Assembly (NCBI RefSeq): GCF_000010425.1
Contig: NC_008618.1
Coordinates: forward strand, 427,946 to 491,945
Source of the DNA: Bifidobacterium adolescentis ATCC 15703
Lineage (GTDB): Bacteria; Actinomycetota; Actinomycetes; Actinomycetales; Bifidobacteriaceae
DNA length: 64,000 nucleotides
Direction: 5' to 3'
The notes beneath the pieces are model-generated. The model made no database searches and was not told where the DNA came from. It was given only the letters and a program-made list of their open reading frames with translations. The translations under genes were made by a program, and so were the position numbers. Below are positions 1-64,000 of the stretch, in pieces (positions within the stretch are counted from its first letter, which is position 1; the number at the start of each line of letters is the position of its first letter).

Positions 1-81
1 CTCGTGAGTATTATGGAGACTCGGCCCCTGAGCAAGACCAAGCGTTGGCGTCTCGATAGCATTATCGAGCGCGCTAAGTAA
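1..81 (+). CDS. rpsQ: 30S ribosomal protein S17, 3' end (partial)
   Basis: The window opens inside this gene. The last 26 codons read to a TAA at 79-81 and contain IMETRPLSKTKRWRL followed by a helix ending ERAK, which is the signature C-terminus of S17, a primary 16S rRNA-binding protein of the small subunit. The start lies outside the window. Its position just before rplN matches the standard S10-spc order (rpmC-rpsQ-rplN). Identification is firm although only the tail is visible. Confidence 0.93.
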   Translation, partial: LVSIMETRPLSKTKRWRLDSIIERAK

Positions 82-106
82 ATAAGTTCGGCAAGGCTCC
101 GTGAGT

Positions 107-139
107 CACCCCGCCTGCTTCTAGCAGGCAGGCGGGGTG
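107..139 (+). terminator. Hairpin between rpsQ and rplN
   Basis: A perfect 12-bp stem (107-118 pairing with 128-139) closes a 9-base loop. No T-run follows, so it may be an attenuator, an RNA-processing or stability element, or a partial terminator dividing the S10 part from the spc part. The sequence shows the hairpin directly; its role is inferred. Confidence 0.55.
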
Positions 140-172
140 CTTGGGGAGAACCAGCTCGGCTAAGGAGAATCA

Positions 173-541
173 ATGATTCAGCAGGAAACGCGGCTTCATG
201 TCGCCGACAACACGGGTGCGAAGGAACTCCTCGCCATCCGAGTGCTCGGCGGATCGAAGCGACGCTATGCCGGCATCGGTGACGTGATCGTCGCCTCCGT
301 CAAGGACGCCATCCCTGGCGGGTCGGTCAAGAAGGGCGACGTCGTCAAGGCTGTCGTCGTCCGCACTGTCAAGGAACACCGTCGTGTCGACGGCTCCTAC
401 ATCAAGTTCGACGAGAACGCCGCCGTCATTCTCGGCTCTGGCCGTGAACCGAAGGGCACTCGTATCTTCGGACCGGTCGGTCGTGAACTGCGCGACAAGC
501 GCTTCATGAAGATCGTGTCCCTCGCCCCGGAGGTGATCTGA
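173..541 (+). CDS. rplN: 50S ribosomal protein L14
   Basis: 122 residues, the usual length for L14. It begins [19 protein letters not shown] and carries the conserved [11 protein letters not shown] region and the C-terminal GPVGRELR block. L14 binds 23S rRNA near the subunit interface and contacts L19. The start is set by AAGGAG about 7 bases upstream of ATG. It is the first gene of the spc-type run and is followed after 1 base by rplX, so the two are co-transcribed and probably translationally coupled. Confidence 0.98.
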
Positions 542-542
542 C

Positions 543-878
543 ATGGCAGCCAAGATTAAGAGCGGCGACCTGGTCAAGGTCATCCGCGGCAAGGATCGCG
601 GCAAGGAAGGCACCGTCAAGCAGGTGCTCAAGGACGATCGTCTGATCGTCGAGGGCGTGCAGATCGTCAAGAAGCACGTCCGCGCCACGCAGCAGGGCCA
701 GCAGGCTGGCATCGTGGCTGTCGAGGCTCCGATTCATCGCTCCAACGTGATGGTCATCGATCCGGAGACCAAGCAGCCCACCCGCGTGCGCATCGTCGAA
801 AAGGAAGAGGCTCGTGACGGCAAGGTGAAGACCGTGCGCGTACGTGTCGCCAAGAAGTCCGGAAAGGAGCTGGCATGA
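543..878 (+). CDS. rplX: 50S ribosomal protein L24
   Basis: 111 residues with an N-terminal KOW motif ([18 protein letters not shown]), as expected for L24, an early assembly-initiator protein that binds the 5' domain of 23S rRNA. It starts 1 base after the rplN stop and its TGA overlaps the rplE start (ATGA), which suggests translational coupling. The length is typical of actinobacterial L24. Confidence 0.98.
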
Positions 879-1447
879 CCGATACCACTGTCGAAGCGCC
901 GGCAACTCCGCGCTTGAAGCAGAAGTACAACGAGCAGATCGTGCCGGAGCTGGAGAAGGAATTCCACTACTCCAACCCGATGCAGGTCGCTCGCGTCCAG
1001 AAGGTCGTCGTCTCCATGGGCGTTGGTGCCGCGGCTCGCGACTCCAAGCTCATCGAAGGCGCTGTCAAGGACCTCACTCTGATCACCGGCCAGAAGCCGA
1101 AGATCACCAAGGCTAAGAAGTCTGTCGCGCAGTTCCACCTGCGTGAGGGCCAGGCCATCGGCGCCTACGTCACCCTGCGTGGCGAGCGCATGTGGGAGTT
1201 CCTGGATCGCCTTCTGACCATGGCTCTGCCGCGTATCCGCGATTTCCGCGGCATCAACGGCGACCAGTTCGATGGTCAGGGCAACTACAACTTTGGCCTC
1301 ACCGAGCAGTCCATGTTCCACGAGATCGATCCGGATTCGATCGATCACCAGCGTGGTATGGACATCACCGTGGTGACCAGCACCAAGGACGACAAGGAAG
1401 CTCGCGTGCTCCTGAAGCACCTCGGCTTCCCCTTCAAGGAGAACTGA
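875..1447 (+). CDS. rplE: 50S ribosomal protein L5
   Basis: 190 residues, slightly longer than the usual 179-180 because of a short N-terminal extension ([12 protein letters not shown]). The L5 core is clear: [14 protein letters not shown], the central [17 protein letters not shown] block and the C-terminal [16 protein letters not shown]5 binds 5S rRNA in the central protuberance and contacts the P-site tRNA. The start codon overlaps the rplX stop (ATGA); GGAAAGGAG lies just upstream and supports this start. Confidence 0.98.
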
Positions 1448-1448
1448 T

Positions 1449-1634
1449 ATGGCAAAAACCGCTCTTAAGAACAAGGCGGCCGCTAAGCCGAAGTTCAAGG
1501 TGCGCGCCTATACGCGTTGCCAGGTCTGCGGTCGTCCTCACTCCGTCTACCGCAAGTTCGGCCTCTGCCGCATCTGCCTTCGTGAGAAGGCCCACCGCGG
1601 CGAGCTGCCCGGCGTTACGAAGTCCAGTTGGTAA
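1449..1634 (+). CDS. rpsZ: 30S ribosomal protein S14, zinc-binding type
   Basis: 61 residues. Cysteines at 24, 27, 40 and 43 form a CxxC-x12-CxxC zinc ribbon, so this is the short C+ form of S14 rather than the roughly 100-residue zinc-free paralogue. S14 assembles late into the 30S head. It begins 1 base after the rplE stop. Many bacteria also carry a zinc-independent copy under zinc control; none is visible in this window. Confidence 0.97.
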
Positions 1635-1663
1635 ATATCGACGCTGAAGGTCCGCGGCCCGAT

Positions 1664-1716
1664 CGCCTCTAAGGCGTGAGGGCGGCGGAAACCATGGCGA
1701 GAAAGGGCGTTAGCCC
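1664..1716 (+). promoter_or_regulatory. Two hairpins in the rpsZ-rpsH spacer
   Basis: The 84-base gap holds a 5-bp stem (1664-1668 with 1672-1676) and a second hairpin, GGGC-GTTA-GCCC, at 1705-1716. The second ends 2 bases before the rpsH ATG at 1719 and includes part of the purine-rich AAAGGG that would serve as ribosome-binding site, so it could limit rpsH initiation. The pairing is visible; the regulatory role is inferred. Confidence 0.4.
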
Positions 1717-1718
1717 AA

Positions 1719-2117
1719 ATGACAATGACAGATCCGATCGCAGACATGCTTACGCGTCTGCGTAATGCGAGCGCGGCAAAGCACGAGACCGTGGATATGC
1801 CGTACTCCAAGTTCAAGGCGAACATCGCTGAGATTCTGAAGCGTGAAGGCTACATCAAGGACTTCACCGCCAAGGAAGCCAAGGTTGGCCAGACTCTTGA
1901 GGTCACCCTCAAGTACGGTCCGAACGGCGAGCGTTCCATCCAGGGCATCAAGCGCATCTCCAAGCCGGGCCTGCGTCGTTACGCAAAGTCCGATGCTCTG
2001 CCGATGCCGCTCGGTGGCCTTGGCATCGCAATCATCTCGACTAGCTCGGGACTGCTGACCCAGAAGGAATGCCTCGACCGAGGCATCGGCGGCGAGATCG
2101 TCGCTTTCGTTTGGTGA
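1719..2117 (+). CDS. rpsH: 30S ribosomal protein S8
   Basis: 132 residues beginning [17 protein letters not shown], with the conserved C-terminal [11 protein letters not shown] that binds 16S rRNA helix 21. S8 is a primary 16S-binding protein and, in E. coli, represses spc operon translation. The start is the first of two close in-frame ATGs (MTM); AAAGGG upstream is part of a small hairpin. rplF follows after 17 bases. Confidence 0.98.
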
Positions 2118-2134
2118 GAAAGGAGAGCTGAAAC

Positions 2135-2674
2135 ATGGCATCGCATATTGGTAAGCTCCCCGTCACCATTCCGGCTGGCGTGGAAGTCAAGATCGACGGT
2201 CAGTCCTTTACCGCCAAGGGCGCTAAGGGCACTGACTCCTACGAGATTCCTGAAGGCATCACCGCAGTGGTCGAAGGCAACGAAGTTGTCCTCACCCCGG
2301 CTGATGACCTGCGTCCGACCCGTGCAAAGCACGGCCTGGCTCGCTCCATCGTGGCGGGCATGGTCAAGGGCGTGCACGAGGGTTATGCCAAGACTCTGGA
2401 GATCGTCGGTACCGGTTACCGCGCCCAGATGAAGGGTAAGGGCATTGAGTTCTCCCTCGGCTATTCCCACACCATCACCGTCGAGCCGCCGGCAGGTATC
2501 GAATTCGAACTGCCGAACCCGAACCAGGTGATCGTCAAGGGCATCGACAAGCAGGCTGTTGGCCAGTGCGCCGCTAACATTCGTAAGCTTCGTGCTCCGG
2601 AACCCTACAAGGGCAAGGGCATCAAGTACGCGGATGAGCACATTCTGCGCAAGGCTGGAAAGGCTGGTAAGTAA
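2135..2674 (+). CDS. rplF: 50S ribosomal protein L6
   Basis: 179 residues, normal for L6, with two repeated alpha/beta domains. The signature [13 protein letters not shown] near residues 155-167 is intact. L6 sits near the sarcin-ricin loop and the L7/L12 stalk base. Start ATG is preceded by GAAAGGAGAG at a good distance. Its TAA overlaps the rplR ATG by one base (TAATG), indicating coupled translation. Confidence 0.98.
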
Positions 2675-3045
2675 TGAGCGTCCAGATTCTCGGTAAGGGC
2701 AAGAAGGTCGCGCTTAAGCGCCGTCACGCTCGTCTGCGCAAGCACATCAGCGGTACCCCGGAGCTTCCGCGTCTGGTGGTTACCCGTTCCAACCGTCACA
2801 TGGTTGCCCAGATCATCGATGACACCAAGGGTGTCACCCTGGTGAGCGAATCCACTCTGACCAGCGATTTCGCCGGTTTCGAGGGCACCAAGACCGAAGC
2901 CGCCAAGAAGGTCGGCGAACTGATCGCCAAGAAGGCTCAGGACGCTGGCATTACCGCGGTCGTGTTCGATCGTGGCGGCAACAAGTATCATGGCCGCGTC
3001 GCAGCTGTCGCTGAAGGCGCCCGCGAGGGAGGTCTGGCACTGTGA
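2674..3045 (+). CDS. rplR: 50S ribosomal protein L18
   Basis: 123 residues with a basic N-terminus ([14 protein letters not shown]) and the L18 core [19 protein letters not shown], ending in [25 protein letters not shown]18 binds 5S rRNA together with L5. It overlaps rplF by one base and rpsE by four, so it belongs to a tightly coupled run. Confidence 0.98.
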
Positions 3046-3767
3046 GCGACAACGAAAAGGAAACCCAAGTGGCTGAAGAAACTCAGAACACTCAGGCTGC
3101 CGCTGAGTCCAACAACGAGGACCGCAAGTCCCGTCGTGGCCAGCGCGGTGAGGGTCGTCGTGGCGAGCGTCGCAACCGTCGTGAGGAATCTCACGAGAAC
3201 GAGATGCTCGATCGCGTGGTGACCATCAACCGTGTGTCCAAGACCCACAAGGGTGGTCGTACGTTCAGCTTCGCCGCCCTCGTGGTGGTTGGCGACGGCA
3301 AGGGCACCGTTGGTGTTGGCTACGGCAAGTCCCGTGAGGTCCCGGCTGCAATCGCCAAGGGCCAGCTGGATGCCAAGAAGCACATGTTCACCGTGCCGCG
3401 CATCAAGGGCACCGTCACCCACCCGGTGATCGGCCACGATGCCGCTGGCACCGTGCTGCTGCGCCCGGCTGCTCCGGGTACCGGCGTTATCGCCGGCGGT
3501 GCAGTCCGCGCCGTCATGGAATGCGCTGGCATCACCGACGTCCTGACCAAGTCGATGGGCTCCGCCACCGCCGTCAACGTGGTGCGCGCAACCGTCGACG
3601 CCCTCAAGAAGCTCGAAGAGCCGGAAGAGATTGCCGCACGTCGTGGCATGTCTCTCGAAGAGGTGGCTCCGGACGCGCTGCTGCGTGCTCGCGCCGAAGG
3701 CATCGCCGAGGCCCGCAAGGCTCGTGAAGAGGCTCAGGCCAAGGCTGCTCAGAAGGACGGTGAGTGA
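3042..3767 (+). CDS. rpsE: 30S ribosomal protein S5 with long termini
   Basis: 241 residues, compared with about 166 in E. coli. The S5 core starts near residue 57 ([16 protein letters not shown]) and includes the [16 protein letters not shown] hairpin that acts in decoding fidelity and helicase activity. The first 55 residues are charged, with RRG/GRRGERR repeats, and the C-terminus is an Ala/Glu/Lys helix. Start: GTG at 3042 overlapping the rplR stop with GAGGGAGG upstream; a second GTG at 3069 with AAAAGGA upstream is possible. The extensions resemble those of other actinobacteria and probably stay disordered on the ribosome surface. Confidence 0.96.
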
Positions 3768-3949
3768 TGACTAACCTGAACATCAAGCTGCACCACGGTC
3801 TGGTGAACTCCACTCCGAAGCAGCGTGCTGCGGCTCAGACTCTGGGCCTGAACAAGATCGGCAAGACCGTGACTCGTGAGGATACTCCGGCCCTTCGTGG
3901 CCAGCTGCAGGTCCTCCGTCACCTGATCACCGTCGAGGAGGCTGACTGA
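3767..3949 (+). CDS. rpmD: 50S ribosomal protein L30
   Basis: 60 residues of the short bacterial L30 form: [34 protein letters not shown] at 3767 overlaps the last base of the rpsE stop (TGATG); a GTG three bases upstream is also in frame but ATG fits better. L30 is a small 23S-binding protein near the 5S region. It is followed 2 bases later by rplO. Confidence 0.96.
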
Positions 3950-3951
3950 TT

Positions 3952-4398
3952 ATGGCAGACATTCTGCAGATGCATGACCTGAAGCCGGCTCCGGGTGCCA
4001 ACAAGGATCGTATCCGCGTTGGCCGTGGTGAAGGCTCCAAGGGTAAGACCTCGGGCCGTGGCGACAAGGGCACCAAGAAGCGCTATCAGGTTCGTCCGGG
4101 CTTCGAAGGTGGCCAGCTGCCGCTGTACATGCGCCTTCCGAAGCTGCGTGGCTTCAAGAACCCGTTCAAGAAGGAATACCAGGTCGTCAACGTGGCTGTT
4201 CTTGCGGAACTGTTCCCGCAGGGCGGCGAGATCACCGTGGCTGATTTGGTTGCCAAGGGTGCCGTCCGCAACGGCTTCCCGGTCAAGGTCCTGGGCGACG
4301 GCGAGGTTTCGGCTGCCTACACTCTCAAGGGTGTCAAGGCTTCCGCTTCCGCCAAGTCCAAGATCGAGGCTGCTGGCGGCTCCATTTCCGAGGATTGA
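3952..4398 (+). CDS. rplO: 50S ribosomal protein L15
   Basis: 148 residues. The Gly/Arg/Lys-rich N-terminus ([19 protein letters not shown]) that threads into 23S rRNA and the C-terminal globular [17 protein letters not shown]-like fold are both present. It is the last ribosomal gene before a strong terminator, so the spc-type transcript probably ends here and secY is separately initiated or reads through. Confidence 0.98.
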
Positions 4399-4431
4399 TT
4401 CCAACGGAATGTAGCTGACTGAAGCTCAGAC

Positions 4432-4469
4432 ATGAGGCTTCCCCCGCTTTAGAGCGGGGGAAGCCTCAT
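4432..4469 (+). terminator. Strong hairpin terminator after rplO
   Basis: A perfect 17-bp stem (4432-4448 with 4453-4469) closes a TTAG tetraloop and is followed by TCGTTTG. This is one of the most stable hairpins in the window and marks the end of the rplN-rplO transcript. The T-tract is weak, so termination may be incomplete or assisted. Confidence 0.85.
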
Positions 4470-4626
4470 TCGTTTGCAGTCAAAATGCAATCATGCATGG
4501 AAAAACAAAAAACAGACGAATAATGACGAAAACGCCATATCGGTAGACGCCGTACGCTAGACTCGAGCGTTAGAGTCTGTTTTTGCACGTGTGCGCAGGT
4601 GCGCACGACGATGGAAGGAACCCCAG

Positions 4627-5964
4627 GTGAGGACGTTAATCCAGGCCTTGAAGACCAAGGAATTGAGGAATAAAATCCTCTTCACCCTTGGTATCATCAT
4701 CATTTATCGTATCGGTTCATTCATCCCGACCCCTGGCGTCGATTACACCGTCGTCCAGCAGTGCGTCGGCAAGATGAACAACGCTTCTGAGAACTTTATC
4801 GGTCTGGTGAACCTCTTCTCCGGCGGCGCCATGCTGCAGCTGTCGATTTTCGCATTGGGCGTCATGCCGTACATCACCGCATCGATCGTCATCCAGCTGC
4901 TGCGTGTGGTCATCCCTCGTTTCGAGGCACTGCACAAGGAAGGCCAGTCCGGCGAAGCCAAGCTGACCCAGTACACCCGTTATCTGACCATCGGCCTTGC
5001 CGTGCTGCAGTCCACCACCATTCTGGTGACCGCACGTTCCGGCGCGCTGTTCAACTACCAGTGCTCTCAGGTTGTTCCGGACGGTTCCGTGTGGAACCTT
5101 GTGGTCATGGTGCTCATCATGACCGGCGGCACCGGCCTCATCATGTGGATGGCCGAATTGGTTACCGATAAGGGCCTCGGCCAGGGTATGTCCATCCTTA
5201 TCTTCATGTCCATCTGCTCCGGCTTCCTGCCGCAGCTGTGGGAGATCGGCTGGGGCACCAACGGCACCGATGGCAATTGGGGCAAGTTCGCCGCGGTCGT
5301 CGGCACCCTGCTGGTCATCATGATCCTTGTCATCTACGTCGAGCTTGCCCAGCGTCGTATTCCGGTGCAGTACACCCGCCGTATGATCGGCCGCAAGATG
5401 TACGGTGGCTCCTCCACCTACCTGCCGCTGAAGATCAACATGAGCGGCGTCATCCCGCCGATCTTCGCATCCTCCATCCTGGCCGTGCCGACGCTGATCG
5501 CGCAGTTCGGCAATTCCGACCAGTCCTGGGTCAAGTGGATCAACTCCAACCTGGCCAACACCACATCCGTGTGGTACATCGCACTGTACGCGCTGATGAT
5601 CGTGTTCTTCTGCTTCTTCTACACGGAGATCACCTTCAACCCGGACGAGACCGCCGACAACATGAAGCAGTACGGCGGCTTCATTCCGGGCATCCGCGCG
5701 GGAAGCGCCACCAGCAACTACCTGAGCTACGTGATGAACCGTCTGAACACGGTCGGCGCCGTCTACCTGCTGTTCGTGGCGCTTATCCCGACGGTGCTCA
5801 TCATGGCGCTGAACCTGAACACCAAGCTGCCGTTCGGCGGAACCACCATCCTGATCATCGCAGGCGTCGGCCTCGACACCCTGCGCCAGGCCAAGGCCCA
5901 GACCGAACAGTTCCAGTACGCTGGCTTCCTGTTCGAGGACACCGACCACAAGGAAGGTAAGTAA
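4627..5964 (+). CDS. secY: Preprotein translocase subunit SecY
   Basis: 445 residues and ten predicted membrane segments. It carries the SecY signatures GGAMLQLSIFALGVMPYITAS (shortened: ALGVMPYITASI) and the C-terminal cytosolic loop around YVELAQRRIPVQYTRR. SecY forms the protein-conducting channel of SecYEG in the cytoplasmic membrane. Start: GTG at 4627 with GGAAGGA 7 bases upstream, giving VRTLIQALKTKELRNK, the usual N-terminus; a longer in-frame start at 4591 lacks a ribosome-binding site. The 157-base leader after the rplO terminator contains TAGACT at 4558-4563 as a possible -10, with no convincing -35. Confidence 0.97.
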   Translation: MRTLIQALKTKELRNKILFTLGIIIIYRIGSFIPTPGVDYTVVQQCVGKMNNASENFIGLVNLFSGGAMLQLSIFALGVMPYITASIVIQLLRVVIPRFEALHKEGQSGEAKLTQYTRYLTIGLAVLQSTTILVTARSGALFNYQCSQVVPDGSVWNLVVMVLIMTGGTGLIMWMAELVTDKGLGQGMSILIFMSICSGFLPQLWEIGWGTNGTDGNWGKFAAVVGTLLVIMILVIYVELAQRRIPVQYTRRMIGRKMYGGSSTYLPLKINMSGVIPPIFASSILAVPTLIAQFGNSDQSWVKWINSNLANTTSVWYIALYALMIVFFCFFYTEITFNPDETADNMKQYGGFIPGIRAGSATSNYLSYVMNRLNTVGAVYLLFVALIPTVLIMALNLNTKLPFGGTTILIIAGVGLDTLRQAKAQTEQFQYAGFLFEDTDHKEGK

Positions 5965-5971
5965 CCACTTG

Positions 5972-6018
5972 AATCGTGATGTCGTTTCCGTTGATCGGGA
6001 GCGGTATCACGATTTTTA
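5972..6018 (+). terminator. Probable terminator after secY
   Basis: A 9-bp stem (5972-5980 with 6006-6014) encloses a 25-base loop that can itself fold (CCG/CGG), followed by TTTTTA. It suggests partial separation of secY from adk. A small TCCCC/GGGGA hairpin (6044-6058) lies in the adk leader. Confidence 0.6.
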
Positions 6019-6081
6019 TGTTAAGTAATCCATCATCCGAAAATCCCCGTTGAGGGGAATGAACGAAACGGAGAACAACAC

Positions 6082-6642
6082 ATGCGACTGCTGATCATGG
6101 GCCCGCAGGGCGTAGGCAAGGGCACCCAGGCCGCTCTGCTGAGCGAGCACTACGGAATCCCGGCGATCTCCACCGGCGATATCTTCCGCTACAACATCAA
6201 GAACAAGACCGAGCTTGGCGTCGAAGCGCTCAAGTACATCGACAAGGGCGAGCTTGTGCCGGACGAGCTGACCAACAAGATCGTCAAGGACCGTCTGGCC
6301 ATGGACGACGCCAAGAACGGCTGGATTCTCGATGGCTATCCGCGCAACGCCTCCCAGGTCGAGGCTCTCGACGCCATCCTGGGCGAACTGGACACCCCGC
6401 TTGACGCGGTCGTCGCACTGGATGCAGATCACGACGTGCTCATGGAGCGTATGAAGAAGCGCGCCGAAATCGAAGGCCGCTCCGACGACACCCCTGAAGC
6501 CATCGCCAAGCGTCTTGACGTGTACGCCAAGGAGACCGCGCCGCTGCTGGACATCTACCAGAAGCGCGGCCTGCTCAAGACGTTCAATGGCGTCGGCGCC
6601 GTCGACGAGATCCAGGCCACCATCGTGGCGGAGCTTGGCTGA
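6082..6642 (+). CDS. adk: Adenylate kinase, short-lid form
   Basis: 186 residues. Catalyses ATP + AMP to 2 ADP in the cytosol. The P-loop GPQGVGKGT occupies residues 7-15, the AMP-binding STGDIFR follows, and the signature DGYPRN lies near residues 85-90. It is about 30 residues shorter than E. coli Adk because the LID insert is absent (no zinc-finger cysteines), as in other actinobacteria. Start ATG has ACGGAGAAC upstream. The gene sits between secY and infA without the map gene found there in many bacteria. Confidence 0.97.
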   Translation: MRLLIMGPQGVGKGTQAALLSEHYGIPAISTGDIFRYNIKNKTELGVEALKYIDKGELVPDELTNKIVKDRLAMDDAKNGWILDGYPRNASQVEALDAILGELDTPLDAVVALDADHDVLMERMKKRAEIEGRSDDTPEAIAKRLDVYAKETAPLLDIYQKRGLLKTFNGVGAVDEIQATIVAELG

Positions 6643-6674
6643 AGGAAAAACCAAGCAGAATAACATATTTCCAA

Positions 6675-6723
6675 CGAAAGCGGGAATCGCGACACGCCGA
6701 ACGTGTCTTGATTCCCGCTTTCG
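6675..6723 (+). terminator. Terminator after adk
   Basis: A 14-bp outer stem (6675-6688 with 6710-6723) contains an inner 6-bp stem (GACACG with CGTGTC, 6691-6707). It would end the secY-adk transcript ahead of infA. Downstream, infA must have its own promoter or rely on read-through; I see no convincing -35/-10 pair in 6724-6780. Confidence 0.75.
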
Positions 6724-6789
6724 TGTATTCTTGCAAGTTGGTGTGTCTTCGGGCACGCATAGTAATCGCCAAGGAACGGAACGAGGCTC

Positions 6790-7008
6790 ATGGCTAAAGA
6801 CGGTGTGATTGAAGTCGAAGGACAGGTAGTGGAAGCACTGCCGAACGCGATGTTTCGTGTTGAACTCGAAAACAAGCATATCGTGCTCGCAACCATTTCG
6901 GGCAAGATGAGGAAGAACTACATCCGCATCCTGCCGCAGGATCGTGTTGTGCTGGAGATGAGCCCCTACGACCTGAACCGCGGCCGTATTACGTACCGTT
7001 ACAAGTAA
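6790..7008 (+). CDS. infA: Translation initiation factor IF-1
   Basis: 72 residues forming a single S1-like OB fold; [26 protein letters not shown] and the C-terminal [13 protein letters not shown] are diagnostic. IF-1 occupies the 30S A site during initiation and works with IF-2 (encoded at 16.6 kb here). Start ATG follows AACGGAACGAGG. It heads the infA-rpmJ-rpsM-rpsK-rpoA-rplQ alpha operon. Confidence 0.98.
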
Positions 7009-7031
7009 AGGTACACAAGCAAAGGAAAACC

Positions 7032-7145
7032 ATGAAGGTCAGCCCTAGTGTGAAGAGGATCTGCGAGAACTGCCGCGTGATCCGTCGTCACGGCCGCGTC
7101 ATGGTGATCTGCGTCAACCCGCGCCATAAGCAGCGTCAGGGCTGA
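7032..7145 (+). CDS. rpmJ: 50S ribosomal protein L36
   Basis: 37 residues, beginning [20 protein letters not shown]. Cys11, Cys14, Cys27 and His32 form the zinc site of the C+ form. L36 binds 23S rRNA near the GTPase-associated region. AAAGGA lies 6 bases upstream of the ATG. The gene fills the short interval between infA and rpsM and is easily missed because of its size. Confidence 0.96.
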
Positions 7146-7188
7146 GAGCAGATCCAGCGGCATAAACAGTACAGGCGCTGAGTCACAG

Positions 7189-7240
7189 CCCGTGAAAGCG
7201 GGATGAACCCCGGGTACGCAGGCCCGGGCCGGGAAACCGG
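7189..7240 (+). promoter_or_regulatory. Structured leader between rpmJ and rpsM
   Basis: The 136-base gap contains three consecutive stems: CCCG/CGGG (7189-7192 with 7199-7202), CCCGGG/CCCGGG (7209-7214 with 7223-7228) and CCGG-GAAA-CCGG (7229-7240), the last capped by a GNRA tetraloop. This density of structure ahead of rpsM suggests an autoregulatory mRNA target of the kind used by the alpha operon in other bacteria. The fold is read from sequence; the function is inferred. Confidence 0.4.
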
Positions 7241-7281
7241 ACGACTCGGTGCAAGACCTGCGGAAAACAGAAGGAATCGCA

Positions 7282-7659
7282 ATGGCACGTCTTGCCGGAG
7301 TCGACATCCCCAATGAGAAGCGCATCGAGATCGCCCTCACCTACATCTTTGGTGTTGGTCGTACTCGTGCCAAGGAAACGCTTGCCGCGACCGGTATCAA
7401 TCCGGACATTCGCGTCAAGGATCTGACGGATGAGCAGCTGATTACGCTGCGTGATTACCTTGAGGGTAACTACAAGATCGAGGGTGATCTGCGTCGTGAA
7501 ATCGATGCGGACATCCGCCGTAAGATCCAGATCAACTGCTACCAAGGCCAGCGTCACCGTAAGGGACTTCCTGTGCGCGGTCAGCGCACCAAGACCAATG
7601 CTCGTACCCGCAAGGGCCCGAAGCGCACGGTCGCCGGAAAGAAGAAGGCCACCAAGTAA
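7282..7659 (+). CDS. rpsM: 30S ribosomal protein S13
   Basis: 125 residues. Starts [14 protein letters not shown], the canonical S13 N-terminus, and ends in the basic tail [18 protein letters not shown] that reaches the P-site tRNA. ATG at 7282 follows AGAAGGAATCGCA; an upstream in-frame ATG at 7249 would add 11 residues and has no ribosome-binding site. Part of the alpha operon, upstream of rpsK. Confidence 0.97.
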
Positions 7660-7683
7660 TCGGTGGCTGACAGTTCAAGCCAC

Positions 7684-7697
7684 GAGGCGTAAGCCTC
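7684..7697 (+). promoter_or_regulatory. GNRA-capped hairpin between rpsM and rpsK
   Basis: GAGGC-GTAA-GCCTC forms a short, stable hairpin with a GTAA tetraloop in the 84-base spacer. No T-run follows, so this is an intra-operon RNA element rather than a terminator. Role unknown. Confidence 0.4.
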
Positions 7698-7743
7698 ATC
7701 GTTTGAACATCAAAGCAAATTCGTTATTAGGAAACGAGGGTCA

Positions 7744-8142
7744 ATGGCAGCTCAAAAGCAAGCCGCGCGCAAGCCGCGTCGCCGCGACCGCAAGTCGGTC
7801 CCGGTTGGGCAGGCGCACATCAAGTCCACTTTCAACAACACCATCATTTCGATCACCGACCCGTCCGGCGCAGTTGTGTCCTGGGCGTCCGGTGGCGATG
7901 TCGGCTTCAAGGGCTCCCGTAAGTCCACGCCGTACGCCGCTGGCATGGCCGCCGAATCCGCAGCCCGCAAGGCTATGGAGCACGGTCTCAAGAAGGTCGA
8001 CGTGTTCGTGAAGGGCCCGGGTTCCGGTCGTGAAACCGCCATCCGTTCCCTGCAGTCCGCCGGACTCGAAGTCGGTTCCATCACCGACGTCACCCCGCAG
8101 GCACACAACGGCGTTCGTCCTCCGAAGCGCCGTCGCGTCTGA
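7744..8142 (+). CDS. rpsK: 30S ribosomal protein S11
   Basis: 132 residues. Core motifs [19 protein letters not shown]-type and the C-terminal [18 protein letters not shown] are typical of S11, which lines the mRNA exit channel of the 30S platform. Start ATG is preceded by AAACGAGGGTCA. It lies directly before rpoA; rpsD (S4), which often sits here, is absent from this operon, as in several actinobacteria. Confidence 0.97.
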
Positions 8143-8177
8143 GCACTAGAAGAAATCATCAATCCAACGCCGCTTAT

Positions 8178-8200
8178 GGCCGGTGAGTGCACCACCGGCC
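8178..8200 (+). promoter_or_regulatory. Hairpin ahead of rpoA
   Basis: GGCCGGTG (8178-8185) pairs with CACCGGCC (8193-8200) over a 7-base loop, 22 bases before the rpoA GTG start. It could be an attenuator or an RNA-stability element within the alpha operon. No T-tract follows. Confidence 0.4.
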
Positions 8201-8222
8201 TGAAGCTGAAAGGATAACCACA

Positions 8223-9221
8223 GTGCTTATCGCACAGCGTCCGACACTTACCGAGGAATCTCTCAACCCTCAGCGTTCCCGCTTCACCATCGAGCCTCTT
8301 GAGCCTGGTTTCGGCTACACGCTTGGCAACTCGCTGCGCCGTACCCTCCTGAGCTCCATTCCGGGAGCGGCTGTGACTTCGGTGCGTATCTCCGGCGTCC
8401 CGCACGAGTTCACCACTCTGCCGGGTGTTGAAGAGGACGTTACCGAAATCCTGCTGAACATCAAGGGCATCGTGCTCACCAGCGAATACGATGAGCCGGT
8501 TGTCATGTATCTGCGCAAGAGCGGCAAGGGCGAGGCCACCGCGGGCGACATCACCCCGCCGGCCGGCGTCACCATCGCCAACCCGGACATGCATATCGCT
8601 ACCCTCGCCGAGGATGGCGAACTCGAGATCGAGTTCACCGTCGAGCGTGGCCGCGGCTATGTGCCCGCCCAGATGAACAAGCAGGATAACGCCGAGATCG
8701 GCCGCATTCCGGTCGACTCGATCTACTCCCCGGTGCTCAAGGTGAGCTATCGTGTGGAAGCCACCCGCGTTGAACAGCGCACTGACTTCGACAAGCTCAT
8801 CCTGGACGTGGAGACCAAGCCGGCTATCTCCCCGCGCGATGCAGTCGCATCCGCAGGCTCCACCCTGGTGGAACTCTTCGGTCTGTGCCGTGAGCTCAAC
8901 ACCCAGGCTGAGGGCGTCGAGGTTGGCCCTGCTCCTGTGGCAGAGGAAACCAACCCGGAGATGAACATCCCGATCGAGGACCTGAACCTCACCCAGCGCA
9001 GCTACAACTGCCTGAAGCGCGAGGGCATCCACACGATCGGCGAGCTGGTCGCCCACACCGAGCAGGATCTGCTCGATATCCGCAATTTCGGTATGAAGTC
9101 CATCGATGAAGTCAAGGAGAAGCTCCAGTCTCTGGGACTCGCCCTCAAGGCTTCCCCGCTGGGTAACTTCGATGCCAATAATCTCGAAGGTGGCACCTTC
9201 TTCTCGCCGGAAGACGAGTGA
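8223..9221 (+). CDS. rpoA: DNA-directed RNA polymerase subunit alpha
   Basis: 332 residues. The N-terminal domain begins [12 protein letters not shown] and includes [21 protein letters not shown], which dimerises and scaffolds beta and beta-prime. The C-terminal domain (from about residue 245) contains [16 protein letters not shown] and [17 protein letters not shown], which contact UP elements and activators. Start: GTG at 8223, preceded by AAAGGATAACCACA; this matches the actinobacterial start, and a longer frame from 8187 has no support. Confidence 0.98.
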
Positions 9222-9247
9222 TCCGCCACTTTTGACCTAACCGCTTC

Positions 9248-9289
9248 GTTGGATTCGGACGTTCGGGCAACTGCCCACCTGAATCCAAC
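9248..9289 (+). promoter_or_regulatory. Hairpin between rpoA and rplQ
   Basis: A 9-bp outer stem (9248-9256 with 9281-9289) contains an inner GGGC-AACT-GCCC hairpin (9265-9276). GGGGCTTTC follows. It resembles a weak terminator that may reduce rplQ expression relative to rpoA, or a processing site. Confidence 0.5.
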
Positions 9290-9309
9290 GGGGCTTTCAA
9301 GGAGAAACA

Positions 9310-9777
9310 ATGCCTACACCAAAGAAGGGTCCGCGTCTGGCCTCCAGCCCGGCTCATGAGCGTCTTATGCTCGCGAACATGGCCACCAGCCTGTTCCAGA
9401 ACGGCCGCATCACCACCACCCTGCCGAAGGCCAAGCGTCTTCGTCCGCTGGCCGAGCGCCTGATCACGCTCGCCAAGCGTGGTGATCTGCACAACCGTCG
9501 TCGCGTGATGCGCGTCATCCGCAACAAGTCCGTCGTACACAAGCTGTTCACCGAGATCGCCGAGCAGATGGAGCAGCGCGAAGGCGGCTACACCCGCATC
9601 GTCAAGATTGCTCCGCGTCGCGGCGATGCCGCTCCGGCAGCCATCATCGAGCTCGTCACCGAGCCGGTGAGCCCGAAGCAGGCCGTGGTGAAGGAAGCCG
9701 AAGCCGCAACCAAGGTTGCCGCTGCCGAGGCTCCGGAAGCCGCCGCTGAAGAGGCTACTGCTGAGAACGCCGAGTGA
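9310..9777 (+). CDS. rplQ: 50S ribosomal protein L17
   Basis: 155 residues. Core [25 protein letters not shown] and the conserved [18 protein letters not shown] are clear. Compared with the 127-residue E. coli protein it has a C-terminal Ala/Glu-rich tail of about 35 residues ([18 protein letters not shown]), common in actinobacteria. L17 binds near the polypeptide exit tunnel. Start ATG follows AAGGAGAAACA. It closes the alpha operon. Confidence 0.97.
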
Positions 9778-9795
9778 ATCGCTCTTAGCTGATTG

Positions 9796-9826
9796 AAGGC
9801 CGGGAATCGCAAGGTTCCCGGCCTTT
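9796..9826 (+). terminator. Terminator of the alpha operon
   Basis: An 11-bp perfect stem (9796-9806 with 9815-9825) around an 8-base loop, with TTTG following. The loop region contains AATCGCAA, the complement of the octamer TTGCGATT seen repeatedly in intergenic DNA of this window. Confidence 0.85.
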
Positions 9827-9895
9827 GCCATATCTGCTGCCAAGACTGTCGCGCCACATGCCTCACTATGCCAGCCATTTGCTATGCTCAATGCC

Positions 9896-10804
9896 GTGAG
9901 ACTACGCATCGATTTGGCATATGACGGTACCGGCTTCTACGGATGGGCGAAACAGCCCGAAATACGTACGGTACAGGGCGAAATCGAACGCGTGCTGCAT
10001 ACCATTCTTCGCGTACCGGAAGGAGACCCGACCGAACCGCTGCGCCTTACCGTGGCCGGACGAACCGACACCGGCGTGCACGCCTCGCATCAGGTATGCC
10101 ATCTGGACGTCAACGAGGACGTGCTCAAACGCTGCGTCGGCCACATGGACGTGCCGCCCGTCATCGCGCTTACCCGCAGACTTCAGCGCATGCTGCCGGC
10201 CGATATCGCAATCCGCGGCATCGCACCCGCTCCGGACGGTTTCGACGCGCGTTTCTCCGCGTTGGAACGTACCTACGTGTACCGAATCGCCGATAGGTCA
10301 AGCGAGGTGGACCCCCGTACCAGAAACTTCGTATTGCATATCGACGATGAACTTGACCTCAAATCCATGAACGAAGCCGCTGCGATGACGATCGGCCTGC
10401 ACGATTTCGGCTCGTTCGCCACCCCAAATCCGGGCGGCACCACCATACGCGAGGTGAAGACCGCGTATTGGCGTCGCGTGCCGCAGCGGACGCTTATCGA
10501 CGACGGCATGACGATGGGGGAGCGGTACCGTACGCCGACCGTGGAATCGGGCCTCGTCTGCTTCGTGATCGTCGCCGACGCGTTTGCACGCAATATGGTG
10601 CGCTCCCTCGTCAACGGCTGCGTGCAGGTCGGTATCGGCAAACGTTCCCTCGACTGGTTTGCAGGAAAAATGGCGGCTCCGCTGCGCGAAGGCTCCACAG
10701 GACCGATCGCGCCGCAAGGACTGACGCTGGAGCATATCGAATATCCGGCCGACGACCAGCTGGCGGTCCGCGCCGAAGCCATTCGCGCCAAGCGCACACT
10801 GTAG
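9896..10804 (+). CDS. truA: tRNA pseudouridine(38-40) synthase TruA
   Basis: 302 residues from GTG at 9896. TruA isomerises uridines 38-40 of the tRNA anticodon stem. The catalytic aspartate is Asp58 in GRTDTGVHA; the RNA-binding loop FHARFSA-type (GFDARFSALERTYVYRI) and the C-terminal FLRNMVRSLVNG-like block are present. ATG at 9884 would add four residues, but GTG gives the canonical MRLRIDLAYDGTGF start and lies 7 bases after TATGCT, so the message may be leaderless. About 30 residues longer than E. coli TruA, from internal insertions. Confidence 0.95.
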   Translation: MRLRIDLAYDGTGFYGWAKQPEIRTVQGEIERVLHTILRVPEGDPTEPLRLTVAGRTDTGVHASHQVCHLDVNEDVLKRCVGHMDVPPVIALTRRLQRMLPADIAIRGIAPAPDGFDARFSALERTYVYRIADRSSEVDPRTRNFVLHIDDELDLKSMNEAAAMTIGLHDFGSFATPNPGGTTIREVKTAYWRRVPQRTLIDDGMTMGERYRTPTVESGLVCFVIVADAFARNMVRSLVNGCVQVGIGKRSLDWFAGKMAAPLREGSTGPIAPQGLTLEHIEYPADDQLAVRAEAIRAKRTL

Positions 10805-10980
10805 CTTTATTGCGATTGTCACAGCCAGGTTACGGGCGCTTGTCATGTCCATTGCCGAGACATTGTCGTAACAGACCGTTTCGTTTTCCGGAAACGCTGG
10901 TTCGTTAGGTTTTTCTTCCATCAAGGCACGATGCCTCAGATTGGCATGCGTTCGCATGGGGTGGAAGGGAGCGCGGAACG

Positions 10981-13161
10981 ATGATTGAATCCGCCGCACG
11001 AAGGTTGGCTTCGGAACTGGTCGATCGTCGGGAGTCGATCAACCGGGAGCTGAGCCGTAATGGCGTACGGTTCGGCATCTACAAGAACGGCGAGTACCAT
11101 GACCGGCTGTTTCCGTACGATCCGATTCCGCGCATCATCGAATCGGACGAATTCGACAGAATGGAAGCCGGACTGAAACAGCGCGTCAACGCGTTGAACG
11201 CCTACCTGCGCGACATCTACTCCGACAAGCAGGCCATCAAAGACGGCATCGTGCCGGAAGAATACGTGTACACGTCCGCGGGATACTTTCCGCAAGTCAA
11301 CGGCGTGACACCTCCGGGCGGCGTGTTCGCGCACATCGCCGGCGAGGACCTGGTGCAGGGGCAGGACGGGCAATGGTGGGTGCTGGAAGACAATCTGCGC
11401 ATTCCATCCGGTGCCAGCTATCTGCTGTTCGCCCGCGATATCGAACGCAGAATCACGCCCAGCCTGTTCCGCAACGTACGTGTGCGCGACAATCGCGATT
11501 ATCCACGACTGCTGCGCCAATCCATGGATTTCGTCTCCACCGACGGCATAGCAGTGGTGCTCACCCCCGGCAGGTACAATTCCGCGTTCTTCGAACATGC
11601 ATACCTGGCCGAGAAAACCGGCGCGGCGCTCGCGTTCCCCGAAGACCTCGAAGTCGTGGACAACAAAGTGTACTTCCTCGACTATGCCGGCAGGAAACAC
11701 CGCGTCGGCGTGGTCTACCGCCGTCTGTCCGACGAATATCTCGACCCGTTCGCGTTCAACCCGGATTCCGTGATCGGCGTGCCGGGAATCCTGTCCGCCT
11801 ACAGGTCGGGCAATGTGGCGATCGTCAACGCTCCGGGCAACGGCGCGGCCGACGACAAGGCCATCTACTATTTCGTGCCGAACATGATCCGCTATTATCT
11901 CGGCGAAGAGCCGATTCTGCACAATGCGCCGACCTACATGCCGATGTTCGACAAGGACCGCAAGGAGGTACTCGACCGGCTCGGCGAACTGGTCATCAAG
12001 GATGTGGCGGAAGCGGGCGGCTACGGCGTCGTGTTCGGCTCATCGCTCGACCGGTCGCAACGAGAGGAACTGGCCGAACGCATCAAGGCCGAACCGCGCC
12101 GGTTCATCGCGCAGGAGGTCATCCAATTCAAGGACATCGACGTGGTGGACCCCGAAACCGGACAGATGAGCTCACGTAAATGCGACCTGCGCGCCTTCGT
12201 GGTGACCGGCAAGAACACGCACGCATGGTATTCGGGACTGACACGCTACTCGTCCATACCGGGCCAGATGATCGTCAACTCATCACAGGGCGGCGGTTTC
12301 AAGGACACCTGGGTACTGGCCAAAGAGACCGGCGTGGAGCATGATTACGCACCCGGCTCGGAGGTCGTGCGCGTGCTGGAACAGTCCCGCAAGCACTCGC
12401 TGGCACTCGTCACCGCGTCGAAGGCCGACAACCTGTTCTGGCTCGGCCGCTACACGGAACGCGTATTCACCACGCTGAGCCAATTCTTCCCCTTCTACGA
12501 CCGTGTGATGGACACGGATGTGGACGCGTTCCGACCGTTCGCCCGCGCGCTCGACCTGCCGGAGGATTTCGAGGATTTCGACGCGTTCATCCACAGCTTC
12601 CTGTACGACGAGAAGAATCCGGATTCCGTACGCAGCGCCATCGTCTACGCGTTCAACAACGCGGTGATTCTGCGCCCCGAACTTGGTTCTCGCTCGTTGC
12701 AGCAGGTGGAGTTGGCCATGAGCTCCATAGTGGAGGCATCCGAATACGGCGGCACGGACGCGGATATCTTCAAACACCGCGACATCGCGGACAACATGCT
12801 CGCCTTCTGGGGAGGTGTGGAGAATTCCCCCGTCGAACCGACTCTGAAATCGTTCATTTTCGTGGGCAAATATCTGGAACGTCTGGATCTGTACACACGA
12901 TTCGGATATTCCGTGGAAGAGCTCAAGGCGCCGCTCGCCAAACTGGGCAGCTACATCCTGCCGTTGAACGGTCTGCCGGTACCGCAATGCTTCGCCGAAG
13001 GATTGCGCTGGCTGGTCGGCCAGCTGCCGCAGCGGGGATATGCGGAGCTTGCGGAAAAACTGGGGATGCTGCTGAAAGATTTCGATGGGCGCATCTCCAC
13101 GAAGGATCTGAAGGATCTGGGCATGCTCAACACGATGGACATGGACGCCGCGCGACTGTGA
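10981..13161 (+). CDS. Circularly permuted ATP-grasp / alpha-E fusion protein
   Basis: 726 residues. Residues 1 to about 470 form a circularly permuted ATP-grasp domain (DUF404/DUF407 type): note GVTPPGGVFAHIAGEDLVQ, the VLEDNLRIPSGASYLL block, and SSRKCDLRAFVVTG. From about residue 478 (ASKADNLFWLGRYTERV) it is an alpha-E (DUF403) helical domain, which is a separate gene in most genomes. ATP-grasp enzymes of this class are predicted to ligate amino acids or build small peptides; that prediction comes from comparative genomics (Iyer and Aravind's amidoligase survey) and the substrate is unknown. A transglutaminase-like gene follows after 104 bases and is its usual partner. GGAAGGGAGCGCGGAACG precedes the ATG. 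Confidence 0.88.
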   Translation: MIESAARRLASELVDRRESINRELSRNGVRFGIYKNGEYHDRLFPYDPIPRIIESDEFDRMEAGLKQRVNALNAYLRDIYSDKQAIKDGIVPEEYVYTSAGYFPQVNGVTPPGGVFAHIAGEDLVQGQDGQWWVLEDNLRIPSGASYLLFARDIERRITPSLFRNVRVRDNRDYPRLLRQSMDFVSTDGIAVVLTPGRYNSAFFEHAYLAEKTGAALAFPEDLEVVDNKVYFLDYAGRKHRVGVVYRRLSDEYLDPFAFNPDSVIGVPGILSAYRSGNVAIVNAPGNGAADDKAIYYFVPNMIRYYLGEEPILHNAPTYMPMFDKDRKEVLDRLGELVIKDVAEAGGYGVVFGSSLDRSQREELAERIKAEPRRFIAQEVIQFKDIDVVDPETGQMSSRKCDLRAFVVTGKNTHAWYSGLTRYSSIPGQMIVNSSQGGGFKDTWVLAKETGVEHDYAPGSEVVRVLEQSRKHSLALVTASKADNLFWLGRYTERVFTTLSQFFPFYDRVMDTDVDAFRPFARALDLPEDFEDFDAFIHSFLYDEKNPDSVRSAIVYAFNNAVILRPELGSRSLQQVELAMSSIVEASEYGGTDADIFKHRDIADNMLAFWGGVENSPVEPTLKSFIFVGKYLERLDLYTRFGYSVEELKAPLAKLGSYILPLNGLPVPQCFAEGLRWLVGQLPQRGYAELAEKLGMLLKDFDGRISTKDLKDLGMLNTMDMDAARL

Positions 13162-13217
13162 AGAATACGTGCCACAGCCATCGCACGGTGCGTGTATAAC
13201 GGCTAGAACAAGGCCCA

Positions 13218-13234
13218 CGGCGTGGAAAACGCCG
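13218..13234 (+). promoter_or_regulatory. Small hairpin between ATP-grasp and transglutaminase genes
   Basis: CGGCGT-GGAAA-ACGCCG lies in the 104-base spacer. With no T-run it is unlikely to stop transcription, so the two genes are probably co-transcribed. Function unknown. Confidence 0.3.
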
Positions 13235-13265
13235 AAGGAACGACAATAATCGCTGAGGAGACGAT

Positions 13266-14066
13266 GTGAAGAAACTGGTGTTTGACTATGAGATGAAGCT
13301 CTCATTCAGCTCGCCCGTGACCGACCATCGCTTCCAACTGCGCTGCATTCCAGCCACCGGCCCACGCCAGCAGGTGATCGACGTGGCAGTCAAAATCGAA
13401 CCGGATGTGGAACTCGAAACCACCATCGATTCCTTCGATTCCGTGGTGATGACCGGATTCATTCCCGAACCGCACACCATGTTCAACTACTCGGTGACCG
13501 GCATCGCCTTCGTGGACAACGCGCATATCAAATCCGAAATCTACAAGCCGCTGTACCGCTTCAATTCGGCGTTGACAGTGCCGGGGCCGGCCATCGAAGC
13601 GTTGATCGGCATCTGCCATGAACGCATCGTGTCCCTGCCTGCCGACTGCACGCCGATCGACCAAGCCCGTGAGGTGATGGACGAGGTGTTCAAAACGTTC
13701 GTCTACACGCCGGCCTCCACCACCATCCGCACCACCGCCGAGGAAGCGTTCGCTCAACGCAAGGGCGTATGCCAGGATTACGCGCACGTCATGCTGTCCG
13801 TGTGCCGGCACGTCGGACTCACTGCCCGATACATCGCGGGATTGCTCGGCGGCGAGGGCGCCACGCACGCATGGGTCGAAATCTACCATGATGGACGTTG
13901 GGTCGGTTTGGACCCCACACACAACCGTATGGTCGACGACAACTACATCACCATCGCCCATGGCCGCGATTACCGCGACTGCATGCTCGACATCGGCATC
14001 TTCTCCGGCTGCGACGTCAAGCAGGACCAGTGGGTCAACGCTTCCGTGCACGAGCAGGGATACTGA
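13266..14066 (+). CDS. Transglutaminase-like cysteine protease domain protein
   Basis: 266 residues. The N-terminal ~80 residues match the beta-rich domain that precedes bacterial transglutaminase-like proteins (KLVFDYEMKLSFSSPV). The core has a Cys-His-Asp triad: Cys169 in KGVCQDYAHVML, His201 in GATHAWVEIY and Asp216 in GLDPTHNRMV. No signal peptide is visible, so it should be cytosolic. GTG start at 13266 follows GAGGAGACGAT. In the conserved pairing with alpha-E/ATP-grasp proteins it may cleave or remodel the ATP-grasp product; this is inference, and no reaction has been shown for the group as far as I know. Confidence 0.9.
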   Translation: MKKLVFDYEMKLSFSSPVTDHRFQLRCIPATGPRQQVIDVAVKIEPDVELETTIDSFDSVVMTGFIPEPHTMFNYSVTGIAFVDNAHIKSEIYKPLYRFNSALTVPGPAIEALIGICHERIVSLPADCTPIDQAREVMDEVFKTFVYTPASTTIRTTAEEAFAQRKGVCQDYAHVMLSVCRHVGLTARYIAGLLGGEGATHAWVEIYHDGRWVGLDPTHNRMVDDNYITIAHGRDYRDCMLDIGIFSGCDVKQDQWVNASVHEQGY

Positions 14067-14165
14067 TTCCCCGACGTTTTCTCGATGCCGGATTCCGTAT
14101 TTCGGCAGATGCAAAGCAGATAAACAAAAAGGCCGAAACGCCATTGTTTCAACCTTCATTGCATG

Positions 14166-14251
14166 CGGATAAGGCGAGATTCGAACTCGCGGAGGGGTTC
14201 GCCCTCACACGCTTTCGAGGCGTGCTCCTTAGACCGCTCGGACACTTATCC
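14166..14251 (-). tRNA. tRNA-Ser (anticodon CGA)
   Basis: 86 bases on the minus strand. The 7-bp acceptor GGATAAG pairs with CTTATCC, with discriminator G. The anticodon loop CTCGAAA gives CGA, reading UCG. The long variable arm characteristic of tRNA-Ser and the TTCGAAT T-loop are present. The 3' CCA is not encoded. It is isolated, between the transglutaminase gene and a divergent lipoprotein gene. Confidence 0.97.
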
Positions 14252-14371
14252 ATTCGTCACCTGAAAACAAGCAACTTGATAATTGTGCCACAGTGGTGGC
14301 GATTGTCAAATCGGACTGGCTGCAACGGTGTGATTTCCGGCGTGTCTTGATTTGCGCCCGACTGTGCGTCC

Positions 14372-15256
14372 TTAGGCGAACAGCGCTTCGTCGAAGGAAG
14401 GATAGCCCCAATCAAGCGCCAATTCGACACGGTCCGCAATCAGACCGGCAAGCACGCCCAGGGATTGCGCTCGCGAATCCGTCGACTGTTTTGCATTGGT
14501 GACGCGTGACTGGGAATGATCGTTCGCGGCATTGGAGCTTCCGGCGATTGCCGTTATCTCGCTTCGCGCGCAGTTCATTTCGATGGTGGCGTCGGTCGGT
14601 GCCGTAAGGCCGGTGGCGGAATCGAGCATCGTGTCGGGGTGGGCGAGCAAGGCGGTGGCCTCGTACGTTTTCCTACGATCGTCAATGGCGCCCGAGAAGG
14701 ATGCGAACCGTTGCGATGTGGTCTTATGACGATCGCTGATATCCAGCGTCGCATGGCCGCTGTTGCGGGCCGCCAGCACTTCCATGGCGAATCCGGCACG
14801 GTCTTCGTCCTGCGCGGCGGTGGCAAGGGACTTGGAATCGACGTCAAGCGATTCGACATCGTCAAAACGCGACAGCGTGATCGGCGCGACGGCCACCGAC
14901 AGTTGATCGCCCAGTGCGCGAGCCATATGACGTGCCTGCGCGCTGCGCAACGTGCCTTCGGCAAAACGCGCCGGACATTGCGCCGCGGTGTTCGTCCATG
15001 CGGAGACCGCCTGCTGCGCCGAGAAATAGCGGCGGATGATGTGCTGATGCTGGTCGTGTGCGATCTTGTTATCGGCGGTGGCATCGAAATAGGCCTTCTC
15101 GCACGGGCTTTGCCGTTGTTCGGCTTCAGCCCTGCCTGCGATCCTGGGCATGGAGCATGCCGTCAGCGCCGGCATGAGGATAGCGGTGCAAAGCAATGCG
15201 CAGACGCGTTTCGCGATAAAAGAAACCGAGCGGAAAGAAGGGGTACGTGTCTGCAT
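14372..15256 (-). CDS. Putative lipoprotein of unknown function
   Basis: 294 residues. The N-terminus has basic residues, a hydrophobic stretch and the lipobox LTAC with Cys34, so it is probably lipidated and exported to the outer face of the membrane. The mature part is hydrophilic and mostly helical, with no motif I recognise; a second DxxD-rich middle and a Trp-Gly-Tyr near the C-terminus give no functional hint. The ATG at 15256 has no clear ribosome-binding site; TAGTCT lies 8 bases upstream, so a leaderless start is possible. It is divergent from nusA, sharing a 77-base promoter interval. Confidence 0.8.
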   Translation of the reverse strand: MQTRTPSFRSVSFIAKRVCALLCTAILMPALTACSMPRIAGRAEAEQRQSPCEKAYFDATADNKIAHDQHQHIIRRYFSAQQAVSAWTNTAAQCPARFAEGTLRSAQARHMARALGDQLSVAVAPITLSRFDDVESLDVDSKSLATAAQDEDRAGFAMEVLAARNSGHATLDISDRHKTTSQRFASFSGAIDDRRKTYEATALLAHPDTMLDSATGLTAPTDATIEMNCARSEITAIAGSSNAANDHSQSRVTNAKQSTDSRAQSLGVLAGLIADRVELALDWGYPSFDEALFA

Positions 15257-15333
15257 GAATCATTAGACTAATATCTGACTGTGACCATTGGGCCATGCGC
15301 TCGGAATAACTTCATATAGGAGGTCTTGGAAAT

Positions 15334-16386
15334 ATGGAACTGGACCTGGCAGGAATGCACCAGCTCGCCGCTGGGCAGGGAATTGATCCCGAGACGCTGG
15401 ATGCCGCACTCTCGGAAGCATTGCGACTGGCATATCTGAAAACCCCTCACGCTGCGAAGCACGCTCGCGTCGAGCTTGATCCGCGTGCGGGAAGCTTCAC
15501 CGTATGGGCCCAGGACGAGATTCCTGGCGAGCCGACTGAAGACGATCCCCATCCCGCGCCGACTCTGGGCGAGGAATACGACGACACTCCGCACGATTTC
15601 GGCCGACTGGCCGCTGCGACCGCTCGTCAGGTGATCAGCCAGCTGTTCCGCAAGGCCGAGGATGACAAGGTGTTCGGCGCGTTCTCCGGTCAGAAGGGCA
15701 AGCTCATCACCGGCATCGTGCAGCAGGACGTCAAGGACACATCCAACGTGCACGTGGCCGTCGGCGACGTCGAAGCCCTGCTGCCGCGCCGCGAGCAGGT
15801 GCCCGGCGAACGCTACCGTCACGGCGAACGTATCCGCGTGTACGTGGTGAACGTGGCCCGTGGTCTGAAGGGCCCGGAAATCGTGGTGTCCCGTTCCCAT
15901 CCGGAGCTGGTCCGCCGCCTGTTCGAACGTGAGGTTCCGGAACTGGTTTCGGGAGCCGTGTCGATTATGGCCATCGCCCGCGAGGCGGGCGCCCGCACCA
16001 AGATCGCCGTCCGTGCCAACACCGAAGGCGTCAACCCGAAGGGCGCGCTGATCGGCCCCGGCGGAGCCCGAGTGCGCGCCGTCATGGAGAACCTCGGTCC
16101 TGAGAAAATCGATATCGTCGACTGGTCCGCGGATCCGGCGAAATTCGTCGCCGCGGCGCTGTCTCCGGCCGTCGCCACCGGTGTGCAGGTGATCAGCGAG
16201 AAGAACAAGACGGCCATCGCCTTCATCCACGATGACCAGCTGTCCCTGGCTATCGGCAAGGAAGGCCAGAACGCACGTCTTGCGGCCAAGCTGACCGGCT
16301 GGAAGATCGGCATCGAATCCGCTGAGGCGCATGCCAAGAAGATGGCCGAATCGGCGGACCATTCCGATGGGGAAACCGAGGAATAA
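15334..16386 (+). CDS. nusA: Transcription termination/antitermination factor NusA
   Basis: 350 residues, the short actinobacterial form. An N-terminal RNA polymerase-binding domain (to about 120) is followed by an S1 domain (GIVQQDVKDTSNVHVAVGDVEALLP), then two KH domains (VNPKGALIGPGGARVRAVM and the LSLAIGKEGQNARLAAKLTG GxxG-type loop). NusA modulates pausing, termination and rRNA antitermination. ATATAGGAGGT precedes the ATG. rimP is not next to it, unlike most genomes; infB follows after a terminator. Confidence 0.97.
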   Translation: MELDLAGMHQLAAGQGIDPETLDAALSEALRLAYLKTPHAAKHARVELDPRAGSFTVWAQDEIPGEPTEDDPHPAPTLGEEYDDTPHDFGRLAAATARQVISQLFRKAEDDKVFGAFSGQKGKLITGIVQQDVKDTSNVHVAVGDVEALLPRREQVPGERYRHGERIRVYVVNVARGLKGPEIVVSRSHPELVRRLFEREVPELVSGAVSIMAIAREAGARTKIAVRANTEGVNPKGALIGPGGARVRAVMENLGPEKIDIVDWSADPAKFVAAALSPAVATGVQVISEKNKTAIAFIHDDQLSLAIGKEGQNARLAAKLTGWKIGIESAEAHAKKMAESADHSDGETEE

Positions 16387-16406
16387 ACAACACTTCCGGT
16401 AGACAA

Positions 16407-16437
16407 CAAGCCCGTGGACGTACAATCCACGGGCTTG
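16407..16437 (+). terminator. Terminator after nusA
   Basis: A perfect 12-bp stem (16407-16418 with 16426-16437) with a 7-base loop, followed by AGTATG. It separates nusA from infB. The 212-base gap to infB has no ylxR gene, which usually sits here. Confidence 0.75.
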
Positions 16438-16598
16438 AGTATGCTGGACTCGACAATCCAAAGCGTGACGGCCATGCTGTCATGCCCAGGGAAAAGACGA
16501 GGTATCACGAACATGGTTGCACGATGAGAAGGAACAAGCTCGCCGTGAATCAGTAGCGGTCGCGCCCGTATGCGCGCGGCCCAAGATAGGAGAATTGA

Positions 16599-19394
16599 GT
16601 GCCGAAAGCACGCGTATATGAACTTGCCAAGGAACTTGGCGTTGACAGCAAAACCGTTTTAAGCAAACTTGAGGCGATGGGCGAATTCGTGAAGTCCGCA
16701 TCGTCTACCGTTGAACCTCCCGTTGCACGCAAGCTGAGGAACGCATTCGCGTCCAGCGGACAGGGCAACGCATCTGATTCCAAGAAGCCGGGCCATACGG
16801 CCAAGAAGCCTGCCGAACCGGCATCTCATTCCATGCCAAAGCCGGCCGCTCCGTCAGCACCGAAGCCGGCTGCCCCCGCAGCGCCGAAGCCGCGTCATGC
16901 CGCTTCCAAGTCCGATGCCCCGAAGCCGGGTCATCGCGCGCCGCGTCCAGGCGAATCCCGCCAGCATGGCAATCGTCCTAACGGCAACGCCCCGCGTCCG
17001 CAGGGTGGAGACCGCCGCCAGTCCGGTCGCCCGACGGCCGTTCCGGGAGCTCGCCCCCAGCATGGCAACGCCCCGCAGGGCGGCAACAACGCCAACGGCG
17101 CGAAGCCGCACACCCCGGGACCGCGCCCGGGCAACAATCCGTTCAGCCGCAAGCAGGGCATGCACACCCCGACTCCGGGTGATATTCCGCGTCCGCATCC
17201 GATGAACCGTCCGAGCGTCAACAATGGCGAAGGACGTCGTGGCGGCCGTCCGGGTCAGGGCGGCGGCCAGCGTGGCGGCTTCCGTGGTCGTCCGGGTCAG
17301 GGCGGCGCGAAGCCGGGCCAGTGGGGCCAGCATCGTCCGGGTCAGGGCGGCGGCCAGCGTCCCGCCGGCGGCGGCAATCGTTTCGGCGGCAATGGCGGCG
17401 GTTTCCAGGGCGGCAACAGCGCTCCGAGCAATGGTCCGGCACGTGGTGGCCGCGGCCGCGGCGGCGCTGCAGGCGCGTTCGGACGTCAGGGAGGCAAGTC
17501 CTCGAAGGCGCGTAAGAACCGTCTGGCGAAGCGTCAGGAATTCCAGGAGATGAAGGCTCCGGTCATCGGCGGCGTGCGCATTCCGACCGGCAACGGGCAG
17601 GAAGTCCGTCTGCGTCAGGGCGCGTCCCTCGCCGATCTGGCCGAGAAGATCAACGTCAATCCGGCGGCGCTGGTCACCGTGCTGTTCCACCTTGGTGAAA
17701 TGGCCACGGCCACCCAGTCCCTGGATGAGGCCACGTTCCAGATCCTCGGCGAGGAAATCGGCTGGAACATCAAGATCGTGTCCGCCGAAGAGGAAGACAA
17801 GGAGCTGCTGCAGCAGTTCGACATCAACCTGGACGAAGAGGAACTGCAGGAGGACGGGGATCTGAAGCCGCGTCCGCCGGTCGTCACCGTCATGGGCCAT
17901 GTCGACCACGGTAAGACCCGACTGCTCGACACCATCCGCCGCACCAACGTCATCGAAGGCGAAGCCGGCGGCATCACCCAGCGCATCGGCGCATACCAGG
18001 TGACCGTCAACCTTGAGGGCGAGCCGCGCAAGATCACGTTCCTCGATACCCCGGGCCACGAAGCCTTCACCGCAATGCGTGCCCGTGGCGCCGAACTCAC
18101 CGACGTCGCGATCCTCGTGGTCGCCGCCGACGACGGCGTCATGCCGCAGACCGTGGAAGCCATCAACCACGCCCAGGCCGCGCATGTGCCGATCGTGGTG
18201 GCCGTCAACAAGATCGATAAGCCGGGCGCCAACCCGGACAAGGTCCGCGGCCAGCTCACCGAATACGGTCTGGTTCCGGAAGAATACGGCGGCAACACCA
18301 TGTTCGTCGACATCTCCGCGAAGCAGGGCACCAACGTCGACAAGCTGCTCGAAGCGGTGCTGCTCACCGCCGACGCCGAGCTCGACCTGCGCGCCAACCC
18401 GGATATGGACGCCCGTGGCGCCACCGTCGAAGCCCGACTTGACAAGGGCCGTGGCGCCGTGGCTACCGTGCTGGTGCAGTCCGGTACCCTCCACATCGGC
18501 GATGCCATCGTTGCCGGCACCTCCTACGGTCGTGTCCGCGCCATGCTCGACGAGAACGGCAACCACATGCAGGAAGCCGGTCCGTCCACCCCGGTGCAGG
18601 TGCTGGGTCTGACCTCCGTGCCGACCGCAGGCGACCTGTTCCTGGTGGCCTCCGACGACCGTACCGCACGTCAGATCGCCGAGAAGCGTCAGGCCACCGA
18701 GCGTGCGGCCCAGCTGGCCAAGCGCCGCAAGGTCGTTTCCCTCGAAAGCCTCAAGGAGCAGTTCGCCAAGTCCGAGGTGGATATGCTCAACATCGTCATC
18801 AAGGGCGATTCCTCCGGTTCCGTCGAGGCTCTGGAAGATTCCTTGATGAAGATCGAGGTGTCCGACGAGGTCGGCATCCAGGTGATCCACCGCGGCGTCG
18901 GCGCCATCACCCAGAACGACGTCAACCTGGCCACCGTCGACAAGGCCGTCATCATCGGCTTCAACGTCCGTCCGAACCGCCAGGTGGCGGATCTGGCCGA
19001 ACGCGAAGGTGTGGAGATCAAGTACTACTCGATCATCTACAAGGCCATCGAGGACATCGAAGCATCCCTCAAGGGCATGCTCAAGCCGGAATACGAAGAG
19101 GTCGTCACCTCCCACTCCGAGATCCGCGAGATCTTCCGCTCCTCCAAGTTCGGCAACATCGCCGGCGTCATGGTTCAGGACGGCGAGGTCAAGCGTGGTA
19201 CGAAGTGCCGTATCCTGCGCAACGGCATCGCCACCGTCAACGACCTCGAGATCTCCTCGCTGCGTCGTTTCAAGGACGACGTCACCTCCGTCAAGGAAGG
19301 CTACGAGGCTGGCATCAACCTCGGCACCTTCAACGACATCGAGATCGGCGATATCATCGAGACCTTCGAAATGCAGGAAATCGAGCGTAAGTAG
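16599..19394 (+). CDS. infB: Translation initiation factor IF-2
   Basis: 931 residues from GTG at 16599 (ATAGGAGAATTGA upstream). It begins [24 protein letters not shown], the IF2_N subdomain. Residues ~75-300 are low complexity: Pro/Lys/Ala, then Gly/Arg/Gln repeats of the type RPGQGG. A second IF2_N-like segment lies near 330-390. The GTPase domain starts at residue 433 (GHVDHGKT) with DTPGHEAF and [10 protein letters not shown], followed by domains II, III and the C2 domain that binds fMet-tRNA. IF-2 joins subunits during initiation. Single long transcript with its own start; rbfA follows. Confidence 0.97.
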
Positions 19395-19430
19395 CCGAGT
19401 GCTTCGAGCTTCGCATCGATAACTAGGTAA

Positions 19431-19467
19431 GGAACGCCCACAGCCGGTTCACGACTGCGGGCGTTCC
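19431..19467 (+). terminator. Hairpin between infB and rbfA
   Basis: GGAACGCCC pairs with GGGCGTTCC; with one mismatch the stem extends to 13 pairs around a short loop. No T-run follows, so it may only attenuate transcription into rbfA-truB-ribF. Confidence 0.55.
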
Positions 19468-19503
19468 GTGATACAACAAGAACTTTTCACCAAAAGGACA
19501 GCA

Positions 19504-20007
19504 ATGGCAGGAACCAATCCCCGCGCCGCGCGCATCGCGGCGTTGATTCAGCGTGTGATCGCATCGTCCATGGAGGCGCAGCTGCACGACAAGCGACTGG
19601 CCAACGTGACCATCACCGAAGTGCGCGTCACCAACGATCTGCAGATCGCGAAAGTCTACTGGACCCAGCTCGGCCACGAAGGACACGAGCAGGGCGAACG
19701 CCGCCGCGCGCAGCAGGCCCTGAACCAGGCCAAAGGACGCCTGCGTTCCCTGGTAGGCACCAAGGCCGGACTGCGACTCACCCCGCAACTGGAATTCATC
19801 TTCGACGAAGTGCCGGGCGAGGCCCATGAGATCGAGGACATCCTCGCGCTCGCACACAAGCGCGACGAAGAACTCGCCAAGTCCCGCGCCAACGCGCAAT
19901 ACGCCGGCGACGCCGATCCGTACAAGCACGACGAGCCCGATGATGACGACTTCGACGATGATGACGATGTCGAGGTCGAGGATTGGGACGATGACGACGA
20001 AGCCTGA
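19504..20007 (+). CDS. rbfA: Ribosome-binding factor A
   Basis: 167 residues. The RbfA KH-like fold is recognisable: RAARIAALIQRVIASSMEAQL, then TITEVRVTNDLQIAKVYWT and LRLTPQLEFIFDEV. It binds immature 30S particles and helps mature the 16S 5' end. The last ~35 residues are strongly acidic (DDDDFDDDDD-type run). ATG at 19504 follows AAAAGGACAGCA; an earlier in-frame start at 19468 has less support. Its 3' end overlaps truB by 17 bases in another frame. Confidence 0.95.
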   Translation: MAGTNPRAARIAALIQRVIASSMEAQLHDKRLANVTITEVRVTNDLQIAKVYWTQLGHEGHEQGERRRAQQALNQAKGRLRSLVGTKAGLRLTPQLEFIFDEVPGEAHEIEDILALAHKRDEELAKSRANAQYAGDADPYKHDEPDDDDFDDDDDVEVEDWDDDDEA

Positions 20008-21061
20008 CAACTCCGGTCTGCTGGTCATCGACAAGCCGCAGGGCGTCACCAGCCACGATGTGGTCGCGGCGGTGCGTGGCGCCCTGCACATGAAACGCGT
20101 CGGCCATGCCGGCACGCTCGACCCGATGGCCACCGGCGTGCTGGTGGTCGGCTTCGGCAACGCCACACGTCTGCTCAACTACATCGTCGACCACGACAAA
20201 ACCTACCTGGCCACCATCAGACTCGGCCAGCGCACCACCACGGACGACGCCGACGGCGAACTGCTGCCGGGGGAGGGAACTATCGCCGAATTCCCTTCAC
20301 GACAGACCGTTGAAGACGTCATCGCCCATCATTTCACCGGGCGCATCGAGCAGGTGCCGAACTCCTATTCAGCCATCAAAATCAACGGCCAGCGCGCCTA
20401 TGATCTGGCCCGAGAAGGCAAGGATGTGGACCTCAAGGCTCGTCCGGTGACCATCTCGGAATTCAGCGTTTCGGCAGTGCGATACGGCTATGCTTCGACC
20501 ACATGCGCGGGATCACCGCTTGCCGATGCCATCGAAATCGCCCCGGAGGAATCCTGGCATGCCGAAACCGACGGGCAAAACGAACCGAACATGCAGCCAG
20601 TCATGGAACTCGACGTGACCGTGACCTGCTCGGCCGGCACCTACATCCGCGCACTCGGCCGCGATCTGGGCGCCGAACTCGGCCTCGGCGGCCATCTGAC
20701 CATGCTGCGCCGCATCCGCGTCGGGCGTTTCTCGGTGAACATGCCAAACGTCATGACCGCCCATACGGAAGCCAAAACCTTCACCAACCGCGAAGGCATC
20801 GAAGTGACACGCAACCGTGCGGTGCTTGACGATGCCGAGCATGCCGTTGACCACGCACTCGACCTGGTCGCCAGCGCGGCCGCTTCCATGGACATGCTTC
20901 CCGTCACCGAACAGGAGGCGACGGACCTGCGGTTCGGCCGTAGAATCGCCCACGACATCCATACGACCATGGCCGCGTACGTTCCCGAAACCAACGATCT
21001 GGTGGCGATCGTGGAACGCGCCAAACGTGGCGAGACCAAGCCGGTCGCGGTCTTCAACTGA
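19991..21061 (+). CDS. truB: tRNA pseudouridine(55) synthase TruB
   Basis: 356 residues. TruB makes Psi55 in the T-loop of nearly all tRNAs. The catalytic aspartate is in HAGTLDPMATGVLV; KPQGVTSHDVV and the C-terminal RRIRVGRFSV block are typical. ATG at 19991 lies inside the rbfA tail (overlap 17 bases), giving MTTKPDNSGLLVIDKPQ; longer frames upstream are only the shadow of rbfA. An insert near residues 165-195 and a C-terminal extension make it longer than E. coli TruB (314). Confidence 0.95.
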   Translation: MTTKPDNSGLLVIDKPQGVTSHDVVAAVRGALHMKRVGHAGTLDPMATGVLVVGFGNATRLLNYIVDHDKTYLATIRLGQRTTTDDADGELLPGEGTIAEFPSRQTVEDVIAHHFTGRIEQVPNSYSAIKINGQRAYDLAREGKDVDLKARPVTISEFSVSAVRYGYASTTCAGSPLADAIEIAPEESWHAETDGQNEPNMQPVMELDVTVTCSAGTYIRALGRDLGAELGLGGHLTMLRRIRVGRFSVNMPNVMTAHTEAKTFTNREGIEVTRNRAVLDDAEHAVDHALDLVASAAASMDMLPVTEQEATDLRFGRRIAHDIHTTMAAYVPETNDLVAIVERAKRGETKPVAVFN

Positions 21062-21130
21062 AACAATCAAGACCGGCCGGCACGCAATACGAACACGACA
21101 AACACACGGACAATACGCAAAGAAGGACAC

Positions 21131-22360
21131 ATGAAGACGATCACGCTTACCCCCGATGCCAGCGGCATGGTGGATTGGCCGACCCTGAGCAACGACAAGA
21201 AGTCCGTGGTGACCATCGGCTCATTCGACGGCATGCATCAGGGACATCAGGCGGTCGTCCGCCGTGTGGCCGAACTCGCCGAACAGGAGCAGGCGTTCTC
21301 CGTGGTGGTGCTGTTCGACCCGCGTCCCGCGCTGGTGCACGCTTACGCCGCCAAACATGACGGTCAGGAACCGCCCGCAGGCACGCCTGACACGCAGGCG
21401 CTGACCAGTGTGAACGAACGGCTGCGCGCCATCGACGCCATCGGCGTGGACTACACGCTCATCGTGCGCTACACCATGGCATTCGCCGCGAAATCATATC
21501 GCTTCTTCCTTGGCCAGATGGTCGGCAAACTCGGCATGCGCACGCTGGTGCTCGGCTCCGACGCCGCCATGGGCGCGAACCGCGCCGGAAACGTGAAGGC
21601 CATTGAGAATCTGGCGCTCGCCACCGGCGTGTTCCAGCTGGAGGTCGTGGACGATTTCGGTCCGGGGCTGACCCGAGTGCCGGTCAATGCGAAGCCGGTG
21701 ATGCCGTCCGAACCCGGCGAGCCTTCCGACCCTCTGGAGGGGGCTTCCAAGGCCGAACGACGCGCATGGAGCAAGAAGCATCAGGCCAAGGAGGTGCGCA
21801 CGTGGAGCTCCACCAATGTGCGCTATCTGCTGAGCCAAGGCCGTATCAAGGACGCAGACGCGATACTCGGCCACGCGCATGCCGTGGAAGGCACCGTGGT
21901 GCATGGCGAGGAACGCGGCCGCACCATCGGATTCCCGACCGCCAATCTGAGCGAGAACGTCGCCGGATACCTGCCGGTGGACGGCGTGTACGCCGGCTGG
22001 CTGGTCGATTTGGGGGAGAAGTCCGCTGACGGTGGCGAAGAAGCCGGGGAGAAGCCGGCCGACGGCGTATCGCAGCAGTATGATGCTTCGTCCGTCAACG
22101 CGCGCGTGGACATGCAGTCGCCACACCGCTGGCCGGCGGCCATCTCCATCGGCACCAAGCCGACGTTCAACGAGGACGGTGACGCCGAACGCGTGGTGGA
22201 AGCCTACGCCATCACCGATGACTGGTTGGACCTGTACGGCCATCAGGCGCGCGTGGAATTCGCTGGATTCCTGCGCCCGCAGATCAAATTCGATTCGGCC
22301 GACGATCTGGTGGTCGAGCTGAAACGCAACGTCGAGGAGACGAAGCGCCTCACCGCTTGA
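21131..22360 (+). CDS. ribF: Bifunctional riboflavin kinase / FAD synthetase
   Basis: 409 residues. The N-terminal FAD synthetase (adenylyltransferase) domain has VTIGSFDGMHQGHQAVV and the STNVRYLLSQGRI loop; the C-terminal riboflavin kinase domain has GRTIGFPTANL and EDGDAERVVEAY. It converts riboflavin to FMN and FMN to FAD. Two insertions are unusual: a Pro/Glu-rich stretch near residues 195-215 (EPGEPSDPLEGASKAERRA) and an acidic one near 295-315. Start ATG after AAGAAGGACAC. Last gene of the infB-rbfA-truB-ribF group. Confidence 0.96.
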   Translation: MKTITLTPDASGMVDWPTLSNDKKSVVTIGSFDGMHQGHQAVVRRVAELAEQEQAFSVVVLFDPRPALVHAYAAKHDGQEPPAGTPDTQALTSVNERLRAIDAIGVDYTLIVRYTMAFAAKSYRFFLGQMVGKLGMRTLVLGSDAAMGANRAGNVKAIENLALATGVFQLEVVDDFGPGLTRVPVNAKPVMPSEPGEPSDPLEGASKAERRAWSKKHQAKEVRTWSSTNVRYLLSQGRIKDADAILGHAHAVEGTVVHGEERGRTIGFPTANLSENVAGYLPVDGVYAGWLVDLGEKSADGGEEAGEKPADGVSQQYDASSVNARVDMQSPHRWPAAISIGTKPTFNEDGDAERVVEAYAITDDWLDLYGHQARVEFAGFLRPQIKFDSADDLVVELKRNVEETKRLTA

Positions 22361-22410
22361 GACGGATCGGTTCGATTGATTTGATTGGTTCGATTGACGC
22401 GAATCATTGA

Positions 22411-22468
22411 CGCCATCCGTGTTTTGTTACCCAAACGGGCTTTCCCGGGTTGCAAAAAGCGGATGGCG
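22411..22468. terminator. Bidirectional terminator between ribF and radA
   Basis: Outer 9-bp stem (22411-22419 with 22460-22468) with a long, partly paired interior (TTTTG...CAAAA). T and A runs occur on both sides of the interior, so it could serve the convergent ribF and radA transcripts. Confidence 0.55.
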
Positions 22469-22490
22469 ATGCCGTTTGGGCATCGGCGAC

Positions 22491-23909
22491 CTATCGCAGA
22501 ATCGCGGCCAACGCGTCCTGCAACGTATCCGCCTGCACCACGCCCATTCCCGGCACGGCGACGTTCTTGCGCAGCGTCGGCACAACGGCGGTGGTGAAAC
22601 CAAGACGCGCCGCCTCACGAAGCCGATATTCCAGTCTCGGCACCGGGCGCACCTGCCCGGTCAACGAAATCTCGCCGATCGCGCACGTCGTGCGGGGAAT
22701 CGGTTTCGATTTCGCAGCGCTCGCCAACGCGGCCACAATCGCCAGATCGCAACCCGGCTCACGCGCCTGACCGCCGGCGATTGTGGAAATGTACAGGTCG
22801 TTGGCCAGCAGATTGATGCCACCGTGACGATATAACACCGCCACCAGCATGGCGATACGGTTGGAGTCCACACCGTTCGCCGCACGACGTGGCGTCGGCA
22901 GCACCGACTTGGTGACCAGCGCCTGCACTTCAATCGGCAGACTGCGATGCCCATCCAACGTGAACGTCACGCACGTGCCATCCACCTGCGTCGCCGCAGA
23001 ACCATTGCCGGTTGATAGGAACAGGCCGGACGGATCGGTCACCTCCTCAATGCCCTCGCCGCTCATATCGAAACAGCCGACCTCATCGGTCGGTCCGAAA
23101 CGGTTCTTCACTGCACGCAGCATACGCAACGCGGTTTCGGCATCGCCTTCGAACTGACAGACCACATCCACCAGATGCTCCAACGTACGTGGACCTGCGA
23201 TCGAACCATCCTTGGTGACATGACCCACCAAAAGCACTGGAATATCAAGGGTTTTGGCGGTGTCAATCAGCGCGCTCGCCACTTCGCGCACCTGCGTGGA
23301 TCCGCCGGAGATGCCATCGACGTCCTGCGAGACGATGGTCTGCGCCGAATCGACGATGGCCAACGCCGGCTTGAACTGTTCGATAAGCCCCAACACCGTG
23401 GACAGATCCGTGGTGGAGGCGAGCAGTAGATTCGGCTCCATGGCGCCGATGCGCGACGCGCGCATGCGGACCTGCGCCTGCGATTCCTCGCCGGAAATAT
23501 ACAGTACGGTATTGCGCTCGGTGGCGAACGCCGTCAGCCTCGCCACATTGCCGGCGGTTTCCAGCAGCAATGTCGATTTGCCGATGCCCGGCTCTCCTGC
23601 GATCAGCGTGACCGATCCCGGCACGATGCCACCGCCGAGCACGCGGTCGAATTCCGAAAATCCTGTGGCGATTCTGGAGATGTTCTCCGTGCCTATGTCG
23701 GTGATCGGCCTCGCCGCGGACGATGCGACCGGATGCGATTGCGTGCGCGAGGTCCGTCCCGGAGCCGCGGTACGCGAGCCTGCCGCGGGACGGGCTTCAT
23801 GGAATTCCTCAATGGTGCCCCATTGACCGCATTCGGGGCAGCGGCCGAGCCACTTCGGGCCGCTCCAGCCGCATTCGGAACAGAGGAATTGCGAGGACGT
23901 CTTTGCCAT
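22491..23909 (-). CDS. radA: DNA repair protein RadA (Sms)
   Basis: 472 residues. Cys10, Cys13, Cys24 and Cys27 form the N-terminal zinc finger (CSECG...CPECG). A RecA-like ATPase follows with Walker A GEPGIGKST, the KNRFG RadA signature, and a C-terminal Lon-protease-like domain (FTLDGHRSLPIEVQALV). RadA drives branch migration during recombinational repair. ATG at 23909 gives the standard MAKTSSQFLCSEC start; upstream in-frame sequence to 24290 overlaps an oppositely oriented gene and is not real. Divergent from the next gene. Confidence 0.96.
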   Translation of the reverse strand: MAKTSSQFLCSECGWSGPKWLGRCPECGQWGTIEEFHEARPAAGSRTAAPGRTSRTQSHPVASSAARPITDIGTENISRIATGFSEFDRVLGGGIVPGSVTLIAGEPGIGKSTLLLETAGNVARLTAFATERNTVLYISGEESQAQVRMRASRIGAMEPNLLLASTTDLSTVLGLIEQFKPALAIVDSAQTIVSQDVDGISGGSTQVREVASALIDTAKTLDIPVLLVGHVTKDGSIAGPRTLEHLVDVVCQFEGDAETALRMLRAVKNRFGPTDEVGCFDMSGEGIEEVTDPSGLFLSTGNGSAATQVDGTCVTFTLDGHRSLPIEVQALVTKSVLPTPRRAANGVDSNRIAMLVAVLYRHGGINLLANDLYISTIAGGQAREPGCDLAIVAALASAAKSKPIPRTTCAIGEISLTGQVRPVPRLEYRLREAARLGFTTAVVPTLRKNVAVPGMGVVQADTLQDALAAILR

Positions 23910-24058
23910 ATCGCCGACAATACGGAGGTTTTGGGACAAGACGTTCGCGGGTGGCGTACTCGTTGCACAGACATTGCGCTGAAAACCGTTTCGGGAACTG
24001 GATTCCATGACTTCGAGGGGATGGTTGCGCGTCTTATGGCTGTGAAAGAATGACAAGC

Positions 24059-24703
24059 ATGTCTGATACGCAGAATTCCTCTTCGCATGGCAAATTGATT
24101 GCCGCCGTCGTAGCAGCCGCGCTTGTGGTTGTGCTTGCTTTGATTTCCGCATTTGTGTGGCCTGGTTGGGCCTTGAACAAGAACGGACAGGCCGGTCAGG
24201 CCGGTCAGACGAGCCAGCAGGCTTCCACTTCGAACGGTACGGACGGCGACAAGACGGAGCCCGCCAAACCGTCGATCGATGCCGTGGCATTGCCCGACGG
24301 GGCCAGCGAGCTGCTCAAGGCCATGCCGGATTCCGTATTGAATTACGCGCGTACCAAGGCTGACGCCAGCACGACGTGGTCCAGCACCTCTCCCGTCGAG
24401 GAATACGCGTTGACGTATTCCACCGGCAAGAAAGGACAGGACGTCACGCTGGAAGTGGGCCAGTGGAACGACGGCGACAAGGCGAAATCCCAGTACGACA
24501 CGCTGGCTGAAGCCATGACCGGCAAGGAGCTGGGAAGCGGCAACGTGAAGGTTTCCGGCAAGACGACCGGCGCCTACAGCGCCAAAGCCGATCCGGACGA
24601 CGATACCAAGGCCGTTGCCGTGTGGCGCAACGATACGGTGGTTTTCTATGCCACCGGCGCGAAGAACGACATCCAGCGTTTCTACCAGCAGTTCCCCCTG
24701 TAA
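24059..24703 (+). CDS. Membrane-anchored protein of unknown function
   Basis: 214 residues from ATG at 24059 (an ATG at 24050 is also in frame; GAAAGAA fits the later start). A short cytosolic N-terminus is followed by one hydrophobic segment at about 12-35 (LIAAVVAAALVVVLALISAF), a Gly/Gln/Thr-rich linker, then an extracellular domain of ~140 residues with two Trp-containing strands (VTLEVGQWNDGDKAKSQYDTL, VAVWRNDTVVFYATG). I do not recognise the domain; it resembles small actinobacterial surface proteins in layout. Convergent with nothing, upstream of the bS22 gene. Confidence 0.78.
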   Translation: MSDTQNSSSHGKLIAAVVAAALVVVLALISAFVWPGWALNKNGQAGQAGQTSQQASTSNGTDGDKTEPAKPSIDAVALPDGASELLKAMPDSVLNYARTKADASTTWSSTSPVEEYALTYSTGKKGQDVTLEVGQWNDGDKAKSQYDTLAEAMTGKELGSGNVKVSGKTTGAYSAKADPDDDTKAVAVWRNDTVVFYATGAKNDIQRFYQQFPL

Positions 24704-24877
24704 CGTCGACGGAATCGTCTCGATGGCGAATCGCGGCCGGCTGATGGAATATCACGCGGAAAACGAAACGTGATTTTCCACCATATGAATGTCTGCGCGC
24801 GTATTCGTCCCCGAAGCAGTGTAGTATTGGGCAAGTTGCAAACTTTTACCCTTTGAGTTTAAGGAACGGAGGCTGAG

Positions 24878-24967
24878 ATGGGCTCGGTCATCAAGAAGCG
24901 CCGCAAGCGCATGAGCAAGAAGAAGCATCGTAAACTGCTTCGTAAGACTCGCCACCAGCGCAAGTAG
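24878..24967 (+). CDS. Small ribosomal protein bS22
   Basis: 29 residues, starting MGSVIKKRRKRMSKKKHRKL and ending RHQRK: almost wholly Lys/Arg. This matches the actinobacterial 30S protein bS22 (AURKAIP1/COX24-type sequence), known from mycobacterial ribosome structures near the decoding centre. The mycobacterial form is a few residues longer, so this one is slightly truncated at the C-terminus. AACGGAGG is 6 bases upstream of the ATG, and a perfect terminator follows, so it is a stand-alone transcription unit. Such genes are often left out of annotations. Confidence 0.92.
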   Translation: MGSVIKKRRKRMSKKKHRKLLRKTRHQRK

Positions 24968-24999
24968 TCTTCAGGCGCGTGTGAAGCGTCCGCTCAAAC

Positions 25000-25036
25000 A
25001 AAATCCCGCGATTCCTTTCGGAGTCGCGGGATTTTT
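25000..25036 (+). terminator. Terminator after the bS22 gene
   Basis: A 12-bp stem (25000-25011 with 25024-25035) around a 12-base loop, ending in TTTTT. It is also positioned to stop the convergent rpiA transcript (A-run on the other side). Confidence 0.88.
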
Positions 25037-25101
25037 GCTATCTGCGCGGCGGTGTCGGCCGGTATATTCCACACCAGCCGACACGCCTGCCTGTCAGGAT
25101 C

Positions 25102-25800
25102 TCACTTGTTGGGGTTGTCCATCACGCGCGGGCCGTTCGGATCGCCGACGATGACCTGGTCCACCATGTTCAGGAACAGGCCGTGCTCGACCACGCCGAC
25201 CGTGGTGATGAGGTCCTGCGCGAGCTCCTGCGGGTGGTCGATGCGCTCGAGGTGCAGATCCACCACATAGTTGTTCTCATCGGTGCGCACCGGCTCGCCG
25301 TTCGCGTCGAGACGCAGCACCGGCTTGTAGCCCTTGGCCTCGAACTTCTTGACGACCTGGCCTGCGCCGAACGGAATCACCTCGACCGGCAGCGGGAACT
25401 TGCCGATGGTGTCCACGACCTTGGACTCGTCCACGATCCACACGATCTTGTTGGAGTTGGTGGCCACGATCTTCTCCCACAGGAGAGCCGCACCGCCGCC
25501 CTTGATGCCGTTGAAGTTCTTGTCCACCTCGTCGGCGCCGTCGATGGTCACGTCGATATGGTCGACGTCATCGATGTTGACGATCTTGATGCCGTAGCCT
25601 TCGGCCTGCTCCTGGGTGCGGCGGGAGGTGGTGACGCCCGTGAACTCGAGGCCTTCCTCCTTGACGCGACGACCGAGCTCGTCGACCAGGAAACGCACGG
25701 TCGAGCCGGTGCCCAGACCTGCGATCATGCCGTTCTGAATCAGCTTTGCAGCCTCGATGCCGGCCGCCTTCTTCAGCGCGTCCTGCTGTGCCTTGTCCAT
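25102..25800 (-). CDS. rpiA: Ribose-5-phosphate isomerase A
   Basis: 232 residues. Interconverts ribose 5-phosphate and ribulose 5-phosphate, feeding the bifid shunt and nucleotide synthesis. Motifs: [16 protein letters not shown] near the N-terminus (phosphate loop), [20 protein letters not shown] with the catalytic acids, and the invariant Lys in [14 protein letters not shown]. Start ATG at 25800 follows GAAGGAGGATC, a strong ribosome-binding site. Confidence 0.97.
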
Positions 25801-25974
25801 GATCCTCCTTCGATATGGGGTTAAGACCGTCTCCATACTATCGGATGCGTTGATTTTCAAGGCGCGAATGGTTGGTTGCGGGAGCAGGTGTCTGTTTTGG
25901 ACTGCGGAAAAGTTTTCACGGAATGTTTCACGGTCCTGCGTGAGGTGGCGTGCAAAAAAAGACGCGCATGAAAT

Positions 25975-26017
25975 GACATGTGGGGAGCGGCTTGCGTAAA
26001 GCCGCTCCCCACATGTC
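25975..26017. terminator. Very strong hairpin between rpiA and the RNase H gene
   Basis: An 18-bp perfect stem (25975-25992 with 26000-26017) over a 7-base loop. On the minus strand a T-rich stretch follows (CATTTCATGCG then a T7 run at 25954-25960), so it terminates the RNase H transcript that ends at 26022. Confidence 0.85.
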
Positions 26018-26021
26018 TCGC

Positions 26022-27359
26022 TCAGCTATGTTTGACCGCGAACGGCGCCTCGTCCAATACCAGCGTGCCGTCACCCATCACATAGCCTTCCACGGCGATA
26101 TACCCACGGATGAGACGTGGATTGCCGTCGAAGGTCGGGCTGGATTCCGGTGGGGGAGTGAACCGCACCGTACCCGACACCGACAGGCCCGATGGGCTTG
26201 GACGATGCGGCAGTTTCGGCAGATCCTGCGATTGCGATGAAGCTGCCTGTTCCGGTGCCGATTCTTCGTCGTCTTGCGATTCGCTGCGCGATTCGTTCGC
26301 ATTCTGCGGTACGGCCGTGCTGTCCGTGTCCGTGCCGTCCGCGTTGCCAGTCACCGGCTTGTCGTTCTCGTCGCCTTCACGGGGAAAATAGTCGGGTTTG
26401 ACCAGCATCTGCGCATAGGATTGATGCGGTTCACCGGATTCGTCCGTTTTCCCGGATTCGTCCGGTTCGGCTGGACCGCCCGCGTCCGGGAAGCTGGATT
26501 CGGGTATGACCTTCGTCGCTTCGGTCTCAAGCATTGTGGTGGTTTCCGCCGGTTCGGTCTCGAGCACGGTCGTTTCCACCGCATCATCTGCGTCGTCATC
26601 GGTTGTCTGTCCGAAATCCGCAAGGTCGTGGGAAACGCCTTCCGGCTCCGCCAGCATGCTGGCGATCGAACGCGGCTTCGTGCTGTTGCTGGAATTGGCG
26701 GTATCGGCACCGGAATCGCCGGTGCCGGTCGTGGCGGAATCGCCTTGTCCGCGTCCCATGTGGTATTCGGCGGCGCTGATCGCACCATCCATCAGCATCC
26801 TCGCATCCTCGGGAACATCGGTGCCACGCGAATACTCGGAAGCCAGCAGCGACTGCCATCCTTCCAACGGCAGATAGCCTTCGCGCACATGCGAACGGCA
26901 ATCGCCCGCATACGTGCGTGCCAGCTCGTCCACTTTCTCGTTGCCCGCGTTGCCGGCATGACCCTTGACCCACACGAATCGCACCGACCCCGCCCTATGC
27001 GCGATCTCATTGTCGATGGCGCGGATCAAATCGGCGTTCTTCACCGGTTTCTTCTGCGAATTCTTCCAGCCGTTGCGCTTCCAACCCTGCACCCACTTGG
27101 TGGAGCAGTTGATCGCATACTGCGAGTCGGTCTCGATCACCAGGTCTTCGGAACCGGGATGCGCTCGCAACGCCTCCAGCACGGCGCATAATTCGCCGAT
27201 CTGGTTGGTGCCGTTCGTCGCGCCGCCGGCATCGCAATCGCCGGCATGCTCGTGCCCCGGCTTGCCGCCTGCCGCGGGCTCGTGGTCGGCCCAGGCCCAA
27301 CCCATCGGACCATTCGGATTGCCAAGCGCGGAACCGTCTGTTGAAACCGTAATCGTCAT
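26022..27359 (-). CDS. RNase HI domain protein with a long C-terminal tail
   Basis: 445 residues. Residues 1 to about 150 are an RNase [13 protein letters not shown] (first Asp), [11 protein letters not shown] (Glu), [11 protein letters not shown] (Asp) and [17 protein letters not shown] (His and last Asp), so the catalytic set is complete; it should cut RNA in RNA-DNA hybrids. The remaining ~290 residues are unusual: a linker with [10 protein letters not shown], then an acidic, Ser/Thr/Glu-rich, probably disordered stretch, and a short ordered end ([12 protein letters not shown]... [21 protein letters not shown]). The final block looks like a small beta domain of unknown role. The gene stands alone. 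Confidence 0.9.
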
Positions 27360-27463
27360 GCTTCTACCCTACGAAAGCCGCGCGACTCGCCGTTTGCCCG
27401 TCATACCGCATCGTCCGCCATGCGGTATCGCCTATCGATACCGCATGGCAACGGCATATGCGA

Positions 27464-28852
27464 TTAGTCGCCGAGACACAGCATGACGGAGGCGCGGAAC
27501 ATGCCGTCGCTGTGCTCGAAGGAGGCCGTGCCATGGTGCCGTTCGGCCGTCTCTCGTACGGTGGCGGTGCCCAGCCCCGTGCCACCATGTTTGGTCGAGA
27601 CGAGATCGCCGTCGATCTGTTCGATGCTGGTATCGGCTTCGCCGTACGTGTTGTCCACCGTGATGAACAGGGCCGCCGGAGGGCCGGAACGATACCGGAT
27701 GCGCACTTTGAGCCGCCTCTCGCCCTGCGTTTGCTGGGTGATGGCCTCCGTGGCGTTCTCCAGCAGATTGCCGACCATGGAGCATAATTCCGCGTTGTTG
27801 ATGTTGATGTATTGCGGCACCGCCGCTTTGACGTCCACATCCGCACCCAAATGCCGGACCCAATCGCAATAGTAGACAAGCACCGCGTTCAGCGACGCAT
27901 GCTCGCAATACTGCATTGGTGCCGGTTGCAGCAGCCGGTGTTTGGACATCTCATCCAGATATGAGCGGATGCCATCCATGTCTTCAGCCGCGGCCAACGC
28001 CTGCAGTGAGTGGATGTGGTGACGCACGTTGTGCTTGATCTGACGCGCCTCACGGATCCGCTCGTTCATGTGTTGCAGCTGCAACGTCTGCAAAGCCTCA
28101 TAATGCTGTCGCCTGCGGGCCGCGAGCAGACGGTCCGACTGCTGAATCATGTACCAGATGAGGAAATACGCCAACACCATGAAACAGGAATAGACCACCG
28201 CCACGGTGAACGCGATTTCCAGCATATGCGAGTCCAGCAGCGTGGAATTGTCCGCCGGCATGCACCACACCACAATCGCGGACGAAACGAACGGAAACAG
28301 CCAGATAAGCTGCCAGAAGCCTTTGCTGATGGATGGGGAATCGAATGTGGCTGGAATCGAATCATGCAGCGGATGCCAAAGCGAGACCAGTGCGATGACG
28401 TCAAGCAGCAGCAGATTGACCAGTCCCGGCCAGCCGACGCGGAGATTGGTTGAATCCGCGCCAAGAACGGCCACATCGATGACGAGCGACAGATAGTAGA
28501 CGATCGCCACCATGTAGGAAGCCGTGGCCACAATCAGCAACAGTTGCCGCCATGGCAGTTCGGTCAGCCATCGCAGGACCAGCAGCACAAGCGGCGCGGT
28601 CGGAATGACCGTCCACAGTGATGGGATGCCCAGAGTGCCGCACAGCACGCCGCATAGCAGGAACCAGACCAGTCCGATGGACATGAACAGTGTGCCGTTA
28701 CGGCGTGGATTGTCCATGTGACTCCATGCCATGATGAGGCACAATGCCAGGCCGGACAACGCGTTGAGCTGCTCTCCGATGGCGAAGAACAGACCTGACG
28801 GGGTGGTTTGGGCGATGCCGTTCCGGATGATTTCGCCGAGTGGTGCGAACAT
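27464..28852 (-). CDS. AgrC-type sensor histidine kinase
   Basis: 462 residues. Six or seven hydrophobic segments fill residues 1 to about 240, then a cytosolic kinase core: phospho-acceptor region RQIKHNVRHHIHSLQAL (probable His in KHN) and a GHKL ATPase domain with MVGNLLENATEAI (N box) and GGTGLGTATVRE. This layout (multi-pass sensor, HPK10-like core, LytTR partner) is that of peptide- or membrane-responsive systems such as AgrCA. Start is 1 base after the regulator stop, so the pair is co-translated. I find no pheromone precursor gene nearby. Confidence 0.92.
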   Translation of the reverse strand: MFAPLGEIIRNGIAQTTPSGLFFAIGEQLNALSGLALCLIMAWSHMDNPRRNGTLFMSIGLVWFLLCGVLCGTLGIPSLWTVIPTAPLVLLVLRWLTELPWRQLLLIVATASYMVAIVYYLSLVIDVAVLGADSTNLRVGWPGLVNLLLLDVIALVSLWHPLHDSIPATFDSPSISKGFWQLIWLFPFVSSAIVVWCMPADNSTLLDSHMLEIAFTVAVVYSCFMVLAYFLIWYMIQQSDRLLAARRRQHYEALQTLQLQHMNERIREARQIKHNVRHHIHSLQALAAAEDMDGIRSYLDEMSKHRLLQPAPMQYCEHASLNAVLVYYCDWVRHLGADVDVKAAVPQYININNAELCSMVGNLLENATEAITQQTQGERRLKVRIRYRSGPPAALFITVDNTYGEADTSIEQIDGDLVSTKHGGTGLGTATVRETAERHHGTASFEHSDGMFRASVMLCLGD

Positions 28853-28853
28853 G

Positions 28854-29669
28854 TCAGTCCTCCGTACGCATGCGGGTGAACGTGTATTCCGCGTATGCGC
28901 GGCAGGTGGTGGTCACCGCCGTTTTCGTGATGGGAATGCGTTTGCCGCCTTTCATGACGAACTGCGCGTTGGTGATGCCGGACACGTAGTCGAAGTTGAC
29001 GAGCACGCCTCGCGCGGTGCGGTAGAAGTTGTCGAACACGGTGAGCCGTCGGTCCACATCGGAGAAATTGGTGCGGATTTTGGTCTGGGTGCCGTCCGCG
29101 AACGTAAATTCCACGTAGTGCGCGTTGGACAGGGCGTATGCGATGAGCCGCCGGTCCATGGTCACGGCCGGATTGCCGAACGCCACATGCCAGCTGGAAT
29201 CCACCGTGCCGGGCGACTGCGCCTTTGCCAGATGGGTGACCGGCGGTTTTGCCTTCAGCTGCTCCTCGACGCGTTCCATGGTGGCTTCGAAGGTTTTGCG
29301 ATTGACGGGCTTGAGCAGATAACCGCTCGCCTGCACCTCGTAGCCGAGCACCGCGAAATCGGTGCTGGACGTGATGAAGACGATCGCGCAGTCGTCGTTC
29401 TGATTGCGCAGCAGCCGCGCTATGTCCAATCCGGTGGTGGCATGCGGCAGATTCTCGTCGCTGAGATAACAGTCGAGCAGCAGCAGGTCGTAACGGCTGT
29501 TCTTCCAGCTTTCGATGAACGATTTCGCGTCGGGGAAAACGTCACAGACCGTTTGCATGGCATTCCTGCCGGCGGTTGCGCCGACGTTCCGGCCGTTGAA
29601 GTATTCCGCGCACATGGTGGCGATCAGTTCGCGTTCGGCAGGGTGATCCTCGACGATGGCGATGCGCAC
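28854..29669 (-). CDS. LytTR-family response regulator
   Basis: 271 residues. An N-terminal receiver starts MRIAIVEDHPAERELIATM; the phospho-acceptor Asp is in YDLLLLDCYLSDE. The C-terminal LytTR DNA-binding domain covers about 170-265 (RRLIAYALSNAHYVEFTFADGTQTKIRTNFSDVDRRL in pieces). It would regulate transcription in response to the neighbouring kinase, which follows 1 base later. GCAAGGAGGGAACG precedes the ATG. A pair of direct repeats 96-127 bases upstream is a candidate operator. Confidence 0.93.
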   Translation of the reverse strand: MRIAIVEDHPAERELIATMCAEYFNGRNVGATAGRNAMQTVCDVFPDAKSFIESWKNSRYDLLLLDCYLSDENLPHATTGLDIARLLRNQNDDCAIVFITSSTDFAVLGYEVQASGYLLKPVNRKTFEATMERVEEQLKAKPPVTHLAKAQSPGTVDSSWHVAFGNPAVTMDRRLIAYALSNAHYVEFTFADGTQTKIRTNFSDVDRRLTVFDNFYRTARGVLVNFDYVSGITNAQFVMKGGKRIPITKTAVTTTCRAYAEYTFTRMRTED

Positions 29670-29764
29670 GTTCCCTCCTTGCTGTGCCGTGATTGCGCGG
29701 ATGACGTTCCGGCTCTGCTTCCAAGCGTACCGGGAGAGGGAAATACGGGGTGCCGCGGAGCTTG

Positions 29765-29796
29765 CGTTTCATGCCAGAAAAGCACGTTTCGTGCCA
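29765..29796 (-). promoter_or_regulatory. Candidate operator: phased direct repeats upstream of the LytTR regulator
   Basis: CGTTTCATGCCA (29765-29776) and CGTTTCGTGCCA (29785-29796) are 12-bp direct repeats, 20 bp apart start to start, about two helical turns. LytTR regulators typically bind two direct repeats spaced about two turns apart. The second copy also belongs to a GCACG-TTT-CGTGC palindrome. Position upstream of the regulator suggests autoregulation; inference only. Confidence 0.4.
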
Positions 29797-29817
29797 TACG
29801 GCGGATATCGACAACGA

Positions 29818-29849
29818 AAAAGACCCGCTCCATACGGAACGGGTCTTTT
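29818..29849 (-). terminator. Terminator of pgm
   Basis: A 10-bp stem (29818-29827 with 29840-29849) around a 12-base loop, with runs of A on the left and T on the right. Read on the minus strand it lies just after the pgm stop codon at 29885 and ends in a T-run. Confidence 0.88.
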
Positions 29850-29884
29850 CGCGCTACGCCTTGATTACTTGGCGGAACGCCGTA

Positions 29885-31561
29885 TCACTCGGCCAGAGCC
29901 TTGTCCACGACCTCGGTGGCCTCGGCGAGCACCTTGTCCAGAGCCTCAGGGGATTCGAAGCTCTCGGCGTACACCTTGTAGATGTTCTCGGTGCCGGACG
30001 GACGGGCGGCGAACCAGTTGTCCTTGGTGGTGACCTTCAGACCGCCGATCTTGGCGTGGTTGCCCGGAGCCTCGGTGAGCTTGGCGGTGATGTCCTCGCC
30101 GGCCAGCTGGGTGGCCTCGACGTCGTCGCCGGTGAGCTTGGCGAACTTCTGCTTCTGCTCGAGGGTGGTCGGGGTATCGACGCGCTTGTACCAGCTTTCG
30201 CCGAAACGCTCCACCTGCTCCTGGTGCAGCTGGGCCGGGTTCTTGCCGGTCTTCGCGGTGATCTCAGCGGCCAGCAGGTCCGGAATCAGGCCGTCCTTGT
30301 CGGTGGTCCACACGCGGCCGTCCTTACGCAGGAAGGACATGCCGGAGCTTTCCTCGCCGCCGAACGCGACCTCGCCCTTGAACAGCGGGTCCACGAACCA
30401 CTTGAAGCCGACCGGAACCTCAACGAGCTTGGCGTCGATGGAAGCGGCCACGCGGTCGATCAGGGAGGAGGAGACCAGCGTCTTGCCGATGCCGGCGCCT
30501 TCCGGCCAGCCCGGACGATTGCCGCCGAACAGATACTCCACGCACACGGCGATGTAGTGGTTCGGGTTCATGACGCCCCAGTTCGGGCAGACGATGCCAT
30601 GGCGGTCGGCATCCGGATCGGTGCCGCCGACCAGATCGTACTTGTCCCAAGCGCCGTTGTTGAGGGAATCGACCAGACCCTTCATCGCGTACGGGGAGCT
30701 CGGATCCATGCGGATCTTGCCATCATGGTCGATGGTCATGAAGCTCCAGGTCGGGTCGACCTGCGGACGCACCACGTCGATGGTCAGGTTGAACTTCTCG
30801 TTCATCAGCGGCCAGTAGTTGACCGAAGCGCCGCCGAGCGGGTCGATGCCCAGGCGTACGCCGGAGGAGCGGATCACGTCGAAGTCGATGACGTTCTCCA
30901 GATCGGCCACATAGTGCTCACGGAAGTCGAAACGCTCGACCAGATCGGACTTGACGGCCTGCTCGAACGGCACGCGCTTGACGTTCCTGAAATCGCCGAG
31001 CAGCTCGTTGGCGCGGTCGGCGATGGCGTTGGTGACGTCCGCCGGAGCCGGGCCGCCGGTGACCGGATCGTACTTGAAGCCGCCATCGGTCGGCGGGTTG
31101 TGGGACGGGGTCACGACGATGCCGTCGGCCAGGCCTTCGCCGGTGAAGCGCTGGGTGCCGTCGGCGGCGCGGTTGTGGGTCAGGATGGCCTGGGATACGA
31201 CCGGGGTCGGGGTGAAGTCGTCACGGGAGTCGATGCGCACGGTCACGCCGTTGGCGACGAGCACTTCGATGGCGGTCTTCCAAGCCGGTTCGGACAGGGC
31301 GTGGGTGTCGCGGCCGATGTACAGCGGGCCGGTGACGCCGGCCTTCTTGCGGTATTCGGCGATGGCCTGCGTGATGGCCACGATGTGGGCCTCGTTGAAT
31401 GAGGTCTTCAGGGACGAACCACGGTGTCCGGAAGTGCCGAAGGAGACGCGCTGCTCCGGAACGTTCGGGTCGGGGACGACGTCATAGTACTTTCCAATGA
31501 CCTCGTCGACATTGATCAGATCTGCTGGGGTGGCGGGCATTCCCGCATTTTTTGCAACCAT
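29885..31561 (-). CDS. pgm: Phosphoglucomutase (alpha-D-glucose type)
   Basis: 558 residues. Interconverts glucose 1-phosphate and glucose 6-phosphate, linking the Leloir pathway (galE is at 63 kb), glycogen and the bifid shunt. The [13 protein letters not shown] start region, the catalytic serine in [13 protein letters not shown], the Mg site [11 protein letters not shown] and the sugar loop [11 protein letters not shown] are all present. Start: ATG at 31561 ([15 protein letters not shown]); the ribosome-binding sequence GAAGG sits unusually close, so ATG at 31540 (MPATPADL) is an alternative. Divergent from the PTS gene. Confidence 0.95.
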
Positions 31562-31695
31562 ACCTTCATTGTGCCACGAGTTTGCGCGGAACGCGGAAAG
31601 CCATCCCACAATGTGCGATGAATACGTTTTCTTTTTGACGTCTCGGCGTGTCTCCAGTATGGAATTGGGGTTTCAGTGTCCCGATGCCCGACGAT

Positions 31696-31724
31696 TTGCG
31701 CATCGCACGCCGATAGTGTATCGT
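31696..31724 (+). promoter_or_regulatory. Candidate promoter of the PTS operon
   Basis: TTGCGC (31696-31701) and TATCGT (31719-31724) are 17 bp apart and lie 22 bases upstream of the RAT/terminator leader. Match to a sigma-70-type promoter is moderate. It is the only good pair in the pgm-PTS divergent region. Confidence 0.45.
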
Positions 31725-31745
31725 TTCTAACGAATTCGACTCATG

Positions 31746-31782
31746 CAGGGTTGCAAGTCAACATTTTTAGACGCAAGACCTG
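31746..31782 (+). promoter_or_regulatory. RAT-like antiterminator hairpin in the PTS leader
   Basis: CAGG (31746-31749) pairs with CCTG (31779-31782) and TTGC (31751-31754) with GCAA (31773-31776), with the asymmetric internal loop typical of ribonucleic antiterminators bound by BglG/LicT proteins. Its right arm overlaps the left arm of the terminator that follows, so the two structures exclude each other. The gene for the antiterminator protein lies downstream of the permease at 34008. Confidence 0.75.
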
Positions 31783-31821
31783 GAATGTGGCATTGGTTTG
31801 CCATGTTCCGGGTCTTTTTTT
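31775..31821 (+). terminator. Leader terminator of the PTS operon
   Basis: An 18-bp stem with two or three G-T wobbles (31775-31792 with 31799-31816), a 6-base loop and a T7 run to 31821. It lies 62 bases before the permease start and is inside the leader, so it is a conditional (attenuator) terminator. Confidence 0.88.
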
Positions 31822-31882
31822 GTTGCAAAAAAGCCGCGCTGCGTCATCGAATCCCATCGGAAGGAAATAGAAAGGAATCAGG

Positions 31883-33976
31883 ATGGCTGACTCTCTCGCA
31901 TCGCAGATCATCACTGCGATCGGCGGACCTGAAAACGTTCGCAGTCTGACGCATTGCGCCACCCGACTGCGCTTCGAGCTGGCGGACGCGTCCAAGGTGG
32001 ACCAGAACGCCCTCGAACATATGAAGGGCGTGCTTGGCGCGGTCCCGCAAAGCGGTGACCGTTTCCAGGTCGTCATCGGCGGCGGCGTGGCCACCGTATA
32101 CGAAAACATCATGCATCTGCCCGAAATGGCGAACGCCGGTGCCGCCTCCGCATCCGGCGAAGGCCAGAAGAGCAACGCCGACGTCAAGGCCGAGGCCCGT
32201 TCCAAGGCACGCGGCAAGGTGGCATGGCTGGACTCCTTCTTCGAGTATCTCGCCGACTCCTTCCGCCCGATCCTGGGCGTGCTGCTCGGCGCCTCCATCA
32301 TCATCGCCCTGGTCAACCTGCTCATCTCACTGAACGTCATTCCGAATGACGAGGCCTCCGCCGGCTGGGTGTTCGTCAAGGCCATCTGGAAGGGCGTGTT
32401 CTACTTCCTGCCGATCATGGTCGCCTACAACGCCTCCAAGAAGCTCAAGGTCGATCCGTGGCTGGGCGGCGCCATCATGGCCATCCTCATGACCCCGCAG
32501 TTCACCAGCCTGATAGACGCCAAGACCACCACGTGCGTGGAGAACGCGGCTCTGGGCACCAAGTCCTGCACCGCCAACATCTTCGGCATTCCGATGGCGT
32601 TGAGCGACTACAGCGGCAACGTGTTCGTGCCGCTGCTCATGGCTGCCGTGCTCGCCCTCGTCTACCACGGATTGAAGAAGATCATTCCCGAAAGCGTCCA
32701 GCTGGTGTTCGTGCCGTTCTTCTGCATGATCATCGTCGGCGCGCTGACCGCCTTCATCATCGGCCCGATCGGCGTGTGGGTCGGCAACGGCCTCGGCGTC
32801 GGCCTGGCTTGGATGAACACCCATGCACCGTTCATCTTCGCCATCATCATCCCGCTGCTGTACCCGTTCCTCGTGCCGCTCGGCCTGCACTGGCCGCTCA
32901 ACGCCCTGATGCTCATGAACATCCAGACGCTCGGCTACGACTTCATCCAGGGCCCGATGGGCGTGTGGAACTTCGCCTGCTTCGGTGCCACCGCCGGCGT
33001 GCTCTTCATCGCCGTGCGTGACAAGGACAAGGACATGCGCCAGACCGCTCTCGGCGCGCTCGCAGCCGGCCTGCTTGGTGGTGTTTCCGAACCGTCCCTG
33101 TACGGCATCCACCTGCGGTACAAGCTGGTCTACAAGCGCATGCTCGTGGGCTGCGGCCTTGGTGGCGTCGTCATTGCCGTCCTCGGCTGGCTCTTCCCGT
33201 CCGTCACCGCCGCCGGCCAGACCGTGCATGGTGTGACCACCACCGCCTTCGCCTTCACCTCGCTGCTGACCATTCCGGTCTTCGACCAGATGTGGGTGTA
33301 CGCGGTGTCCATCGCGGTCTCCTTCCTGACCTCCTTCTTCCTGATCATCACCTTCGACTACCGCACCCCGGAACAGAAGGCTGAAGTGCTGGCCCGCGCC
33401 GCCGCCGATCAGAAGGCCGCCGCTCCGGCGGTCGAAGCCAAGGAAGCCGCTCCGGCTGCCACCACCGCCACCGCGACTGCTACCGCCACCAAGACCGAAG
33501 CTCCGGCCGCTGCCGCCGCCGCGACCACCGTGGTGAACGCTCCGGTCGCCGGCCACGTGATCGCCCTGGACGAAACCGGCGATCCGGTGTTCGCCTCCCG
33601 CGCGCTCGGCGAAGGCGTCGGCATCCAGCCGACCGACAGCGAGGTCGTGGCCCCGGTCTCCGGCGTGCTGCAGACCGTCGCCGAAACCGGCCACGCCTTC
33701 GGCATCAAAACCGATGACGGTGTGGAAGTGCTCGTGCACGTCGGCATCGACACCGTGAAGATGAACGGCGAGGGCTTTGTCGTCAAGGTCAAGGCCGATG
33801 AGCGCGTGAATGCCGGCGATCCGCTGGTTTCCGTCGACTTTGCTAAAGTGAAGGACGCTGGATACAGCACCACCACGCTGATGACGGTGCTCAACACCGC
33901 CGCCCTCACCTCCGTCACGCCGAAGACCGGCATCGACGTCAAGGCAGGGGACGAGGTGATCGACATCCAGCGCTAA
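31883..33976 (+). CDS. PTS sugar permease EIIBCA (glucose/beta-glucoside family)
   Basis: 697 residues in order B-C-A. EIIB (1-85): phosphocysteine Cys25 in LTHCATRLRFEL. EIIC (about 110-480): ten or so membrane segments, LADSFRPILGVLLGAS and the GVSEPSLYGIHLRYK sugar-binding loop. An Ala/Thr/Pro linker leads to EIIA (about 545-697) with His604 (HAFGIKT) and His619 (VLVHVGIDTV), spaced 15 apart as in EIIA-Glc. It imports and phosphorylates a sugar using HPr. Glucose or a beta-glucoside is likely; the RAT control favours beta-glucosides or sucrose/glucose families, and I cannot choose. GGAAGGAAATAGAAAGGAATCAGG precedes the ATG (in part). Confidence 0.95.
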   Translation: MADSLASQIITAIGGPENVRSLTHCATRLRFELADASKVDQNALEHMKGVLGAVPQSGDRFQVVIGGGVATVYENIMHLPEMANAGAASASGEGQKSNADVKAEARSKARGKVAWLDSFFEYLADSFRPILGVLLGASIIIALVNLLISLNVIPNDEASAGWVFVKAIWKGVFYFLPIMVAYNASKKLKVDPWLGGAIMAILMTPQFTSLIDAKTTTCVENAALGTKSCTANIFGIPMALSDYSGNVFVPLLMAAVLALVYHGLKKIIPESVQLVFVPFFCMIIVGALTAFIIGPIGVWVGNGLGVGLAWMNTHAPFIFAIIIPLLYPFLVPLGLHWPLNALMLMNIQTLGYDFIQGPMGVWNFACFGATAGVLFIAVRDKDKDMRQTALGALAAGLLGGVSEPSLYGIHLRYKLVYKRMLVGCGLGGVVIAVLGWLFPSVTAAGQTVHGVTTTAFAFTSLLTIPVFDQMWVYAVSIAVSFLTSFFLIITFDYRTPEQKAEVLARAAADQKAAAPAVEAKEAAPAATTATATATATKTEAPAAAAAATTVVNAPVAGHVIALDETGDPVFASRALGEGVGIQPTDSEVVAPVSGVLQTVAETGHAFGIKTDDGVEVLVHVGIDTVKMNGEGFVVKVKADERVNAGDPLVSVDFAKVKDAGYSTTTLMTVLNTAALTSVTPKTGIDVKAGDEVIDIQR

Positions 33977-34007
33977 CCTGTCACACAGAGGCGAAAAAGG
34001 GGTCGAC

Positions 34008-34856
34008 GTGGACGTTCTTCGCGTATTCAACAACAATGTCGTATTGGCTAGAGACGGTGATCGTGAGGTGATTCTCACAGGCCGTGGAATAGGCTTCCAA
34101 GCCAAGCCGGGACAACATGTGGATGACGCGAAGATCGTCCGTCGGTTCATCCCCGTCGATGGCAAGGATCCCGACCACATGGCGCAACAAGTGGCCGGGA
34201 TCCCGCCCGAAATCATCAGACTCGTCACGGACGCCATGAACCGTACGGGGCTGAAAGAACAGGCAGACAAGCAGCCAACCCTGGTCATGGCGCTCGCCGA
34301 CCACATCTGCGGCGCGATACAACGCGCGCAAAGAAAACAGAACATCGAATATCCGCTCGAAGCGGAAGTACGTTCCCTATACGCCGACGAATACGCCAAA
34401 GGCGTGGCGATGGTCGACGCGATGAACACGTATTTGGGTGGCGCGTTGCCCCGCAGTGAGGCGGTGGCGCTCGCCTTGCATTTGGTGAATGCCGGATTCT
34501 CCGGCGGCGACCTGTCCGCCACCTACACCATGACCGGCATCATCCAGCAGATGATCGCCGTCATCGAAGGCGCGTACGGCATCACGCTTGCGCAGGACAG
34601 CGTCAATGTGGCGCGATTCATCACGCATCTGCGTTACCTGTTCGTACGCATCCACCAGCATGAGCAGCTCGACGATGAGCCGCAACCAATCATCGAATCA
34701 ATCAAAACCTCATATCCGAAGGCTTGCCAGTGCGCAAGGCAGCTTGCCGTGGTGGTGAAGATGCGTCTTGGTTCCGACCTTACGGAAGCCGAAATCGCCT
34801 ATCTTGCCCTGCATGTGGCGCGCGTGACCAACGGAGTGAATCGGCAGGTCGACTGA
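34008..34856 (+). CDS. BglG/LicT-family transcriptional antiterminator
   Basis: 282 residues from GTG at 34008 (AAAAAGGGGTCGAC upstream). Residues 1-56 are the CAT RNA-binding domain (VFNNNVVLARDGDREVILTGRGIGF), which binds the RAT hairpin. Two PRD domains follow; conserved histidines lie in LADHICGA, LALHLVNAG, RIHQHEQ and YLALHVARV. Phosphorylation by the permease and HPr would set activity: without sugar the permease phosphorylates and inactivates it; with sugar it blocks the leader terminator at 31775. It is 31 bases after the permease, an operon. Confidence 0.95.
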   Translation: MDVLRVFNNNVVLARDGDREVILTGRGIGFQAKPGQHVDDAKIVRRFIPVDGKDPDHMAQQVAGIPPEIIRLVTDAMNRTGLKEQADKQPTLVMALADHICGAIQRAQRKQNIEYPLEAEVRSLYADEYAKGVAMVDAMNTYLGGALPRSEAVALALHLVNAGFSGGDLSATYTMTGIIQQMIAVIEGAYGITLAQDSVNVARFITHLRYLFVRIHQHEQLDDEPQPIIESIKTSYPKACQCARQLAVVVKMRLGSDLTEAEIAYLALHVARVTNGVNRQVD

Positions 34857-34910
34857 GTTTCCGGTATCTTCCGATATTCAGCAGCCCGTTCCGCGCATTC
34901 CTGACGGTTC

Positions 34911-36098
34911 CTAATCGTTCGACTGTTCGGCCGGCTGCCCGCTTGCCTGTTCGGTCGGCTGCGGTTTCGTTGGCGTAGCCGACATATTCGCGTTCAACGC
35001 CAGTATGCCGGTATCTTCGGAAGCGGCCTCCGGCACGCGCACGCATAGGGCCTGACGTTCCACGCTGAAACGGATGTGCTTCGTTTCAGGCAGCATATCG
35101 CCATCCACCTGCGCCAAAACAGGCCTCTCCAAAGTGATTTCCGCGCTGACGCCCTGTACCTGGTCGACGGTGGAGTTCGTGGACAGCGGACTCTGCTGAG
35201 CTTTGCCGGTGATGGTCTGGTGCAGCACGTCGCCGAACAGATTCGCCCAACCGATCAGGCCGCCGGACGTGTCGATGATCTCGTAGTCGAGGATGCCATC
35301 GTCATAGGAAGCTTCGGGCATCAGCGAAAACATGGGGATCTGGCCGCAATTGCCCGCCATGAACGTGCGGAACGTGAGACCACGCGTGGAATGCGTGCTG
35401 CCGTCGGCGCTGGTGATGGTCACATTGCCCTTGTACTTCGGGGCGAACAGATTCTTCACGCCCGACACGAAATAAGCCAGCCAGCTGATGTTCTTCTTCA
35501 ATTCCGGATCGGTGTCGTCGATCATCAGTGCGTCGAAACCGATGCCGGCGATGATGAGGAACGCATGCCCGTGGTCGGTGGTCTCATCATCCAGAAGGGT
35601 CAGACGGCCCACATCCACCAGACGGGAGCCGTGCGACGTGGCCACGGTGAGCGCCGCATCGATATCGTCCACGGGAATGCCCATATTGCGGGCGAACAGA
35701 TTGCCGGTGCCGATCGGCACGATGCCCAGCGCATGCCCGGTACCCGACAGCGCGCTCGCGACGGTACGCACCGTGCCATCGCCGCCGACAGCCACCACCA
35801 CATCGGCACCATGGTCCAACGCTTCGAACGCGCAGGCGCGACCGTCCTTGTCGAGCTGCGTTTCGATGAATTCGATCTGGGTGAGATGCTTCGCCTCGCA
35901 GAACTCCTTGATATGCTGCTTGCGCTGTTCCGCCTGGGGCTTTGAAGGATTGACTATGAACGCGTAATGCACTTGGTCATCGTCACGCTTGTCAAGCTTC
36001 TCCGCGAGCGTACGGTGCTTGTACGCGCGGTATCCGAAGAAGGCGGCCGCGCATACGGCGACCACGGCGATGATGACGAGCAGGACGATAACTGGCAT
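34911..36098 (-). CDS. Diacylglycerol kinase-family lipid kinase
   Basis: About 395 residues. One N-terminal membrane segment (VIVLLVIIAVVAVCAAAFFGY) anchors a DAGK catalytic domain: VVVAVGGDGTVRTVAS and LGIVPIGTGNLFARNMG. The C-terminal half matches the YegS/LCB5 beta-sandwich. The tail is Pro/Thr/Gln-rich (SATPTKPQPTEQ). Substrate could be diacylglycerol or another membrane lipid. Starts at 36098 or 36104 are both possible; AGAGG is 7 bases from the former. Upstream in-frame sequence to 36233 overlaps the serS region and is not coding. Confidence 0.88.
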   Translation of the reverse strand: MPVIVLLVIIAVVAVCAAAFFGYRAYKHRTLAEKLDKRDDDQVHYAFIVNPSKPQAEQRKQHIKEFCEAKHLTQIEFIETQLDKDGRACAFEALDHGADVVVAVGGDGTVRTVASALSGTGHALGIVPIGTGNLFARNMGIPVDDIDAALTVATSHGSRLVDVGRLTLLDDETTDHGHAFLIIAGIGFDALMIDDTDPELKKNISWLAYFVSGVKNLFAPKYKGNVTITSADGSTHSTRGLTFRTFMAGNCGQIPMFSLMPEASYDDGILDYEIIDTSGGLIGWANLFGDVLHQTITGKAQQSPLSTNSTVDQVQGVSAEITLERPVLAQVDGDMLPETKHIRFSVERQALCVRVPEAASEDTGILALNANMSATPTKPQPTEQASGQPAEQSND

Positions 36099-36218
36099 AG
36101 GCATGCCTCTATTGTCTATGCGATTGCGCAAAAAGACGAATTCGACATGAAAAATTCGGCGTTCCCTCACGTTATATCCAAAAATGAGAACGATGGCGTC
36201 AGTGTCTGCTTTCGGCAC

Positions 36219-36224
36219 TAGGCT
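36219..36224 (+). promoter_or_regulatory. Candidate -10 of serS, leaderless arrangement
   Basis: TAGGCT ends 7 bases before the serS ATG. A transcript starting the usual distance downstream would begin at or next to the A of ATG. GGGAAG just before ATG could instead act as a close ribosome-binding site. Confidence 0.35.
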
Positions 36225-36231
36225 GGGAAGC

Positions 36232-37518
36232 ATGCTTGATATTCAATTCATTCGTGAACATGCTGACGTTGTCAAGGAATCCCAGCGTAAGCGTGGCGAA
36301 TCGGTCGAACTGGTCGACGAGGTGCTGCGCTCCGACGAGGTTCGCCGTTCCTCTCTGAAGGAATTCGAAGCTGCCCGCGCGCAGCAGAAGGAGATCGGCA
36401 AGAAGGTCGCCGCCGCCCCCGCCGACGAAAAGGCCAAGCTGATCGCCGCAACCAAGGAACTCTCCCAGAAGGTCTCCGAATACAAGGCCGCAGCCGACGC
36501 CGCAGCCGAGGAATACACCACCGCCATGTGGAAGCTGTCCAACATCGTCGAGCCGGAAGCTCCGGAAGGTGGCGAGGACGACTACGTCGTGGTCAAGAAG
36601 GTCGGCCAGATCCGTGATTTCGCAGCCGAAGGCTTCGAGCCGAAGGACCACCTGACGCTCGGCCGCGGCGTGGCCGGTATCGATATGGAGCGCGGCGTGA
36701 AGGTCGGCGGCTCCCGCTTCTACTTCCTGCGCGGCCAGGTGGCCCGCATGCAGATCGCCATGCTCACCATGGCCGTCGACCAGGCCGAGGAACACGGCTT
36801 CACCCTGGCCATCACCCCGACGCTGGTGCGTCCGGAAGTAATGCGCGGCACCGGCTTCCTCAACTCCCACGCCGACGAAATCTACCGCCTGCGCGAGCCG
36901 GACGACCAGTATTTGGTCGGCACCTCCGAAGTGGCGCTCGCCGGCATGCACGAGAACGAGATCCTGAACCTTGAGAACGGCCCGCTGCGCTACTGCGGCT
37001 GGAGCTCCTGCTACCGCCGTGAAGCCGGCGCAGCAGGCAAGGACACCTCCGGCATCATCCGCGTGCACCAGTTCGACAAGGTGGAGATGTTCGTCTACGC
37101 CAAGCAGGAGGACTCCTACAAGGAGCATGAGCACCTGTTGGCCATGGAGCAGGAAATGCTCGGCAAGGTCGAGGTGCCGTACCGCATCATCGATACCGCC
37201 GCCGGCGATCTGGGCTCCTCCGCGGCACGTAAGTTCGACTGCGAGGCTTGGGTGCCGACCCAGGGCCGTTACCGTGAGCTGACCTCCACCTCCAACTGCA
37301 CCGAGTATCAGGCCCGTCGTCTGAACATCCGCGAACGTATGGAGGATGGCAACACCCGCGCCGTCTCCACGCTGAACGGCACGCTGGCCACCACCCGTTG
37401 GCTGGTCGCCATTCTCGAGAACCACCAGCAGAAGGACGGCTCCATCGAAATTCCGAAGGCCATGCGTCCGTACATGGGCGGCAAGGAAGTCATCGAGCCG
37501 ACCAAGTGGGAAGCCTGA
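36232..37518 (+). CDS. serS: Seryl-tRNA synthetase
   Basis: 428 residues, class II. The N-terminal coiled coil (about 25-105) that grips the long variable arm of tRNA-Ser follows MLDIQFIREHADVV. Motif 2 is CYRREAGAAGKDTSGIIRVHQF; motif 3 is in TLNGTLATTRWLVAILE. It charges both tRNA-Ser species in this window and others. ATG at 36232 is the canonical start; a longer frame from 36184 has no support. A terminator follows. Confidence 0.97.
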   Translation: MLDIQFIREHADVVKESQRKRGESVELVDEVLRSDEVRRSSLKEFEAARAQQKEIGKKVAAAPADEKAKLIAATKELSQKVSEYKAAADAAAEEYTTAMWKLSNIVEPEAPEGGEDDYVVVKKVGQIRDFAAEGFEPKDHLTLGRGVAGIDMERGVKVGGSRFYFLRGQVARMQIAMLTMAVDQAEEHGFTLAITPTLVRPEVMRGTGFLNSHADEIYRLREPDDQYLVGTSEVALAGMHENEILNLENGPLRYCGWSSCYRREAGAAGKDTSGIIRVHQFDKVEMFVYAKQEDSYKEHEHLLAMEQEMLGKVEVPYRIIDTAAGDLGSSAARKFDCEAWVPTQGRYRELTSTSNCTEYQARRLNIRERMEDGNTRAVSTLNGTLATTRWLVAILENHQQKDGSIEIPKAMRPYMGGKEVIEPTKWEA

Positions 37519-37553
37519 TTTTCCAAGACGTTCGCGTCTGATATGAATCCGTG

Positions 37554-37588
37554 AAAGCGGCGTTGGCATTTGTGCCGGCGCCGCTTTT
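37554..37588 (+). terminator. Terminator of serS
   Basis: AAAGCGGCG (37554-37562) pairs with CGCCGCTTT (37579-37587) and is followed by TTC. The loop contains a second GGC/GCC pairing. Suitable as an intrinsic terminator. Confidence 0.75.
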
Positions 37589-37747
37589 CGTATGTTGGAC
37601 GGTCCCAGTGCCGTTTGTGTCGTTCTGGGCAGATGCGTGTGCGGTTTTCTGTTGGAAGCGACGGGGATGGAGGCTGTGCCAGGTGTCGCACTTCCGCGCA
37701 CTGTGGTATATTGGCGTTTCGTGCGTAGCAGCGATGTTAGGCGCAAA

Positions 37748-37832
37748 GGGTAGATGTCTGAGCGGTCTAAAGAGACGGTCTTGAAAACCGTTGAGGTGCA
37801 AGCCTCCGCGAGTTCGAATCTCGCTCTGCCCG
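37748..37832 (+). tRNA. tRNA-Ser (anticodon TGA)
   Basis: 85 bases. Acceptor GGGTAGA pairs with TCTGCCC (one G-T), discriminator G. The anticodon loop CTTGAAA gives TGA (reads UCA and probably UCG/UCU). The long variable arm GGTGCAAGCCTCC-type and TTCGAAT T-loop are present. CCA is not encoded. It lies 229 bases after serS. Confidence 0.97.
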
Positions 37833-37840
37833 CACCAATC

Positions 37841-37876
37841 AAGGGCTTACCGAAGGATTTTTCGGTAAGCCCTTTT
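37841..37876 (+). terminator. Terminator after tRNA-Ser(TGA)
   Basis: A 14-bp perfect stem (37841-37854 with 37861-37874) around a GGATTT loop, ending TTTTCC. It can also act for the convergent response-regulator gene. Confidence 0.9.
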
Positions 37877-37917
37877 CCATGCCGTTTATGGCGATTGTCG
37901 TTGTCGTGGCGGCAACG

Positions 37918-38598
37918 TCACACAATCCGTCGATCCGCGGCCCAACGGGTGAGCTCGGAACGGTTCGACAGCTGCAGTTTGCGCAGCACCGAGCTCATAT
38001 GGGTCTCCACGGTCTTGATGGAGATGAACAGTTCCGAAGCCACCTCCTTGTACGTGTAGCCGCGCGCGATCAGCCGCATGACCTCCTGCTCGCGGTTGGA
38101 CAGCCGGTCCAGCTCGTCATCGTGGATCGGGCCGCCGAACGCGCCGTTCGCGCTCGGGCCGTTCTGGAAGGCGGACAGCACGAATCCCGCCAATTTCGGC
38201 GAGAACACGGCGTAGCCCTCATGCACCTGCTTGATGGAGGACACCAGGTCGTCGCCGGAAATAGTCTTCGTCACATATCCCTGCGCACCGGCGCGAATCA
38301 CCGAACCGACGTCCTGCGGCGAATCGGAAACAGACAGCGCAAGAAACACGGTATTGGGGGAGTAAGGCCGTGATTTCGTAAGGATTTCGGTGCCGCCGCC
38401 GCCCTCGCCGCCCGGCACATGCACGTCCAGCAGCACCACGTCCGGTTTGGTCTGCGCGATCATCGCCACCGATCCTTCCACATCCGCGGCCTGTCCGACC
38501 ACGTCGAAATGCGGCTGCAACGTGGCGATCACGCCCGCACGGAACATTTCGTGGTCGTCCACGACGGCGATTCTGATGCGCTGTTCCCACTCGCTCAT
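37918..38598 (-). CDS. NarL/LuxR-family response regulator
   Basis: 226 residues. The receiver has Asp14/Asp15 and the phospho-acceptor Asp58 (VVLLDVHVPG), with a Gly-rich loop GGEGGGG. The C-terminal LuxR helix-turn-helix is LSNREQEVMRLIARGYTYKEVA and SIKTVETHMSSVLRKL. ATG at 38598 follows CCAAGGAGCAGGA. It is downstream of the PspC-fused kinase (53-base gap) and is its cognate regulator. Longer frames up to 39135 are the shadow of the kinase. Confidence 0.95.
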   Translation of the reverse strand: MSEWEQRIRIAVVDDHEMFRAGVIATLQPHFDVVGQAADVEGSVAMIAQTKPDVVLLDVHVPGGEGGGGTEILTKSRPYSPNTVFLALSVSDSPQDVGSVIRAGAQGYVTKTISGDDLVSSIKQVHEGYAVFSPKLAGFVLSAFQNGPSANGAFGGPIHDDELDRLSNREQEVMRLIARGYTYKEVASELFISIKTVETHMSSVLRKLQLSNRSELTRWAADRRIV

Positions 38599-38651
38599 TC
38601 CTGCTCCTTGGTTCGATTGATTCATTGCCGCACCTGCTGCATGTGCCGTGT

Positions 38652-40151
38652 TCATTGCGCCGATTGCACGCCCGTATCGCCGTCCGCTGTGGTGGTCGTA
38701 GCGCTGTCCGCATCCTCCGCCGCTCCTGAAATCGGCATGTGCATGCGCACCTCCGTGCCCCAGCCGGGCCTCGACACAATCTCCACTGTACCGCCGCGGC
38801 GCTTGATACGTCCGATGATGGACTCGCGGATGCCCAGGCGATTCGCTGGAATGGCGTCGACGTCGAAGCCGTCGCCATGGTCGCGTACGAACACCTCCAC
38901 CAGCTTGTCGCCGGCCTCGCAGTAGACGGACACCGGTTCGCCGCCATGCGTCACGGCGTTGACGAGCGCCTGCTGCGTGGCATCCAACAACGCGTCGGTC
39001 TGCGCGCTCGGCCGCGCGTCGCCCACCGTCACCACCTCGATCGGCTTGCCATGCGTGTCCTCCACATGCGCCGCGATCTGCTTCAAACCGGCGTTGACGG
39101 AACGATCCGACGTGGTGCGCTCCTGATATAGCCATTCGCGCAACTCGCGTTCCTGCTGCCTCGCCAGTGAAAACACGGTCTGCTGGTCATCGGCATGCAA
39201 CTGGATCAGCGCCAGCGTCTGCAGCACGCCGTCGTGCAGGTGGGCGGTCATGTCGGCGCGCTCCTCCTCGCGCTCCTTCAGCGCGCGCTCCGTGCCCAAA
39301 TCACGCACCAGCGTCATAATCCACGGCACAATCGCCAGCAACACGCCGACAAGCAGCGCCAAACCGGCGACGAGCATGGTGAACGTGGCGTGCCGTGCGG
39401 ACTGCATAATGCGCACGTGGGTGGCGATGTAGATCGCGTACGCGACGAAAATGACCGCGATGCCGCCGAGCATCGTCCATAATTGGCCGTCCTTCGCGTT
39501 GAACCGCAGCCAGGAGACGCCGACGCCGACCACGCCGAGCAGCAACGGCACAATCAGCGTGCCTTCAATGCCTTTCGCCGCCATCGCCACGCATAGGCCC
39601 AGCATAAGCAGTCCCGCCATGGCCAGCAGCGCGGGTCTCGGCGCGTTGGCGAACATCTGTTCCAGGCTTTCGGACGATTGTGCTCCGCTGCCGGATTGCA
39701 TGCCGTCCGCGTTGCCGTCGCTGTCTTGCGATTGCGCGCCGCCGTTTCCGACGTTCCTTAGGTTTCTTACGTTCCTCACGTTGCCGTGGGACAGCGGCGC
39801 GTTCTCGACGGGCTGGCTGCCGGCGATGACGTACGCCTGCTGGACCGGGTCTCCGACGGGTACGGTGATCCACAGAAAAATATAGGCGATCGCGCCCGCA
39901 CCGAAGAAAAACGTGGTGACCACGAAAATGAAACGGATGAGATGAACGGACACGCCCAGATGTATGCTGATGGCCTTGGCCACGCCAGCGACCTCGCGGC
40001 CGTACGTCGGGCGCAGCAATGGCAGTCGCGCCGGCTTGGACGGCACGGGACGGCCTTCGCGCAGGGCCTGTTCGTAGCACCAGCGCATGTAGACCGCGCT
40101 GGCCTGGTCGTACTGTTCCTGCGTGTACCGCGGTTTGGCTAAGGACTTCAT
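38652..40151 (-). CDS. Sensor histidine kinase with N-terminal PspC domain
   Basis: 499 residues. The first ~110 residues form a PspC domain (RPTYGREVAGVAKAISIHLGVSVHLIRFIFV). Several membrane segments follow (about 170-300), then a HisKA_3 phospho-acceptor ADMTAHLHDGVLQTLALIQ and a HATPase with DALLDATQQALVNAVTHGG and FVRDHGDGFDVDAIPANRLGI. This is the NarX/LiaS-like class; the PspC fusion suggests it senses envelope stress or phage-shock-type signals. It faces the PspC gene at 40265 across 113 bases. The tail is Thr/Ala-rich. GGAAGC sits directly before the ATG. Confidence 0.93.
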   Translation of the reverse strand: MKSLAKPRYTQEQYDQASAVYMRWCYEQALREGRPVPSKPARLPLLRPTYGREVAGVAKAISIHLGVSVHLIRFIFVVTTFFFGAGAIAYIFLWITVPVGDPVQQAYVIAGSQPVENAPLSHGNVRNVRNLRNVGNGGAQSQDSDGNADGMQSGSGAQSSESLEQMFANAPRPALLAMAGLLMLGLCVAMAAKGIEGTLIVPLLLGVVGVGVSWLRFNAKDGQLWTMLGGIAVIFVAYAIYIATHVRIMQSARHATFTMLVAGLALLVGVLLAIVPWIMTLVRDLGTERALKEREEERADMTAHLHDGVLQTLALIQLHADDQQTVFSLARQQERELREWLYQERTTSDRSVNAGLKQIAAHVEDTHGKPIEVVTVGDARPSAQTDALLDATQQALVNAVTHGGEPVSVYCEAGDKLVEVFVRDHGDGFDVDAIPANRLGIRESIIGRIKRRGGTVEIVSRPGWGTEVRMHMPISGAAEDADSATTTTADGDTGVQSAQ

Positions 40152-40181
40152 GCTTCCATTGTGCCCTGTCGGGGATGCCGA

Positions 40182-40219
40182 TTCAGGGCTTTCAGCTGGT
40201 GTTCAGGGCAGATTCAGGG
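40182..40219 (+). repeat. Phased TTCAG repeats in the divergent kinase/PspC promoter region
   Basis: TTCAGGG occurs at 40182, 40202 and 40213, and TTCAGCT at 40191. Starts are 9, 11 and 11 bases apart, so the last three lie on one face of the helix. This is the expected layout of a response-regulator operator and lies midway between the two divergent start codons. It is a candidate site for the NarL-type regulator of this module. Confidence 0.5.
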
Positions 40220-40264
40220 TGTTCCCCGATACGTATGACGGCTGCGGATTGCTGTAATGGAGAT

Positions 40265-42178
40265 ATGAGCAACGCAAACAACAATCCGCAAGGCGGCAGT
40301 GCCGCTGGTTCTGCCGAACCGCAATCGCAGCCACGGCCGCCGATGTATCAGCCGCAGCCGAATCGCGGCAATCGATTCTTCGCATGGATCCGCTCCAGCC
40401 GGATCACGCGCGGCCGCAACCGGTGGATCGCAGGCGTGTGCGACGGCGTGGCGCGCCGCTTGGGATGGAACGCCACCCTGGTCCGCGCGCTGGTGATTCT
40501 CACCTCGCTACTGTTCGGCGCCGGAGCGGCGTTCTACGCATTGGCTTGGTTCCTGCTACCGGACGAGACGGATGGCCGGATCCTGTGCGAGGAGCTGGTC
40601 AACGGCCATTGGGATTGGAACTGCGCGGGCGCGCTGGTATGCGCCGCGGTGGCGCTGTGCCTGCCCGGCGCCGGATGGCTGGCGTTCGGCGTGGCCGTGC
40701 TGGTGTTCTGGCTGCTGGTGAACCGCCAGTCGTATGCGGCGAGCTGGCAGCCGCCGCAGCAGGGCGGATCGTGGCCTGGGCAGCCTGCTCAGCCCGTTCA
40801 GCCGGGACGGCCGGTGCGGCCTGCGCAATCGCAATATATGCCGCAGCCGATGTCCACGAACACGGCCACCACTGCAAACATGCCCGGCACGCCAGGCCAG
40901 CCGATGCCGCAGCCGACGTGTCCCGCGCCTTCCGGCTACCAGCAGTACGCGCGTCCCGTCCAATCGCTATACCAGACGTTTCAGCAGCCGGTGAACCCGC
41001 CTGCAGCGTTTGCCACGGCCAATGTGCCGCCGACCTTCACCGTTCCGCCGACGGTGGCGGCGCCGCAGTCGAAACGCGCCCGCCGCAAGCCAGCCGGACC
41101 GCTGCTGGTACTGGTGACGCTTGGCTTGGCATTGCTGGCGATCGCCGGATCTGGCTGGTACGCCATTACGATGCCGGTTGATTGGGATTACGCCTTGCGC
41201 GTGCTGCGTCTCGCCACACTGTGCTGCGGCGGCATCTGCCTGGGAATCGGCGTGGTGATCGTCGTGCTTGGTTGCATGGGCCGTCGCACCGGCGGCCTGC
41301 ATCCGCTGGCATGGTGCGCGGCGTTCATGGCCGTGGTGATGACGTTCTGCACGAGTGCGGTGGCATGGGAAAGCCGCGATTGGATGATGTCGAATGACTA
41401 CCACCGCACGACGGTCTCCGGCATCGTGACATGGAGCGACACCAGCGACGCCCAGATGAAACGATACGAACAGGGACTGGTGGTGGTCGGCAAGAACTAC
41501 GCCAACGATGTGCTCGACATCGATTTGAGCGGATATCCGGCAGCGCATGGCAAGCACAAGGTCAAGCTCAACGACGGCACGTACGGCGAAAGCTCATGTC
41601 CGACAGGGAAGCTGAATCTGGTGGTGGTGAACGCCCAGGTGGTGGTCACGCTGCCGGACGGATGCCAGTGGTCGGTCAGCGATCCGGACGACGGCTACAC
41701 CAACGTCACGGATTACATAGGAGGGCCGGACGGGATTACGTTCTTCAACGGCACGGGCTTCATGGGCCTGTCCCTCGACGAGAACGATGATTCGGGACTC
41801 GGCCATCATGGCGTAAACAAGGGCGTTCCGGCGCTCAACGGCACCACCGATTTCGACGATTCCGGCGATGATGATGCGGGCGATGCCGGTTCGGATACGG
41901 AGAACGATTCGCAGGATTCGGTATACGCCGGCACGGATCTCGACAAGGCATTCAAAACGATCTACGAGAACAAGTGGTATTGGCCGTCGATCGATTCGGA
42001 CAAGGCTCCGGAGGAACCGGATCTGTATGTCAACGTCGATGGAACGGTCGGCGGCAGTGTCACCATGCAGTACACGTCCGACAGCAAGCTGCCAGTGGGA
42101 ACGACGGGCGGCCAATCGCATGGCAGCGTCGATGGAAAGAACGTCGGGAAAAGCGCCAGCGGAAAGGAAACGAAATGA
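40265..42178 (+). CDS. PspC-domain membrane protein
   Basis: 637 residues. After a Pro/Gln-rich N-terminus, a PspC domain spans about 40-110 (RNRWIAGVCDGVARRLGWNATLV, then GAGAAFYALAWFLLPDE). A long Pro/Gln linker (about 155-270) precedes more membrane segments (about 280-375), and the C-terminal ~260 residues appear extracytoplasmic and beta-rich, with a LiaF-like layout (VVGKNYANDVLDIDLSG, KVKLNDGTYG, VVVNAQVVVTLPDGCQW). It probably monitors the envelope with the PspC-fused kinase. ATG at 40265 follows GGAGAT; upstream in-frame sequence is not coding. Its TGA overlaps the next start (ATGA). Confidence 0.88.
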   Translation: MSNANNNPQGGSAAGSAEPQSQPRPPMYQPQPNRGNRFFAWIRSSRITRGRNRWIAGVCDGVARRLGWNATLVRALVILTSLLFGAGAAFYALAWFLLPDETDGRILCEELVNGHWDWNCAGALVCAAVALCLPGAGWLAFGVAVLVFWLLVNRQSYAASWQPPQQGGSWPGQPAQPVQPGRPVRPAQSQYMPQPMSTNTATTANMPGTPGQPMPQPTCPAPSGYQQYARPVQSLYQTFQQPVNPPAAFATANVPPTFTVPPTVAAPQSKRARRKPAGPLLVLVTLGLALLAIAGSGWYAITMPVDWDYALRVLRLATLCCGGICLGIGVVIVVLGCMGRRTGGLHPLAWCAAFMAVVMTFCTSAVAWESRDWMMSNDYHRTTVSGIVTWSDTSDAQMKRYEQGLVVVGKNYANDVLDIDLSGYPAAHGKHKVKLNDGTYGESSCPTGKLNLVVVNAQVVVTLPDGCQWSVSDPDDGYTNVTDYIGGPDGITFFNGTGFMGLSLDENDDSGLGHHGVNKGVPALNGTTDFDDSGDDDAGDAGSDTENDSQDSVYAGTDLDKAFKTIYENKWYWPSIDSDKAPEEPDLYVNVDGTVGGSVTMQYTSDSKLPVGTTGGQSHGSVDGKNVGKSASGKETK

Positions 42179-42789
42179 GTGACGAGAAAACCCGTGAAGT
42201 GCCGTTGACCGACGTCATGGGAATCGCGGAGGTCTCGGACGAGCCCACGGAAACCCTGCCGGCCGTCGACGATCCGGGCGAGGCGAAGACCGAATCGTTC
42301 CAGAAGCCGTTCGACGGCGGTCCGGAAGCGCAGAGGAAGTTCGAATCGCAGGACGAGGCCGAATCGCTGGAAACCTCCGGACAAGACATGCGCGGAAGCT
42401 TTGCGGGCCGTTCGGCACGTCCGACCGGTTCCGTCAAATCGGCTGATCCAGCCAAATCAGCCGAGCCGGTCGACCCCTCCAAGCAAGTGCGCATCGGCAA
42501 AACGGACGGCGAGCTGGTAATCCGCCCGTCCGGACCAAGCACCGGAACCATCGTGCTGGGCGTGTTCTTCTGCCTGATCGGCCTGATGTCCATGCTGTGC
42601 CTGCTGCCCATCGGCGCATGGCGGTGGATGCCGAATCCCTCGACGCTGTTCTTCTACGTGGTCGGCGGTCTCGGCGCGCTGCTGCTCATCATTTCCGTGG
42701 TCTGGGCCGTCGTCGCCGCGGTGCGTCTGCGCCGACGGGAACGCCAGTCAGCAGAACAGTCCCCAGAAAGCCAGCAGCGCCAACGATAG
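42175..42789 (+). CDS. Two-helix membrane protein in the PspC operon
   Basis: 204 residues. A charged, Glu/Ser-rich cytosolic N-terminal part of ~120 residues, then two hydrophobic segments (GTIVLGVFFCLIGLMSMLCLL and FFYVVGGLGALLLIISVVWAV) with a short loop, and a basic tail ending QRQR. It overlaps the PspC gene by 4 bases (ATGA), so they are co-expressed. I do not recognise the family. Its 3' end overlaps the convergent hydrolase gene by 42 bases. Confidence 0.82.
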   Translation: MSDEKTREVPLTDVMGIAEVSDEPTETLPAVDDPGEAKTESFQKPFDGGPEAQRKFESQDEAESLETSGQDMRGSFAGRSARPTGSVKSADPAKSAEPVDPSKQVRIGKTDGELVIRPSGPSTGTIVLGVFFCLIGLMSMLCLLPIGAWRWMPNPSTLFFYVVGGLGALLLIISVVWAVVAAVRLRRRERQSAEQSPESQQRQR

Positions 42790-44565
42790 CGCCGCCGACA
42801 CCACCACACACGTGGCCACGATGACATGGCCGGATCCGATGCATGCTTTTCCATCTTTTCCTATATCGCATCGGCTTCCGGCTGCGGCATCGTGGCCATT
42901 ATTCATATCCGCATCGTCATCTATGCTTGCAATCGCGCGATTCCTAGCATGACGACGGCACGCGTCCACGATGATTTCCGCCAACAGCCAGGCGAACGCG
43001 ACAAGGCTCAGCCATGTGAGCATGACGATGGCATGCCAGTTCTTGGCAAGCGCCGCCGAATTGTCGGTCAACGAGATCGCATCAATGATGACGGTGACCA
43101 GATACGCCAGGAACACGCCGGTCGTGCCGACGGCAAGGAGGGTGTTGAGCGCCAGTGCGACGCGCATGCCGACCGGGAATCGATGGTCGGTTATTGCGAT
43201 TGGACGTGCCGCATTCGGTTGTGTGGATGGACCTGTCGGTGTGGTCGCATCCGTTGAAAACATTGAAGTCGAATCCGTTGGCTCCGCCGGTTCCGTCGAA
43301 GCCGAATCGTGCGATACCCGCCGTGACGCACGGCGCTCGCGCACCCAGCCGGCGATGAGCAGAATTGGCGCGCCGCACATCGCCAGCAGCGCGCAGAGCA
43401 GGCAAACCGCGATTGCGCCGACAATCACACCCATCGACTTCACCAGCGCGGGCGGGGTCTTCAGCGGTGCCGCGACCGTCTGATTCGGCTGCGTTCCGGC
43501 GATCATCGGCGTTGCCCAGCCGTTCGCACCCGTGCCGCTCGTCACCGCGTTGATCCAATCCTCCAGATCGTGCGTGTAATGCGGTTCCAACGGCAGTCCC
43601 GGAACCGTCTGATTCGAACCGGTTCGAAGCTGATGGTTCGCGTCATAATACCGCAGCGTCACATTCGTATTGCCAGCCTGGTTTGCGGCTTTGATCAGCA
43701 GCCGCGCGCCCTGTTCGACCGGCATGGCTGTGTCCTTGACGCCATAGTTGATAAGCAGCGGCATGGTAAGCGATGTGCGGTATTTGGCCGCGTCGAAATC
43801 CGCATAGGCGAGTCCCATGCGTTGTGTGCCAAGGCTGGTGATGCGCGGAATAAGCTGCTTGACGGCATCGGGTGCGCCCGCGGCGGTCAGATAATTGGTG
43901 GCTGCGAGCGTCATCTGCTGACGGCCCGAAACGACCGGGGGAGAGGTGAGGATGGCGAAGGCAAGATCCGGATGCTGTTGCGTCAGCACGGTGGCGATCC
44001 ATGTGCCTTCCGATTCGGCGTAGATGCCGGTTTCCGATCTGCTCACGCCCGGCCATTTTCTCAGGATTTCCAGCGATTTCGCATAGTCGTGCGCGCTGGA
44101 CACGTAGTCGCGGTGCAGCATGGTGTAGTTGTCGAGCCGCTTGTCCGGCACGAGAGTGGTGATGCCGGCCGACGCCATCGCGTTCGCCACGTCGCCGAAC
44201 GCCTCCGACGATTTGCCGGTGCCCGAACCGTGCAGGAACAGGCATGCGGGATGATCTGCCGGCGCGTCGAGCGGCTCGCGAACGATGGCATTCACGGTTT
44301 TGCTGCCGTCCAACGCGACCGTGATATGCGTTTCCTTGGTGCGGTACGCGCCCTCCTGCGGGGTTTTGAGCACGGCACCTGTGGCCTGGTCAACGGCTTG
44401 GATAGCGGTATTGGTCGTGGTGAGCGTGATATGGTCCGTGAACGGCTCGACCTGCCATTTCGGCGCCATCGCATTGCCGAGCGCGCATAGGACCATGGTC
44501 AGAAGAAGCGCCAGCGCGGTAGTCGCCGCGCAGGTGACGAGAATTCGTTTCACAATGCTTCGCAC
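42748..44565 (-). CDS. Membrane-anchored alpha/beta hydrolase
   Basis: About 605 residues. An N-terminal signal anchor (ILVTCAATTALALLLTM) leads to an extracellular alpha/beta-hydrolase domain: oxyanion region FLHGSGTGKSS, nucleophile elbow YAESEGTW (Ala in place of the first Gly), Asp in NYGVKDTAM and His in DANHQL. The C-terminal ~200 residues have four or five membrane segments with a Ser/Thr/Pro loop. Substrate unknown. Start is uncertain: GTG at 44565 (VRSIVKR) fits a signal anchor; ATG at 44643 would add 26 residues that look non-coding. Convergent with the PspC operon. Confidence 0.82.
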   Translation of the reverse strand: MRSIVKRILVTCAATTALALLLTMVLCALGNAMAPKWQVEPFTDHITLTTTNTAIQAVDQATGAVLKTPQEGAYRTKETHITVALDGSKTVNAIVREPLDAPADHPACLFLHGSGTGKSSEAFGDVANAMASAGITTLVPDKRLDNYTMLHRDYVSSAHDYAKSLEILRKWPGVSRSETGIYAESEGTWIATVLTQQHPDLAFAILTSPPVVSGRQQMTLAATNYLTAAGAPDAVKQLIPRITSLGTQRMGLAYADFDAAKYRTSLTMPLLINYGVKDTAMPVEQGARLLIKAANQAGNTNVTLRYYDANHQLRTGSNQTVPGLPLEPHYTHDLEDWINAVTSGTGANGWATPMIAGTQPNQTVAAPLKTPPALVKSMGVIVGAIAVCLLCALLAMCGAPILLIAGWVRERRASRRVSHDSASTEPAEPTDSTSMFSTDATTPTGPSTQPNAARPIAITDHRFPVGMRVALALNTLLAVGTTGVFLAYLVTVIIDAISLTDNSAALAKNWHAIVMLTWLSLVAFAWLLAEIIVDACRRHARNRAIASIDDDADMNNGHDAAAGSRCDIGKDGKACIGSGHVIVATCVVVSAALSLALLAFWGLFC

Positions 44566-44930
44566 GGTACGCCACTCTAGTCGTATTCGGCGTACGTGGC
44601 GCGGAAAACACGGAATCATGGGGAATCCGCGGAACGATCGCAATTCCTGCGCCGCGAGTCAATGCTCCCGTGCCGTAAAACAATACGAAATCAGGGGAAA
44701 ATCGCAATAATCCCCTCCACAATCCACCTGTGGATATGTGGAAACCCGTCGGTTTCGCCGCACCTTTCCGCCAAACCGACGCTGAGCGTCCTCCAGCCGT
44801 CGGTTTGATATTGCGATTTCCGCCAAACCGACGCTTAGGCCCTCCTCAGCGTCGGTCTCGCGGATTGGGGGCGATGGGATCGACGCTGAGATGGGATTTG
44901 GGGGAGAAGGATGGGAAGGTTGGGATGGGG
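44566..44930. other. Intergenic stretch with repeat units
   Basis: 365 bases without a gene between the hydrolase start and the 3' end of the MFS gene. It contains AATCGCAA at 44700-44707 and the 52-bp repeat units described separately at 44748-44866. No promoter is convincing. Confidence 0.6.
44748..44866. repeat. 52-bp repeat units downstream of the MFS gene
   Basis: Two units start at 44768 and 44820, exactly 52 bp apart. Each begins CCGCCAAACCGACGCT, has a variable spacer, then GTCGGT(T/C)T; the first ends GATATTGCGATTT. AAACCGACG and CGTCGGTTT are complementary, so each unit and each junction can fold as a hairpin with TTGCGATT in the junction loop. GTCGGTTTCGCCG at 44748 is the remains of an earlier unit. 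Confidence 0.75.
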
Positions 44931-46085
44931 CTAGGCGCGGGCTTCGTAGCGACGGGTGTAGAGCACCAGCAGGATGACGGCGAGCAGGCTGATCGGCGCG
45001 CCTGCGATGCCGGTGAAATGGTAATTCATCGCCGTCGCGGTCAGTGCCGCTCCGCCGACGATGGAACCGATCGCATTGCCGAAATTGAAGGCGATTTGTA
45101 CGGCGGCACCGGCAATCAGCTCGCCGCCGCCTTCGCCCGCCTGCACCATCAGCAGTTGCTGTGGCGATGAATTGAAGAACAGCGCGAAACCGATGATGAA
45201 CGTCAGCAACGCGGTGGTCGCATGATTACCAGGCAACAGGAAGACCAGCAACAGTCCGCACAAGGCGATGCCGTGCGATAGCGCCGCGGTCGCGCCCGCC
45301 TTCCACAGGTCGGTCAGCCTGCCGCCCACGATGCCGCCGACCACCATGCCGAGGCCGGCGAGCACCATCAGCATCGGCACCATCGTCGCCGACCATCCGC
45401 CGGTTTTCTGCAACCACGGCGACACGTAGCTCCACCAGCAGAAGATGCCCGAATTGCCGAAGAACACGGCCAGCAGAATCAGCCACGGGCCGGGATGGGT
45501 GAGGAAGCGGAACTGCCCCTTGATGCCGGCGTCCTTGATCGGATCGATGGACGGCACCCACGAAATCACCACGACGATCGTCATAAGCGCCCAGGCGGCC
45601 AGAATCGCAAACGCCAGCCGCCAGGACATCGCCTCGGCGAGCAACGTTCCCGCGGGCACGCCCAGCATGTTGGCCACCGTCTGGCCCATCACCATCATGG
45701 ACACGGATTGCGCCTCCTTGCCCTTGTCGGCAAGCGTTTTGGCGATCAGCGTGGCCGTGCCGAAGAACGCGCCATGCGGCAGGCCGGAAATGAAACGCGC
45801 CACCAGCAGCATCGGCGAGCAGAAGGAGACGGCGCTGAGCGTGTTGCCGACCAACGCGATGGCCATGAACAGGATGATGAGATGCTTCGGCGGCACCTTG
45901 CGGCCGAACACCAGGATCAGTGTGCCGACACACACGCCGATGGCGTATGCGGAGATGTAATGGCCGGCCGCGGGAATGCTGACATGCATGGCGGTGGCCG
46001 TCTGGGGCAGGATGCCCATCATCACGAATTCGGCGGCGCCGAGGATGAAGGCGCCGGAGGCCAGCGCCAGAATGCTTCTCTTCAT
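44931..46085 (-). CDS. MFS transporter (AraJ/DHA1-type exporter)
   Basis: 384 residues and twelve predicted membrane helices. N-terminal ALASGAFILGAAEFVMMGILP and the GRKVPPKH loop between helices 2 and 3, and RFISGLPHGAFFGTA, are typical of DHA1 family members such as AraJ or purine/drug exporters. It probably exports a small molecule by proton antiport; the substrate is not readable. Start ATG is preceded by TAAGGAATCCCC. It stands alone and is flanked on both sides by 52-bp repeats. Confidence 0.92.
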   Translation of the reverse strand: MKRSILALASGAFILGAAEFVMMGILPQTATAMHVSIPAAGHYISAYAIGVCVGTLILVFGRKVPPKHLIILFMAIALVGNTLSAVSFCSPMLLVARFISGLPHGAFFGTATLIAKTLADKGKEAQSVSMMVMGQTVANMLGVPAGTLLAEAMSWRLAFAILAAWALMTIVVVISWVPSIDPIKDAGIKGQFRFLTHPGPWLILLAVFFGNSGIFCWWSYVSPWLQKTGGWSATMVPMLMVLAGLGMVVGGIVGGRLTDLWKAGATAALSHGIALCGLLLVFLLPGNHATTALLTFIIGFALFFNSSPQQLLMVQAGEGGGELIAGAAVQIAFNFGNAIGSIVGGAALTATAMNYHFTGIAGAPISLLAVILLVLYTRRYEARA

Positions 46086-46108
46086 GGGGATTCCTTATTT
46101 TGGATTGT

Positions 46109-46212
46109 CCGCCGAACCAGCACTTGGATGGTGCCAAGCGTCGGTTCGATATTGCGATTCCCGCGAAACCGACGGTGAGACGGTGCCAAGCGTCGGTTTG
46201 ATGGAAAGGCAA
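46109..46212. repeat. 52-bp repeat units upstream of the MFS gene
   Basis: Two units start at 46109 and 46161, again 52 bp apart. The first reads CCGCCGAACCAGCACTTGG and ends TTCGATATTGCGATTC; the second starts CCGCGAAACCGACGGTGAG and ends CGTCGGTTTGATGG. They are divergent copies of the units at 44768 and 44820. They lie in the MFS promoter region and next to the tRNA-Pro terminator. Confidence 0.75.
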
Positions 46213-46217
46213 AGAAA

Positions 46218-46241
46218 AAGGCGGAACCGAAGTTCCGCCTT
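46218..46241 (-). terminator. Terminator of tRNA-Pro
   Basis: AAGGCGGAAC (46218-46227) pairs with GTTCCGCCTT (46232-46241) around a 4-base loop. On the minus strand it is followed by TTTTTCTTT, immediately downstream of the tRNA. Confidence 0.85.
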
Positions 46242-46246
46242 AGTTG

Positions 46247-46320
<74 letters not shown>

Positions 46321-46415
46321 TTTGGCAACAGTTGGATATATTACACGATTGGGCGCTGTATGCAAGGTCGGCGTGTCGCGTGTTGTGTAGTGGCTTCTCG
46401 GTACACTTGGGGCTT

Positions 46416-48095
46416 ATGACTGAGACCAACGAATCCCAAGAGAATCAGAACGAAGAAGAGGCCGCAGTTCCCACCATGACCACGGTGGAACGCGCCGAAA
46501 TGCTGCTGCAGCAGGATGCTGCGATTCGCGCCAAGATCAACGGCGGCGCCGCGCTGGACGAGGCCGTGGACCCGTCCAATAAGGAATTCGGCCCGCTGGC
46601 CCACCCGGAACAGGTGCAGATGCGTGTGGCCAAGCGCGCCATGATGCTTAAGGAAGGCATCCAGCCGTACCCGGTGACCCTTGACGTCACCGCCACCATC
46701 GAAGAGGTCCGCGCCAAGTATGACGGCAAGCTCGAAGCGGGCGACGAGACCGGGGACGTGGTCGGCATCGCCGGCCGTGTGCTGTTCCTGCGCAACGCGG
46801 GCGGCCTATGCTTCGTGCAGCTGTCCGCCGGCGATGGCACCAAAATCCAGGGCATGATCTCCAAGAAGGAGATCGGTGCCGACTCCCTGAAGCAGTTCAA
46901 GCAGCTGGTCGATTTGGGCGACCACCTGTTCATCAAGGGCCGCGTGATCGCCTCCAAGACCGGCGAACTGTCCGTATTCGCCACCGAATGGGCCATCGCC
47001 GCCAAGGCATTGCAGCCGCTGCCGGCCCTGCACAAGGAGCTCAACGAGGACACCCGCACCCGCAAGCCGTACATCGGCATGATCGCGGACGAGAAGATCC
47101 GCAACATGGTGCGCAACCGTTCCAAGGCCGTCGCCTCCCTGCGCAAGACCTTCGCCGACCATGACTTCCTCGAGGTCGAAACCCCGATGCTGCAGACCGT
47201 GCACGGCGGTGCCGCGGCTCGTCCGTTCACCACGCACATGAACGCCTTCGACCTTGACCTCTACCTGCGCATCGCGCCGGAACTGTTCCTCAAGCGTTGC
47301 CTCGTCGGCGGCATCGACCGCGTGTTCGAAATCAACCGCGACTTCCGCAACGAGGGCGTCGACGCCACCCACGCGCCGGAATTCACCATGGTCGAGGCCT
47401 ACCAGGCCTACGGCAACTACGACACCATCGGCGCGCTCGTCAAGCAGCTCGTGCAGGACACCGCCATGGACGTGTTCGGCAGCCACAAGGTGACCCTGCT
47501 GGACGGCACCGAATACGACTTCGGCGGCGAATGGAAGACCATCAGCATGTACGACTCCCTCTCCGAGGCCCTGGGCGAGGAAATCGTGCCGAACGGCGGC
47601 CCGGACAACCCCGGCACCTCCGTGGAGCACCTGGGCGAGATCGCCGACAAACTCGGCGTGGAACGCGACGACGTGGAGAACCACGGCAAGCTCGTCGAAC
47701 ACCTGTGGGAGCACTTCTACGAGGACAAGCTGTACGAGCCGACCTTCGTGCGCGACTTCCCAGTCGAGACCTCCCCGCTGGTCAAGGGCCACCGCTCCAA
47801 GGCCGGCGTGGTCGAGAAGTGGGATCTGTACGTGCGCGGCTTCGAGCTGGCCACCGGCTACTCCGAGCTCAACGACCCGGTCGTGCAGCGTGAACGTTTC
47901 GTGGCCCAGGCCAAGGATGCGCTCGCCGGCGATGAGGAAGCCTGCGACATCGACGAGGACTTCCTGGAGGCCCTCGGCGTGGGCATGCCTCCGGCAGGCG
48001 GCATGGGTATGGGCATCGACCGACTGCTCATCGCACTGACCGGCGCCACCATCCGCGAGACCATCACCTTCCCGCTTGTGAAGCCGCTGAACTGA
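46416..48095 (+). CDS. lysS: Lysyl-tRNA synthetase (class II)
   Basis: 559 residues. After a Glu/Asn-rich extension of ~60 residues, an OB-fold anticodon-binding domain (GIAGRVLFLRNAGGLCFVQL) precedes the class II core: motif 2 FEINRDFRNEGVDATHAPEF, motif 3 GMGMGIDRLLIALTG. Charges tRNA-Lys. ATG at 46416 is preceded by TACACT 8 bases upstream and by GGGG; the former suggests a leaderless transcript. Longer frames back to 46332 have no support and run into the tRNA-Pro promoter. Confidence 0.96.
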   Translation: MTETNESQENQNEEEAAVPTMTTVERAEMLLQQDAAIRAKINGGAALDEAVDPSNKEFGPLAHPEQVQMRVAKRAMMLKEGIQPYPVTLDVTATIEEVRAKYDGKLEAGDETGDVVGIAGRVLFLRNAGGLCFVQLSAGDGTKIQGMISKKEIGADSLKQFKQLVDLGDHLFIKGRVIASKTGELSVFATEWAIAAKALQPLPALHKELNEDTRTRKPYIGMIADEKIRNMVRNRSKAVASLRKTFADHDFLEVETPMLQTVHGGAAARPFTTHMNAFDLDLYLRIAPELFLKRCLVGGIDRVFEINRDFRNEGVDATHAPEFTMVEAYQAYGNYDTIGALVKQLVQDTAMDVFGSHKVTLLDGTEYDFGGEWKTISMYDSLSEALGEEIVPNGGPDNPGTSVEHLGEIADKLGVERDDVENHGKLVEHLWEHFYEDKLYEPTFVRDFPVETSPLVKGHRSKAGVVEKWDLYVRGFELATGYSELNDPVVQRERFVAQAKDALAGDEEACDIDEDFLEALGVGMPPAGGMGMGIDRLLIALTGATIRETITFPLVKPLN

Positions 48096-48142
48096 GGCGG
48101 AGCCTCAGTTCAATATTCGGCTTCACGCGAGGCGGTCGAAGA

Positions 48143-48161
48143 GGAAGCCCTGTGGGCTTCC
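48143..48161 (+). terminator. Hairpin after lysS
   Basis: GGAAGCCC (48143-48150) pairs with GGGCTTCC (48154-48161) around TGT. It may combine with the next hairpin at 48204 to end the lysS transcript. Confidence 0.5.
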
Positions 48162-48203
48162 GTGCCGCCGGAGCCATCCTTAAAAAATAAAAGAGCAATT
48201 ACT

Positions 48204-48235
48204 AAAGGGCGTTCCCAATACGGGAGCGCCCTTTT
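48204..48235 (+). terminator. Terminator between lysS and menA
   Basis: AAAGGGCG-T-TCCC pairs with GGGA-G-CGCCCTTT across a 5-base loop, followed by TTTGC. A clear intrinsic terminator, so menA has its own promoter. Confidence 0.85.
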
Positions 48236-48272
48236 GCATACCCTCGCACACCCAACATCTAACATGAGATTC

Positions 48273-49346
48273 ATGGAAATATCGACTTGGATTCGCGGCG
48301 CTCGCCTGAAAACCCTGCCGCTGGCGATCGCCCCAGTGGTTATCGGGGCCACGCTGTCGTGGCGGGGCGTGTTTCTTTACTCGCAGGGTGGCGATATATG
48401 GCATGAGCCGTGTCCGTTCTTCGGCGGGCAGCATGACTTGAGCGAATTGAAATTCGGCTCGCTGGTCGGCGAATGCCAGCGTTCCGCAGGCTGGTTCATC
48501 TTGGTGGCGGTACTGTGCGGTTGCGTGGCGTTGTTCCTGCAGGTCGCCGCGAATTTCGCGAACGACTATTCCGACGGCATACGTGGCACTGACGAGGGGC
48601 GTGCCGTCGATTCCGCACGGTCATTTGCAAAAACACCATCCGCGGAATCGACTTCGACTCCGGAAATGCTTCCGGCATCGCAGCCCCAGCATGGCCCCGC
48701 CCGTCTCGTCGCGTCCGGCGTGAGTCCAAAGAAAGTACTTGCCGTGGCCGGAATCAACGCGCTGATCGCCTGCCTGTGCGGTCTGGCTGTCGTTACATTG
48801 ACCGGCTACTGGTGGTTCATCCTGGTCGGTATCGCCTGTCTCGTGGCCGGCTGGTGCTACGTCGGCGGCAAACACCCCTATGGCTACCACTATTTGGGTG
48901 AGATATTCGTTTTCATCTTTTTCGGGCTCGTCGCCGCCTGCGGCACGATGTTCGCCCTGGCCGGCACAATCTCGACCGAAGGCATGCTCGGCGGCGCCAA
49001 CGTCGGCCTCATCGCCGTCGCGGTCCTGTGCGTCAACAACCTACGCGACGTCGAAACCGACCGCACGCACGGCAAGCACACATGGATGACCGCTTTGGGC
49101 CGGCGCAACGGCACGGTTTTTGCGATTGCGCTGCTGTCCGTCGCCGTGCTGTTGCTCGCCGCTTATATACTGCTGCTGTCGACGCCTGCGATGCCGACAA
49201 TCGCAATACTGGCGGTCACGTGCGCGATGTGCGCTGCCGCCGCCGTCGCGATCGCAAGAAAAAAATACGGCGAGGCGCTGCCGCTGTGCACGTTCTCCTC
49301 ACTGGCGCTCGCCGTAACGTACGTGTGTTGCGTGGTGTTTGCCTAG
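48273..49346 (+). CDS. menA: UbiA-family prenyltransferase, MenA-like
   Basis: 357 residues with eight or nine membrane helices. Prenylates 1,4-dihydroxy-2-naphthoate in menaquinone synthesis in the family. The two Asp-rich Mg-diphosphate sites are [12 protein letters not shown] and [10 protein letters not shown]. Between the first site and RLVASG there is an extra ~30-residue Ser/Pro segment (about 105-135) not found in typical MenA. No other menaquinone gene is in the window. Start: ATG at 48273 with TAACAT 7 bases upstream; ATG at 48264 is the alternative. Function as MenA is plausible, not certain. Confidence 0.85.
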
Positions 49347-49414
49347 CGCTGCAACGACAGTGCAACGAAATGAAAATTGTTGCAAAACGTGGGGCGTCAA
49401 TCGTCGGAAACGGC

Positions 49415-49442
49415 TTGTTTTGGGTGTGCCAAGCGGTAGACT
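49415..49442 (+). promoter_or_regulatory. Promoter of gpmA, leaderless arrangement
   Basis: TTGTTT (49415-49420) and TAGACT (49437-49442) are 16 bp apart; the -10 ends 7 bases before the gpmA ATG. There is no ribosome-binding sequence in TGCAAGC, so the transcript probably begins at the start codon. Confidence 0.55.
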
Positions 49443-49449
49443 TGCAAGC

Positions 49450-50190
49450 ATGACTTACAAACTAGTACTGCTCCGTCACGGACAGAGCGCATGGAATAAA
49501 ACCAATCAGTTCACCGGCTGGGTCGACGTCCCGCTGACCGAGCAGGGTGTCGAGGAAGCCAAGAACGGCGGCCGCCTGCTCAAGGAGAAGAACGTCCTGC
49601 CTGACATCGTCTTCACCTCGATGCTGCGTCGCGCCATCAACACCGCCAACGTCGCGCTGGACGAGGCCGATCGCCTGTGGATTCCGGTCAAGCGCAGCTG
49701 GCGTCTGAACGAGCGTCACTACGGCGCCCTGCAGGGCAAGAACAAGACCGAGATCCGTCAGGAGTACGGTGACGAGAAGTTCATGCTGTGGCGTCGTTCC
49801 TACGCCACACCGCCGCCGGAGATCGATCCGAACGACGAGTACGCGCAGAACAACGATCCGCGCTACACCGGCGATCCGGTTCCGGAAGCCGAGTGCCTGG
49901 CCGACGTGGTCAAGCGCGTTGAGCCGTACTTCAAGTCCGACATCGAGCCGGAGCTGAAGGCTGGCAAGACCGTTCTGATCGCCGCTCACGGCAACTCCCT
50001 GCGCGCCATCGTGAAGATGCTGGACAACCTCTCCGAAGAGGAGATCGCCAAGGTCAACATCCCGACCGCAATGCCGCTGCTGTACGAGCTGGACGAGAAC
50101 TTCAAGCCGATCAAGCCGCGTGGCGAGTACCTGGATCCGGAAGCCGCCGCTGCCGGTGCTGCCGCCGTCGCCGCTCAGGGCCAGAAGTGA
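49450..50190 (+). CDS. gpmA: Phosphoglycerate mutase, 2,3-BPG dependent
   Basis: 246 residues. Interconverts 3- and 2-phosphoglycerate in lower glycolysis. The phosphohistidine is His10 in [20 protein letters not shown] and [10 protein letters not shown] supply the other active-site residues. The C-terminus is extended by an Ala-rich tail ([12 protein letters not shown]). ATG at 49450 is the only sensible start; sequence upstream is non-coding. Confidence 0.97.
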
Positions 50191-50246
50191 GTTTGTTGCG
50201 ATTGGGCGCGTGAATAGTCGCGGCTGATCGCATGAAACACATACGA

Positions 50247-50283
50247 AAAGGTGGGAACCTGTATACCGTAGGTTCCCATCTTT
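50247..50283 (+). terminator. Terminator of gpmA
   Basis: A 14-bp stem with one G-T pair (50247-50260 with 50270-50283), 9-base loop, ending in TTTCG. Confidence 0.85.
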
Positions 50284-50345
50284 CGTTATTGCCGGCGCCT
50301 TTGTCGGTAAGTCTTTTTCACGTTGTATCTGCGTTTTGCTGATGT

Positions 50346-50393
50346 CGCCTTGCCTGCGCGGCTCGGCGGGTGCCGTGCGGCGCAGGCAAGGCG
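50346..50393. repeat. Large GC-rich hairpin downstream of the oleate hydratase gene
   Basis: A 14-bp perfect stem (50346-50359 with 50380-50393) with a 20-base GC loop. AATCGCAA (50404-50411) lies 10 bases away. It is placed to end the oleate hydratase transcript (minus strand) but lacks a T-tract in that direction. Confidence 0.6.
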
Positions 50394-50416
50394 GACAAAA
50401 CGGAATCGCAAGAACG

Positions 50417-52297
50417 TCAGATCACGCCGTATTCCTTGAGCAATGTCGGAATATCAGTGGAATCCAGCTTCTTCACGATCTGTTTCAACACGCCCCTTTC
50501 GATGGGGTTGAGCTTCATATCGGTGATCGGTTTGCCGTCTCGCAGCATCACCGTGGCGTTGAGCAGGTTGCGCACGTCGTAGACCGAACCCCACACCTCC
50601 GGCACGCCGCGGTCCACGTCGCACAGCGTGTACACGGCCTCCATGCCGGTGCGCATCGAATATTCGGTGGTGAAGATCGTGTCGCGCGGCGTCTCCGCGA
50701 ATTGGCCGAGGAATGCGAAATTCACCGCGCCATCCGGCACCACATCGGGGCGGTCGCCGGCGGAACGCGGCATGAAGAAGGCATCGATGTACGGCATCAT
50801 CACCGGAACCGTGTTGGCGTGGTTCTTCGCCAAGTCGGCGATTTTGTCGGTCGGCACGCCCATGTGGTACAGCCATTCCTCGCAGATCTCCTCGCCGGTG
50901 CAATCCTGCATCGGCTTCTTCACATAGTTGCCGGGCTTGTCGGGGAACAGACCATACACCCATACGCACAGCTGGTCCTTCGGCTGGTCTCGGAACTGCT
51001 GCTGGCGATTCAGCGTCCAGCTCATCAGCCAATTGGAATCCTCAACGGTGACGATGCCGCCGGTCACCACACGTCCGGAGAACGGATCGCGCTTGCAGAT
51101 CTTCTGGATGTATGGCGGAATCTCGCCGTCCAACGTGGTGACGGTGGCGCTCATCCACTTCGAATGCTCCGGGTCGGAGCAGAACACGTCCGGATGTCCG
51201 AAGCTCGGATCCTGCGCCGCGATGCGACGCCACATATCCCAACCGCCGCCGGGCTTGATCTCCGGAGCCCACGCGGCCGGCTCGGTCTGCGAACCCATCG
51301 AGGAGTTCTCCACGCAGCCGCCATTGGTGATGAACACCAGATCGTTCTCGCCCAAATCGATGCTGCGGGTCGTGCCATCCGCCTTGGTCAGGTCGATGCG
51401 CGTGGCCATCTTCTTGGTCGGCGAGCTGAACGGATTGCGCGGATACGCGCCGTATTCGGCCTGCTTCCTCAAAATCGTGTCCTGCCCGGTGCCGGTGCGC
51501 TGGCGTACGGGACCCATGCCGCCGCCAATCGCGAAATCGACGTTCTCCACCTTCACGTTGTAGTGGAACTGCACGCCGAAGCCTTCCAGATACTTGATCA
51601 TCGGCAGAATCATCGACTCGTACTGGTTGTAGCGGGTGAACCGCAACGCGCTGAAGTCCGGCAGTCCGCCGATATGGTGGATGTAGCGGCGGATGTACAG
51701 CTTCATCTCCAACGCGCTATGCCAGTTCTCGAAGGCGAACATGGTGCGCCAGTACATCCAGAAGTTCGTATCGAACACCTCATCGTCGAAGAAGTCGGAG
51801 ATCTTCTTGCCGTATAGTTCCTCGTTCGGTGTGAAGAACAGCTCCATGATCTCCATCGACGCCTTGTCGGACAGCGCGAACTTGCCGTTCGTGCCGCCGT
51901 CCACGCCGCGCGCCTTGGTGGAACGGCACAGCGAATAGTTCGGATCGTCCTTGTTGAGCCAGTAGTATTCGTCCAACACGGACACGCCATCCGTTTCGAT
52001 GGACGGGATGGAACGGAACAGGTCCCACATCACCTCGAAATGGTTGTCCATCTCGCGGCCGCCACGCATCACATAGCCGACGCCAGGAATGTTCGCGCCA
52101 TCGCAGGCACCGCCCGGAACCGGGTCCTTCTCGAATACGTGGATGTGGTCGCCGGGCATCTGCGCGTCACGCACCAGATAGCAGGCGGCGGACAGCGCTG
52201 CAAGACCCGTGCCGATGATGTAGGCGTTCTTATCGTCGATTCCCTCGGGCTTCCTTGGCCGGGCGAACGCTTCGTAATTGCCGTTGGAATAGTACAT
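50417..52297 (-). CDS. ohyA: Oleate hydratase (myosin-cross-reactive antigen family)
   Basis: 626 residues. An N-terminal FAD-binding fold (IIGTGLAALSAACYLV, FEKDPVPGGACDG) and the family block MRGGREMDNHFEVMWDLF are present; the length matches characterised bacterial oleate hydratases. The enzyme adds water across the cis-9 bond of unsaturated fatty acids to give 10-hydroxy acids; a Bifidobacterium breve homologue has been shown to do so and to affect stress tolerance. ATG at 52297 follows AAAGGAGGAAGTC, a strong site. It stands alone and is probably membrane-associated and cytosolic. Confidence 0.95.
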   Translation of the reverse strand: MYYSNGNYEAFARPRKPEGIDDKNAYIIGTGLAALSAACYLVRDAQMPGDHIHVFEKDPVPGGACDGANIPGVGYVMRGGREMDNHFEVMWDLFRSIPSIETDGVSVLDEYYWLNKDDPNYSLCRSTKARGVDGGTNGKFALSDKASMEIMELFFTPNEELYGKKISDFFDDEVFDTNFWMYWRTMFAFENWHSALEMKLYIRRYIHHIGGLPDFSALRFTRYNQYESMILPMIKYLEGFGVQFHYNVKVENVDFAIGGGMGPVRQRTGTGQDTILRKQAEYGAYPRNPFSSPTKKMATRIDLTKADGTTRSIDLGENDLVFITNGGCVENSSMGSQTEPAAWAPEIKPGGGWDMWRRIAAQDPSFGHPDVFCSDPEHSKWMSATVTTLDGEIPPYIQKICKRDPFSGRVVTGGIVTVEDSNWLMSWTLNRQQQFRDQPKDQLCVWVYGLFPDKPGNYVKKPMQDCTGEEICEEWLYHMGVPTDKIADLAKNHANTVPVMMPYIDAFFMPRSAGDRPDVVPDGAVNFAFLGQFAETPRDTIFTTEYSMRTGMEAVYTLCDVDRGVPEVWGSVYDVRNLLNATVMLRDGKPITDMKLNPIERGVLKQIVKKLDSTDIPTLLKEYGVI

Positions 52298-52411
52298 GAC
52301 TTCCTCCTTTGGATGCCGCTGGGCACTATTGTGCCGCGTCGTGGGACACAAGTATACGGGCATGAACTGGACGCGATGTCTAGTTTTTACGACTATCGGA
52401 GGAATTTCGCT

Positions 52412-52546
52412 TATAGGTGGCGGATTGCGCCTGCATGCGAAAGTGATTTTGCCTATATGTGGCAGATTTCTTTTGGAAAAGGATGTTCGGTGGCGGGATT
52501 TTTACCCCCTTATGATGTTTTTGGCCGAGGTCATCTGCCACATATA
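52412..52546. repeat. Three copies of TATATGTGGCAGAT-like repeat
   Basis: TATAGGTGGCGGAT (52412-52425) and TATATGTGGCAGAT (52454-52467) are direct, and ATCTGCCACATATA (52533-52546) is the exact complement of the second. The first and third also share TCGCT before the core. They surround an AT-rich centre. They could be operators for the oleate hydratase gene, whose start is 115 bases to the left, or the ends of a degraded element. Confidence 0.55.
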
Positions 52547-52548
52547 AG

Positions 52549-52586
52549 CGAGATGGGTGGCTTCCAAACGGAAACCACCCATCTCG
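52549..52586 (-). terminator. Terminator of phoU
   Basis: A 17-bp stem with one G-T pair (52549-52565 with 52570-52586) around a 4-base loop, 33 bases after the phoU stop. The T-tract is poor. Confidence 0.7.
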
Positions 52587-52618
52587 TCAAGGAAAATGCA
52601 AGAAGAGGTGAGGAACCC

Positions 52619-53299
52619 TCAGTCGATGTCGGTGCCTTCGTCGCGGGTCGGCTCCTTGGACGGGTCGAAACCGGAGACGATGAACATCACGCGGCGGGCC
52701 GCGGAAACGGCGTGATCGCCGAGACGCTCCATGAAGCGGCCGATCAGGACCACGTCGATGAGCTGCTGGTTGGTGCCCTTCCAATCCTCGGACTGGGCCA
52801 GTTCGAAGGTCTTCTTGTGCAGAGCGTCGAGCTTGTCGTCGTTGAGAATGATCTGCTCGGCGGTCTTGGTGTCGCGGTCGGTAAGCATGGAAACCACCTG
52901 GTCGGCCACATTGTCAAGGAACGCCTGCATTTCGGCGAACAGCGGCTGGGCATCGGCCGGCAGCGGGGAAGCAGGATAGGTGCGGCGGGCCGCTTCGGCG
53001 ATGTGACGGGCCAGATCGCCCATGCGCTCGAACGTTGCGGCCAGACGCAGGGTGGAGACGACCACGCGCAGATCGGTGGCCACCGGGTTCTGCTTGGCCA
53101 GCAGCTTCACGCACTGGTCGATGACGCTGGATTCGAGGGCATCGATTTCGATGTCGCCGTCGATGACGGCCTGGGCGGCTTCAAGATTCTGGTTCAGCAA
53201 CGCGTCGCCGGCACCATTGATTGCCTTGCGAACGTCTTGCGCCATGCGGTCGAGGTCATCGGCGACTGCCTTGAGCTCTTCATTGAAGATAACGCGCAT
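52619..53299 (-). CDS. phoU: Phosphate transport/signalling regulator PhoU
   Basis: 226 residues, two three-helix PhoU repeats, each with an E/DxxxD metal motif (FERMGDLARHIAEAAR and FMERLGDHAVSAARRV). PhoU couples the Pst transporter to the PhoR/SenX3-type kinase and restrains phosphate signalling. ATG at 53299 follows AAGGCAAGCAT. It is divergent from the kinase gene at 53499; the Pst transporter and the regulator are not in this window. C-terminal tail is acidic. Confidence 0.95.
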   Translation of the reverse strand: MRVIFNEELKAVADDLDRMAQDVRKAINGAGDALLNQNLEAAQAVIDGDIEIDALESSVIDQCVKLLAKQNPVATDLRVVVSTLRLAATFERMGDLARHIAEAARRTYPASPLPADAQPLFAEMQAFLDNVADQVVSMLTDRDTKTAEQIILNDDKLDALHKKTFELAQSEDWKGTNQQLIDVVLIGRFMERLGDHAVSAARRVMFIVSGFDPSKEPTRDEGTDID

Positions 53300-53498
53300 A
53301 TGCTTGCCTTTCAAATGCTTCACGTATGTCAATATCGGGTTCGGATATAACCTCTCTCAAGTGTATTAGGGAAGTGGCGGATTCGCACGTGACGGACGTG
53401 TTGTTCCGCCAATGTTCACCGGCACGTTCACCCTGCGTTCACGAAAATCGCGCCACGACCATTCATCGGGGAACGTCAGGGTGTGCGAGAATGAAGAC

Positions 53499-54671
53499 AT
53501 GTTTGAATCCGTAGGCACGTGGTGGCGCAATCTGACACATCGCCATGGTGACGATCGCAACAATGATGATACTTTGGACGACGCGACGAACACGTTGCTG
53601 TCCATACTGCCGCTGGCCTCCATCGTGGTCGACGAGCATGACGAGGTGATACGCGCGCATCCGGACGCCTACGCCCTTGGCGTGGTGCGGGACGACGCCA
53701 TCGCCGATGACACCGTGGCAAGCGCGGTGCACGAGGTCCGTGCCCACGGCGGCAAGAAGCAGTTCAGCCTGACCACGACCACGTTGCATGAGCCGAAGAA
53801 GGCTCCGAAAGCAGGGAAGCCAACCATGCGGGAGGTTGCCAAACAGGCGTTGATCGGCCAATCGCCGGACAAGCCGGTGACCACGGTGTCCCGCCCGAAC
53901 TGGCTGAAGGTGATCGTAGGCAGGCTCAACGAACGCTTTGTGGTGGTGCTGGTTTCCGACGTGAGCGAAACCGTCCGTTTCTCCCAGATCCGTGATTCCT
54001 TCATCACCAACGTTTCGGAGCAGCTCCTCAAGCCGACGCAGTCGCTGGAGGAGCTTGCGGACGCGTTGGAACATGACTCGGACAATAAGGCCGCGATTGA
54101 GGGGAACACCGTAAAACTGCGCCAATCCTGCGCTCGCATGGAACATATGGTGTCCGACCTGCTGCTGCTTATCAAGGCGCAGGAACCGATTCTGCCGACG
54201 GCGAGCAACCGTATCAACGTCATGGAACAGGTGAAAACCGTCGTCGACGCGCATCGCGACATGGCGCAACGGCGCGGCATCGACATTGAAATCGATGGCG
54301 ACGAATCACTGGACATCAACGGGGAAGGCGAGCAGATTCAGGCCGCGGTCGCAAAGCTGCTCGAAAACGCCATCGCCTATTCACCGGACGGCAAGGGCAT
54401 AACCGTATCCGTCAAGCCGAACGAGGACGGCACCAAAGTGCTGCTCAGCGTGCTTGACCGTGGTTGCGGCATTGCGCAGAAGGAGCAAAGCCGTATTTTC
54501 GAACGGTTCTACCGTGGCGGCAACCAGAATGGGCATTCCGAGGAAGGCATCGGTTTGGGTCTTGCCATCGTCAAGCATGTGGCGTTGACCCACCATGGCT
54601 CCGCTTCGGTGTGGAGCGCTCCGGGACAGGGCAGCACGTTTACGTTGGGGCTGCCGGTCGCCAGAAATTAG
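53499..54671 (+). CDS. SenX3/PhoR-like sensor kinase lacking the phospho-acceptor His
   Basis: 390 residues. An N-terminal PAS-like region (about 25-165, no membrane segment) precedes a dimerisation helix and a complete HATPase (LLENAIAYSPDGKG, LDRGCGIAQ, FERFYRGG, GIGLGLAIVKHV). The C-terminal half aligns with mycobacterial SenX3. Where SenX3 has SHELKTP, this protein reads SEQLLKPTQ: the histidine is Glu and the region is altered. It may act as a pseudokinase or by phosphatase activity, or bind PhoU. ATG at 53499; GAGAAT lies 6 bases upstream. No partner regulator follows. Confidence 0.88.
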   Translation: MFESVGTWWRNLTHRHGDDRNNDDTLDDATNTLLSILPLASIVVDEHDEVIRAHPDAYALGVVRDDAIADDTVASAVHEVRAHGGKKQFSLTTTTLHEPKKAPKAGKPTMREVAKQALIGQSPDKPVTTVSRPNWLKVIVGRLNERFVVVLVSDVSETVRFSQIRDSFITNVSEQLLKPTQSLEELADALEHDSDNKAAIEGNTVKLRQSCARMEHMVSDLLLLIKAQEPILPTASNRINVMEQVKTVVDAHRDMAQRRGIDIEIDGDESLDINGEGEQIQAAVAKLLENAIAYSPDGKGITVSVKPNEDGTKVLLSVLDRGCGIAQKEQSRIFERFYRGGNQNGHSEEGIGLGLAIVKHVALTHHGSASVWSAPGQGSTFTLGLPVARN

Positions 54672-54715
54672 CGGCGATTGCAGAGCGTTGGGACACGCCA
54701 TATACGGCAAAGGGC

Positions 54716-54741
54716 CGCTTCCGCAGGTTGGTGCGGAAGCG
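54716..54741. terminator. Hairpin between kinase and DUF2530 genes
   Basis: CGCTTCCGC (54716-54724) pairs with GCGGAAGCG (54733-54741) over an 8-base loop. It lies between convergent genes and can act in both directions. Confidence 0.65.
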
Positions 54742-54791
54742 ACCCAATGTTGTTACCGGTTATTTCGCGATTGGCTGAACCGCCGGTCGGG

Positions 54792-55046
54792 TTATTCGCC
54801 AAGACGGCGGTAGTCCCACCGGTCGAAATGCTCCCAAACCAGCATGAGCACGCCGATCACCGTGCCGGCGGCGCACATGGTCTGCAATCGTTCGACATTG
54901 ATGCCGAAGGCCAGCAGAATCATGCAGATCACCAAGGCGATGGCCCATAATGCGGTGCCGAACGTGAACACCTTCCGCAGGTCGACGCGCACCGGTTTGG
55001 GGGAGGGTTTGCGCACGCTTGGGTCGATAATCGGAGCAAATTTCAT
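54792..55046 (-). CDS. DUF2530 membrane protein
   Basis: 84 residues with two membrane segments (FTFGTALWAIALVICMILLAF and MCAAGTVIGVLMLVWEHF) and a C-terminal WDYRR. This matches DUF2530, a small actinobacterial membrane family of unknown function. GAGGTAAGGTAACGGT precedes the ATG at 55046. It is downstream of serC on the same strand (26-base gap) and probably in its operon. Confidence 0.88.
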   Translation of the reverse strand: MKFAPIIDPSVRKPSPKPVRVDLRKVFTFGTALWAIALVICMILLAFGINVERLQTMCAAGTVIGVLMLVWEHFDRWDYRRLGE

Positions 55047-55072
55047 ACCGTTACCTTACCTCGGTGCGCGCG

Positions 55073-56215
55073 TCACAGGTGCTCGGCCACGTAATCGACG
55101 CACTTCGTAAGCGCCTCGACGTCGCTCGGCTCCACGGACGGAAACACGCCGATGCGCAGCTGGTTGCGGCCGAGCTTGCGGTAGCCGTTGGTGTCCACAA
55201 TGCCGTTCTCGCGCAACGCGGCGACCACTTGGGAAGCGTTGATGCTCTCGTCAAGGTCGATGGTGACCACGGCGTTGGAACGTGCGTTTTCGTCGGAAAC
55301 GAACGGCTGCGCGTAATCGGACTTCTCCGCCCACTGGTACAGCAGCGACGCGGAACGTGCGCAACGCGCCGTGGCCCAGGCGAGGCCGCCATTGTCGTTA
55401 AGCCAGCGCACCTGGTTCTCCAGCATGACCAGCGTGGCCACGGCGGGCGTGTTCAGCGTCTGGTCCTTACGGGAGTTCTCGATGGCGGAGGTCAGGGACA
55501 GGAACGGAGGAATCCAGCGTCGCGCGCCCGGCAGGCTGACGCTTTTAGCGATGCCGTAGGCGCGGTCGATCGCAGCCGGGGAAAGCACGGCGATCCACAG
55601 GCCGCCGTCAGAGCCGAACGCCTTCTGCGGGGAGAAGTAGTAGGCGTCGGTCTGGCTGATATCCACGTTCAGCGCGCCGGCGCCGCTCGTGGCATCGATC
55701 AGAGTCAGCGCGCCCTGCTCCTTGGAACCTTCGACACGCTTGACCGGGGCCGCCACGCCAGTGGACGTTTCGTTGTGCGCCCAGCAGTAAGCGTCCACAT
55801 ATTCGGTGAGCTCCGGCAGGCGATACGTGCCCGGTTTGCCCGCGAAGATCTCCGGATCCTCAAGGAACGGCGCGGATTGCGCGGACTTGGCGAATTTCGC
55901 GCTGAAGGAGCCGTACGTGCCGAACGCCGCCTTGCGGGTGATAAGTGACGCGCAGGCGATGTCCCAGAACGCGCTGGCGCCGCCGTTGCCCAGCACGACC
56001 TCATAGCCGTCGGGAATCTGGAAGAAATTCGACAGGCCTTCGCGGATGGAGCCGACCACCTGCTTGACCGGGGTCTGGCGGTGCGAGGTGCCCAGAAGAT
56101 TGCGCGCGCCCGCGTCGAGCGCCTGGACTTGCTCCGGACGGATTTTGCTCGGCCCCGAGCCGAAACGTCCATCCTCCGGAAGCATGTTGGTAGGAATGTT
56201 CACAGTGTTCGTCAT
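55073..56215 (-). CDS. serC: Phosphoserine aminotransferase
   Basis: 380 residues, the actinobacterial type. PLP enzyme of serine synthesis (3-phosphohydroxypyruvate to phosphoserine); can also act in pyridoxal synthesis. DGRFGSGPSKIRPEQ, the PLP lysine in YFSPQKAFGSDGG, and LLGTSHRQTPVK are diagnostic. ATG at 56215 has TACCCT 8 bases upstream and only a weak ribosome-binding site, so it may be leaderless; TTG at 56224 is in frame but less likely. Divergent from the CHAP gene. Confidence 0.95.
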   Translation of the reverse strand: MTNTVNIPTNMLPEDGRFGSGPSKIRPEQVQALDAGARNLLGTSHRQTPVKQVVGSIREGLSNFFQIPDGYEVVLGNGGASAFWDIACASLITRKAAFGTYGSFSAKFAKSAQSAPFLEDPEIFAGKPGTYRLPELTEYVDAYCWAHNETSTGVAAPVKRVEGSKEQGALTLIDATSGAGALNVDISQTDAYYFSPQKAFGSDGGLWIAVLSPAAIDRAYGIAKSVSLPGARRWIPPFLSLTSAIENSRKDQTLNTPAVATLVMLENQVRWLNDNGGLAWATARCARSASLLYQWAEKSDYAQPFVSDENARSNAVVTIDLDESINASQVVAALRENGIVDTNGYRKLGRNQLRIGVFPSVEPSDVEALTKCVDYVAEHL

Positions 56216-56354
56216 GTCATCCAAGGGTAGTCAGAAGGTCGGATTGCGCGTTGATATGGCCGTTTTCCGGACGTTCCTCCACCCGTGGCGAATTATTTGC
56301 GCAAGGACGGGGTCTTGATGATAATCCCTATGTCGGTGTACCCTTACCCTTGTG

Positions 56355-56370
56355 ACGGTTCTGTAACCGT
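56355..56370. promoter_or_regulatory. 16-bp palindrome upstream of the CHAP gene
   Basis: ACGGTT-CTGT-AACCGT is a perfect inverted repeat 51 bases before the CHAP start, near GTGTACCCTTACCC. It has the form of a dimeric repressor or response-regulator site. A degenerate half (ACGGTTTCG) follows at 56389. Function is inferred. Confidence 0.45.
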
Positions 56371-56421
56371 GCGCGGTCATAAGCTGCGACGGTTTCGCAA
56401 TCCGCAAGGAGTGATTAATAT

Positions 56422-57354
56422 ATGAGGCATGCGGCGCATAAAGCTGCCAAGGTTTCGCACGCGCAATTCAGCCTATCCAAGGCGTTGTTCACGGCGAACC
56501 GGGGCTCCCATACCGCTAAGGCCGTGCGAATGGCACAGCTGGCGGAAGGCGGCGCCGTAGTCGGACTCGCTCCGGAAGTCGTGGATAAGCTGAATGAAGT
56601 GGCTCCAATGAGCCGCCGTACCATGCGTGAGGCCGCCAAAGCCGCTTCCCGCAAATCCGCGTTGGTGACCTCCGCTTCGTTGGCGGCGCTTGTCGGCACC
56701 GCGGCGACCGCGTTGGCGTTCAGCCAGCAGAACGCATCCCGACTGGTGCTTGCGGACGACGGTACCGAAACGTCCCAGATCAAACGTGTGTCCGATGGAG
56801 CGGCATCCCGTTCCGAAGGACGTACCGCCCTTAAGGAACTGGCTTCCACCAGCAACAACGGCGGTTGGCAGCTGGGAGACACCAGCGCCTCCATGGACGC
56901 CAGCCTGATGTCCAAGTCCATCGCCGACAATCCGAACGTCGCCGTCCTGATGGACCAAGACAGCAGCGCCTTACCGGCTAACTTCAATCCGAACCATGCC
57001 ACCGGAGACGTCGGCAACGCCTACGAGTTCAGCCAGTGCACGTGGTGGGTGTATGTGCGCCGCCATCAGCTCGGTCTGCCTGCAGGCTCCCACATGGGCA
57101 ACGGCTGCCAGTGGGCCGATTCGGCCCGCGCCTTGGGCTATTGGGTTGATAACACGCCGCGCCATGTCGGCGACATCATCGTGTTCGCCGCAGGCCAGGA
57201 AGGTTCCGACTCGTATTACGGCCACGTCGCCATCGTTGAGAAAATCAACGACGACGGCTCGATCGTGACCTCTGAATCCGGCGCCTCCCTCAATGGCGGC
57301 ACGTATTCCCGCACGCTCACGAACGTGGGCGATTTCCAGTATATTCACTACTGA
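56422..57354 (+). CDS. Exported CHAP-domain peptidoglycan hydrolase
   Basis: 310 residues. A basic N-terminal region of ~75 residues is followed by one hydrophobic segment (about 78-100, LVTSASLAALVGTAATALAF), so it is anchored or secreted with a long signal. The C-terminal CHAP domain (about 195-310) has the catalytic Cys in FSQCTWWVYVRR and His in YGHVAIVEKIN. CHAP enzymes cut peptide bonds or the amide in peptidoglycan; this one probably acts in cell separation. AAGGAG is 10 bases before the ATG. The NlpC/P60 gene follows after 62 bases. Confidence 0.92.
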   Translation: MRHAAHKAAKVSHAQFSLSKALFTANRGSHTAKAVRMAQLAEGGAVVGLAPEVVDKLNEVAPMSRRTMREAAKAASRKSALVTSASLAALVGTAATALAFSQQNASRLVLADDGTETSQIKRVSDGAASRSEGRTALKELASTSNNGGWQLGDTSASMDASLMSKSIADNPNVAVLMDQDSSALPANFNPNHATGDVGNAYEFSQCTWWVYVRRHQLGLPAGSHMGNGCQWADSARALGYWVDNTPRHVGDIIVFAAGQEGSDSYYGHVAIVEKINDDGSIVTSESGASLNGGTYSRTLTNVGDFQYIHY

Positions 57355-57416
57355 GTTTCCCTACCGACGACCGTGCCCCTTTTCTTGTAAGAGGGATGCT
57401 GTAAGCTAAGGATTCG

Positions 57417-58166
57417 ATGAAGCATATTAAGCATTGTTCCGTGATTGCTGCGCTCGCCGCGGCCGCTCTTACTTTCGCCGGGGTGGCACCTGCCGCGCTG
57501 GCAGCCAATGATGGCGCCACGCAAGATGCTGTCGTTGCTACCCGTTCGTTCCCGAAGACCAACGCCGTGAAGAAGAACATCCTCGCGGAGGCATCGTCCA
57601 CCCAGGTCGAATCCGATTCCGACTGGGGCGGTGTGGAAAGCCTGAACGTTCCCCAAACCAAATCTCAAGCCGAAAAAGACGCCGAAGCCGCCGCAGCGGC
57701 AGCGGAACAGCAGCGTCAGCAGCAGGCCCAGGCTCAAGCACAGGCCCAAGCCGCTTCTCGTTCCGCCGCTCGAAGCGACCTCAGCAGCAGCGGTTCCTTC
57801 ACCGTGACGCCGCCTGATGGGGCCAGCGTGTCCAGCCTGCTGACGTTCGCGAACCAGTTCGTCGGCAAGGTTCCGTATGTGTCCGGCGGCAATACCCCGT
57901 CCGGTTGGGATTGCTCCGGTTTCGTGCAGTATGTCTACGGCCAGATGGGCGTTTCCCTGCCGCATTACTCCGGTGCTCAGGCGACTGTGGGTCGCGCGGT
58001 TGGCAGCCTCGCCGACGCGCAGCCGGGAGACATCATCGCCAATGCGCAGCATGCCGCGATCTATGTCGGCAACGGCATGGTCATCAACTCCCAGCTGAAC
58101 GGCACCCGCTACGATCCCATCGCATGGGTGTTCCCCAGCAGCTACAGCATTCGTCGAATCTTCTGA
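57417..58166 (+). CDS. Secreted NlpC/P60 peptidoglycan endopeptidase
   Basis: 249 residues. A signal peptide (VIAALAAAALTFAGVAPAALA, cleavage after ALA near 29) is followed by a helix of Ala/Gln/Glu repeats (about 82-112) and an NlpC/P60 domain with Cys in GWDCSGFVQYVYG, His in AQHAAIYVGNG and a further polar residue (Asn/Gln) in VINSQLNG. It would cleave D-Glu-DAP/Lys peptide links. AAGGA lies upstream of the ATG. It follows the CHAP gene and the two may share regulation. Confidence 0.93.
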   Translation: MKHIKHCSVIAALAAAALTFAGVAPAALAANDGATQDAVVATRSFPKTNAVKKNILAEASSTQVESDSDWGGVESLNVPQTKSQAEKDAEAAAAAAEQQRQQQAQAQAQAQAASRSAARSDLSSSGSFTVTPPDGASVSSLLTFANQFVGKVPYVSGGNTPSGWDCSGFVQYVYGQMGVSLPHYSGAQATVGRAVGSLADAQPGDIIANAQHAAIYVGNGMVINSQLNGTRYDPIAWVFPSSYSIRRIF

Positions 58167-58327
58167 AGCTTTGACATTGAGCTAAGGGCGTATTTCCGTG
58201 AGGAATACGCCCTTTTGCTTTGTTATTTTCCGCGTCGTTACTTGAAAACCGCATGTCGCGCGGTATGGTGGAAGTCAGGTGCAACGCATAGTCGCGTTGC
58301 CGCAACCTGATTCAAGGGAGGTCGCTC

Positions 58328-59362
58328 ATGATCAATGACAAGGCAATCCTCGTAGGTGTCGATGGATCCCACGCCAGCTACAAGGCGACATGGTGGGCAG
58401 CGAATTACGCGAAGCATGCGGGACTGACCCTGCAGATCGTCTGCGCATATTCGCTGCCAAGCTATGCGGCAGTGTCGTTCGATGCCACGTATACGGCCAT
58501 GGGCGATGACAATGCCGCGCACAACGATGCGCAGGAGATTCTGTCGAAGGCCAAGGCCATCGCCGACGAGCAGGGCGTCGAGGCATCGACGTTGATCGTC
58601 ACCGGAGATCCCGCATCCGTGTTCGTCGAACTGTCGCGCAACTACAACCTCATCGTCATTGGCAACCGCGGCAAGGGTGGTCTGGCCGAACGACTGCTCG
58701 GCACCACCAGCTCCAGCCTGCCGGCATACGCGTACTGCCCGATCGTCGTGGTGCCGTACACCGACGACGAAGGCAACCTGATGCACTTGAACAACACCAT
58801 CACCAAGGTGGCAGTCGGCTCCGACGAATCCAAGTGGGGTCTGAAGGCGTTGGAGATCGCGGCCGCGTTCGCCGATTCGTGGGGCGCCGAACTGGACGTC
58901 ATCTCCGCCGTGCCGAACATGAAGGGCTCTGAGGACGAAGGCGTCATGGCGTCCTTCCAGGAGGATCTGGATGTGCGCATCAAGCCGCTTGAAGCGGCAT
59001 ACCCGAGCCTCAAGATCAACAAGCAGATCGTGCCCGGCCCCGCAGCCGGCGCGCTGACCAAGGCCAGCTACGACCATGACGTCGTCGTGGTCGGCTCCCG
59101 CGGACGTGGCGGTTTCACCGGCCTGCTGCTCGGCTCCACCAGCCAGGGGCTGCTGCAGCATGCGGTCGGACCGGTCTACGTGGTGCCGCGCAAGTATGTG
59201 GAAGCCGCGGAGACCCGTCTCGACACCGTGCCGAGCTCGCCTGCCGACGTCACGCCGAAGGCGATCGACGACATCAAGGGCGTCGAGGAAGTGCCGGTCG
59301 ACAAGGCCAAGCCGGAAGTGGTCGAAGCCATCGAAACGAAGATCGATCCGGACCGTCAGTGA
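58328..59362 (+). CDS. Tandem universal stress protein
   Basis: 344 residues with two UspA domains, each with an ATP-binding G-x2-G-x9-G(S/T) loop: GNRGKGGLAERLLGTTS and GSRGRGGFTGLLLGSTS. The second half ends in an acidic/proline tail of ~45 residues. USPs bind ATP and protect cells in stress or growth arrest; the exact role is unknown. AGGGAGGTCGCTC precedes the ATG. A strong bidirectional terminator follows. Confidence 0.94.
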   Translation: MINDKAILVGVDGSHASYKATWWAANYAKHAGLTLQIVCAYSLPSYAAVSFDATYTAMGDDNAAHNDAQEILSKAKAIADEQGVEASTLIVTGDPASVFVELSRNYNLIVIGNRGKGGLAERLLGTTSSSLPAYAYCPIVVVPYTDDEGNLMHLNNTITKVAVGSDESKWGLKALEIAAAFADSWGAELDVISAVPNMKGSEDEGVMASFQEDLDVRIKPLEAAYPSLKINKQIVPGPAAGALTKASYDHDVVVVGSRGRGGFTGLLLGSTSQGLLQHAVGPVYVVPRKYVEAAETRLDTVPSSPADVTPKAIDDIKGVEEVPVDKAKPEVVEAIETKIDPDRQ

Positions 59363-59406
59363 CGGTACGGCAAATCGACTGAAATCGATATAAAAACCGC
59401 ATAGAA

Positions 59407-59444
59407 GAGGGTGGCTGCGATTCCAACGAATCGCAGCCACCCTC
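59407..59444. terminator. Bidirectional terminator between USP and OsmC
   Basis: A 16-bp perfect stem (59407-59422 with 59429-59444) with a 6-base loop, between convergent genes. Its upper stem contains TGCGATT/AATCGCA. Confidence 0.85.
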
Positions 59445-59465
59445 TAACTATGTGCGGTACGTGCC

Positions 59466-59879
59466 TCAGTGCTTGACGGTGACGTTCATACGCACCGGCG
59501 TCGGCTCGACGTACGTATGCTTGACCGTGCAGCCCTTCTCGATATGACGGCTGACGCGATCGGCGAGCTTTTCGGCGTCCTCGTCGCTCAAACCGGCGTC
59601 GGTGGCGTCGATGACCACCTGCTCGTCGAAACCGATGTAGGCGTCGGTATCGGCATCATACGTACCGTCCACCACGATCTTCGCGCCCTTGCCATCGCCC
59701 AGCGTATGCTCGACGGCGAACTGGCTGGACAGCGCGGCGCAACCGGCCAGCGCGACCTTCATCAGATCGCCCGGCGTGAACTGGCCACGGCCCTTGCCGA
59801 ACTTGATGTGCGCGCCATCCTCGCTGAACGCGTCCCAGGAACCGTCCTTGTTGCGCTCTACCCACAGCCTCTTGCCCAT
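59466..59879 (-). CDS. OsmC/Ohr-family peroxiredoxin-like protein
   Basis: 137 residues. The two family cysteines are Cys47 (LAGCAALSS) and Cys117 (EKGCTVKHT), which reduce organic hydroperoxides in OsmC/Ohr proteins. Start ATG at 59879 follows GAGGAGTTTCC. It is convergent with the universal stress protein, a likely stress pair. Substrate (organic or lipid hydroperoxide) is inferred. Confidence 0.93.
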   Translation of the reverse strand: MGKRLWVERNKDGSWDAFSEDGAHIKFGKGRGQFTPGDLMKVALAGCAALSSQFAVEHTLGDGKGAKIVVDGTYDADTDAYIGFDEQVVIDATDAGLSDEDAEKLADRVSRHIEKGCTVKHTYVEPTPVRMNVTVKH

Positions 59880-60011
59880 GGAAACTCCTCATGTCCTGTG
59901 GCGCGCCGTTCGCGCCAATCCGTGATACCAATCTAGCGCATCGAAACGGACGTGGGGGAGTGCGTTCCGCAAGATGAAGCGATACGGTTTTGTGATTCGT
60001 TGCGATTGCGC

Positions 60012-60111
60012 TGGAGGCCGGCGGACGGCCGGGATGCGCGTTGGCGGCACACTCAAGGCCGTTCGGCCAAGCTTACGGCCTTACAACGCGCATCCCGGCC
60101 GTCCGCCTCCA
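60012..60111. repeat. Long hairpin element, copy A
   Basis: A 28-bp stem (60012-60043 with 60084-60111, a 4-base bulge on the left) encloses a conserved core (60046-60089) with AAGGCCGT/ACGGCCTT inside. TTGCGATT (60000-60007) lies 4 bases before it. Copy B at 62450 has the same core but different arms. It lies 24 bases before the thyA start codon. Confidence 0.8.
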
Positions 60112-60121
60112 CGCCACCGGC

Positions 60122-60127
60122 TAAACT
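60122..60127 (+). promoter_or_regulatory. Candidate -10 of thyA, leaderless arrangement
   Basis: TAAACT ends 8 bases before the thyA ATG; TGCCTATT between them has no ribosome-binding sequence. The -35 zone falls in the right arm of hairpin copy A, so the promoter may depend on it or on an activator. Confidence 0.45.
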
Positions 60128-60135
60128 TGCCTATT

Positions 60136-61008
60136 ATGGCTTTGACTTCCGAACAACTCGCAGACATTCGTACTCATATTCCCGCACGTCCGGAAACGGA
60201 CATTCCCATGCCTTACGAGGATCTGGTACGCAAAATCCTTACGGAAGGCACACTGAAATCCGACCGCACGGGCACGGGCACTATTTCCCTGTTCGGCCAG
60301 CAGATGCGTTTCAATCTCAAAGACAGCTTCCCACTGCTCACCACGAAGACGGTGTTCTTCAAAGGCCTGGCCTACGAGCTGCTGTGGTTCCTCAAAGGCT
60401 CCACGAACGTACGTTGGCTGCAGGAGCACAACGTGCACATTTGGGACGAATGGGCCGACGAGAACGGCGATTTGGGGCCGGTCTACGGCGCGCAGTGGCG
60501 TAGCTGGCCGGCGCCGACGCCGGACGATCCGAACCGCACGATCGACCAGATCTCCAATGTGCTCGACCTGATCCGTAACCACCCCGATTCGCGCCGCATG
60601 GTGGTTTCCGCATGGAATCCGGCGGAAGTGGAGAATATGGCATTGCCGCCATGCCACGCCCTATTCCAGTTCTACGTGGCCGACGGCCGCCTGAGCTGCC
60701 AGCTGTACCAGCGTTCCTGCGACATATTCCTCGGCGTGCCGTTCAACATCGCCTCCTATTCGCTGCTCACCCTCATGATGGCCCAGCAGACGGGACTCGA
60801 GCCCGGCGAATTCGTTTGGACCGGCGGCGACTGCCACGTCTACGACAACCACATCGACCAGGTGTTGGAACAGCTGAGCCGTACGCCGTACCCGTATCCG
60901 CAGATCCGCATCAGGAAGGCCGATTCGCTGTTCGACTACGATTACAGCGATTTCGAAATCGTGAATTACCAGCATCATCCGACCATCAAGGCACCGGTGG
61001 CGGTCTGA
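60136..61008 (+). CDS. thyA: Thymidylate synthase
   Basis: 290 residues. Makes dTMP from dUMP with methylene-tetrahydrofolate. [25 protein letters not shown], the catalytic Cys in [13 protein letters not shown], and [16 protein letters not shown] are all standard. Asn in the dUMP site and the C-terminal Val are retained. ATG at 60136 is the canonical start; longer frames upstream run through the hairpin and are not coding. folA follows after 78 bases with a hairpin between. Confidence 0.97.
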
Positions 61009-61019
61009 GGTTGTTGCCG

Positions 61020-61045
61020 CCGTCTGGCGCGTCTGCGCCAGACGG
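61020..61045 (+). terminator. Hairpin between thyA and folA
   Basis: CCGTCTGGCGC (61020-61030) pairs with GCGCCAGACGG (61035-61045) around GTCT. No T-run, so transcription may continue into folA. Confidence 0.6.
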
Positions 61046-61086
61046 TAGACTACTGACCCTAGTTCCGACTTCAAGGAGTGAGTGAA

Positions 61087-61752
61087 ATGGAGCACGATAG
61101 TAGCCGCAGTGGCTATCACGAACCCGAGCCCGGACTTGCCGGGCGTGAAGACGAGGAGGATTGGGGCGACGATTTCCCCAAAACCTTCTCTGTGAATCTG
61201 ATTTGGGCGCAGGCCTGTGACAAGGAAGGTCACGACGGTGCCATTGGATTCGAAGGCGGCATGCCATGGCATCTGCCTGAGGATATGAGGCATTTCACGG
61301 AGCTGACCGTCTCCCATCCGGTCATCATGGGCCGCAAGACGTGGGAGTCGCTAAGCCCGAAGTTCCGTCCGCTGCCCAACCGCGACAACATCGTCATCTC
61401 GCATGACCCGTCCTATTTCGCGCCGGGCGCCACCGTGGTGGATTCGCTGGATGACGCGTTGGATCTGGCCCGTCAGGAGGCCATTCCGGATGACGGCTTG
61501 GACCGCAGTGAAATCTGGGTCATCGGCGGAGCCAAAGTATTCGAGGAAGCGATGCCATTCGCCGACAAGGCGTATGTGACGCAGATCAGCATGCACGTGA
61601 ACGCCGACACCTACGCGCCCGATATCCACGCATTGGTGGAATCCGGAGCATGGCGCGTGGCCGAGGAAGGCACGTGGCAGAAGGCGCGGAAAGGAAACGA
61701 CCAAGTCGAAGGCTTCCGTTTCGTGACGTACGAAAGAAACCACGAGGAGTAA
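61087..61752 (+). CDS. folA: Dihydrofolate reductase with N-terminal extension
   Basis: 221 residues; the DHFR core starts near residue 34 (TFSVNLIWAQA) after an acidic extension (residues 1-33, EPEPGLAGREDEED). Core motifs: IGFEGGMPWHLPEDMRHF (active-site acid), VIMGRKTWESL, and IWVIGGAKVFEEAM. It recycles dihydrofolate made by ThyA. ATG at 61087 follows AAGGAGTGAGTGAA; GTG at 61078 is in frame but overlaps the ribosome-binding site. The phosphatase gene follows after 6 bases. Confidence 0.95.
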   Translation: MEHDSSRSGYHEPEPGLAGREDEEDWGDDFPKTFSVNLIWAQACDKEGHDGAIGFEGGMPWHLPEDMRHFTELTVSHPVIMGRKTWESLSPKFRPLPNRDNIVISHDPSYFAPGATVVDSLDDALDLARQEAIPDDGLDRSEIWVIGGAKVFEEAMPFADKAYVTQISMHVNADTYAPDIHALVESGAWRVAEEGTWQKARKGNDQVEGFRFVTYERNHEE

Positions 61753-61758
61753 CTTTTC

Positions 61759-62262
61759 ATGTATACCGTGATGACCGTGTGCACGGGCAACATCTGCCGT
61801 TCACCCATGGCTGAAATCATTCTGCGCGCCGAATTCGAGCGCCGCGGCTTGGCTGACAAGGTCAACGTCGAATCCAGCGGCGTCAGCGACGAGGAATACG
61901 GCAATCCGATCGACCGCCGTGCCGTCAAGGTACTTAAGGAACGCGGCTACGAGCTGCCATCGCACCATTTCGCGCATCGCATCACGCGCGACGAAATCGA
62001 ACGCACCGACCTGTTCCTGCCGATGACCGCCTCGCACATGCGCGCGCTGCTCCGTCAGCTGCCGCAAGCCAAGCGCAGCGAAGTGCACATGTACCGCAGC
62101 TTCGACCCGAATCTGCCGAAGCCGGCCGCGGGACGTGAGGACAGCATCGATCTGGTGGATCCGTGGTACGGTGGTCCGCGCGAATTCGAAGTGGCGATCG
62201 ACCAAATCGAAGAGGTGGCGCCATATATCGTCGATTGGGTCGAACAGCAGTTGCAGAACTGA
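61759..62262 (+). CDS. Low-molecular-weight protein tyrosine phosphatase
   Basis: 167 residues. The signature C-x5-R-S loop is Cys8-Arg14 (VCTGNICRSPMAE), and the general-acid Asp is in DLVDPWYGGPREF. LMW-PTPs remove phosphate from tyrosines, often on polysaccharide-export kinases, or are arsenate reductases; the DPWYGG acid loop favours the phosphatase. CGAGGAG precedes the ATG at a short distance. It ends the thyA-folA run. Confidence 0.94.
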   Translation: MYTVMTVCTGNICRSPMAEIILRAEFERRGLADKVNVESSGVSDEEYGNPIDRRAVKVLKERGYELPSHHFAHRITRDEIERTDLFLPMTASHMRALLRQLPQAKRSEVHMYRSFDPNLPKPAAGREDSIDLVDPWYGGPREFEVAIDQIEEVAPYIVDWVEQQLQN

Positions 62263-62716
62263 TTTTTTATTGCGATTGCGGCATGCTTGATGGTTTCAAG
62301 CGTGCCGCTTTTGTTTTTTGCGATTTATTGCGATTTTTTTTTGGGGGGGGGGCTGGCTGTGTTGTGAAGTTGCGATTTTTCTGATGTTGCGGTGTTTGGT
62401 GGGATTGAATATACGGCGTTTTTGCGATGTTGCGATTGCGGGGTGTCCGGTGGAGGCCGGCATATGCGTTGCAAGGCACACTCAAGGCCGTTCGGCCGAG
62501 CTTACGGCCTTGCAACGCATATGCCGGCCTCCACCTCGTTTTTATTGGCAGGTTGCGATGTTGCTTCGTTCTGTGGGTAAGTTGCGTTTTTTGATTTTTG
62601 TGGGGCGCCTCGTTTTTGTGGGCAAGTTATGTCTTGACGGTTGGGAAGCGTGGATTGGCGTGGGAGGGGAGAGTGAGGGTAAAAGAAAAACCCCGGCGGA
62701 TTGGGCTGGGGTTTGG
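62263..62716. other. AT-rich gene-free stretch with octamer copies and T9-G10 tract
   Basis: No gene is supported in the 454 bases to the tRNA. It holds five copies of TTGCGATT (62270, 62319, 62329, 62370, 62430), a homopolymer run of nine T and ten G (62334-62352), and hairpin copy B (62450-62534). Its composition contrasts with the GC-rich genes on both sides. Confidence 0.7.
62450..62534. repeat. Long hairpin element, copy B
   Basis: A 27-bp perfect stem (62450-62476 with 62508-62534) closes a 31-base loop. Its 44-base core (62475-62518) matches copy A at 60046-60089 with two differences. The arms differ from copy A in sequence and length but still pair perfectly, so the fold, not the sequence, is kept. 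Confidence 0.85.
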
Positions 62717-62793
62717 TGGCGACCACGGCCGGACTTGAACCGGTGACCTCCGCCGTGACAGGGCGGCGCTCTAACCAACTGAGCTACGCGGCC
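62717..62793 (-). tRNA. tRNA-Asp (anticodon GTC)
   Basis: 77 bases on the minus strand including an encoded CCA. Acceptor GGCCGCG pairs with CGTGGTC (two G-T), discriminator G. The anticodon loop CTGTCAC gives GTC. D-loop AGTTGGTTAGAG and T-loop TTCAAGT are normal. Confidence 0.96.
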
Positions 62794-62920
62794 GTTGTTT
62801 CAGTCTTGCGACTGACAACAGATAGAAATACTACGACAAAATCGCAATTATGCAAAACTGCGGCGTGTCACGGTGTGTTGGGCGTGGCGCGCCGCGGTTT
62901 CGCGGGAAAGGAGACGAATC

Positions 62921-63931
62921 TCAGTCGGTCTGCTTCCAGGTGTCGACGTCGATGTGGTGCTCCGGGTTGGCCTGCCATGCGTCCCAAGCGGACTTCACAA
63001 TGTCCTCGACATTGTACTTGGCGTGCCAGCCCATCTCCTCGTTGATGCGCTTCGGGGAGCCGATCAGGTGCGGCGGATCACCGGCGCGGCGGCCCATGAC
63101 GGTCTCCTTGAACGGCAGACCGGTGACCTTCTTGACCTCATCGACGATCTGGCGCACGGAGGTGCCCTCGCCGGTGCCGACGTTGAACGCGTCATACTTT
63201 CGCTCGTCGCGGTCCAGATACTTCAGCGCGGCGATATGCGCGTCGGCCAGATCGGACACGTGGATGTAGTCGCGCACGCAGGTGCCGTCCGGAGTCGGGT
63301 AGTCGTCGCCGAAGATCGCCGGGGCCTTGCCCTTCTTCAGACGGTCGAACAGCATCGGGATGAGGTTCAGGATAGCCGGATCCTCAAGTTCCACCGGGCC
63401 GCAGCCGGCCACGTTGAAGTAACGCAGGCCGCAGAAGCGGATGCCATACGGTTCCTCGCAGGCGCGGGCCATCCACTCGCCGAACAGCTTGGTCTGGCCG
63501 TACGGGTTGATCGGCAGCATCGGCACGACGTCTTCCGGCACCACATCGACCGGCGGCACGCCGTAGGTGGCGGCGGAGGAGGAGAAGACGAGCTTCTTGG
63601 CGCCGGAATCGCGCATGCCGATCAGCACGTTGAGCATGCCGTTGAGGTTCTGCTGGTAGTACCACAGCGGCTTCTCGACGGATTCGCCGACCTGCTTGCG
63701 GGCCGCGAAATGAATCACGGAATCGACGCCTTCGGCCTTCATGATCTCCGCGAGGCGCTCGCCGGCGCCCGGAGCGGCGATGTCCATGCCGTACAGGCGG
63801 GAGCCTTCGATGCGGGTGGGCTTGCCGTAGCTCAGATCGTCGACGACGACAACCTTTTCGCCGGCCTGATGAAGTGCGTGAACGACGTGGGCGCCGATGT
63901 ATCCGCACCCACCAGTGACGAGAACTGTCAT
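62921..63931 (-). CDS. galE: UDP-glucose 4-epimerase
   Basis: 336 residues. Interconverts UDP-galactose and UDP-glucose (Leloir pathway and exopolysaccharide precursors). N-terminal NAD fold TVLVTGGCGYIGAHVVHAL; catalytic SSSAATYG serine and the YxxxK of NPYGQTKLFGEWM; C-terminal FNVGTGEGTSVRQIVD. ATG at 63931 follows GGAAAGGCCAGAAC; upstream in-frame sequence to 63991 is the leader. Function with Pgm (29.9 kb) in galactose and lacto-N-biose use is likely. Confidence 0.97.
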   Translation of the reverse strand: MTVLVTGGCGYIGAHVVHALHQAGEKVVVVDDLSYGKPTRIEGSRLYGMDIAAPGAGERLAEIMKAEGVDSVIHFAARKQVGESVEKPLWYYQQNLNGMLNVLIGMRDSGAKKLVFSSSAATYGVPPVDVVPEDVVPMLPINPYGQTKLFGEWMARACEEPYGIRFCGLRYFNVAGCGPVELEDPAILNLIPMLFDRLKKGKAPAIFGDDYPTPDGTCVRDYIHVSDLADAHIAALKYLDRDERKYDAFNVGTGEGTSVRQIVDEVKKVTGLPFKETVMGRRAGDPPHLIGSPKRINEEMGWHAKYNVEDIVKSAWDAWQANPEHHIDVDTWKQTD

Positions 63932-63957
63932 GTTCTGGCCTTTCCTTCGAATGAGCA

Positions 63958-63988
63958 GTGAAATGCAACAGTTGGTGAAAATGTCAAC
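63958..63988 (-). promoter_or_regulatory. Direct repeat in the galE leader
   Basis: GTGAAATGCAAC (63958-63969) and GTGAAAATGTCAAC (63975-63988) are near-identical repeats, 17 bp apart. On the minus strand the second contains TTGACA (63987-63982), a good -35, though no clear -10 follows. The repeat is a possible regulator site. Confidence 0.35.
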
Positions 63989-64000
63989 CATTGTTCACTT

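Follow-up and report, generated by a model that had tools for sequence, protein, structure and literature searches.

Operons combining an ATP-grasp ligase, an alpha-E protein and a transglutaminase, often together with Anbu, were predicted in 2009 by Iyer et al. (as cited in the available text of PMC5666114 and PMC6376114), and the kind of gene set considered here is therefore already known. The available text of PMC6376114 reports that a homologous ATP-grasp of such an operon releases phosphate from ATP, that neither Gln nor Glu stimulates this release, and that no specific interaction was detected among the operon proteins of Y. bercovieri. In P. putida, three of the four operon genes are upregulated 11- to 37-fold on nitrogen limitation (available text of PMC7801951). 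PMC5666114, in the part accessible, argues for protease activity of Anbu and considers a role in peptide synthesis less likely. An earlier note on this DNA had rightly stated that comparative genomics predicted amidoligase-type operons; its term ‘undescribed system’ cannot be retained, since the set was predicted, one ATP-grasp assayed and one operon found to be nitrogen-regulated. Its further statement that no product had been demonstrated agrees with the accessible PubMed Central literature, which yielded no ligase product for any member and no association with AstE (Iyer et al. 2009 lying outside the search). The accessible parts of PMC10318531, PMC8407117, PMC4431377 and PMC3056875 held nothing decisive on the pair.

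Four described or recognizable relatives frame the comparison. The Anbu operon of P. putida (PP_2685-PP_2688) shares with the Bifidobacterium genes the three families, their order, the intact ATP-grasp residues and the cysteine triad; however, the B. adolescentis genome gave no proteasome-fold match, its ligase and alpha-E are fused, its alpha-E is of a short type and the genes occupy a different tree branch. A branch of gut anaerobes provides the nearest relatives in three trees and has the short alpha-E in common, but there the ligase and alpha-E are split and most loci carry an AstE-type pair that is absent from Bifidobacterium. A divergent actinobacterial protein, of which we take M. tuberculosis Rv2567 to be an example, is likewise an ATP-grasp-alpha-E fusion with an adjoining transglutaminase gene, yet it is only 30-33% identical, has lost several conserved ATP-grasp residues and lies far apart in the tree. 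Finally, 3N6X, the only clear relative of the ATP-grasp domain with a solved structure, belongs to the same circularly permuted family (E 6e-117, residues 13-446), although its chain lacks alpha-E and its name, Putative glutathionylspermidine synthase, is the depositors’ label. The glutathionylspermidine synthase family itself gave no match, only CP_ATPgrasp and Alpha-E models being returned at E up to 0.001 in the Pfam scan.

A fused ATP-grasp gene and its transglutaminase-like neighbor

The window, a 64,000-nucleotide stretch of the Bifidobacterium adolescentis ATCC 15703 genome analysed as a whole, contains two genes on the same strand, separated by 104 bp, with the following features.

10981..13161, + strand: fused circularly permuted ATP-grasp and alpha-E protein, 726 aa (ORF and profile matches)
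11014..12321, + strand: circularly permuted ATP-grasp domain, residues 12-447 (profile match and alignment of relatives)
11386..11394, + strand: Glu136-Asp137-Asn138, E and N being candidate metal ligands (91/91 intact-type ATP-grasps)
11998..12027, + strand: Lys340 and glycine-rich loop Gly346-Gly347-Tyr-Gly349, candidate nucleotide site (K340, G346, G347 and G349 in 91/91)
12184..12192, + strand: Asp402-Leu403-Arg404 (D402 and R404 in 91/91, L403 in 90/91)
12322..12411, + strand: linker between the two domains, approximately residues 448-477 (where the two genes of relatives meet or overlap)
12412..13158, + strand: alpha-E domain, short type (alignment; all-helical predicted model)
12439..12462, + strand: alpha-E signature WLGRYTER (W487, G489, R490, Y491 and R494 invariant in 37/37 rows)
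13266..14066, + strand: transglutaminase-like (papain-fold) protein, 266 aa, GTG start (ORF and profile matches)
13770..13772, + strand: Cys169 codon, candidate nucleophile (34/34 aligned sequences)
13866..13868, + strand: His201 codon (34/34)
13911..13913, + strand: Asp216 codon (34/34)

That the first gene joins an ATP-grasp to an alpha-E domain, as previously proposed, is borne out by Pfam matches that all exceed their cut-offs. The 726-aa protein matched CP_ATPgrasp_1 over residues 50-378 (506 bits) and CP_ATPgrasp_2 over residues 50-423 (464 bits), the cut-offs being 23.1 (PF04174) and 32 (PF14403), and Alpha-E (PF04168) over residues 482-641 with 57.3 bits against a cut-off of 20.8. The alpha-E match covers model positions 6-164 of 294; the domain belongs to a subfamily of reduced length (216-237 aa among 36 relatives) and is not truncated. 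A predicted structure of this domain was all-helical (pLDDT 84.7, pTM 0.81), whereas the full-length model was poor (pLDDT 62) and was set aside. No relative could be named from a Foldseek search of the fold (best E 0.36), VIA-align 2 gave at best a designed protein at Z 9.8, a level common for helical bundles, and a PDB profile search matched no solved fold convincingly (best E 1.3).

The putative catalytic residues of the ATP-grasp domain, whose absence would have weighed against a ligase, are in place: E136, N138, K340, G346, G349 and D402 occur in every one of the 91 intact-type sequences, this protein included. Glu136 and Asn138 fit the ExN motif and are candidate metal ligands, and Lys340 and the Gly346-Gly349 loop presumably serve the nucleotide site, as in other ATP-grasps. 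In all seven divergent fused proteins the equivalents of Glu136, Asn138, Gly346, Gly349 and Asp402 are lost. The 266-aa protein matched Bact_transglu_N (45 bits) and Transglut_core (78 bits) in the Pfam scan; translation from the GTG at 13266 places Cys, His and Asp at residues 169, 201 and 216, and the intact triad described earlier proved invariant in all 34 aligned sequences, among them the window protein. Reading of the N-termini agrees that neither protein has a signal peptide.

Fusion of an intact-type ATP-grasp to alpha-E was seen, among the matches listed and leaving out ATP-grasp domains below 380 aa, in 31/31 Bifidobacterium ORFs and in none of 96 outside the genus; seven ORFs with the divergent, degenerate ATP-grasp are, among the matches listed, likewise fused. 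Among these matches, then, fusion of the intact enzyme is found only in Bifidobacterium and is distinct from the fused type with the decayed site. The earlier view that alpha-E is a separate protein in most genomes thus holds for intact-type ATP-grasps. In the gut branch, ligase and alpha-E are encoded by separate, often overlapping genes.

Origin and maintenance in Bifidobacterium

All three families place the Bifidobacterium genes with the gut branch: the ATP-grasp tree with support 99, the alpha-E tree (FastTree) with 98 and the transglutaminase tree (FastTree), in which Bifidobacterium grouped with 17 of 30 gut rows, with 95. ATP-grasp identity is 57-63% to the gut branch and 43-46% to the actinobacterial split copies. 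A vertical actinobacterial origin was rejected, the 18 split actinobacterial copies forming a clade of their own (support 97), and tree and residues alike spoke against identity with the other fused actinobacterial type, which was rejected too. Sequence comparison thus suggests that a Bifidobacterium ancestor most likely gained the pair from outside the usual actinobacterial line. In the ATP-grasp tree Bifidobacterium is sister to the gut branch and not nested inside it, and nearly all of that branch is metagenome-assembled (30 of 33 records by title, a 31st being named as such), which leaves the direction of transfer unproven. The branch consists mostly of Clostridia and Bacteroidales (Lachnospiraceae, Ruminococcus and others); single host labels such as an archaeon, Treponema or Atopobium may, given this provenance, be binning errors, and the ATP-grasp reading frame of both its isolate genomes, L174 and L176, is split into two pieces. 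One scan of viral contigs gave no relative of the window protein.

Within the genus, both genes are present in 30/61 genomes and absent from 31/61, a full copy of one alone being found in none. The two-gene version occupies one site, at which related species lack it. Thirty genomes gave median dN/dS values of 0.10 for the ATP-grasp, 0.18 for alpha-E and 0.14 for the transglutaminase; both genes are under purifying selection. Joint presence and absence, together with low dN/dS, argues for a pairing beyond chance. A weak transglutaminase match in G034, below cut-off, was not confirmed by tblastn with the window proteins and was taken as chance.

These data bear on whether the pair is a functionless, decaying leftover of a larger operon. 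Its absence from half of the genus would fit such decay, as would the missing partner hydrolases, a close relative (G037) in which both genes survive only as pieces, now adjoining as after an internal deletion, and a broken transglutaminase reading frame in G049. Purifying selection (dN/dS 0.10-0.18) and invariant catalytic residues disfavor this reading, which we consider highly improbable.

Partner hydrolases and candidate chemistry

The order ATP-grasp, alpha-E, transglutaminase recurs, with exceptions, in actinobacteria, Clostridia, Bacteroidales and others. Together with joint presence in Bifidobacterium, this supports the earlier picture of an ATP-grasp grouped with a helical protein and a papain-like enzyme, the three making up one conserved unit. 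Additional hydrolases differ between loci: AstE-type genes occur in 32/80 and Anbu-like genes in 12/80, both together in none. In the gut branch, a pair of AstE/aspartoacylase-type genes usually follows in the operon, and the second of them is without the zinc-binding histidines. Our searches of the B. adolescentis genome found neither kind of partner. AstE/AspA-type genes (PF24827) were found in 0/62 Bifidobacterium genomes, with a profile that matched 2/14 control genomes, and in a separate search of the B. adolescentis genome there were again none. Weak matches to the AstE-type twin in 32/396 genomes of Actinomycetota (best 65 bits, against 308-542 bits given by a similar profile in gut and Campylobacterota copies) were judged to be other AstE relatives. 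PF00227 had no match in the genome, nor beside the pair, using a model that matched 10/14 control genomes and passes only two of four Anbu-like neighbors, such that a divergent one could escape. The proposal that a proteasome-like protease often joins the neighborhood is supported in relatives and finds no PF00227 match here.

Taken together, we favor, with a probability of about 0.6, the view that the two genes represent a pared-down version of the predicted ATP-grasp/alpha-E/transglutaminase set, most likely gained from outside the usual actinobacterial line and comprising a ligase and a cysteine hydrolase or transferase. Our best reading is of a cytosolic amide-bond ligase and a cysteine enzyme acting on its product, minus the usual extra hydrolase. 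The ATP-grasp domain would use ATP to activate a carboxylate as an acyl phosphate and then join it to an amine, the homologue having been seen to release phosphate only; the tethered alpha-E domain would most likely bind one of the substrates or bring it into position; and the transglutaminase-fold protein, through its triad, would act on amide bonds of that same kind, by hydrolysis or by transfer. Many relatives have a second hydrolase as well, Anbu in some and in others an AstE-type zinc amidohydrolase together with its motif-less twin; Bifidobacterium would do without. From the nitrogen response of the P. putida operon we would tentatively suggest that the pair probably has a role in nitrogen or amino-acid economy. 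We infer that a tag may be made and then cut, as the earlier note had suggested.

It is less probable that the two proteins are neighbors by history that act separately, an ATP-grasp alongside a cytosolic cysteine enzyme of general use, either a peptidase or a deamidase. In the four Campylobacterota loci the intact ligase has no transglutaminase next to it on its own strand, three of these loci keeping the AstE pair, and in the available text of PMC6376114 the Y. bercovieri proteins did not interact specifically; the joint presence and absence within Bifidobacterium and a gene order that recurs across phyla make this separate action unlikely.

A small-molecule amide cycle, in which an N-acyl amino acid or amine produced by the ligase would serve for nitrogen storage or signaling and be recovered by the hydrolases, is a reasonable possibility at somewhat less than even odds. 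It would accommodate the likeness of gut-branch partners to AstE, aspartoacylase and DoeB, and the nitrogen control in P. putida (PMC7801951, in its available text). All nine Bifidobacterium genomes with a strong urease (PF00449) match also carry the pair (9/30 versus 0/31, Fisher p 0.0008), weaker matches (E ~1e-5; G031, G044, G099) that exceed the family cut-off having been excluded as other amidohydrolases. Counting the two weak matches among the 61 genomes gives 9/30 versus 2/31 (p 0.02); as the comparison comprises only four independent contrasts and pair-bearing genomes are larger (median 2.7 versus 2.2 Mb), no urease association is claimed, and no metabolite is known.

Reversible protein tagging, by which the ATP-grasp would add an amino acid or short chain and a hydrolase partner would strip it, seems rather doubtful by comparison. 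TTLL enzymes and M14 carboxypeptidases add and remove such tags on tubulin, and an AstE-type (M14-like) gene follows in 28/30 gut-branch loci with enough sequence. Nevertheless, the usual substrates of AstE-type enzymes are small N-acyl amino acids, which counts against tagging, Bifidobacterium lacks them and no substrate protein is known.

Our findings add to the known gene set the position of the Bifidobacterium genes with the gut branch in three trees, the fusion of an intact ATP-grasp and the AstE-type pair of that branch. It is tempting to speculate, if only tentatively, that the gut branch runs a distinct cycle, its ATP-grasp/alpha-E writing an amide mark that an AstE hydrolase and twin, instead of Anbu, would erase; Bifidobacterium may have taken the writer, fused it with alpha-E and either lost the eraser or never possessed it, so that the cysteine enzyme would be the only counterpart left. 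The AstE-type gene of relatives is thus a candidate eraser, and such a partner narrows the chemistry to be tested to N-acyl amino acids or amino-acid-tagged proteins. For a family widespread in bacteria, a two-gene version in a cultivable gut genus offers a tractable entry point.

The fused ligase and its transglutaminase neighbour

The pair and the gene that follows it lie in a host genome of 2,089,645 bases and, by reading frame and (for the pair) domain matches, comprise:

10981-13161, forward strand: fused protein, 726 aa, circularly permuted ATP-grasp and alpha-E domains
13266-14066, forward strand: transglutaminase protein, 266 aa, bacterial transglutaminase N-terminal region and transglutaminase core
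14375-15256, reverse strand: protein of 294 aa with a lipobox-like (LTACSM) N-terminus, between the pair and nusA

The ATP-grasp domain matched 3N6X (E 6e-117), the sole solved chain found by profile, and 3ISR was the nearest match of the transglutaminase. Modelled alone from 37 rows, the alpha-E domain was predicted to be all helices (pLDDT 84.7, pTM 0.81); none of the solved proteins compared with it matched convincingly.

We aligned 91 ATP-grasps of the intact type, in which the conserved residues are kept: 13 from Bifidobacterium, 31 from a gut branch of mostly Clostridia and Bacteroidales, four from Campylobacterota, 18 actinobacterial and 25 others. All 91 share E136, D137, N138, R140, D291, D292 and K293, and likewise K340, G346, G347, G349, D402, R404, K441 and D442. 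By comparison with other ATP-grasps, E136 and N138 are candidate metal ligands, and nucleotide would be bound by K340 together with the glycine loop. The intact transglutaminase triad (Cys169-His201-Asp216) described in the earlier note proved invariant in 34 of 34 aligned sequences. Across 30 Bifidobacterium genomes, median dN/dS was 0.10 for the ATP-grasp, 0.18 for alpha-E and 0.14 for the transglutaminase (424, 426 and 395 of 435 pairs, respectively, with dS < 1.5). The pair is a real two-gene unit and is under selection.

Distribution and genomic site within Bifidobacterium

Our survey covered 99 genomes (G-numbers; loci carry L-numbers), 61 of them Bifidobacterium. The ATP-grasp model PF14403 matched in 52, of which 31 were Bifidobacterium (complete in 30, a fragment in G037); the transglutaminase model matched in 51, again including 31 Bifidobacterium, with G034 giving an unconfirmed match below cut-off. 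Both genes occur in 30 of the 61 Bifidobacterium genomes and a single full copy alone in none, and in all 30 loci the ATP-grasp, alpha-E and transglutaminase lie on the same strand. The G037 remnant matches fused-protein residues 164-272 followed directly by transglutaminase residues 178-264, an arrangement that reads as after an internal deletion. In L085 (G049) the fused ligase is intact and the adjacent transglutaminase is broken into two frames that overlap, through decay or sequencing error. On contig C1 of G051, a genome with 8% contamination, rplQ, truA and the pair (L086) appear twice, inverted, with equal scores and a few kb apart; this duplication is probably an assembly artefact. 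Nine genomes match urease strongly (G005, G016, G020, G023, G030, G033, G040, G041 and G047) and all nine possess the pair, while two pair-less genomes match urease weakly, an association that is confounded by descent and genome size.

The pair adjoins truA in 28 of 30 loci (exceptions G049 and G059), and nusA also falls inside the retrieved stretch in 18 of these. In 9 of the 28, truA is on the opposite strand, and hence the pair there cannot depend on the truA promoter. Among the 31 pair-less genomes, 20 were retrieved: 17 have truA and nusA without the pair between them, and in 14 the gap between open frames is at most 2.0 kb. Mapped onto a tree built from three linked proteins (NusA available in 48 of 61 genomes, RplQ in 55), presence of the pair requires 5 changes, compared with a mean of 20.7 after shuffling. 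The same site holds the pair in G019, on a deep yet long branch under midpoint rooting, suggesting that the pair was gained early and lost several times within the genus. In G059 (L090) the pair and truA are on different contigs, unlike nearly all other loci, and the nearest species, G007, lacks the pair; here it was perhaps moved or regained inside the genus. The 294-aa protein gave no match in Pfam or NCBIfam; its relatives (35-66% identical) lie between truA and nusA in five of five tested truA loci without an intact pair.

Relatives, fusion and partner genes

A genome-contig scan with 22 aligned ATP-grasp domains found at least 597 relatives. Among the best 80, which we analysed, the closest belong to the gut branch (57-63% identity), named as Lachnospiraceae, Ruminococcus, other Clostridia, Bacteroidales, one Treponema, one Atopobium and one Methanomethylophilaceae archaeon; as 30 of its 33 records are titled metagenome-assembled, the host named for any one record may be incorrect. 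Actinobacterial copies with split genes are 43-46% identical, and divergent fused copies, in which the ATP-grasp site is degenerate, 30-33%. The ATP-grasp tree (101 rows, 13 of 30 Bifidobacterium loci, 18 'other' rows randomly removed; a quick search with long branches flagged among divergent rows only) places Bifidobacterium in one clade (support 100), whose sister group is the gut branch (99 for the two together), followed by Campylobacterota (100); the actinobacterial split copies form a separate clade elsewhere (97). FastTree trees, both with long-branch warnings, agree: Bifidobacterium groups with all 32 gut rows for alpha-E (98) and with 17 of 30 for the transglutaminase (95).

The earlier note's view of alpha-E as a separate protein in most genomes was borne out, for ATP-grasps of the intact type, at the loci examined: the fusion occurs in 31 of 31 Bifidobacterium intact-type frames (one genome counted twice) and in 0 of 96 others, domain matches below 380 aa being excluded. 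Seven of ten lower-scoring ATP-grasps are also fused to alpha-E. The gut-branch ligase and alpha-E genes are separate, overlapping in 22 of 29 loci listing both (script-chosen start codons). Both gut-branch isolate genomes (L174, L176) have the ATP-grasp split over two frames, with the remaining operon present. A third kind of circularly permuted ATP-grasp forms the C-terminal part of 844-956-aa frames in other Actinomycetes (L095, L104, L109) and retains the Glu/Asn and glycine-loop residues; no alpha-E or transglutaminase was found within 12 kb.

In gut-branch loci the transglutaminase is immediately followed by two tandem genes of ~310 aa matching PF24827, the succinylglutamate desuccinylase/aspartoacylase (AstE) catalytic domain. 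These occur in 28 of 33 loci, 27 with both copies and L162 cut at a contig end; L158 and L167 lack them despite enough sequence, and L155, L164 and L165 end too early. They are also present in three of four Campylobacterota loci (first-copy frame split in L177) and one Desulfuromonadales locus. Loci in which they adjoin the ligase operon are L141-L176 (28 loci), L173, L175, L177 and L191. The upstream copy has HGDE, its His replaced by Arg downstream, in all 22 gut-branch loci where both were read; D[IV]H, the second histidine motif, accompanies HGDE in 24 of 24 copies and occurs in none of the 24 copies without HGDE. None of the three Campylobacterota second copies has a motif of this kind, and the Desulfuromonadales second copy retains both. 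From these motifs we infer that one copy is an active enzyme and that its twin is catalytically dead. None of the 62 Bifidobacterium genomes searched gave a match to PF24827.

The proteasome-like protease anticipated as a partner was found in the wider family, as Anbu-like genes in 12 loci (10 on the ligase strand) with a proteasome fold by weak matches, and not in the window's genome, where PF00227 gave no match; only two of four Anbu-like genes scanned exceed the Pfam cut-off, so a divergent copy in this genome may have been missed. No locus holds both an Anbu-like gene and the AstE pair, a mutual exclusion confounded with phylogeny.

Precedents and predicted chemistry

In the available text of PMC6376114, the Yersinia bercovieri ATP-grasp protein released phosphate from ATP, a reaction that neither Gln nor Glu stimulated; no specific interaction between it and the other operon proteins was detected, and Anbu showed no peptidase activity. 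Anbu bound proteasome inhibitors in the accessible part of PMC5666114, whose authors prefer protein degradation to peptide synthesis. Under nitrogen limitation, PP_2686-PP_2688 rose 11- to 37-fold and PP_2685 1.1- to 4.8-fold, likely under NtrB/NtrC control (excerpt of PMC7801951), and extracts of PMC3325844 and PMC8050072 give the same direction of response. Domains of the ATP-grasp/alpha-E/transglutaminase set were associated with urea metabolism in marine metagenomes (PMC3597751, in part). In B. longum, a protein named 'circularly permuted type 2 ATP-grasp protein' changed by a log2 fold of 2.78 with TNF-alpha (PMC7701253, in part); since our survey found one copy per genome, it is presumably the orthologue of the fused ligase.

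The predicted ligase chemistry is likely for the fused protein, and the pair is a new variant of an already predicted amide-bond system.
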